This document shows positions 1 through 32,551 of a DNA stretch of 32,551 nt, one piece after another. Source of the stretch: an uncultured Glaciecola sp. (GTDB taxonomy: Bacteria; Pseudomonadota; Gammaproteobacteria; Enterobacterales; Alteromonadaceae); the NCBI RefSeq assembly GCF_937770335.1, contig NZ_CALJHY010000013.1, forward strand, positions 1 to 32,551, read 5' to 3'. A model generated the notes under the pieces. It was not told the DNA's origin. It saw only the letters and a list, made by a program, of their open reading frames with translations, and ran no database searches. Within the stretch, counting starts at the first letter, position 1. The number at the start of each line of letters is the position of its first letter. The position numbers were made by a program, and so were the translations under genes.

Positions 1-1445
1 CGTTGTGTTAAGTCGACACTGAAGTTATCGGCAATATCTATTAACGCTCGTTGCGCAGCCTGCATATCTGAAAGTGACACTGAATCAAACAGTCCATTTG
101 TTAATGCCGACAGAATGGTAATTTGCCCAGCCACTGTTATAGGTGAGCCTTCTTGCTGCTGCAAAAAGGCGCGTATCCGACGACCTCGATCAATCACTTT
201 TTGCGAACTTGCATTTAAACGGGCACCAAATCGAGCAAAACTCTCTAACTCTTCGAATTGCGTGTAGGCAAGTTTTAGAGCACCCGCAGCCTCTCGAAAC
301 ACTTTTAGTTGCGCTTTGCCACCCACTCTTGATACCGATTTACCGACATCAACCGCGGGTAATATACCTAAATCAAATAAGCTCGGGGAAAGATAAATTT
401 GACCATCTGTAATCGAAATTAGGTTAGTGGGTATGTATGCAGATATATTCTGCTCTTCGGTTTCAATGATAGGTAAGGCAGTAAGTGAGCCTCCACCATG
501 TTCTTCATTTAGATGGGTAGCACGTTCAAGCAAACGAGAATGTATATAAAATATGTCGCCCGGGAACGCTTCTCTACCAGGCGGTCTGCGCAGTAAAAGT
601 GACAACTCTCGATATGATCTTGCATGTTGGGTTAAATCGTCATAAACAATAAGGACGTCGCGCCCCTGATGCATGAAGTATTCAGCAATACTAGTGGCTG
701 CATAAGGGCAAATGTAGTTCAAACCGGGGGGATTATTACCTTCAGTGGCAACTAACAACGTATATTTCATCGCGTCGTGATGGCGCAAGAACGCCAGCGT
801 TTTTGCAATTGAAGCTGCTCGCTGGCCTATTGCGCAATAGATACAGACTACATTTTTCCCTTTTTGATTAATGATGGCGTCTATCGCAATAGCAGTCTTT
901 CCCGTTTGCCGATCACCCATAATCAGTTCTCTTTGACCCCGACCAATGGGAAGTAAGGCATCTATGACCTTTAAACCAGTTTGTAAAGGCTGAGTCACGG
1001 GCAGACGCGCCATTACTGCCGGGGCTGGTCGCTCTATTGGCATGCGTTCATATAAATTAGGTAATGGTTTTGCATCTAGAGGCCTGCCAAGCGGATCGAT
1101 CACTCTTCCTATTAACTCATTACCGACGGCAACGTCCACAACGCGGCCAGTTCGGTGAACCTCATCCCCAGCACTTAGGTTCCAATAATCGCCGAGTAAT
1201 ACTACGCCAATTTCGGTTTCATCAAGATTAAAAGCAATCCCATAGATACCATTAGGAAACGACAGCAGTTCTTCAAAACCTGCGTCAGGTAATCCACTCA
1301 CGATCGCAATACCGGTTGACACCCGCACAACGGTGCCTACTTCTTGAAATGATATATTTATCTCTAGCGCTTCACGAGCCTCTTGCATAGAGGTAAAAGC
1401 AGTCTTAAAGGCTTTATCTATTGGCACATCTATGCATTCATTCAA
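1..1445 (-). CDS. atpA: N-type ATPase F1 alpha subunit, 3' end cut by window edge
   Basis: Alpha subunit of the catalytic F1 head of an N-type (alternative) F-ATPase. Reading the minus strand from 1445 gives an uninterrupted frame of about 481 residues to the left edge. It includes the Walker A motif GDRQTGKT (complement of about 895-930), the alpha-type stretch IGQRAAS, and YDDLTQHA. No ATG fits the N-terminus. A TTG at 1445-1443, preceded at good spacing by GGGAG, gives a start like [17 protein letters not shown], which matches the N-terminal layout of N-type alpha subunits, so TTG is my chosen start. It lies 22 bases after atpF in the same operon. The C-terminal end and probably atpG lie outside the window. 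Family assignment is firm; the TTG start is less sure. Confidence 0.93.
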
Positions 1446-1467
1446 ATTGGCTCTCCCGTGATTGTCC

Positions 1468-2292
1468 TTAAAAAGTCGCTTTAGATTGATCACCGGCTGA
1501 CTCTGGCTTAGTATTTTGCTTTAGAGGTGGAAGTTGAATCACGTCATTTACACGGTCTTGCAATTTTTTAAGATGGTCATGGATACTCCATGCTAATTTC
1601 CAACCTCCTACACTGAGTTCTAAGCCCGCCATCAGCTTGGGAACACAAACGAAATCAAGCGTAAGACAAGGCTGGTTTTGCTTACTTAATAATTCGGTTA
1701 AGGTGCGCTCGATGTCCGTTTTGTATTCATCATTCAATGGAAATGCGCTGCGCACGACAAGCTGATCAGCCTTTTGCATTGCCTCACTCAACCTTTCGTA
1801 ATGCTTGCCACTCAATCCCTTGAGTTGGTTTAAAAACTTATCTACTATCGCCTGTTCTAATTTAACGCCTGCAAGGTCGTCTAATATTTTAGCGGCGGTG
1901 GCGTAGACCTCTTCGATGTTTTGGCTTAACACCGTGTGCTCCAGATTGCGCAAAACGCTTTGCGTCGATTCCATTCTTTTACGCAGTATTTCATCGGCAT
2001 CCTGCTGTGCACAAGCAACTAACTTAATCCGTTGTTGTTTTGCTTCAGTCTCTGCTTTTTCCATAATTGCTGCGCGTTGTTGTTCTAGTTCTGCCTCTTT
2101 ATGTTGGCAAATATGTTGGCGCTGCTCGGCGTCAGCATTCTTTGTATTAGCCTCATCTAAGGTTTTTTTTAAGCGCATCTCACGAGCATCTAACTTGTTC
2201 AGGATAGGCCGATACAGAAAATATCGAAGCAACCACAGCAAAACTGAGAAATTGATGATTTGCGCAGCGATAGTAAACCAATCAAACGGCAT
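1468..2292 (-). CDS. atpF: N-type ATPase subunit b with delta-like C-terminal domain
   Basis: Peripheral stalk subunit of the Fo part, 274 residues, much longer than an ordinary b subunit (about 156). One N-terminal membrane segment (about residues 5-27) is followed by a charged, heptad-like coiled coil (about 35-125). The C-terminal 100 residues look like the end of a delta subunit: a stretch [19 protein letters not shown] (about 212-230) resembles the delta pattern of a strand, a conserved gly-rich turn and a second strand. No separate atpH gene is present in the cluster, in keeping with a b-delta fusion as known for N-ATPases. The start is an ATG 3 bases past the atpE stop. The fusion reading rests on pattern resemblance only. 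Confidence 0.9.
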
Positions 2293-2295
2293 GGT

Positions 2296-2574
2296 TTAGG
2301 CTCCACTGAGGTCGACAAAGTAGTTCCAAAACGGATTTGAAAATAGCAATATCATAGTAACGACAAAACAATAAATAGCGGTTGACTCAATCATCGCTAA
2401 GCCCACAAAAAGGGTTCGTGTAATTGTAGATGACGCGTCAGGTTGCTGGGCTAACGCAGCCAGAGCACCTGCGACCGCTCTACCTTCAGCAAAAGCAGGA
2501 CCAATAGCACCAAAGCCTATAGTTATACCCCCAGTAATAATCGATACAACTGCAATTAAAGTTAACTCGTTCAT
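2296..2574 (-). CDS. atpE: N-type ATPase c subunit (rotor ring proteolipid)
   Basis: Rotor-ring subunit with two transmembrane hairpin helices. I place the start at the ATG 2574-2572 (92 residues, MNELTLIAV) because AGAGGA stands 6 bases upstream; a longer in-frame version would begin inside atpB. Helix 1 carries GAIGPAFAEGRAVAGAL with Glu30 where Na+-type c rings have Gln. The loop has AQQPDA. Helix 2 carries the ion site MIESTAIY with Glu63, Ser64, Thr65 and Tyr68. The two-glutamate pattern is typical of N-ATPase c subunits. The EST-Y set resembles Na+ rings, but the Glu at the helix-1 position leaves the coupling ion (Na+ or H+) open. Confidence 0.95.
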   Translation of the reverse strand: MNELTLIAVVSIITGGITIGFGAIGPAFAEGRAVAGALAALAQQPDASSTITRTLFVGLAMIESTAIYCFVVTMILLFSNPFWNYFVDLSGA

Positions 2575-2575
2575 G

Positions 2576-3295
2576 TTAATTCCTCTGTTTATTGGCGGGA
2601 CCATTAATCCTTTGTAAAGGCGATTTAGCGGCACTGACACTGGTAGCAGCGGCTATATAGACCGAAGCAAGTATAAAAAAGATGTAGGCTTGCACCATGC
2701 CGGTTAACAATCCCAGAACAGTCATGACTATTGGAAATAATAACGGCGAAATAAGCAGCAAAATCGCGATTATCATGCTGCCACTCATTATATTTCCAAA
2801 CAATCGGATCGCTAACGCAAAGGTACGCGAGAGCTCACCAATCATATTAAACGGCAGCATCAGCACGGTAGGTTGGAGGTATGAGGCAAAATATCCCTTA
2901 ATACCTTTTTGTTTGATACCAAAATACGGAACCGCGACAAAGACACAAAGTGCCAACGCAATAGTGGTTGAAAGTGACCCTGTAGGTGGCTCGTAGCCGG
3001 GGAAAATAGTGAACAGATTAGCTATTCCGACAAACAGCAATAAAGTGCCTAAGAAAACGATATATTGCCGCGGATTGCACAGGCCTGTGCTCGCAATCTG
3101 TTTTTCTATACCCAGCACGATAATTTCTAGGGCATTTTGCCACCGAGATCCTTGGATCTCGTCAGTCAAACGGCGAGTAATCAAACGTGAACCCGCGGTC
3201 AGCACTAGTATCAGGCACCATGTAAACACAATGGTCGCGTTTAACTTAACAAAATCATACTGCCAAAATACGATGTCATCTGGACTCAGGTGCAT
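2576..3295 (-). CDS. atpB: N-type ATPase subunit a
   Basis: Membrane stator subunit forming the ion half-channels against the c ring, 239 residues with about five to six hydrophobic helices. The essential arginine of subunit a is visible as Arg164 in LAIRLFGNIMSG, preceded by NMIGELSRTFA. The C-terminal helix QAYIFFILASVYIAAA is the usual a-subunit ending. The start ATG overlaps the end of atpR by 20 bases and has GGAGC upstream. The stop lies one base before the atpE start, consistent with translational coupling along the operon. Confidence 0.95.
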   Translation of the reverse strand: MHLSPDDIVFWQYDFVKLNATIVFTWCLILVLTAGSRLITRRLTDEIQGSRWQNALEIIVLGIEKQIASTGLCNPRQYIVFLGTLLLFVGIANLFTIFPGYEPPTGSLSTTIALALCVFVAVPYFGIKQKGIKGYFASYLQPTVLMLPFNMIGELSRTFALAIRLFGNIMSGSMIIAILLLISPLLFPIVMTVLGLLTGMVQAYIFFILASVYIAAATSVSAAKSPLQRINGPANKQRN

Positions 3296-3620
3296 GATTA
3301 GCTCCTGTGGACGACTCCGTTGCCCTACCTATGCGCGCTTCGCGGCTCTTTACATTAGCGCCAATGAACCTGCTAATCAGATATCGCCCGACAATAAAAC
3401 CGCACAAACTAGCGAGTAAAAGAAGCCAATTTCCCATGCCAATCAAATAGAAGCCGCCGATCGCCAAAGTCATTCTAGTTATCCAAGCCCCGATAAACCA
3501 AAGTACTTCTGGCTTCGCCCCCGTGATTTTTTGCGTTGATAACCACAATACATAGAAAAACGCGCAACCCAACAAAATGCCTTGTGCAAAGGCAATGAGC
3601 ACTGAAATTAATATCGTCAT
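3276..3620 (-). CDS. atpR: N-ATPase accessory membrane protein AtpR
   Basis: Small membrane protein (114 residues) specific to N-ATPase operons. Three hydrophobic segments are visible (about residues 4-27, 39-61 and 64-84), with arginines near or in the membrane in WITRM (Arg49) and GFIVGRYL (Arg79). In the literature on N-ATPases such arginines have been proposed to pair with the c-subunit glutamates during ring assembly; that role is not shown here. It sits between atpQ and atpB, overlapping atpB by 20 bases. The C-terminal 25 residues are hydrophilic. Identity rests mainly on position and topology. Confidence 0.85.
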   Translation of the reverse strand: MTILISVLIAFAQGILLGCAFFYVLWLSTQKITGAKPEVLWFIGAWITRMTLAIGGFYLIGMGNWLLLLASLCGFIVGRYLISRFIGANVKSREARIGRATESSTGANHAPESR

Positions 3621-3640
3621 ATTTTGTGATACCCCGTTAT

Positions 3641-3952
3641 CTATTTATCTTCGTCAATGGCTTTGTGTTCCTTGCTTAGCCAACTCCACGCCGTAAAACA
3701 GCCAATTACTAGGCCAGCTAAAATGCAGGCCAGCGTCCATGAGCGTTCATCGTTAACATTTTTGTCTAGCCACAAACCCAGCGCTGCACCAAGTAGCGTA
3801 GGAACCGCGATAGACCAGCCCACCAGGCCGATCATGCCCAACCCAAACCAAAGCCCCGGTTCCCCGCGTTCTCTAGCGCTTAGCTTACGATCAGCCTTGG
3901 AGCCAATCTTATCGGATAAAGAAGAGGCTTTTTTATCTGGCTTGGGGGTCAC
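3641..3952 (-). CDS. atpQ: N-ATPase accessory protein AtpQ (AtpI-like)
   Basis: Protein of 103 residues with a charged N-terminus of about 30 residues and two membrane helices (about 38-62 and 70-91). The motif GLGMIGLVGWSIAVPTLLGAA followed by LGLWLDK matches the AtpI/putative F1Fo-ATPase subunit family seen in N-ATPase operons (named AtpQ or AtpI). The start is a GTG at 3952-3950, 4 bases after the atpC stop, with AAGG upstream. The family has been linked to Mg2+ or Ca2+ handling and to c-ring assembly; nothing in the sequence decides which. Confidence 0.85.
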   Translation of the reverse strand: MTPKPDKKASSLSDKIGSKADRKLSARERGEPGLWFGLGMIGLVGWSIAVPTLLGAALGLWLDKNVNDERSWTLACILAGLVIGCFTAWSWLSKEHKAIDEDK

Positions 3953-3956
3953 TTAT

Positions 3957-5832
<1,876 letters not shown>

Positions 5833-5847
5833 TTATCGTTAAGAGTG

Positions 5848-5853
5848 ATGTTA
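5848..5853 (-). promoter_or_regulatory. candidate -10 of the atpD operon
   Basis: On the minus strand TAACAT (four of six matches to TATAAT) sits about 31 bases past the centre of the palindrome at 5875-5888. This is close to the spacing of a class II FNR-type promoter (site centred near -41.5), giving a start near 5840, about 32 bases before the atpD ATG. It is read by eye. Confidence 0.35.
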
Positions 5854-5874
5854 TCGTGGCTCTGATCCCGACTA

Positions 5875-5888
5875 TTGACCCTGATCAA
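5875..5888. promoter_or_regulatory. FNR/FixK-type box in the atpD/pfk divergent region
   Basis: TTGACCCTGATCAA is a near-perfect 14-base dyad: TTGAC, four spacer bases, then ATCAA. It fits the TTGAY-N4-RTCAA consensus of FNR, ANR and FixK proteins. It is the only such site between atpD and pfk, so it could serve either promoter. The spacing to a -10-like element is better on the atpD side. A second box with the same TTGACCC half lies upstream of glgC at 9344-9357. Confidence 0.75.
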
Positions 5889-5976
5889 GATTAAGTATGT
5901 TAGTTAACTACTCACCTCTTATAAGTATTAACACCTATTACTCTGCCTGCTCGTTTGATGCATAATTGAGTTTAGA

Positions 5977-6969
5977 ATGGATAGCGGAATAATGGTGATG
6001 ATGAGCGAAATCAAGCATATTGGTATCTTTACTTCTGGTGGTGACGCTCCTGGTATGAATGCCGCTTTATTTGCAGTGGCTAAGACGGCCCAAACTTACG
6101 GCATTAAAGTCAGTGGCATTCGCCGGGGTTTTGAAGGCCTTATAGATAATGATTTGATACCACTTCACGCTAATCAACTGCAAAGATCGATGCACTTTGG
6201 TGGCACAATGCTCAAAACAGCACGTAGTGATCGCTTCATGACCAAACAAGGACAAGAGAAAGCGGCGCAAACCATTCAACAAAATAGTATTGACGGTCTC
6301 ATTGCCATCGGTGGCGATGGTACGTTTCGGGGTATGTTGTGTTTAGCGAATATTAGCAACACCCCCTTTATTGGTATCCCCGGGACTATCGACAATGACA
6401 TAGCGGGCACTGATTATACCCTTGGGTTTGATTCAGCGGTAAATACTGCAATAAAGTGTATTGATAATATAAGAGATACTGCAGAATCGCATAACAGGGT
6501 TTTTCTAGTTGAAGTAATGGGCCGCGATTCTGGTTACATCGGTATTTATTCTGGCCTAAGTTGTGGGGCGGACTCGATTCTCATTCCGGAAAGTGATGAC
6601 GATTTTACCTATCTTTTGAACAAGATTAAAAACTACGACAGCGAAGATGCGTTTATTGTCGTTGTCGCCGAAGGTGATGACCTAGGAGTTGATAAGGTAT
6701 CGGCAGAAATCAGGAAAGTTAATGCTCATATAGATTTGCGCATTGCTAAACTGGGGCACATACAACGGGGGGGCAATCCTTCGGCTCAAGATCGTATGCT
6801 AGGGATTAGGCTAGGTGTTCTTGCAACAAAAGCACTCATCGGTGGAGAGTCTGGTCAAATAGCTGGCTTTTGCAATAATAAACCGACCTTAAGCCCTTTC
6901 GACAACGTTGTAAAAAAACAGTTAGTCGACATTGAACTACAACGACTCTTAGCAATATTTTGTGGATAA
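5977..6969 (+). CDS. pfkA: 6-phosphofructokinase, ATP type
   Basis: Phosphorylates fructose 6-phosphate in glycolysis. Visible motifs are FTSGGDAPGMNAA (18-30), IGGDGT (111-116; Gly rather than Asp at the ATP/PPi switch), PGTIDNDI with the catalytic Asp (about 139), EVMGRDSGYIG, and LGHIQRGGNPSAQDR. Gly in GGDGT and in PGTIDND points to ATP rather than pyrophosphate as donor. The E. coli effector-site arginines 21 and 25 correspond to Phe and Lys here, so ADP/PEP control may differ. An alternative start at the ATG 5998 (323 residues) has GCGGAA upstream and is nearer the usual length of 320. The gene is divergent from atpD with an FNR-type box between them. Confidence 0.93.
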   Translation: MDSGIMVMMSEIKHIGIFTSGGDAPGMNAALFAVAKTAQTYGIKVSGIRRGFEGLIDNDLIPLHANQLQRSMHFGGTMLKTARSDRFMTKQGQEKAAQTIQQNSIDGLIAIGGDGTFRGMLCLANISNTPFIGIPGTIDNDIAGTDYTLGFDSAVNTAIKCIDNIRDTAESHNRVFLVEVMGRDSGYIGIYSGLSCGADSILIPESDDDFTYLLNKIKNYDSEDAFIVVVAEGDDLGVDKVSAEIRKVNAHIDLRIAKLGHIQRGGNPSAQDRMLGIRLGVLATKALIGGESGQIAGFCNNKPTLSPFDNVVKKQLVDIELQRLLAIFCG

Positions 6970-6984
6970 CGGCTGCGTATCTTC

Positions 6985-7824
6985 CTAGCAAGGGTCAGCT
7001 TCAAAATTTACCATGACTTCTTGAATAGTAAATTTATCTAACAATAATACTTGAATCTCATTCTTAATAACCTGTAATTCTCTGACGGTCAAATCGGGAT
7101 TAACTTTGGCAATGATATCAGCTTCGCGTCCCTTATTTGTGCGCCGTACGCGAACTCTAACTATCTGTTTAACTGTAGAAAGATTAACTAAAGCTTCAGC
7201 CAGTTTATGGCGGTCAACATCACTATAATCGACCAAAATAGGAAGCGCACTGGAAAAAAGCGTAAACGCCATATAAAAAATCATGCAAGATACAATCACT
7301 GCAAAAATCGGATCCAACCAATAATACCCCAGCGCCGCAAACTGCCAGCCAAAAATGACCACAATCGTCGTTAGTACGTCAGACAGCGTGTGACTCGCAT
7401 CGGCGTATAAAATTGGCGAATGCAGCCGTTTCGCCCATGTCCTCTGCCAGACCGTTAAGCAAATATTGACGATTAGAACACCAACCATAACGCCCAAGCC
7501 GAGAATACTTTGTTTTACAGGCTGTCCGAATCGGCTAAACGCTTCAGTAATGACTTCAAAAGCCACTATAGTGAGTAGAGAAGCTAAAACCAATACCGCT
7601 ATCTGTTCAAACTTCTGATGACCGTAATTATGCTCCTCATCAGCCGGCGACTCCGATATTTTTATGGTAAACCAAGCAATAATATTGTTGGCTATGTCGG
7701 CCAGTGAATGAATAGCGTCAGCGATGATAGCAGTAGAGTTGGTCATTAAACCAATACTGAGTTTACTCAGCATAACGACTAAATTGACACTTCCTTCAAT
7801 TATTAATACTTTTCTGACATTCAC
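6985..7824 (-). CDS. Cation diffusion facilitator family transporter
   Basis: Divalent metal exporter of the CDF family, 279 residues, with about five to six membrane helices and a cytosolic C-terminal ferredoxin-like domain (about 200-279). The metal-site residues are visible as His39/Asp43 in ADAIHSLAD (helix 2) and His145/Asp149 in ADASHTLSD (helix 5), an HxxxD pair arrangement most often linked to Zn2+. The family motif DEEHNYGHQKFE (62-73) is intact. The start is GTG at 7824-7822 with GGAAG 7 bases upstream. It lies 19 bases after glgC on the same strand, so the two are probably co-transcribed. The actual substrate cannot be read from the sequence. Confidence 0.9.
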   Translation of the reverse strand: MNVRKVLIIEGSVNLVVMLSKLSIGLMTNSTAIIADAIHSLADIANNIIAWFTIKISESPADEEHNYGHQKFEQIAVLVLASLLTIVAFEVITEAFSRFGQPVKQSILGLGVMVGVLIVNICLTVWQRTWAKRLHSPILYADASHTLSDVLTTIVVIFGWQFAALGYYWLDPIFAVIVSCMIFYMAFTLFSSALPILVDYSDVDRHKLAEALVNLSTVKQIVRVRVRRTNKGREADIIAKVNPDLTVRELQVIKNEIQVLLLDKFTIQEVMVNFEADPC

Positions 7825-7843
7825 ATTTTAACTTCCGAATTTT

Positions 7844-9181
7844 TCAATTCAATTGGCTTACTTTACCTTTTAATAAATCAGCGCTGTTAAAGTTTTGTAG
7901 TGGTAAGTAGTTACATTTATTGATAGTTAAATTTTGTAACATTTTTTGTGTTACTAGCACAATTCCATTGCTACTCAAGCGAAAACCTCGCTCTAGGTCT
8001 TCCTTTTTACTTTCACCAATTTGCAAATTATCGGGAATAACGCAATTGCTATCAATAATCGCATTTTTAATAGAAACGTTATTTCCTACCTTAACGTTAG
8101 GTAGTAGAACTGAATGAGAGATATGTGCATTGTTACCAACAGTAGAATGTTCGAAGACCAAAGAATGCAGTATTGCTGAAGGATATATAATGCATCCAGC
8201 AGATATAAGCGAATTGGAGATCTGTCCTACTGGTGTCGTGTTACCACCCAAAAATCTTGCCGGCTGAAGGCAGCCTGTGGTGCTCCATATTGGCCATTTA
8301 GTATCACATAAATCAATTGAAGGTTGGCTGGACAGTAATGCCATATTGGCGTCCCAATAAGCATCAAGGGTTCCGACATCTCGCCAATAAGGGACTTTAT
8401 TGCCGCTTGATGCGCAAAAACGAAATGCTTGTATTTTTTGTTTTGTAAGCACCTTAGGAATAATATCTTTTCCAAAATCGTGGCAAGAATCATGCTGAAC
8501 GGCATCTTTTTGTAATTGCTCAATCAAAAACTCAGTATTGAATACATAATTGCCCATAGATGCCAGCACATGATCAGGCTTGTCGGGTAGACCCGTTGGA
8601 GCGATAGGTTTCTCTTCAAATGACACCACTACATCATCGCTATCAACATTCATCACGCCAAATTGACCAGCTGCTTGCTGAAGCGGTGTTTCGATACAAG
8701 ATACTGTCATTTGGGCACCACTTCTAACGTGTTTCTCGAGCATATTCCGATAGTTCATTTTGTATATATGATCACCCGAAAGGACTAATACATACTTAGG
8801 CATTACCGCTTTAATGAAATCAATATTTTGAAATAATGCGTCCGCAGTGCCTTGGTACCATTGTTCGGAATTTTGTTGTGATGCTGGCAATAATTCTAAA
8901 AACTCGCCAAAATTTTGATTGAATTTCGCCCAACTACTGACCAGATGCCGAATAAGACAGTGGGCTTTATATTGGGTGATAACGCCTATTTTCTTAAACC
9001 CTGAATTAACACAATTCGACAATGGAAAATCGATTATTCGACACCCTCCGCCAAACTCAAGGACTGGTTTAGCACGCGATTCCGTTAGTTCATGTAAACG
9101 ACTTCCTTGGCCTCCGGCCAATAGTATAACTAGCGTCTCGTTTGAAAGCTGATTAATGTCGGGCTGTTCTAAATATGCCAT
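7844..9181 (-). CDS. glgC: Glucose-1-phosphate adenylyltransferase (ADP-glucose pyrophosphorylase)
   Basis: Makes ADP-glucose from ATP and glucose 1-phosphate, the committed step of bacterial glycogen synthesis. From the ATG at 9181 (GAGG 6 bases upstream) it is 445 residues. Motifs: LAGGQGSRL (21-29), SGDHIYKMNY with catalytic Asp137, FEEKP with the glucose-1-phosphate Lys191, YWRDVGTLDAYW, then a left-handed beta-helix C-terminal domain. The E. coli activator lysine 39 aligns with Ser35 in LTESRAKP, so fructose-1,6-bisphosphate activation may be altered. No glgA, glgB or glgP is adjacent. An FNR/FixK box lies about 170 bases upstream. It heads a two-gene unit with the CDF transporter. Confidence 0.95.
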   Translation of the reverse strand: MAYLEQPDINQLSNETLVILLAGGQGSRLHELTESRAKPVLEFGGGCRIIDFPLSNCVNSGFKKIGVITQYKAHCLIRHLVSSWAKFNQNFGEFLELLPASQQNSEQWYQGTADALFQNIDFIKAVMPKYVLVLSGDHIYKMNYRNMLEKHVRSGAQMTVSCIETPLQQAAGQFGVMNVDSDDVVVSFEEKPIAPTGLPDKPDHVLASMGNYVFNTEFLIEQLQKDAVQHDSCHDFGKDIIPKVLTKQKIQAFRFCASSGNKVPYWRDVGTLDAYWDANMALLSSQPSIDLCDTKWPIWSTTGCLQPARFLGGNTTPVGQISNSLISAGCIIYPSAILHSLVFEHSTVGNNAHISHSVLLPNVKVGNNVSIKNAIIDSNCVIPDNLQIGESKKEDLERGFRLSSNGIVLVTQKMLQNLTINKCNYLPLQNFNSADLLKGKVSQLN

Positions 9182-9314
9182 ATAAAACCTCAAAAAATAC
9201 AGTGGTTAAAATTCAGACGCAACGGCAAAAATTAGCTTTTTAGGCGTGTAATAAAACTCAGTCTATCTGCCAAGGTTCACTAATTAAGGCAAAGTAGGTG
9301 ATGATATTGACTCT

Positions 9315-9322
9315 CTATTAAA
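9315..9322 (-). promoter_or_regulatory. candidate -10 of the glgC promoter
   Basis: The minus strand reads TTTAATAG here, containing TTTAAT and TAATAG as possible -10 hexamers. Their distance to the palindrome centre at 9350.5 is about 29-31 bases, the spacing of class II FNR-dependent promoters. This would give a transcript start near 9309 and a leader of about 130 bases. Confidence 0.4.
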
Positions 9323-9343
9323 CAACAGTCTTAGAAAAACAAC

Positions 9344-9357
9344 TTGACCCATGTCAA
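9344..9357. promoter_or_regulatory. FNR/FixK-type box upstream of glgC
   Basis: TTGACCCATGTCAA is a perfect 5-4-5 dyad (TTGAC, then GTCAA) matching the FNR/FixK consensus. It lies 3 bases past the stop of the fixK-like gene and upstream of glgC, both on the minus strand. It can therefore drive glgC-CDF independently of readthrough. Confidence 0.78.
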
Positions 9358-9360
9358 GTA

Positions 9361-10164
9361 TTATTGAGTTAGAGAGCAACTCGATTGAACACAATAGTTA
9401 TCCGATCTTGCATCATTGCTATTATTAAAATGTAAATCAGTATTTTTGTGATCAGTAAAACCGTTTTTTGAAGCAATACAACGCAAAGTATCGATGTCCA
9501 AAATGCTTACTTGGCGATTGTGCACGAGAATTAATTGCTTCTGCTGAAAACTCGTAAATACACGACTCACCGTTTCAAGCGCCATTCCCATATAATTGGC
9601 TATATCTGTTCGCGTCATGCTAAGGCTAAACTGTATTCCAGATAGCCCATGACTGGAAAACTGCTTAGATAACTCAAGAAGAAAACGCCCCACTTTCTGC
9701 TCGTTTGAACAAGAACTTAGGCACATCATCATTGCGCTATCATTGATCAACGCATTACTCATAGAACGTAACAAGCAGTTCCTAAAATCATCACTTTTTT
9801 TAACCAAGCTATTTAACTCTGATTCTTTGAGTAGACAAACACTGCTCGTTTCTAGAAAAAGTACATTTTCCATATAAACATGTTGGTCAAATCCATCTGC
9901 ACCTAGCAAGTCTCCCGGATAAAAGAATTTGGTAATATGCTCTTCGCCATCAAGAGATGTAACAAACGATTTCGCCGAGCCTGAACGCAATATATGCAAA
10001 CCTTCAAACGATTCTCCAGCAGAAAATAGTGATTGTTTTGCATGAAAAACGCGATGTGAATTGGTTAATTTTAAATTGTTTGATTTTTCAACAATTTCTA
10101 AGCATACTTTTAATGAGGGAGAAAATTTATCGGTACGACTGGACAGTAATGATGAAGTATTCAT
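9361..10164 (-). CDS. fixK: Crp/Fnr-family regulator, FixK-like
   Basis: Transcription factor of 267 residues: cyclic-nucleotide-binding-like beta roll (about 40-120), dimerisation helix (about 125-160), winged helix-turn-helix (about 175-225). The recognition helix contains ETVSR (197-201), the same specificity residues as FNR, so it should read TTGAY-N4-RTCAA sites. Two such sites are nearby. It lacks the N-terminal Cys cluster of FNR: only Cys21 is present there, although Cys110 matches FNR Cys122. It therefore probably does not carry a 4Fe-4S sensor and is closer to FixK. A C-terminal tail of about 35 residues has Cys258 and Cys263. It is divergent from fixL-fixJ, as expected if FixJ activates it. 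The symbol is by role, not proven orthology. Confidence 0.82.
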   Translation of the reverse strand: MNTSSLLSSRTDKFSPSLKVCLEIVEKSNNLKLTNSHRVFHAKQSLFSAGESFEGLHILRSGSAKSFVTSLDGEEHITKFFYPGDLLGADGFDQHVYMENVLFLETSSVCLLKESELNSLVKKSDDFRNCLLRSMSNALINDSAMMMCLSSCSNEQKVGRFLLELSKQFSSHGLSGIQFSLSMTRTDIANYMGMALETVSRVFTSFQQKQLILVHNRQVSILDIDTLRCIASKNGFTDHKNTDLHFNNSNDARSDNYCVQSSCSLTQ

Positions 10165-10245
10165 GTTTTTATAACCTGTTTTGAGTTCGGGCCATTGGCG
10201 CTAATTAAAGATGAACTGAATTATCTAGCCGTCAAAATTGTTTTT

Positions 10246-10253
10246 AGACGTAG
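10246..10253. promoter_or_regulatory. weak candidate FixJ site between fixK and fixL
   Basis: AGACGTAG matches six of eight positions of the rhizobial FixJ element GTAMGTAG as I recall it. It lies 82 bases before the fixK start and 93 before the fixL start. A six-of-eight match in AT-rich DNA is weak evidence. Confidence 0.25.
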
Positions 10254-10345
10254 ATTTTATATAACGATCGAGGTTTTCGCTATCGGAGCAATCACCTAAT
10301 TAATTGCGGAAAATACCTATTTTATTTCTAATAAGGATATTATTT

Positions 10346-11536
10346 ATGAAGCCCCCTTCTAAGCTGACACTAGCGCTATTGCTTGCAAATGAAAATAATA
10401 ATTACCAAGCGATAAAAGATGCTAGTGCACAATTAATTAGTTTATTCAATGCAGCCCCTGATGCCTTAATTATTATTGACCAAACAGGCGTTATCGAGCT
10501 TATAAACACAACAACTCAAACTATGTTTTTGTATAACGAACACGATTTAATCGGTGAAAACATCAGCATGCTAATGCCTGATTCTATAAAAAATGCACAC
10601 GACGGATACCTTTCGGCATACCTCCAAACAGGCAAAACAAACATTATTGGTAAAGGTAGAAAACTTAGTGCAATTAAATCTAATGGTGAAGAATTCTGTA
10701 TTTTTTTAAGTGTTGGGGAAGTCACTAACTCGAGTCATACACAGTTTGTCGGAATAATCAGTGATATTTCAGAGCAAGAAAAACAGCAAACAATACTGAT
10801 GGAAACGAAAGAAAAATTAGCACAAGCAACTAGATTAACTGCAATGGGCGAGTTGGCAGCAGGAATTGCGCATGAAATTAATCAACCTTTAGCAGCCATA
10901 TTAAGTTATGCCCAAGCATCTAAACGCTTAATAAATTCACCTGGAACTTTGGATATAAACGCAATAACCGAACCGCTAGAAAAAATTTGTGAGCAGGCTT
11001 TGCGTACACATGAAGTTATTGATCGGCTTAGGACTCTAGTCAAAAGACATACCGCCCAGCGAGAAAAGGTCGACCTTTACCCCCTTATTCACGAAGCAGT
11101 GCGTCTGACCAAAACAGACCCACGAATGCGAGGTCATGAAATTGAACTCGACTTAGAAGAAGGCAAATCCATTGAATTGTTTGTTGATCCTATTCAAATC
11201 CAACAAGTGCTACTGAATTTAATTCGAAACGCCGTGGACGCTATGGAGCAAGAGAAAGGAATGCCAGTAAAAATAGGGTGTCGACGGTTATCTGGAAAAG
11301 AAATTGAGGTCTCTGTCACAGATTCTGGTAAGGGCATAACCGCGGATGCTAGTAGTAGTATTTTCGCACCTTTTTTTACAACCAAAAAAACTGGCATGGG
11401 CATGGGATTATCTGTTTGCCAAACAATAATCCATGGCCATGGCGGCAGAATATATTATCGTTCGAAAGAGCCACAAGAGACTATATTCTCGTTCAGTCTT
11501 CCCCTATTTACTGAAAATCAAAGCGGTAGGGAGTAA
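10346..11536 (+). CDS. fixL: FixL-like heme-PAS oxygen sensor histidine kinase
   Basis: Sensor kinase of 396 residues, starting at ATG 10346 with AAGGA upstream (an upstream in-frame TTG is unlikely). A PAS domain (about 28-145) carries the FixL heme pocket pattern: His85 in NAHDGYLS aligns with the heme-ligand His200 of Bradyrhizobium FixL, and Arg105 in IIGKGRK with its Arg220. The oxygen-pocket Arg206 is replaced by Ala91. The HisKA helix has the phospho-acceptor His176 in GIAHEINQPLAAI. The ATPase domain has NLIRNAVDAM (291-300), DSGKG (326-330) and GMGMGL (350-355). No membrane helices are seen, so it is a soluble sensor. fixJ follows after 3 bases. Confidence 0.92.
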   Translation: MKPPSKLTLALLLANENNNYQAIKDASAQLISLFNAAPDALIIIDQTGVIELINTTTQTMFLYNEHDLIGENISMLMPDSIKNAHDGYLSAYLQTGKTNIIGKGRKLSAIKSNGEEFCIFLSVGEVTNSSHTQFVGIISDISEQEKQQTILMETKEKLAQATRLTAMGELAAGIAHEINQPLAAILSYAQASKRLINSPGTLDINAITEPLEKICEQALRTHEVIDRLRTLVKRHTAQREKVDLYPLIHEAVRLTKTDPRMRGHEIELDLEEGKSIELFVDPIQIQQVLLNLIRNAVDAMEQEKGMPVKIGCRRLSGKEIEVSVTDSGKGITADASSSIFAPFFTTKKTGMGMGLSVCQTIIHGHGGRIYYRSKEPQETIFSFSLPLFTENQSGRE

Positions 11537-11539
11537 TAA

Positions 11540-12175
11540 ATGCAAAATACACAATCTAGACAATTCAATGCTACCGTTCACGTAGTTGATGATGACGATG
11601 CAGTGCTAGACTCTGTCGGTTTACTGTTAACCACTATTGGCATAAATAATTATTCCTACAGCAATGCACAAAAGTTTTTAGATGCGTACTGTCACCCAGA
11701 TTTTGATAAGCACAGTGGCTGTATTTTAATGGATATTAGAATGCCGGTTATGAGCGGTATAGAGTGCCAATATAGACTTGAAGAATTAGGCTGTACCTTG
11801 CCTATTATTTTTGTAACGGGTCATGGCGACGTACCTACAGCAGTAGAAACGATGAAAAACGGCGCATTTGACTTAATTCAAAAACCGTATAGAGAACAAG
11901 TGCTTATCGATGCAATTCAAAAAGCGTTATCACAAAATACAAGCGCCCAATCGCACAACAAAAAAATAAATAATACGAAGGAAAGATTAGCAACGTTAAC
12001 GAATCGCGAGACACAAATATTGGATGCTATCCTAGATGGGAAAGCCAACAAGGTAATTGCAATAGAGCTATCGCTAAGTCAACGAACCGTCGAAATTCAT
12101 AGAGCACGAGTAATGGAAAAAATGGCGGTAAAGTCACTCGCTGAATTAGTAAAGATAGTACTAGATACTTTGTAG
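11540..12175 (+). CDS. fixJ: FixJ-like response regulator (REC-LuxR HTH)
   Basis: Two-domain response regulator, 211 residues. The receiver domain (about 10-125) has the acidic cluster VDDDD, the phospho-acceptor Asp65 in LMDIRMPVMSG, Thr93 in FVTGHGDV and Lys115 in QKPY. A short linker leads to a LuxR-type helix-turn-helix (about 145-205) with LTNRETQILDAILDGK and LSQRTVEIHRARVMEKM. The VTGHGD and KPY motifs are typical of the FixJ/TodT group. It directly follows fixL and is surely its partner. Expected target, by analogy, is the divergent fixK-like gene. Confidence 0.93.
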   Translation: MQNTQSRQFNATVHVVDDDDAVLDSVGLLLTTIGINNYSYSNAQKFLDAYCHPDFDKHSGCILMDIRMPVMSGIECQYRLEELGCTLPIIFVTGHGDVPTAVETMKNGAFDLIQKPYREQVLIDAIQKALSQNTSAQSHNKKINNTKERLATLTNRETQILDAILDGKANKVIAIELSLSQRTVEIHRARVMEKMAVKSLAELVKIVLDTL

Positions 12176-12257
12176 TTATTTAATGATTAACAATAAAGTA
12201 AAATCGTTTTCTGATACGCGAGCATTTCAAAGCCATTTTTCAGACCGCAAGTGATGC

Positions 12258-12286
12258 GCGGCCTCTAAAAATACTATTCAGGCCGC
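12258..12286. terminator. GC-rich stem-loop between convergent fixJ and rarD
   Basis: GCGGCCT (12258-12264) and AGGCCGC (12280-12286) form a perfect 7-base stem with a 15-base AT-rich loop; the rarD stop codon lies in the loop. Neither side has a clear T run, so intrinsic termination is uncertain. It could be a bidirectional transcript end. Confidence 0.4.
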
Positions 12287-13194
12287 AGCGCAGCTAATTT
12301 CTTTTCTTTCTTCTCTTTTCGATAATGCTTGAATGAGTCGAAAGTAAACAAGGCTAATGCAGCCCAAACAAAACCAAAAGTAACTAAACGTGCCGTACTC
12401 AGTGGCTCATTATAGAGAGTTACCGCTAGAACGAACATTAATGACGGCCCAATATATTGAAAAAAGCCTAATGTTGAGTAGCGTATGCGTCGAGCCGCCG
12501 CGGTAAAGCAAAGTAACGGGGCGGTTGAAACAACGCCAGCTAATAGTAACAAGACATTCAGTGATGTTGTGTTAGTGCTTAAATCGGAAACTTGAGTAGC
12601 AAAAAAGATCCAATAAATGATCGCTGCGGGGAAAAGAAACAAGGTTTCTATAAACAAACCAGGCAATGAATCTACAGATACTTGTTTACGTAGTAATCCG
12701 TAGATACTAAAACTCACCGCTAGTGTTAACGCAATCCAAGGAACATAACCAAAATTAAAAATCATGATCAAAACGCCTAATATGGCGATTCCTACCGCCA
12801 CTTTCTGCGTCATTCTTAGGGTTTCACCTAAAAATAAACGGCCTAAGAAAACATTAATTAGTGGGTTAATGTAATAACCCAAACTCGCTTCAAGAATGAA
12901 GTCATTATTAACCGCCCATATATACAAAAACCAATTGCATGCGAGCAACGTGCTAGCGACTATCAGCGTAATCAGTACTCGTTTACTTTGTATCGCCGCC
13001 TTCACTTTACCGATATGGCGTAAGCCAACAATCAAAAAAGTCAGCAATATGACTGACCAAACGACCCGATGCATTAATATTTCAATCGGAGGAACGCCAG
13101 CAAGTGCTTTGAAATAGATGGGTGCAATGCCCCACATGGTGTAGGCGCATATTGCAAAAATGACACCTGAACGGACTGAACTTTGTTGGCTCAA
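12274..13194 (-). CDS. rarD: EamA-family transporter, RarD
   Basis: Inner-membrane permease of the drug/metabolite transporter superfamily, 306 residues with about ten hydrophobic helices. The N-terminal GVIFAICAYTMWGIAPIYFK and VPPIEILMHRVVWS are characteristic of RarD (chloramphenicol-sensitive protein family), as are NWFLYIWAVNNDFILEASLGYYINP and LGFFQYIGPSLMF. The substrate of this family is unknown. The C-terminus is Lys/Glu-rich. It is a single gene with its own upstream region containing an inverted repeat at 13217-13240. Confidence 0.93.
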   Translation of the reverse strand: MSQQSSVRSGVIFAICAYTMWGIAPIYFKALAGVPPIEILMHRVVWSVILLTFLIVGLRHIGKVKAAIQSKRVLITLIVASTLLACNWFLYIWAVNNDFILEASLGYYINPLINVFLGRLFLGETLRMTQKVAVGIAILGVLIMIFNFGYVPWIALTLAVSFSIYGLLRKQVSVDSLPGLFIETLFLFPAAIIYWIFFATQVSDLSTNTTSLNVLLLLAGVVSTAPLLCFTAAARRIRYSTLGFFQYIGPSLMFVLAVTLYNEPLSTARLVTFGFVWAALALFTFDSFKHYRKEKKEKKLAALRPE

Positions 13195-13216
13195 TTGACT
13201 CTCTTTTAATGTTAAT

Positions 13217-13240
13217 AAGAGTGAGTTTCAATTCACTCTT
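13217..13240. repeat. Inverted repeat upstream of rarD
   Basis: AAGAGTGA (13217-13224) and TCACTCTT (13233-13240) form a perfect 8-base stem with an 8-base loop. It sits between the vapC stop and the rarD start, 23 bases before the latter. It could be an operator for rarD or a hairpin ending the toxin transcript; there is no T run. Confidence 0.45.
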
Positions 13241-13296
13241 CAGTATTCACTGATCAGAAAAACGCAGCATCAGCAAACTTTCCAGAATAATGACTA

Positions 13297-13710
13297 TCAT
13301 GCTTCCCATGGATTAATGATTTGCATTTTAATATGCTTGTAATCTAATGGATGACGAGTAACTAAACTCATATTGTTGACTAAACAGGTAGCAGCAATCA
13401 TGGCATCTCGTTCCGATTTAGGATTAGGCACATGCAACGCAGCGCAATGTTCTGCCATTTCGGCATCAAATGCAACAATCCGACCTTTAAAACCCTGTAA
13501 TACTTGCTTCTTTAGCCAATTATTTAAGGCGTCACCTTCTTTAGGTGACGTTTTTCGTTTTTCCAGAATCGCCAGCTTTAATTCCAATACGCTAATTGAT
13601 GAAACATATAAATTGAAAACCTGTTGCTGACTGGCCCACACTATGAGCTTTGCGTCCTCTTCAGCTGGGCTTCTTAACGCAGACAAAACACTGGTATCGA
13701 GTAAATACAT
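13297..13710 (-). CDS. vapC: PIN-domain toxin, VapC type
   Basis: Toxin ribonuclease of a type II toxin-antitoxin pair, 137 residues, a normal length. The acidic metal-binding residues of the PIN active site are all visible: Asp5 in YLLDTSVLS, Glu43 in SVLELK, Asp102 in SERDAMIAATC and Asp123 in HPLDY. The C-terminal INPW is typical of this VapC group. It starts 9 bases after the antitoxin stop on the same strand, the usual antitoxin-first order. The pair is probably self-regulated. Confidence 0.92.
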   Translation of the reverse strand: MYLLDTSVLSALRSPAEEDAKLIVWASQQQVFNLYVSSISVLELKLAILEKRKTSPKEGDALNNWLKKQVLQGFKGRIVAFDAEMAEHCAALHVPNPKSERDAMIAATCLVNNMSLVTRHPLDYKHIKMQIINPWEA

Positions 13711-13719
13711 AATAATTCC

Positions 13720-13965
13720 TTATACCGATTGGCTCGACGCATTGAACTTAGGCACCAGCAATTCAATAGCAGCGGTATCTGGAGCACCTAACAAATCACA
13801 AATAGTGCTCGTTTTACCGGTTATTTCTAAATATTCCTCGATGCTCATCATCATGTACGCAACCACGCCTCGTTCAGTGATTTTTATGGGACCTTTTTTA
13901 GCTGCGCGCTTCACCGAACTTGGATCTTGGTTAAATTGACGGCTAGTAAAAGTATCTATATTCAT
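13720..13965 (-). CDS. Phd/YefM-type antitoxin
   Basis: Antitoxin partner of the downstream PIN toxin, 81 residues. The N-terminal DNA-binding part (about 1-50) has the Phd/YefM layout: SRQFNQDPSSVKRAAKKGPIKITERG, followed by YMMMSIEEYLEITG. The C-terminal 30 residues would wrap the toxin. It likely represses its own promoter, in which overlapping palindromes lie at 13983-13993. Confidence 0.88.
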   Translation of the reverse strand: MNIDTFTSRQFNQDPSSVKRAAKKGPIKITERGVVAYMMMSIEEYLEITGKTSTICDLLGAPDTAAIELLVPKFNASSQSV

Positions 13966-13982
13966 TTTTTATGGCTCACTTT

Positions 13983-13993
13983 ATGTACATGTA
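13983..13993. promoter_or_regulatory. candidate operator of the toxin-antitoxin pair
   Basis: ATGTACATGTA contains two overlapping 8-base palindromes, ATGTACAT and TACATGTA, 18 bases upstream of the antitoxin start. Phd/YefM antitoxins commonly bind short palindromes of this kind. Assigned by position only. Confidence 0.4.
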
Positions 13994-14118
13994 ACTACAT
14001 TACTACAACTCTCAAAATGTGTAAATATTCATCAATCGTTAAATAGTCTGTTAGTACAGCATGAATTCAAGCGCAAAAACGCGTAAAATACGGAAATCGA
14101 ATTTGAATGAGATAAAAA

Positions 14119-16002
14119 TTGAGCCTTATTGCACAACAATCCAATGCTGTAACCGACACTAATACCTCGGTAAGTGGCGCAATAGCGGCTGAAAATGTCG
14201 ATACTCAACACTACCAACATTGCGCAAAAATATTGAAAGATACTTTTGGCTATGATGCGTTTCGGCCAGGACAAATGGAAGTTATTGGTAAAATTCTAAA
14301 TGGCCAAGATGCGCTAATTCTACTTCCCACTGGTGGCGGAAAGTCATTGTGTTATCAATTGCCCGCGTTAGCTCTCGACGGTATTACGATTGTTGTGTCA
14401 CCACTCATTTCCTTGATGCAAGACCAAGTGCAACAACTAACCGCTCAGGGCGTAAAAGCAGCCTATTTGAACTCATCACAAGATGCCGAAGAATCCCAAC
14501 AGATAAGTGACCAGTTATTTCGCGGTGAGCTAGACCTGCTATATGTTGCACCTGAAAGGTTATTGAAATCGTATTTTCTGAATTCATTGCAAAGGGTCAA
14601 AGTTAGCTTAATTGCGGTAGATGAAGCACATTGTGTTTCACATTGGGGGCATGATTTTCGACAAGACTATCGCCAACTTGGTCGCCTGAAGTCGCATTTC
14701 CACAATGTGCCTTTCATTGCGTTAACCGCTACCGCTGATCACGCCACCCAAGTTGATATTCAACATCAATTACAATTGGACAATCCCTTTGTTTTTAAAG
14801 GGGGCTTTGATCGCCCAAATATTCGCTACAATCTGCTTGCCAAATATAAAGGATTTGACCAAGTAGTTACCTTTGTTAAGCAACAAGATGGCGCTGCCGG
14901 CATCGTATATTGTAATAGTCGAGCAAAAGTAGACGACTTAACTCAGCGTTTACAAAGCGCGGGTATCAAGTGTGATGCTTATCATGCAGGTCGCGATACT
15001 GCTACGCGTGAGTTTGTGCAAACCCAATTCCTCAAAGACGATTTGCAGGTTGTAGTTGCGACCGTTGCTTTTGGAATGGGCATTAATAAATCAAATGTGC
15101 GCTTTGTAGTGCATCATGATGTACCCAGAAGTGTTGAATCTTACTATCAAGAAACGGGCCGAGCAGGCCGCGATAGCATGCCAGCAGAGGCATTATTACT
15201 GTTTGACGAGCGTGATGCTGCTAGAATTAAACAATGGATTTCAACTGGCACCGCGCCCGATCGCTATGAAATTGAAATGCATAAGTTTGAGGCGATGGAA
15301 TCCTTTGCTGAAGCGCAAACATGCAGGCGACAAGTCTTATTGAACTATTTTTCAGATTATCGCGAAGAGCAATGTGGCAACTGTGATATTTGTCTCGACC
15401 CTCCTAAGGTATTTGAGGGTACAGCTCAGGCACAGCAAGTTTTATCTTGCGTTTACCGTCTTAAACAAGACACATCAGTGCAATATGTGATTGATGTGCT
15501 GCGCGGTAAAAGCATAAGAAAGATTTTAGATAATAAACACAATGAGTTGAGCACATACGGCATTGGCAAAGACCAATCGGATAATTATTGGCACAATATA
15601 ATTCAGCAATTGATCCATCAAGGACTATTGCGAATTGATATGACCTTGTCTGGTATTTTGCGCATTAACGAAGCGGCACGCTCTGTATTAAAGGCCGAGC
15701 GCGTTGTGCACCTTGCCGTGCCTAAGCTGAGTGTCGATACAAGCAAGCGCAATAAAGCAGAGCCTGTGAATATTGACCGACAGTTATTTGCTAAATTGAA
15801 ACACCTAAGAAAACAAATTGCTGAAGAAGAGAACGTACCCGCATTTGTCATTTTTAGTGATGCAACCCTTGCCGATATGACGGACAAAATGCCAAGCGAC
15901 AAAACCGATTTTATTGGGGTTACCGGTGTAGGTCAAGCCAAGCTAGAACGCTATGGAAAAGCCTTCATTACTCTTATTGAAGACTATTTAGGAGCTCATT
16001 GA
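14119..16002 (+). CDS. recQ: ATP-dependent DNA helicase RecQ
   Basis: 3'-5' DNA helicase in recombination and repair, 627 residues, close to E. coli RecQ (609). Visible: FRPGQMEVI (motif 0), TGGGKSLCYQLPA (71-83), DEAHCVSHWGHDF (168-180), QETGRAGRD (motif VI), the zinc Cys set C-x16-C-x2-C-x2-C starting at CRRQVLLNYF, a winged-helix RQC region and a C-terminal HRDC domain (about 545-625). In the aromatic-rich loop the usual SQWGHDF has His175 instead of Gln. No ATG fits the N-terminus; a TTG at 14119 with GAGA upstream is the probable start. It ends 12 bases from the convergent GST gene. Confidence 0.95.
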   Translation: MSLIAQQSNAVTDTNTSVSGAIAAENVDTQHYQHCAKILKDTFGYDAFRPGQMEVIGKILNGQDALILLPTGGGKSLCYQLPALALDGITIVVSPLISLMQDQVQQLTAQGVKAAYLNSSQDAEESQQISDQLFRGELDLLYVAPERLLKSYFLNSLQRVKVSLIAVDEAHCVSHWGHDFRQDYRQLGRLKSHFHNVPFIALTATADHATQVDIQHQLQLDNPFVFKGGFDRPNIRYNLLAKYKGFDQVVTFVKQQDGAAGIVYCNSRAKVDDLTQRLQSAGIKCDAYHAGRDTATREFVQTQFLKDDLQVVVATVAFGMGINKSNVRFVVHHDVPRSVESYYQETGRAGRDSMPAEALLLFDERDAARIKQWISTGTAPDRYEIEMHKFEAMESFAEAQTCRRQVLLNYFSDYREEQCGNCDICLDPPKVFEGTAQAQQVLSCVYRLKQDTSVQYVIDVLRGKSIRKILDNKHNELSTYGIGKDQSDNYWHNIIQQLIHQGLLRIDMTLSGILRINEAARSVLKAERVVHLAVPKLSVDTSKRNKAEPVNIDRQLFAKLKHLRKQIAEEENVPAFVIFSDATLADMTDKMPSDKTDFIGVTGVGQAKLERYGKAFITLIEDYLGAH

Positions 16003-16014
16003 GGTATTGGCTCA

Positions 16015-16683
16015 TTAAATTGAAGTCTCTGCATCTCGCATTTTAGACATTGCCATTCTGTGGCTGTCTAAGTTTCTAAGTTGTTGAACGTAAGCCGTCA
16101 TATGTTTAAAAGGCTTTAGTTTTCCAGAATCAAACAAACCCTCAAGACCAAAACTCATTTGTATATCAGCGAGAGTCGGGGCTGCGCCTACAAACCATTT
16201 ATTATTAGCCAAATGACCTTCAACAAATACTAGGTTTCCTTGAATGTTTTTACCGAAATAGGCATCCATTACACCATCTATAATTTTGTCTGCAATATAA
16301 CGAACAAAGAATGGGCTGGCTTTCGCTCTTGCCTTTTCAAGCACCATACTGGTAACCAATGATGGCATAAAACTGCCTTCAGAGTAGTGAGACCAAAACT
16401 GCACATCGTTGAAACTGTCGGCGCTGGCATCAGGTAACATTCCTGAATCTGGGAACTGCCTTGCAATGTAATCGCAAATTGCACCTGACTCGGCAATCAC
16501 TTTACCATTGTGAGTGACCACCGGAGCTCGACCTAATGGATGGATTTCTTTCAATTCAGGGGGAGCCAAGTTAGTTTTAGGATCGCGTTTATAAACTTTA
16601 ATTTCATAATCTGCGCCAACGGCTTCCAACATCCAAACGATGCGTTGAGATCGTGAGTTATTTAAATGGTGTAACTGAAACAT
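16015..16683 (-). CDS. Glutathione S-transferase family protein
   Basis: Cytosolic GST-fold protein of 222 residues. The N-terminal thioredoxin-like domain (1-80) has the possible catalytic serine region NNSRSQRIVWML and the glutathione-contact motif ESGAICDYIA (about 65-74), with the cis-proline in RAPVVTHNG. The C-terminal all-helical domain contains WFVGAAPTLADIQMSF, the conserved N-capping Asp region. The substrate cannot be told. It is an isolated gene, convergent to recQ. Confidence 0.9.
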   Translation of the reverse strand: MFQLHHLNNSRSQRIVWMLEAVGADYEIKVYKRDPKTNLAPPELKEIHPLGRAPVVTHNGKVIAESGAICDYIARQFPDSGMLPDASADSFNDVQFWSHYSEGSFMPSLVTSMVLEKARAKASPFFVRYIADKIIDGVMDAYFGKNIQGNLVFVEGHLANNKWFVGAAPTLADIQMSFGLEGLFDSGKLKPFKHMTAYVQQLRNLDSHRMAMSKMRDAETSI

Positions 16684-16878
16684 GAGCTTTCCTTGAGCGT
16701 TAATTTGTTATTCCATTGATTATCTTTATTTTCGTAATCAAATATAATTTTGTTTGCTATCATCATTTGAACTAAGCAACCGTGCTCAGAAATAACCTGA
16801 TCAGGATGATACTCTAAGTCTTACTGGTTTTGCCTAATATAGATACTTATAGGTAAGCCATTTAGATTGAAAATAGTT

Positions 16879-17244
16879 TTATTTAGCCTGAGAGTTAAGT
16901 TTTGCGTAGTAGGCTGATAGATCAGCAATATCTTGATCCGTTAGTTTTTGTGCATGAGAGGTCATCGCCATATTAACCCGCTCACCACTGCGAAATGCTT
17001 TTAATTGAAGGACTAAGTATTGTTCTTTTTGACCTGCCAAATTCGGGTATATAGGTACGTTTGATATACCATTTACGCCATGACACATTGCGCATACTTT
17101 GGATAGCACTTCGCCGCGTTTAACGTCACCTTGTAATATTGTTTCTGCGCATGCTGAAAGACTCAGCATAGAAAAAGCCAATAGCGCGGCAAGTCGCTTG
17201 TTTAAAGATAATCTTATCTTGTTTCTGTTAATTATTTTTCTCAT
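16879..17244 (-). CDS. Small c-type cytochrome, probable lipoprotein
   Basis: Class I cytochrome c of 121 residues with one heme motif CAMCH (Cys51, Cys54, His55) and candidate axial methionines Met92/Met94 in NMAMTSHAQ. The N-terminus has a basic head, a hydrophobic segment (about 17-30) and a lipobox LSAC (Cys32), so it is probably a lipid-anchored periplasmic electron carrier. The pattern [18 protein letters not shown] and YPNLAGQ matches the cytochrome c553/c4-like group. It is divergent from selO with only 61 bases between. Its redox partner is unknown. Confidence 0.9.
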
Positions 17245-17305
17245 AGTTGATTCCTTTGCACAAAACTAACGTATAGTCACTGCATACTAATTCAAACGAG
17301 ATAGC

Positions 17306-18790
17306 ATGCAACTCTTTCATCACTATGCCACCGAACTAAGCGCTATCAGCAGCCAAGTAAAACCGTTTCCAGTGACTCGTGCACGGGTTGCTATGTGCAA
17401 TGAATCCCTCGCAAACGAATTAGGGATTGACCTGGCTGAACTCGAAACCAACGCATTATTAATGGCACTCTTTAGTGATAATGGGGAGTTACAAGCAAAC
17501 AGTGTTGCACAAAAATATGGAGGCCATCAATTTGGCCAATGGAACCCCAACCTAGGTGATGGTCGTGGGTTGCTGCTCGGCGAAATTAAAGCACCCAACG
17601 GTGTCTTCTCGGATTTGCATTTGAAAGGAGCTGGCCCAACCCCCTATAGCAGACAAGCCGACGGGCGCGCTGTTCTACGTTCTACTATTCGAGAGTATCT
17701 TGCGGGTGAAGCCTTACATGCTTTAGGTATTCCAAGCAGTCGGTCTCTATGCTTATTGACTAGTCATGAACCGGTTCAGCGCGAACAACGTGAACGCGGT
17801 GCAATGATGATTAGAACCTGCCCAAGTCACATTCGCTTTGGACACTTTGAATATTTTCATCACAACAATCAACCGCAAGAAGTCAAAGCCCTATTTGATT
17901 ACTCTTTTAAACACCATTTCCCTAGCTGTTTAGAGTCACCAACACCGCATGCAGACATGCTCAAAACCGTTGTCACCAATACCGCATTAATGATTGCAAG
18001 GTGGCAGGCCTATGGATTCAACCATGGCGTAATGAATACCGACAATATGTCTATTCACGGTATTACATTTGATTACGGACCTTATGCGTTTCTTGATGAT
18101 TTTGTCCCTGAATACATATGTAACCACTCTGACCATACAGGCAGATATGCGTTTGATCAGCAACCCAGCATAGGGCTGTGGAATTTGAATGCGTTGGCAC
18201 ATGCGTTTACGCCTTTTTTAGAGCTAAACGGGATAAAAAGTATTTTATCTACTTATGAAGATACTTTAGTAAACGAATATCAAACACTAATGAAGCAGCG
18301 CTTAGGTTTGTATCAACATGCAATTAATGACGCTCAACTTGTCGCTGAACTGGACATATTAATTGCTGAATGGATGACTATTTTAAAGGATGAAAAAGCT
18401 GATTTTCATCAGTCATTTCGACTAGTTAGTGAACATTTATTATCGCTAGAAAATTTAGACTTGAGCATAATATCGGATAATTTCGTGCAAGCAGATCGGG
18501 TCCGTCAATGGTGTGTTAATTATCACGAGATACAACAAAGTCTGCTGGCATTATCAAACGATAGCTGGGCACAAGTTCAACAAAAAATGCTAGCAGTTAA
18601 TCCTAAATTTGTATTGCGTAATCATTTAGCACAAGAAGCAATTGAAGCTGCTGAAAATGACGACTTTTCGATTTGTGACGCCTTAATAACGGTACTCTCA
18701 TCACCGTTTGCTGATCATCCTGAATTTACACATTTTTCTAAGCCACCAGCTAATCAACAAAAAGGTATTTCATTGTCATGTAGCAGTTAA
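17306..18790 (+). CDS. selO: Protein adenylyltransferase SelO (YdiU)
   Basis: Pseudokinase-fold enzyme that transfers AMP to Ser, Thr or Tyr of target proteins, linked to redox stress. It has 494 residues. Key residues fall at the same positions as in E. coli SelO: Lys107 in HLKGAGPTPYSR, Asp246/Asn247 in MNTDNMSI, and the metal Asp256 in FDYGPY. Cys272 in YICNHSD and the C-terminal Cys492 in SCSS correspond to the pair reported to form a regulatory disulphide in E. coli; in many SelO proteins the C-terminal one is selenocysteine, here an ordinary TGT codon. The start ATG is 61 bases from the divergent cytochrome gene. Confidence 0.95.
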   Translation: MQLFHHYATELSAISSQVKPFPVTRARVAMCNESLANELGIDLAELETNALLMALFSDNGELQANSVAQKYGGHQFGQWNPNLGDGRGLLLGEIKAPNGVFSDLHLKGAGPTPYSRQADGRAVLRSTIREYLAGEALHALGIPSSRSLCLLTSHEPVQREQRERGAMMIRTCPSHIRFGHFEYFHHNNQPQEVKALFDYSFKHHFPSCLESPTPHADMLKTVVTNTALMIARWQAYGFNHGVMNTDNMSIHGITFDYGPYAFLDDFVPEYICNHSDHTGRYAFDQQPSIGLWNLNALAHAFTPFLELNGIKSILSTYEDTLVNEYQTLMKQRLGLYQHAINDAQLVAELDILIAEWMTILKDEKADFHQSFRLVSEHLLSLENLDLSIISDNFVQADRVRQWCVNYHEIQQSLLALSNDSWAQVQQKMLAVNPKFVLRNHLAQEAIEAAENDDFSICDALITVLSSPFADHPEFTHFSKPPANQQKGISLSCSS

Positions 18791-18862
18791 GTTGTAAATC
18801 TAGTCGTTGTTTTGTATCCACTAGCGCAAGCATCGGTTATTATCTGTGATGAAAACACTTAT

Positions 18863-18896
18863 ACTCAAACATCTTCTTAATATCAGATGTTTGAGT
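18863..18896. terminator. Stem-loop after selO, possible terminator
   Basis: ACTCAAACATCT (18863-18874) and AGATGTTTGAGT (18885-18896) form a perfect 12-base stem with a 10-base loop. A T run (TTTTT, about 18912-18916) comes some 15 bases later rather than directly after the stem, so it is an imperfect intrinsic terminator for selO. Confidence 0.5.
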
Positions 18897-18951
18897 GCTT
18901 AAACTAGATATATTTTTCCTTCATACAAGCATTTTTTTAATATTAAACTAG

Positions 18952-21879
18952 GTGCTCAAGTTGCAAAAGGACAGAATAGAATTGAAAGCAATATTTGCGC
19001 AGTATTTATTTATTGGACTGTTATTAGCACTGAATGCTTTACCATTGACGGCATTCAGTCAAGAACAACCTGTCGAGCGCGGCACTAATATCAATACCGT
19101 CGAAGTAAAAGGCATTACTGCGTCAATTAATTTACAAAATACCGTAGCCTTGCATTATACCAGCGAAGGTTTGTTACTTTCCGATGTTGTTCAACTAACT
19201 CAGTGGCAACGCCAGTTTTCCCTCACTCCGATCCCCGAAAATAAAGTCTTATGGGTCCGCTTCCAAATTCAAAACTCTGGTAGTAGTAATACGCCGTTAA
19301 TGCTCATTGCTGGAAATACTTTTATTGACCGGGTAGATGGATTTTTACTTGATGATCAGGGTCGCATTATTCAGTCTATTCAACGCAATAACGCCAACCC
19401 AAACCCGAATGCTAGCGGCTTACATGGTTTTAGAATGGCGATTACATCTCGCCCTGATCAATTACTTAGTGTTTACCTACGAATACATGACGATGGTTCA
19501 GCAATATTACCAATCGAATTATGGGATGAGAAAAAATTTGAGCAGCAAAGTAGTGTTCGGCTTATCTTGCTTGGCGCTCTTTGTGGCGGTTTATCTCTAT
19601 TAGCCACCTATTTTTTAATCACTTACATGCTGAAAAATGCACCCGCTCGCTTTTGGTTTGCGATATTTTCAGTTGCATCAATGACAACATTGCTCAGCGC
19701 AGAAGGCATTCTACCGAGTCTATTTAGTCTTCCCGCCTTTGCGGCTGAAATAACCGCCTTTAGTTTAACTATTAGTTTATTTGCCGCCATTAAGATTGGC
19801 CGCGATATATTTGTACCCGTGTCGCGGGTTTGGTTGCGAGCTCATTATATTCTGCTGTTAGTCCCAATCATCACGTTATTTCTATACAACGACTTTTGGC
19901 AGTTAATATCTATTTTAGGCATCATCATCGCGTTTTTAGTCAGCAAACTCTTCGCCACACTGATCTATCGATCTAAAATAGATATGCGCAGCACTGTTAT
20001 TTATTTCTGTGGTTGGCTTGCAATAGGTTTAGTCGCAGCATTGGAGGTACTCTCATTTGCACAAGGAGCAAGTCATCTGAGCTATTCTGCAGCATTGCCG
20101 TTCGCTTTTACTTGCTTTGGCATAATGCTAATTGGTGTTGCTATTATCAGCCGTGAACATTCATTAGTGTATCGACAAGAACGCGAGCAAGCGTCTATTA
20201 TTAGTAATCTTCAGCACTTTGCAGATGTGTTTGATAATGCGGCCGAGGGTCTATACGCCGCCAAGTCTGACGGTACTTTACTGCGCGCAAATGCTGCCTT
20301 CACTTCACTTTTTGGGTTTGAGTCAGAGCAGCGACTGCTCGATACTTTTCATAAAATACATGATTTGTTTTCAAATCCCATTGAAGCTGATTTGTTGCTA
20401 GGTGAGTTATCCGCGCAACAAACTGTGCTGGGGAAGGAGTTTAAAGGGAAACGAGTTGATGGTAGGGAATTTTGGTTTTCAATCTCAAGCCAGATTGTCA
20501 AAGCTAAAGGTGACGCCGAACATTTTGGTAGCATATTCGATATTACTGAACGCAGAGTCAATCAAATCAATCTGCAGTACTTGAATACCCATGATCAGTT
20601 AACAGGCCTGCATAATCGTCGTCACTTCTTACAGTTATTAAATGAGAAAGTCACTCAATCCAAGCTTGATAAGAAGCACTTTGCACTGCTTTATATTGAT
20701 GTTGATCAATTTAAAATGATCAATGATACCTGCGGTCATATTGCGGGTGATGTGTTCATTAAAGAACTTGCATATGAACTATATGAAGTATTCGACCCAA
20801 AATGGATTTTCGCGCGCCTGAGTGCTGATGAGTTTGGTCTTATTGTTGAATATCAAGATGAAAATAAAATTCATGAAACAACCCATAAAATTCTTACCAA
20901 AGTACGTAAATTTGAATTCAAATGGGATCGTCACCGCTTTACCCAAAGTGTGAGTATCGGTGTTGCAAAACATGAAACTACTATCCTCAGCGGAGAGGAG
21001 TTACTCAGTTTTGCCGACACCGCCTGTATTGTTGCCAAAGAAAGTGGACGCGATAAAGTACATGAGTATTCGACAGGTATGCTTATCAACAATAGCTACG
21101 AAAGGGAACTCTACTGGGTCGGTGAGGTTAATCGAGCGTTGAAAGAAGATTCCTTCGAACTGTACTTTCAACATTACCGTCCACTTAACAAATCGGATGA
21201 CAATGATTATTATGAGATTTTTATCCGCTTAATAACAACGGATGGTGACGTGACGCTACCAGACTTTTTTATGCCTGCAGCGGAACGGCACAATTTAAGT
21301 AACAAAATAGATAAGTGGGTGATTGAAAACTATTTTGTTTGGTTAAACACAAACTCCGAGTGTATGGACAAACTTGCCAAGTGTAATATCAACATCACAG
21401 GACCTTCATTATCTGATGACGATTTCCAGTTTTTCTTACTTAACGTATTTGAGAAGTACCATATTCCACACCAAAAAATATGTTTCGAAATCACTGAAAC
21501 TACGGCCATCATTAACATGAACGACGCAATTGCGTTTATAAAGCAATTTAAACGCTTAGGCTGTACTTTCGCGCTTGACGATTTCGGTAGTGGATTTGCT
21601 AGTTATGGTTATTTGAAAAACTTACCTGTGGACTATGTCAAAATTGATGGTAACTTTATTCGTAATATATTAACCGACCCGATTGATTTGGCGATGGTAA
21701 CCTCTATTCGCGATGTCGCCGGGGCTATGTCTATTCAGACTGTAGCTGAGTTTGTAGAGTCTGATGAGATTTTGGTTCAGCTAGGAAAAATAGGATTAGA
21801 CTTTGCACAAGGATATTGTATTGCAGAACCTGCACCTTTAATCGAGTTTGTGTCGTATAATAGCGTGCCAACAAAATAA
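18952..21879 (+). CDS. Membrane GGDEF/EAL protein with 7TMR-DISM sensor and PAS domain
   Basis: Cyclic-di-GMP signalling protein, 975 residues. Order: signal peptide (about 10-36), periplasmic 7TMR-DISM-type beta domain (about 50-195), seven membrane helices (about 203-400), PAS (about 418-535), GGDEF (about 545-705), EAL (about 715-965). The GGDEF motif reads SADEF (624-628), so cyclase activity is probably lost. The EAL motif reads EIF (Glu755), but the other metal and catalytic residues look intact: Asn814, EITE (846-849), DD (876-877), Lys897, Glu933, Gln953. It is thus probably a phosphodiesterase. There is no ATG start; GTG 18952 or TTG 18961 (AGGTG 6 bases upstream) are candidates. Confidence 0.9.
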   Translation: MLKLQKDRIELKAIFAQYLFIGLLLALNALPLTAFSQEQPVERGTNINTVEVKGITASINLQNTVALHYTSEGLLLSDVVQLTQWQRQFSLTPIPENKVLWVRFQIQNSGSSNTPLMLIAGNTFIDRVDGFLLDDQGRIIQSIQRNNANPNPNASGLHGFRMAITSRPDQLLSVYLRIHDDGSAILPIELWDEKKFEQQSSVRLILLGALCGGLSLLATYFLITYMLKNAPARFWFAIFSVASMTTLLSAEGILPSLFSLPAFAAEITAFSLTISLFAAIKIGRDIFVPVSRVWLRAHYILLLVPIITLFLYNDFWQLISILGIIIAFLVSKLFATLIYRSKIDMRSTVIYFCGWLAIGLVAALEVLSFAQGASHLSYSAALPFAFTCFGIMLIGVAIISREHSLVYRQEREQASIISNLQHFADVFDNAAEGLYAAKSDGTLLRANAAFTSLFGFESEQRLLDTFHKIHDLFSNPIEADLLLGELSAQQTVLGKEFKGKRVDGREFWFSISSQIVKAKGDAEHFGSIFDITERRVNQINLQYLNTHDQLTGLHNRRHFLQLLNEKVTQSKLDKKHFALLYIDVDQFKMINDTCGHIAGDVFIKELAYELYEVFDPKWIFARLSADEFGLIVEYQDENKIHETTHKILTKVRKFEFKWDRHRFTQSVSIGVAKHETTILSGEELLSFADTACIVAKESGRDKVHEYSTGMLINNSYERELYWVGEVNRALKEDSFELYFQHYRPLNKSDDNDYYEIFIRLITTDGDVTLPDFFMPAAERHNLSNKIDKWVIENYFVWLNTNSECMDKLAKCNINITGPSLSDDDFQFFLLNVFEKYHIPHQKICFEITETTAIINMNDAIAFIKQFKRLGCTFALDDFGSGFASYGYLKNLPVDYVKIDGNFIRNILTDPIDLAMVTSIRDVAGAMSIQTVAEFVESDEILVQLGKIGLDFAQGYCIAEPAPLIEFVSYNSVPTK

Positions 21880-21965
21880 ACATAGTTGGAAAATCGTTGG
21901 GAATCGTTGCAAAATTGAATTTCATCCCCAAATACCGCTTACTCTGAGGGCAAACAGTTAGCAAT

Positions 21966-22583
21966 ATGAGCAATCCATACACTTCATTTGAATTTGTCAG
22001 TAGCGCAAAACTACCCACTCGCTTTGGGCAGTTTGTTATTCATGGCTTTGTAGATACATCTAACAATCAAGAACACGTTGCGCTGTCATTCGGAGAATGG
22101 GCAGAAGCTGACGTCGTGCCAATTCGCATCCATTCTGAGTGTTTAACCGGTGATGCACTATTTAGCACTAAGTGTGATTGTGGTTTTCAGTTAGAAAGAG
22201 CAATGCAAAACATAGTCGCCAATGGATGCGGCGTTTTACTCTACTTGCGCCAAGAAGGTCGTGGCATTGGATTGTTAAATAAAATAAAAGCCTATCGTCT
22301 GCAAGATGAAGGTTATGACACGGTAGAAGCTAACGAACACCTTGGCTTCGATGCTGATTTGCGTGATTACAGTATATGCAAAACGATGCTTGACACCTTA
22401 AAAGTGAAGCGCGTAGAACTGATGACAAATAACCCCAAAAAGGTGGATGCACTTGTCGATATGGGTATTGAGGTTGTTAGGCGCCAACCAATTGACCACG
22501 GTATTACTGACGCTAATAAAGCGTATCTTAAAACAAAAACAGAAAAATTAGGCCACACCTTCAATACTGAGCACCTAAAATAA
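21966..22583 (+). CDS. ribA: GTP cyclohydrolase II
   Basis: First enzyme of riboflavin synthesis, opening GTP to a pyrimidine with release of formate and pyrophosphate. It has 205 residues (E. coli 196). Zinc cysteines Cys59, Cys70 and Cys72 are visible in [17 protein letters not shown]. The catalytic region [17 protein letters not shown] and [12 protein letters not shown] are intact. It is a single-domain form without the ribB fusion. No FMN riboswitch is seen upstream. Confidence 0.96.
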
Positions 22584-22607
22584 TTAATGTTTCTGTTAGC
22601 AAAACGT

Positions 22608-22613
22608 TATAAT
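22608..22613 (+). promoter_or_regulatory. candidate -10 of the DUF3300 gene
   Basis: A perfect TATAAT lies 74 bases upstream of the DUF3300 start and just after ribA. The -35 region (TTAATG at about 22584) is poor, so the promoter is tentative. Confidence 0.4.
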
Positions 22614-22687
22614 TTTTAGGCTGTGTTCAGTTTCGGTTAAGTTTACTTAGCGTATAACTAAGGGTATCAAAGCAAAAGGATATCGTT

Positions 22688-24178
22688 ATGAATACGAATC
22701 AAAAAGTAACAACCAATAAACTAAAATTGTCAGCTAGTGCTATAAAAACCATTAGCTACACAGCGTTGTTGACTATGTCGTTAACCTTAGGCATGCACTA
22801 TGCCCAAGCGACTCCATTGCAATCAAATAAGGTATATGGGTTTCAAAAAGGCCAATCGCAAAGCGATTATGAACAAATTGATGCAGCCTTAGCCCCTATT
22901 GCACTTTATCCAGATTCTTTGTTGACCCACATTTTGATTGCGTCAACGTATCCACTAGAAGTCATAGAAGCAGCCCGCTTTATTCAACAACATCCAAAAT
23001 TTGATTTAGATGATTATGAGAAAAATGGATTAGGTCAAGATACGATTGAAGCAATTCAAGAAGATGCTTTAGAATACGGCTGGGACGCTTCAGTTATTGC
23101 CCTAACCGCCTTTCCTGACATATTGAATAATATGAGCGACGACTTAGCTTGGTTAAGTGACCTAGGTGATGCCTTTAAAAATAATCAAGAGCTGGTCTTA
23201 AGTCGCGTGCAAAAACTACGTGAATTAGCCTACGACCAAGGTAACTTGCAAAACGATGAACAAGTAGAAGTCGTCGTTGAACGTGAGCAAAATACTCGTG
23301 TTATCGTTATTCAACCTCGCCGCCATGAATTAGTGTATGTCCCTTACTACGACACGACTATTATTTACGGACCAAGCTGGCATGTGACTTCCTCATACCG
23401 ATGGTCAAGACCCTACTATGCGCGTCATTATCGTCATAACTATGTTTACTTTACGCCAGCGGCATATATAGGTAGTCGTTTATTATTCGGTGGGATCCAC
23501 TGGGGTAACCGCCACATTTCAATTAACCGAGATTGGTCTTATCGACAAGCGCGTCACTACAACTATACAAATACGCGGTATAAACGCGTTCATCATAAAG
23601 AGTACCAACGCTGGACGCCAGAAAAACGCCATACGCGCCACGGTGAACGTCAAAAATATGCAGGTAATAAAGCCACACACAGTGCTTATAAACGCAATGC
23701 ATGGGTAACTAATAAACACAGCGAGTTTGCAGACGTGCGCAGCTCAAATAAGAAAATCACGCGCAATAGTGCATACCAGTCTAAGCGTCAGTTTTCAAAG
23801 CAGATAAGCAACGACGAACAAAGACCAAAGCTAAGTAGGAAAATAGACAAAGCAGAAATGCGCCAAGCAAAGCCGATCAGAAAGGGAGAGATTGAGCGCA
23901 ATGACAGAGTTGTTCGTAATAAAACAGACAGAACGACAAATTCAAAGTCACAACGTCAACTACCGCAGCTGAACCGCAATGTGTCACAACCTAACCGTGA
24001 GAGTTATAAACAGCGGCGTCAGGTTATGCAACGTCAAGAGTCTAAACCACAACGGCACGTGAGGCAGCGTAATGAATCTAAAGCGCAACGTCAGGTATCT
24101 AAGTCGCAGCGTGAAGTATCCAAACCACAACGCCAGCATATACAAAGAACTAAAGTAGTAAAACGTTCTAAAGAATAA
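22688..24178 (+). CDS. Secreted DUF3300 protein with basic repetitive tail
   Basis: Exported protein of unknown function, 496 residues. A signal peptide (about 20-41, cleavage near AQATP) is followed by the DUF3300 domain (about 60-280) with the hallmark LAPIALYPDSLLTHILIAS and AALYPL-like repeats, QPRRHELVYVPYYD, and an aromatic Tyr/Trp/His-rich region (about 230-320). The last about 170 residues are strongly basic, low in hydrophobics, and contain imperfect repeats of the type SKPQRxV (about 450-490). Such a tail suggests binding to a polyanion such as cell-surface polysaccharide or nucleic acid, which is inference only. The start has AAAAGGA upstream. A strong terminator follows. Confidence 0.87.
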   Translation: MNTNQKVTTNKLKLSASAIKTISYTALLTMSLTLGMHYAQATPLQSNKVYGFQKGQSQSDYEQIDAALAPIALYPDSLLTHILIASTYPLEVIEAARFIQQHPKFDLDDYEKNGLGQDTIEAIQEDALEYGWDASVIALTAFPDILNNMSDDLAWLSDLGDAFKNNQELVLSRVQKLRELAYDQGNLQNDEQVEVVVEREQNTRVIVIQPRRHELVYVPYYDTTIIYGPSWHVTSSYRWSRPYYARHYRHNYVYFTPAAYIGSRLLFGGIHWGNRHISINRDWSYRQARHYNYTNTRYKRVHHKEYQRWTPEKRHTRHGERQKYAGNKATHSAYKRNAWVTNKHSEFADVRSSNKKITRNSAYQSKRQFSKQISNDEQRPKLSRKIDKAEMRQAKPIRKGEIERNDRVVRNKTDRTTNSKSQRQLPQLNRNVSQPNRESYKQRRQVMQRQESKPQRHVRQRNESKAQRQVSKSQREVSKPQRQHIQRTKVVKRSKE

Positions 24179-24251
24179 GTATCAACACCTTAGCCGTTTT
24201 GTGACAACTCAAGGACTCGCTGACATAGCAATGGGTGAAAACTGTCGCACG

Positions 24252-24316
24252 CGCCTATGCAGAAAACAGATTGTGGGTACTAATCTGTTTATGTTTTGCA
24301 TAGGCGTTTTTTCTTT
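24252..24316 (+). terminator. Strong intrinsic terminator after the DUF3300 gene
   Basis: A 10-base outer stem CGCCTATGCA (24252-24261) pairs with TGCATAGGCG (24297-24306). An inner 9-base stem AAACAGATT/AATCTGTTT caps it, with an asymmetric internal loop. The stem is followed directly by TTTTTTCTTT. There is no T run on the other strand, so it works for the plus strand. Confidence 0.88.
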
Positions 24317-24317
24317 A

Positions 24318-25433
24318 TTAAGGTTTTGGCATTCTGATCGTTAGGCCTGCTTCAGGAGCAATTTTTCCCTCGCAAACATCCGCATAAATATCAGCCATGC
24401 CTTGTAAACCCTGAATATCTGTCATTTTTAACCATTCACGACTTTTTGCAAAAGAATGCTTTAGGTATTTGCCACTTTGCTGCTCGAAGCCTTCCATCCC
24501 CCATTCTTTGATGCGTTTTTGAAGCTGGGACGGTGCAAAAAAGAATTCACTTCGCTGTTTTATAAAATCTGGTCCTGTTTTCATTTCCTTCCAATGTGTT
24601 ACGCCGACATTAGAGCAAAATTTCATGTTATCGCCCAGATGCTTATGTAAGTCATTCAGAACTTGTCCATTTCCCGACATATCTACGATCAGAGTCGGCT
24701 TAGTAGCGTCTATCTGGTTTATTTGATCGTACGAAAGTGTCTTATCATAAACGCCTAAGTTTTCGACCATCTGCATATTTCGATTCGACGTTAACGCAAC
24801 TAGCGACGGTGCATTATCATCATCTTTGACACCATAAGCCAAACCCGTACTGGTTTTACTCGACGCACTTATCATGATTAATTGAGTTGACCCAAACCAA
24901 TCATTACTTTTGAAATAGTCATATAAGGCAAATGATGTTATGTGCAATGGATATAGCAACATACGCTCATCTTCAAGGGTTTTGTTGTAAGCTGGTTCAG
25001 ACTCTACTTTCCGATAAATATTATATCCCACTGGCAATGCAGCACGATGTGCAACCCCGTCAATCCAAGCCGCAGTGCTGACTTTAGTTGGGTGCATTAA
25101 TAAATGAGTAGCTGGCGGAAAATAACCAAATAACCTCTCTCCCACCGGCACTTCAGGGTTATTAGACTTCACCACGTCAGCAAAACCCCAAACTGGCAAG
25201 ACTCCCCAGCCTGATAAATCTTCGCTCACCTTTTCGCTTGCAGTATGTGCAGGAAAAAACTGCCAATACCCTATTTTTTCTGCAACAACCGCATAGGTTA
25301 TATTATTGGCAGTTAGCGCAAATTTATCTACTTTCACTAGCACCTCACCTTCGGCTAAGGCTTGATTAGACAGATCATTAGCTACAATTCTACACTCTAC
25401 ATAATTACTTTTACTGACTTGAAATTCACTCAT
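24318..25433 (-). CDS. DUF2855 family protein (MDR-like)
   Basis: Protein of unknown function, 371 residues, matching the DUF2855 family as I recognise it. The N-terminal part resembles the GroES-like domain of zinc-free medium-chain dehydrogenases (VLVKVDKFALTANNITYAV, VPVGERLFGYFPPATHL). A Rossmann-like part has LIMISASSKTSTGLAYGV, where the Gly-rich NAD(P) loop is replaced by a Ser/Thr-rich turn. The ATG overlaps the stop of the upstream FAD oxidoreductase by 4 bases, so the two are co-translated and probably act together. Substrate unknown. Confidence 0.82.
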   Translation of the reverse strand: MSEFQVSKSNYVECRIVANDLSNQALAEGEVLVKVDKFALTANNITYAVVAEKIGYWQFFPAHTASEKVSEDLSGWGVLPVWGFADVVKSNNPEVPVGERLFGYFPPATHLLMHPTKVSTAAWIDGVAHRAALPVGYNIYRKVESEPAYNKTLEDERMLLYPLHITSFALYDYFKSNDWFGSTQLIMISASSKTSTGLAYGVKDDDNAPSLVALTSNRNMQMVENLGVYDKTLSYDQINQIDATKPTLIVDMSGNGQVLNDLHKHLGDNMKFCSNVGVTHWKEMKTGPDFIKQRSEFFFAPSQLQKRIKEWGMEGFEQQSGKYLKHSFAKSREWLKMTDIQGLQGMADIYADVCEGKIAPEAGLTIRMPKP

Positions 25434-26845
25434 GCTGTTTGTCCTTGTTCAATTGCAGCTAAATACCCCTGTAATTTGGCCATCGCAGGTTGCCCATTAT
25501 CGCGCATGCGTTTAAGTATCATTAGTTTTTCATTATCGTCTTCTTTAACTGAACGAACTAGCTTACTGAAGCCATCTAGTCGATTGTTCAACAACCATTT
25601 GCGAAGCCCCTCATCTTTAGACCAAATATGCTGATTAATCAAAAAAGCAGCGGTAAGTCTCAGCCAATCTATATCGGTATTGGGAAGGGGCACAACATTA
25701 CAAATTTTATTTTTAACTTCATCGTTCGGATAAGCAGCTTCAACATGCGCAATAAAGGCAGCACTAAATACAGGCTGATATGAACGCACTGTTTGCGGTG
25801 TAATAAGACCCTTGGCGAAAATAGGTTTCATACTTAAATTGGAAATCGCACTTGCAGAACAGTCGACGTGAATATGATTTGGCGTGGTGACAATATCGCC
25901 TTCTTGGAGGGTGATTTTATTCTGCGAAATAGCAGTAACTCGACCCATCCGAACAACGTTTTTTACTCGCTGTAACTCGGCAAGTTCCATTCTACTGACC
26001 GTCGCACCATGAAACATACTTGGCCACACATTCTTATCAATTCTTAAGAATACGCCCGACGCTTCTAAGCGCGAAAACATATCTTTTATTGATGTTGAAT
26101 TGGCAATAGCTTCCATTTGGTTTGCTTGAGCGCCAATAGAACTGGTGAAAAACTCTTCTGTTGGCTGAGTGTTTTGACGGTCAATTAGCCAAGCATCTCG
26201 AGACATAATCCAAGTAATATGATCTGGGTTGGCGCCATTTTCAAGTAAGAATAATATTGCGTCAATACCTGTTTTACCGCCCCCAACAATGACATAGCCA
26301 GCAGGAGGAGTCTGAATCTTTGGCAGGTCATTCAGCGGCATAAAACGCACACCATCAGACACATCAAAATTGGGCGTATGGGTGGACGGAACCGTGGTTT
26401 TTAAATAAGTGCAATCAACGGTTTTATTAGTCACGTCAACGTGGTGTTTCTGACCTGTTAAAATTGACTCAAAGTTACCGTCACCTTTGTAATCACACAT
26501 TGGGAAATACTTAACTCGCCCGGTCGGTAAGAGCTGCTCACGCATAACATTATCAAAATAAGCGCTAACTTCAGCGCCTGTAGCCAATTCATTTAAGCCT
26601 CGATTGAGACCGATTTCATCCTTGCAGCCTTTGCTTAGCTCTCTTGAACTAACGCCATAGAACGCAGAAGGTTGGTGTAAAGTCACAAAAGGATAAGCGA
26701 CATTCCAATGACCTCCAGGCTTGTGATGCTTATCGACAATGACGATATTGGCATCAGTCTCGGTCAATATCGTGTCAGCAAAAGCCATTCCTACGGCGCC
26801 ACTACCGACAATAAGGTAATCTGTTGTGTGTGTTTTTGTCGTCAT
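25430..26845 (-). CDS. FAD/NAD(P)-dependent oxidoreductase, monooxygenase-like
   Basis: Flavoprotein of 471 residues. The dinucleotide loop VGSGAVG (13-19) for FAD is near the N-terminus, and a second one, VIVGGGKTGIDA (about 185), probably binds NAD(P)H. KPGGHWNVAYPFVTLHQPS resembles the flavin-containing monooxygenase fold but lacks the classical FMO fingerprint. I choose ATG 26845 because GAGAGAAA lies upstream and the FAD loop then falls at the usual distance; a longer TTG version would add a hydrophobic, unlikely leader. It overlaps the DUF2855 gene by 4 bases. The substrate is not known. Confidence 0.85.
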   Translation of the reverse strand: MTTKTHTTDYLIVGSGAVGMAFADTILTETDANIVIVDKHHKPGGHWNVAYPFVTLHQPSAFYGVSSRELSKGCKDEIGLNRGLNELATGAEVSAYFDNVMREQLLPTGRVKYFPMCDYKGDGNFESILTGQKHHVDVTNKTVDCTYLKTTVPSTHTPNFDVSDGVRFMPLNDLPKIQTPPAGYVIVGGGKTGIDAILFLLENGANPDHITWIMSRDAWLIDRQNTQPTEEFFTSSIGAQANQMEAIANSTSIKDMFSRLEASGVFLRIDKNVWPSMFHGATVSRMELAELQRVKNVVRMGRVTAISQNKITLQEGDIVTTPNHIHVDCSASAISNLSMKPIFAKGLITPQTVRSYQPVFSAAFIAHVEAAYPNDEVKNKICNVVPLPNTDIDWLRLTAAFLINQHIWSKDEGLRKWLLNNRLDGFSKLVRSVKEDDNEKLMILKRMRDNGQPAMAKLQGYLAAIEQGQTA

Positions 26846-26944
26846 TACGTTTCTCTCTAATAAAAATTTAAAAGGTAAAAAATTTACTATTAGGAGGGGC
26901 AACCGACCTAATTTATTGCTTGCTAGTTAAGCGCAAGACGTTAA

Positions 26945-27190
26945 CTATCCTCCAGTAACGGGAGGAAAAAATGCAATTTCATCACCATCATTAACCGCCG
27001 CTGAGGCGCTGGTTAGCGTCTGATTAAGGGCAATTAATACATCCTGCTCTGCGAGCAAAGTCCAAGGCTCGCCGCGAGCAATGAGCTTTTGCTTTATATC
27101 AGCTACCGTTTTCTCATCGGTATACTCGTAATTAACGTTATCAACTCCAAGACGTTCACGTAGCATGGCAAAAAATCGAATATTTATCAT
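26945..27190 (-). CDS. moaD: Molybdopterin synthase small subunit MoaD
   Basis: Ubiquitin-like sulphur carrier, 81 residues, ending in the required PPVTGG whose last glycine is adenylated and thiocarboxylated. The start is ATG 27190, which overlaps the moaC stop (ATGA), a classical coupling. A longer version from 27208 is possible but lies inside moaC. It follows moaC as in many moa operons, but moaE, its usual partner, does not follow; the next gene is the FAD oxidoreductase. Confidence 0.93.
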
Positions 27191-27690
27191 GCTTCGTTTC
27201 TCCGCCAATCGCCTGTTTTGCCGCCTTCTTTTGAAAGGACTTTAATATCACCAATGAGCATACTTGGGTCAGCGGCTTTACACATATCAAAAATCGTAAG
27301 TGCAGCGATAGAAACGCCAGTCAATGCCTCCATTTCGACACCAGTGGTGCCGACTAACTTGCATTCACAACGAATATTTATTCGAGAATTATTATCGTCA
27401 ATTTCAAAATCGACGGCCACTTTTGAAAGCATTAAAGGGTGGCATAAAGGGATCAGCGCAGGGCATTGCTTTGCACCTTGAATACCAGCAATTCTTGCGG
27501 TAGCCAGCACGTCACCTTTAGCAACATCGTTGGCTTTAATAAGCGCCAATGTGGAGGATGTCATTGCTACAAACCCTGTCGCTACGGCTCTTCTTGTGCT
27601 TGCCTTTTTCTCACTAACATCCACCATACTAGCTTGACCACTGCGATCAACATGGGTGAGTTTACCTTCGGTATTCATTTTATTATTCAT
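27187..27690 (-). CDS. moaC: Cyclic pyranopterin monophosphate synthase MoaC
   Basis: Second half of the first step of molybdenum cofactor synthesis, 167 residues (E. coli 161). The signature [15 protein letters not shown] and [21 protein letters not shown] are intact, and KTGDWRR stands at the end. moaA is not upstream here. The only upstream sequence is a 190-base gap with GGCC-rich alternative hairpins. An in-frame ATG five codons in (MNTEGKL) is a possible alternative start. Confidence 0.95.
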
Positions 27691-27751
27691 ACGACCTCTA
27701 TTGGCAACCTTTATTCGTAACTCTATTAATACACTACTAGCACTTTCTTAA

Positions 27752-27795
27752 TGCAGCCTTTTCTAGCGGCCCCGATAGGCCTTAGTTAGGCCGTA
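27752..27795 (-). other. GGCC hairpin cluster in the moaC leader
   Basis: Read on the minus strand, three GGCC blocks stand close together: GGCCTAACTAAGGCC and GGCCTATCGGGGCC share the middle block and exclude each other, and an outer CGGCC/GGCCG pairing is possible too. It lies 60-100 bases upstream of moaC. It could be the end of the upstream ketopantoate-reductase transcript or a leader structure. I see no match to the known moco riboswitch core. Confidence 0.3.
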
Positions 27796-27880
27796 ACAAT
27801 GTCTAATCTAATGCTAACAATACGCACACAATAAGCAAACGAAAAATGATCACAAGGCATGCCGCACATCACTTTTTGCC

Positions 27881-28900
27881 TTAATGCTTTTTGATCGCGC
27901 TTTGTAAAAATTCAGGGCTGTGCATAGGAGAACCATTTTGTTTTTGCTCTGCATCTTTGACTAAATTAACAATACACTGATTAACTGGGGCGGGTATACC
28001 GTATCTTTGCGCGAGACTGACAATTTCGCCATTCAGAAAATCGATTTCGGTTTTACGTTTTAATGCAAAATCTTCATACATTGAAGAACGCGCTTTGGGG
28101 TCAATTTTAAGTGTTGCGCTCGCCACTCGTTTAAACAGCCAATTGGGCAGCGCCAAGATATATGGCATCCAAGTAGGAATCACTTTCCCTGTTCTCGCCG
28201 GCTTAATATCAGCAACTTTCATAACGGCTAACGCTTCTGCAATTACCTTTGTCATCACTAACCGATATTCACGGTTGTTCATTTGCTCTAACAATGGAAT
28301 TCCTGACAGCGCATTGACGGCATTATTTAAATTTATAATCAATTTGCCCCATTGCACACCTTCAAGATCTTCATATAATGCGACGGGCAGACTCGCTTGC
28401 TTGAACGCATTAATCAACTCGCTATAGTCACCTTCTTTTGCCTCAATAGCCAGATTACCCTCAGTACCACAGTGAAACTGTCCTTCACCGTTATTGAGAA
28501 CGTTAAAAGGAACCATCGCTTTGAGTATCTTATGATTAGGTAATTTTGCTTTTAAGGTAGCTACATTTTGGGTTCCGTTCTGAAAACTAACGATAACAGC
28601 TGAAGCTTTAGCATAGTCAAGAATAGACGCAGCAGCAGCCTCCGTATCGCCACTTTTCACAGTTAGCAAAATATAATCGGCCTCAGTAATACTCTCCATT
28701 GAAACTGAGAACTGTAGCTGCTCAATTTGCATCGTTTGGTCTCGCCCCCTCCAATCAGTGACGCTTAGACCATACTCAGTCAATTGCTTTTGAATTCGCT
28801 CTCTGCCTACTAGAATGGCATTAACACCATTTCCTGTAAGGCACCCTCCAAGATAACAACCAACACTACCTGCTCCTACTATCGCAATTTTTTGCTGCAT
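27881..28900 (-). CDS. 2-dehydropantoate 2-reductase family protein
   Basis: NADPH-dependent reductase of the ketopantoate reductase (PanE/ApbA) family, 339 residues. The N-terminal Rossmann loop is IVGAGSVGCYLGG (7-19). The family's VKSGDTEAA, SFQNGTQN and the substrate Lys region VQWGKLIINLNNAVNALSG are visible, followed by the helical C-terminal domain. It may be PanE for pantothenate synthesis, or a paralogue acting on another 2-oxo acid; family members are often multiple in one genome, so I give no symbol. It is divergent from the SGNH gene. Confidence 0.9.
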   Translation of the reverse strand: MQQKIAIVGAGSVGCYLGGCLTGNGVNAILVGRERIQKQLTEYGLSVTDWRGRDQTMQIEQLQFSVSMESITEADYILLTVKSGDTEAAAASILDYAKASAVIVSFQNGTQNVATLKAKLPNHKILKAMVPFNVLNNGEGQFHCGTEGNLAIEAKEGDYSELINAFKQASLPVALYEDLEGVQWGKLIINLNNAVNALSGIPLLEQMNNREYRLVMTKVIAEALAVMKVADIKPARTGKVIPTWMPYILALPNWLFKRVASATLKIDPKARSSMYEDFALKRKTEIDFLNGEIVSLAQRYGIPAPVNQCIVNLVKDAEQKQNGSPMHSPEFLQSAIKKH

Positions 28901-29127
28901 ACTTTACTTGATCCTTTATTTTCACAAACCCCAAACGGCTATATTCCACAAGAATAAACTAAAATACAAAAAAATGAGGTTAAATAAGTAAAGCTTATCG
29001 CTTTAAATTGCAACCTAAACAATAAAATTACAATTATGTTGCACGAAAGTAATAGCGGCTAAATGATTCAAATTTATTTAATAATAAAGTATATTTGGCT
29101 GATATATAAAAACCCATAGATAACCTT
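28901..29127. other. AT-rich divergent intergenic region
   Basis: A 227-base region between the ketopantoate-reductase-like gene and the SGNH gene. It is strongly AT-rich, has no open frame worth calling, and must hold both promoters. No clear operator or palindrome was seen. Confidence 0.6.
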
Positions 29128-29871
29128 ATGTTCTATAAGTTAGTCGCTCTCATCTTGCTTCCAATTTTGCTAGTTCAGGGAAGACAGGCTAGAAAACGAG
29201 CACTCAAACTTCCCGAAGCAATTGGAAAACGCGAAGGTGCAATCAAAGACCCGACAAAACCACCACTGACCATTCTAATTATAGGTGACTCGGCTGCAGC
29301 TGGCGTTGGCGTGCATCATCAAGACCATGCATTTCTTGGCCAATTAGTTAGCAATTTAAAAAACGATTTTAACTTGTCTTGGGCACTTATAGCAAAAACG
29401 GGTGCAAAAACTAAAGACATGACTGAAATACTAAAAAAAGCAAAGTTGGCCACAACGTTTGACATAGTAATAACCAGTTTAGGAGTCAATGATGTTACGT
29501 CACTACAAAAGACCAAAAACTGGTTGAATGAACAAAACAACCTACATCAATACTGCTTCCAGAAATTAGGTGTTAAGCATATTATGGTCAGTGGCATGCC
29601 GCCAATGCATAAATTCCCACTACTACCGCAACCTTTAAGATGGATAATGGGAAGCAGAGCAAAAGAGTTTGATTGTCTGCAAGCATCCGCTAATAGTAAC
29701 TATACCAATAAAAGTTATGAGCCATTGCTCTTCGACATGGACCAAAGCGCCATGGCAGTGGATGGCTTCCATCCTGGCCCAGCCATATACTTTGAATGGG
29801 GCTTAAATTTAAGTAAACGTATTGTCTATATTGCGAAAAGCTTACCCCACGAATCTGGGGCTAAAATTTAA
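29128..29871 (+). CDS. SGNH/GDSL-family hydrolase
   Basis: Esterase-type hydrolase of 247 residues. The SGNH blocks are visible: block I IIGDSAAAGVG with nucleophile Ser55, block III SLGVNDV (Asn121), and block V DGFHPGPAIY with Asp212 and His215. A hydrophobic N-terminal segment (about 4-17) suggests a membrane anchor or uncleaved signal. It resembles the SGNH hydrolases found in many gammaproteobacteria, whose natural substrate (lipid or acetylated sugar) is not evident. An elaborate hairpin region follows it. Confidence 0.88.
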   Translation: MFYKLVALILLPILLVQGRQARKRALKLPEAIGKREGAIKDPTKPPLTILIIGDSAAAGVGVHHQDHAFLGQLVSNLKNDFNLSWALIAKTGAKTKDMTEILKKAKLATTFDIVITSLGVNDVTSLQKTKNWLNEQNNLHQYCFQKLGVKHIMVSGMPPMHKFPLLPQPLRWIMGSRAKEFDCLQASANSNYTNKSYEPLLFDMDQSAMAVDGFHPGPAIYFEWGLNLSKRIVYIAKSLPHESGAKI

Positions 29872-29964
29872 TACTGCTATTAGTTGATGAGTTATGGCTT
29901 TTTACGTTATGGATTGTCATTTATAACTGACGGGTAAACGGATTGAATAGATTATTTGTTTAAT

Positions 29965-30033
29965 AAAACAGGATGATTTGCACTAACGCTAGTGTGATAC
30001 TAGGAGTGACATTAAACTGAGACTCCCTGTTTT
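29965..30033. terminator. Branched, possibly bidirectional terminator
   Basis: AAAACAG (29965-29971) pairs with CTGTTTT (30027-30033), enclosing two small hairpins: CACTA/TAGTG (29981-29994) and GGAGT/ACTCC (30003-30026). The right side continues into a T run (30030-30035) and the left side is A-rich, so both strands end in T. It lies between the convergent SGNH and ATP-grasp genes. Confidence 0.55.
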
Positions 30034-30045
30034 TTCGCAATGTTA

Positions 30046-30909
30046 TTATGCAAATTGACTAGCAAATACATTTGCAAAAAATTCTGCCGATGTGTCATCC
30101 ATATTGAAGTACAAGCTTGGCTCAATCAGTTCTACTTCGATAATCATCAATGCACCGTTTAACGATACAATGTCAACTCTCGCATACAACGCCTCTTCAG
30201 GTAAGGCATCAATCGTTTGCTCCGCTATAGCGAACATCGCCTTAGATGGTTCAATACTGGTCAATTGACCACCGTGTTCTTCTTGAACCCTAAAGTCCCC
30301 TTTAGCCGGTTTCTTACAAATGGCATGGCTGTATTGTGAATTGAAGTAAAAAAGTGAATATTCACCTTCCTCAAGAATACTTGTCAGAAAAGGTTGGATC
30401 ATGGCCGACCGGTCTTTATATTCTTGCATTATTAAAGGTAATTGCTCAGTAACTTTTGCCGGTGTAAGACGGTAAGTACCATCTGCATTCGCGCTGATAT
30501 AAGGCTTAATGACAATTTCATCACAGTCAAATTTAGCAAATGCAGCAGCAAAATTAGACTCCTTAAGCTCATCAGCCCAAAGCGTCGGGATAATTGGGAC
30601 GCCTTTATTTTCGAGTTCTTTCAAGTAGCGTTTTGAAATATTCCATTCAATTAACGACATCGAATTGCATAGTACAGCAGCTGAATTATCGATAACCTGC
30701 AAACACGCAAGAAAGTCTTCACAATGTGCTTGATAGTCCCACGTACTGCGCACTATAACCGCATCATATTGGTCCCAGTTGTGATTTTTGGCATGCCAAG
30801 AAACTTCGGTCAACTCCCACCCGAGGCTTTTTAGCGGAGCCTCGAGTAATCGGTCATAAACGAAAAATTCTTCTAAATGGTCAGTCGTTAAAATAGCTGC
30901 TTTGCGCAT
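30046..30909 (-). CDS. ATP-grasp domain protein
   Basis: Carboxylate-amine ligase fold, 287 residues, related to the glutathione-synthetase-like group. The N-terminal part (1-95) contains YDAVIVRSTWDY, and the ATP-grasp core contains EIVIKPYISANADGTYRL, a Gly-rich loop around EEGEYSLFYF, and metal residues near the end in ALYARVDIV and MIIEVELIEPSLYF. The start ATG has AAGGA 5 bases upstream. The gene begins inside the 3' end of a small membrane-protein gene (29-base overlap), so the two are probably linked in translation. Substrates unknown. Confidence 0.85.
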   Translation of the reverse strand: MRKAAILTTDHLEEFFVYDRLLEAPLKSLGWELTEVSWHAKNHNWDQYDAVIVRSTWDYQAHCEDFLACLQVIDNSAAVLCNSMSLIEWNISKRYLKELENKGVPIIPTLWADELKESNFAAAFAKFDCDEIVIKPYISANADGTYRLTPAKVTEQLPLIMQEYKDRSAMIQPFLTSILEEGEYSLFYFNSQYSHAICKKPAKGDFRVQEEHGGQLTSIEPSKAMFAIAEQTIDALPEEALYARVDIVSLNGALMIIEVELIEPSLYFNMDDTSAEFFANVFASQFA

Positions 30910-31078
30910 TTAATTCCTTATGTTGGCTGATCTCAGGTTGTGTTATGAATTTATTTATTTGGGGTAAATTATGTTCAATCCCAGAGTTTGCTTTACTCTG
31001 TTTTGAACCAAATAGAACCGCGATGATGACAATAGTTGCACCAGTGATGCTTAACCATAAAGTGCGTTTAAAATACAT
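30881..31078 (-). CDS. Small single-pass membrane protein
   Basis: A 65-residue protein starting at ATG 31078, which has AAAAAGGA 5 bases upstream, a strong ribosome site. It has a basic start (MYFKRTLW), one membrane helix or signal anchor (about 7-27), then a hydrophilic tail of 38 residues ending SSYFND. It overlaps the ATP-grasp gene by 29 bases. I do not recognise a family. The good ribosome site and overlap support a real gene. Confidence 0.6.
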   Translation of the reverse strand: MYFKRTLWLSITGATIVIIAVLFGSKQSKANSGIEHNLPQINKFITQPEISQHKELNAQSSYFND

Positions 31079-31236
31079 AAAAATCCTTTTTACTAACAGA
31101 CAATATTCCATGTATGTCTGCGCTACAGCACCGTTAATGCCATTTTAGCTAAAGTGCTAATGTAAGAAGGGTATCAAACAATGAGCGTTCAACGCCATCA
31201 ATTGTTCCAAATAAGAACGTAAAGCCATGGATATCA

Positions 31237-31274
31237 TAAAAAAATGGCAACTAACAATATGGATTAGTTGCCAT
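31237..31274 (-). terminator. Intrinsic terminator of the pntAB transcript
   Basis: On the minus strand ATGGCAACTAA and TTAGTTGCCAT form a perfect 11-base stem with a 9-base loop, followed at once by a run of seven T. It lies about 80 bases past the pntB stop. Confidence 0.88.
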
Positions 31275-31352
31275 TGAGGCACAGTATCAATTTAACCTGC
31301 CGTATGCAAAAACTCGACCCTACTGCCGATGCAGCTTAAGACACAGTTTTAG

Positions 31353-32551
31353 CTAAACTGAAAATTGACGAATGATGATATTAATAGTTTCTTTAGCATC
31401 ACCAAATATCATGCGTGCATTGTCTTTAAAGAACAGAGGATTCTCGATACCAGCGAATCCAGACGCCATGCCTCGTTTCAGAATAAAGACATTCTTTGCA
31501 AGGTCAGCGTTGATAATTGGCATGCCATAAATGGGACTGCCTTCCATCTCTCGTGCTGCAGGATTAACCACGTCATTAGCCCCAATCACAATAGCCACAT
31601 CAAAGTTCGCCATACGCGCATTTACCTCGTCCATTTCAAGCAACAATTCATAAGGCACATCAGCTTCAGCTAAGAGTACGTTCATATGCCCAGGCATGCG
31701 TCCGGCAACCGGATGGATCCCATAAACAACTTCTGCACCGTTCTCTTCCAATAGCACTTGCAGTTCTTTCATAGCGTGTTGGGCTTGAGCTACTGCCATA
31801 CCATAACCGGGAATAACAACTACCGATTGTGCAGCTTCCAATACGAAGTAAGCATCGTCGGCGGCCAACGGCTTAACTTCGCCTTCAATTTTAATTTCAT
31901 TGGTTTTAACGGTTTGAAAACCTGAAAATAAAACGTTAGTTAACGAACGATTCATTGCCTTGCACATTACACTCGTTAAGATAATGCCGCTGGCACCGAC
32001 TAACGCACCCGCAACAATCAATAAGTTGTTGTTTAATGCCATACCCGCAGCACAAGCAGCAAGACCGGAATAGCTATTGAGCAGCGATATAACCACCGGC
32101 ATATCTGCACCACCAATAGGGATAACTAGCATCACGCCCAATACGATACAAAGAGCTACAAAAACGTAAATATAGATTGTGCTGTTAGCTGTTTGCGGGT
32201 AGATGACAACGAGGGCGCCAAACACGAAAATAGCAACAACAATACACGCATTAACGAACGCTTGACCGCTAAATACGGTTGAACCGCTGCTGATTAACTT
32301 AGCAACTTTACCACTAAGTTTTGCCCATGCAACCACGCTGCCAGAAAACGTAATGCCACCAATGGCGATGGCTAGCAAGACAATAATAGCTAAGTAGCTT
32401 TCTATTGCTGAATCGCTTTCAAGCATAGCTAGAGCGACTAATAAACTAGCCAAACCGCCAACACCATTGAGCAGTGACACCATTTCTGGCATTTCTGTTA
32501 GCTGAACTTTTTTCGCAATAAAAGCGCCTACTGCGCTGCCTGCAATGACCG
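31353..32551 (-). CDS. pntB: NAD(P) transhydrogenase subunit beta, 5' end cut by window edge
   Basis: Membrane subunit of the proton-translocating transhydrogenase that reduces NADP+ with NADH. The frame is open to the right edge: residues upstream of the first internal Met read VIAGSAVGAFIAKKVQLTEMPEMV, so about 60 residues are missing compared with E. coli PntB (462). Visible are about eight membrane helices, then the NADP-binding domain III with VVIPGYGMAVAQAQHA, GIHPVAGRMPGHMNVLLAEA, VIGANDVVNPAA and NPLFFKDN. pntA should lie beyond the edge. A clean intrinsic terminator follows. Confidence 0.96.
   Translation of the reverse strand, partial: VIAGSAVGAFIAKKVQLTEMPEMVSLLNGVGGLASLLVALAMLESDSAIESYLAIIVLLAIAIGGITFSGSVVAWAKLSGKVAKLISSGSTVFSGQAFVNACIVVAIFVFGALVVIYPQTANSTIYIYVFVALCIVLGVMLVIPIGGADMPVVISLLNSYSGLAACAAGMALNNNLLIVAGALVGASGIILTSVMCKAMNRSLTNVLFSGFQTVKTNEIKIEGEVKPLAADDAYFVLEAAQSVVVIPGYGMAVAQAQHAMKELQVLLEENGAEVVYGIHPVAGRMPGHMNVLLAEADVPYELLLEMDEVNARMANFDVAIVIGANDVVNPAAREMEGSPIYGMPIINADLAKNVFILKRGMASGFAGIENPLFFKDNARMIFGDAKETINIIIRQFSV

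Follow-up and report, generated by a model that had tools for sequence, protein, structure and literature searches.

PMC11738941, which cites Dibrova et al. 2010, gives the gene order of N-ATPases as beta-epsilon-X-X-a-c-(b delta)-alpha-gamma. Described N-ATPases, among them the B. pseudomallei enzyme (PMC5376962), further have AtpR, a fused b-delta subunit and a c subunit with two Glu residues. The published roles, as far as the excerpts used here go, are ion pumping in salt or acid stress: an acid-stress role was proposed for the B. pseudomallei N-ATPase (PMC5376962, which calls the cellular functions of N-type ATPases 'largely unexplored') and a role in salt or acid stress for N-ATPases (PMC9927469). 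Control of N-ATPases by low oxygen was not found in the literature searched; such a role is proposed here from promoter evidence.

Among the closest regulatory systems is the rhizobial FixL-FixJ-FixK cascade of S. meliloti and B. diazoefficiens. It comprises a heme-PAS kinase, a FixJ-type regulator, a Crp/Fnr protein devoid of Fe-S cysteines, TTGAY-N4-RTCAA boxes and two fixK-like genes, all of which have counterparts in the genome studied here. Outside rhizobia, fixK is induced at low oxygen by the FixLJ system of Burkholderia dolosa (PMC5234846). In Burkholderia, a universal stress gene adjoins the fixK homologue, and six such genes are found in a low-oxygen-activated locus of B. cenocepacia (portions of PMC5234846, PMC6127331 and PMC9104464); fixLJ and fixK carry distant locus tags there, unlike in our locus. 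The word ATPase is absent from the main text of PMC9104464 and PMC6127331, and it appears once in that of PMC5234846, for a kinase domain.

We analysed a stretch of 32,551 nucleotides from an uncultured Glaciecola sp., hereafter the window. An earlier note had described in it fixL-fixJ, a divergent Crp/Fnr gene, glgC with a CDF gene, pfk and an N-ATPase operon, and all of these lie where it had placed them:

1..1445, minus strand: atpA, N-ATPase alpha; open frame cut by the contig end; probable start codon TTG
1468..2292, minus strand: atpF, N-ATPase fused b-delta; Pfam ATP-synt_B and OSCP in a single protein
2296..2574, minus strand: atpE, N-ATPase c; Glu in helix 1 (FAEGRAV), ESTAIY in helix 2
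2576..3295, minus strand: atpB, N-ATPase a; TIGR03306, 359.5 bits (cut-off 302.1)
3276..3620, minus strand: AtpR; PF12966, 60.7 bits (cut-off 26)
3641..3952, minus strand: AtpQ-like (ATPase_gene1); PF09527
3957..4346, minus strand: atpC, N-ATPase epsilon; TIGR03166, 142.9 bits (cut-off 100.1)
4336..5808, minus strand: atpD, N-ATPase beta, first gene of the operon; TIGR03305, 842.7 bits (cut-off 752)
5848..5853, minus strand: -10-like hexamer TAACAT on the atpD side, 21 nt from the box; 4/6 matches to TATAAT
5875..5888, no strand: FNR/FixK box between atpD and pfk; perfect match
about 5977..6969, plus strand: pfk, ATP-type; PF00365; start codon uncertain
6985..7824, minus strand: CDF cation transporter, about 20 nt behind glgC; PF01545, TIGR01297
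7844..9181, minus strand: glgC, accessory paralogue; NF001947, 570 bits
9317..9322, minus strand: -10-like hexamer TTTAAT on the glgC side, 21 nt from the box; 5/6 matches
9344..9357, no strand: FNR/FixK box of the glgC promoter; perfect match
9361..10164, minus strand: FixK-like Crp/Fnr regulator without CX2CX5C (profile scores and cysteine motif check)
10295..10319, no strand: element of the fixK-fixL gap conserved across genomes, proposed FixJ site
10346..11536, plus strand: fixL-like heme-PAS histidine kinase (profile matches and PAS alignment)
11540..12175, plus strand: fixJ-like response regulator; PRK09390, 225 bits (cut-off 255)

The N-ATPase and the regulators beside it

The operon follows the N-ATPase order from beta to alpha, its alternate F1F0-type beta and a subunits both score above the cut-offs, and AtpR is present. 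The contig stops within alpha, and a gamma-like gene is located close to the end of contig C9 of the genome, so that the alpha-gamma junction is not seen; in relatives, alpha genes occupy the equivalent place in the operon. The fused b-delta and the two Glu residues of the c subunit are likewise those of described N-ATPases. The c subunit also carries ESTxxY, which the pertinent passage of PMC9927469 presents as the typical Na+ motif, and this would be consistent with Na+ export.

The PAS domain of the FixL-like protein aligned with the solved FixL heme domains (AHDGY against RHDSY, IIGKGR against IIGIGR) and retains the proximal heme His and the distal-side Arg. We take these to be the FixL residues H200 and R220, with their heme roles. 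The best model for this protein was the NCBIfam rhizobial FixL (328.3 bits, below the equivalog cut-off of 850), and PRK09390 was the best one for the FixJ-like protein, which combines a receiver (PF00072) with a LuxR-type HTH (PF00196). The FixL, FixJ and FixK models thus all stayed below their curated cut-offs. The FixK-like protein reached 77.8 with the FixK model (cut-off 300) and more, 153.9, with the FNR model (cut-off 228). The regulator that the earlier note calls FixK-like is a Crp/Fnr protein lacking the cysteines of FNR; it is FNR-derived, unlike its rhizobial counterpart, and by score no FixK equivalog.

The N-terminal CX2CX5C motif, which together with a fourth Cys carries the [4Fe-4S] cluster of FNR, was absent from this protein and from its paralogue on contig C4. 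The motif was found in all 8 FNR orthologues examined (G000 and G009 left out) and in the orthologue of the FixK-like protein in G034, which also has the fourth Cys. Judging from these sequences, the FNR-like regulator of the window, encoded next to FixLJ, is probably devoid of the cluster by which its ancestor sensed oxygen. As a member of the clade, G034, retains the cysteines, we may be looking at a half-completed change from direct to indirect oxygen sensing.

The element between the fixK-like and fixL-like genes was found in the same gap in 5 genomes, and in a sixth with 2 mismatches. With one mismatch allowed, the pattern, which was built partly from the window copy, had a single other match in its own genome, located before the second fixK-like gene; with up to 3 mismatches it gave 8+3 sites, fewer than the 13+12 of the reversed control. 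It agreed with the S. meliloti FixJ site at 11/16 positions, a score reached by 232/5000 shuffles of the element and 280/1000 shuffles of the whole gap, and its seven copies agreed with the SELEX consensus reported in the relevant part of PMC4999443 at 6 to 9 of 10 positions (raw counts). The plain match to the S. meliloti site was rejected as proof; since this likeness, a point of difference from the rhizobial cascade, is weak in shuffles, it serves as support only.

FNR/FixK boxes and promoter geometry

The two palindromes singled out in the earlier note, at 5875 and 9344, are indeed perfect matches to TTGAY-N4-RTCAA. The note had assigned them to two promoters; being located downstream of the fixK-like gene, the 9344 box belongs to glgC rather than to fixK. 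A third perfect match, at 20696, falls within a GGDEF-EAL gene. With at most one mismatch, 15 matches were counted in the window, against a shuffle mean of 6.26 (15 was reached by 1/100 shuffles), and the whole genome contains 65 boxes against 28 matches to the reversed control pattern. Elsewhere in the genome, boxes precede genes for Usp, HSP20, a small cytochrome c, a COX1-family oxidase and a 2-hydroxyacid dehydrogenase. The predicted targets are the N-ATPase, glgC and stress genes, which sets this system apart from the rhizobial one.

Both window boxes persist in the same-genus genome G009, where they read TTGATATGGGTCAA and TTGATCAAGGTCAA. Because the centre differs there, conservation is limited to the half-sites, and the TTGACCC form common to the two window boxes was rejected as a signal: it is incidental. 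Among 21 genomes, only G009 and G010 have relatives of the accessory glgC with at least 64% identity, and a box precedes the gene in both; a perfect box is present at 3/3 island glgC genes and at 0/8 canonical glgC genes of the same genus, one of which has a one-mismatch site.

At atpD as well as at glgC, the -10-like hexamer is exactly 21 nt from the box, which is the geometry of class II FNR promoters; the glgC-type hexamer at this offset also scores 5/6 in G009 and G010. A perfect box was found in 16/46 N-ATPase promoters surveyed, mostly with the 21-nt spacing, whereas dinucleotide shuffles gave a mean of 0.13 and a maximum of 2 in 100 shuffles, and the reversed control pattern gave 0/46. 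No perfect box was present in the other 30, including that of the same-genus G003, and outside the family only 2/18 N-ATPase promoters had one. For 16 sites from 15 perfect-box promoters, the hexamer at offset 21 matched the -10 consensus at 3.75/6 positions on average, a value attained at any offset by 0/5000 mononucleotide shuffles. As the box-positive genomes include near-copies, e.g. G918 and G936, the test was also made on 11 less redundant sites (1/5000 shuffles). A second set, comprising all 32 box-gene pairs outside the window, peaked at 21 too, with 0/3000 shuffles equalling the value there. These results support the view, drawn from sequence comparison, that atpD and glgC have FNR-type class II promoters, which relatives retain and which recur at further N-ATPase operons.

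Association with FixL and alternative readings

The full gene set is found in the window only. It was absent from all 44 other N-ATPase neighbourhoods (43 of the 46 loci in the survey and a G010 fragment; the window, G476 and G1087 left out), and its conservation was rejected as evidence. Judged by the refuting condition set in the earlier note, a lack of joint conservation of the neighbours, the full set fails but pairs hold up: of 11 family genomes that carry fixL and an N-ATPase, 5 have the two no more than 20 kb apart, and in the other 6 fixL is distant or on a different contig. Across 36 family genomes, a close FixL (48% identity or more, a threshold picked post hoc) occurred in 4/5 genomes with an N-ATPase against 1/31 without (p = 0.0004). 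Stress or regulator neighbours were found at 15/27 family N-ATPase regions against 1/26 control regions, with a hallmark set and identity thresholds of our own choosing. Since this set was drawn partly from tested loci, we also give the count without the four seed loci (11/23, p = 0.0005). None of the 21 annotated FixL loci, out of 29 found by the FixL search, had an N-ATPase nearby. The locus of Leucothrix arctica combines fixLJ with three boxes and a weak match to Usp (27%).

Ordinary FNR alone could read the boxes, with fixLJ-fixK an unrelated neighbour through chance or a shared genomic-island history. This is unlikely, though it accounts for several observations: G009 has both boxes but no fixLJ-fixK at this place and no close FixL or FixK in its genome, box presence does not track FixL (8/14 box-positive against 3/14 box-negative family genomes, p = 0.12), fixL is often remote from the N-ATPase, and the 8 FNR orthologues examined keep their cluster motif. 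It is opposed by the co-occurrence of the N-ATPase with close FixL, by their proximity in the 5/11 genomes and by the gap element common to the two fixK-like genes.

The earlier idea of a local low-oxygen regulon is partly supported, for atpD and glgC by their putative class II promoters, but not for pfk. A single low-oxygen energy unit made up of pfk, glgC and the N-ATPase, with pfk as a genuine target, is quite improbable, even though pfk and atpD have a box region in common in the window and in G009, and a PFK of another type lies directly upstream of atpD in G744, G918, G936 and G878, so that the pairing seems to have arisen repeatedly. On the pfk side, the hexamer at the class II offset scores only 2/6 in the window and 3/6 in G009, and a perfect box was seen at 0/11 same-genus pfk genes at other places (one has a one-mismatch site); pfk was accordingly rejected as a class II target. 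It is, moreover, the sole PF00365 gene found in the genome and is thus probably required in air too. Least probable of all is that the N-ATPase acts in salt or acid stress and that the boxes are incidental. The published proposals cited above, the ESTxxY motif and the 30 promoters without a perfect box speak for it, but the number of boxes and their exact class II spacing are far above those in shuffles.

A proposed low-oxygen cascade

We consider a FixLJ-FixK-type low-oxygen cascade that recruited the N-ATPase and the accessory glgC to be the best explanation, with a probability of roughly 60% on the genomic evidence. Counting against it are the restriction of the full gene set to the window, the 30 N-ATPase promoters lacking a perfect box, the failure of box presence to track FixL, the annotated FixL loci devoid of an N-ATPase, the weak FixJ-site likeness and the profile scores below cut-off. 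When oxygen falls, the heme PAS domain of FixL would release O2 and FixJ would become phosphorylated, as family knowledge and the retained residues suggest. Phosphorylated FixJ would then bind the element at 10295-10319 and the copy before the second fixK-like gene, activating both genes. These FNR-type proteins lacking the cluster cysteines, together with ordinary FNR, would read TTGAY-N4-RTCAA at class II promoters, and the box/-10 geometry designates atpD, the accessory glgC and genes elsewhere as predicted targets; pfk probably just shares the intergenic region with atpD. Using ATP from substrate-level metabolism, some of it drawn from stored glycogen, the N-ATPase would pump out cations, probably Na+, so that the membrane stays charged once respiration breaks down.

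Cascades of the FixLJ-FixK type are already known; the proposed low-oxygen control of an N-ATPase had no counterpart in the literature searched. More tentatively, and at somewhat less than even odds, the N-ATPase of the family may be a hypoxia pump, a second rotary ATPase that only burns ATP, is switched on by FNR/FixK at class II promoters, is paid for by glycogen and glycolysis, and upholds the (sodium) membrane potential once respiration has stopped. In that case, low-oxygen control would be a main physiological role of N-ATPases, alongside salt and acid stress. That N-ATPase operons repeatedly start with an FNR-type class II promoter offers a direct and cheap test of a role of these enzymes in surviving a sudden loss of oxygen.

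Gene layout and the sensor and relay proteins

The window is contig C13 of a 3.85-Mb genome and carries the following genes.

4336-5808, minus strand: atpD, first gene of an N-type rotary ATPase operon, followed by epsilon, AtpQ-like, AtpR, a, c, fused b-delta and alpha
5977-6969, plus strand: pfk, ATP-type, divergent from atpD
between pfk and the Crp/Fnr gene, minus strand: CDF and glgC
9361-10164, minus strand: Crp/Fnr gene
10346-11536, plus strand: fixL-like gene, divergent from the Crp/Fnr gene
11540-12175, plus strand: fixJ-like gene, after the fixL-like gene

The alpha gene is interrupted at the contig end, and a gamma-like gene was found near the end of contig C9 of the same genome. A PIN-domain protein and a Phd/YefM-like antitoxin (under the Pfam cut-off) are encoded at 13297-13965, between rarD and recQ, and also in the same-genus genome G009 (L021:2320-2988).

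The earlier note had proposed a FixL-FixJ-FixK-type low-oxygen circuit tying together the N-ATPase, pfk and glgC. We judged the observation real and its reading mostly good. Its weakest points concern pfk, the exact make-up of the gene set, and the FixJ site. Both palindromes (5875-5888 and 9344-9357) proved to be perfect matches to TTGAY-N4-RTCAA.

Over its whole length, the PAS domain of the FixL-like protein could be aligned with the heme domains of solved FixL structures, and it retains the His and the Arg. The protein's best NCBIfam match was the rhizobial FixL model, under its cut-off (328, against 850). For the FixJ-like protein the FixJ model was likewise the best match, also under its cut-off (225, against 255). 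The Crp/Fnr protein lacks CX2CX5C, and the FNR model outscored the FixK model (153.9 vs 77.8 bits, both under cut-off). In a tree of 18 rows, six fixLJ-linked proteins and three other rows formed one side of a branch (100/99), with eight FNR orthologues and the G197 protein on the opposite side. The protein is thus FNR-derived and would act like FixK.

In the midpoint-rooted tree, the protein of family genome G034 was the earliest branch and retained its cysteines. This fixLJ-linked Crp/Fnr protein (L022:5278-6051) keeps both CX2CX5C and the fourth Cys, so G034 may detect oxygen both via FixL and directly. Several loci of the fixLJ/fixK type (L061:10650-11102, L056, L057, L058 and L062) have close by a gene for a small cytochrome-c-like lipoprotein, accompanied by a box; its motif is DSPRGFSLPxGD, or NSPRGFSLP in the case of L056.

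FNR/FixK boxes at N-ATPase promoters

Searches for N-ATPase beta (E <= 1e-200) found it in 12 of 369 class, 12 of 398 phylum and 28 of 395 family genomes, these sets overlapping. All 46 distinct loci were scanned, and in 16 of them the 400 bp preceding the conserved beta start hold a perfect box (100 dinucleotide shuffles averaged 0.13 and reached at most 2; the reversed pattern gave 0). Boxed promoters made up 14 of 28 inside the family and 2 of 18 outside. Within the genus, the fragment in G010 has a box at its truncated atpD, outside the count of 16, and the same scan found no perfect box at the G003 N-ATPase promoter.

In FNR class II promoters the box is centred near -41.5, so that a -10-like hexamer is expected to start 21-22 nt past the box. 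Fifteen N-ATPase promoters gave 16 sites with a perfect box (two of them in G1053; the far-upstream G1063 box was excluded). Among these sites the TATAAT match was highest at offset 21 (mean 3.75 of 6; at least 4 in 11 of the 16), a value reached at any offset by none of 5000 mononucleotide shuffles, and by 1 of 5000 when 11 less redundant sites were used. A second set, 32 box-gene pairs outside the window, also peaked at 21 (3.09), equalled there by none of 3000 shuffles. The strongest new point is this predicted promoter of FNR class II type in front of N-ATPase operons.

The box at 5875 lies between atpD and pfk. At the class II offset, atpD matches 4 of 6 and pfk 2, which points to atpD as the target of the switch. 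Among pfk genes located elsewhere in same-genus genomes, a perfect box was present in 0 of 11 cases (a one-mismatch site in one). In each of 13 same-genus genomes, pfk was the sole PF00365 gene found. Four family genomes (L182, L183, L184 and L167) have a PFK of another type immediately before atpD, its motifs GGDGT and PKTIDND having been read in G918 alone, so the PFK/N-ATPase pairing seems to have arisen more than once.

The accessory glgC, present only in the window, G009 and G010 among 21 genomes, carried a perfect box in all three, with a -10 match of 5 of 6 in each; canonical glgC elsewhere in the genus had none in 8 fetched cases, one having a one-mismatch site. G009 is collinear over rarD-glgC-pfk-atpD and keeps both boxes, with differing centres, in a stretch without CDF and without fixK-fixLJ. 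Its N-ATPase operon (L021:6921-8592) stops inside epsilon and is followed by non-N-ATPase genes, with both boxes still there.

Genome-wide, perfect boxes numbered 65, and the reversed pattern used as control gave 28. Among 53 that were placed, 29 were intergenic (26 of them within 350 bp of a gene start) and 24 lay within genes. Ten proteins were run against Pfam. The nine whose genes belong to this genome and are associated with a box were identified as Usp, HSP20, a cytochrome c, a COX1-family oxidase, ferritin, a CBS protein, a 2-hydroxyacid dehydrogenase, a beta-CASP nuclease and HMG-CoA reductase. Most of these gene types would be expected members of an FNR/FixK regulon.

Association of fixLJ with the N-ATPase and the fixK-fixL gap element

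Close FixL, defined by an identity of 48% or more (a cut-off chosen once the data had been seen), was present in 4 of 5 family genomes with N-ATPase, counting the G010 fragment, vs 1 of 31 without (36 genomes, p = 0.0004). Of 28 family genomes with N-ATPase, the window's included, 11 had close FixL: within 20 kb of the N-ATPase in five (window, G034, G1053, G820 and G1072), far away in three and on a separate contig in three. No N-ATPase lay near FixL in the 21 annotated of 29 named FixL loci on genome contigs (26 to 54% identity). FixL occurred in 8 of 14 boxed vs 3 of 14 box-negative family genomes (p = 0.12). Box presence alone thus does not track FixL, and in some genomes the boxes are probably read by ordinary FNR.

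Neighbourhoods of 20 kb were compared for a list comprising Usp, CbpA, fixLJ/fixK, pfk, PEP synthase and others. Of 27 N-ATPase regions in the family (without the window and G1087, with the G010 fragment), 15 had such stress/regulator genes, vs 1 of 26 same-family controls; without the four loci used in choosing the list, the count was 11 of 23 (p = 0.0005), and over all regions 17 of 44 vs 2 of 40. A CorA-like Mg2+ transporter gene (L171:8110-9177 and relatives) was present in 8 of 44 N-ATPase neighbourhoods.

A 25-bp element in the fixK-fixL gap (10295-10319) is kept in five genomes despite divergence of the remaining intergenic sequence, and occurs in a sixth with two mismatches. The pattern was derived from those five; G034 matches it at one mismatch. 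Beyond the window copy, the genome holds only one match at one mismatch, before a second fixK-like gene on contig C4 that has no fixLJ adjoining. The best support for a single regulator acting on both comes from this sharing by two fixK-like genes. With as many as three mismatches allowed, the pattern gave 8+3 sites, fewer than the reversed control (13+12). The S. meliloti FixJ site (sequence from PMC4999443) matched the element's reverse complement at 11 of 16 positions, which was equalled in 232 of 5000 element shuffles and 280 of 1000 whole-gap shuffles, so FixJ is a putative binder. A third copy, with two mismatches (C4:71374-71398, L251), precedes a gene for a 265-aa DUF1451 protein, and G1042 has a copy similar to it (L173:19485).

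Relation to published systems and the transported ion

The literature search, with subscription papers mostly out of reach, found none joining N-ATPase, Fnr and oxygen; among the matches listed, none had an N-ATPase term plus a Fix, Fnr or Anr term. In one paper with the term N-type ATPase, 'microaerobic' refers to oxidases (PMC9927469). Outside the rhizobia, fixK of B. dolosa is induced by FixLJ at low oxygen (PMC5234846), and universal stress genes adjoin a fixK homologue and occur in a low-oxygen-activated locus (PMC9104464, PMC6127331).

In the c subunit, helix 1 contains a Glu and helix 2 the sequence ESTAIY. ESTxxY has been called a typical Na+ motif (PMC9927469), and the B. pseudomallei N-ATPase ring was measured to be H+-specific (PMC5376962); the present enzyme is likely to export Na+. 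The cascade is of a known kind; the output proposed for it, which includes the N-ATPase, would be new.
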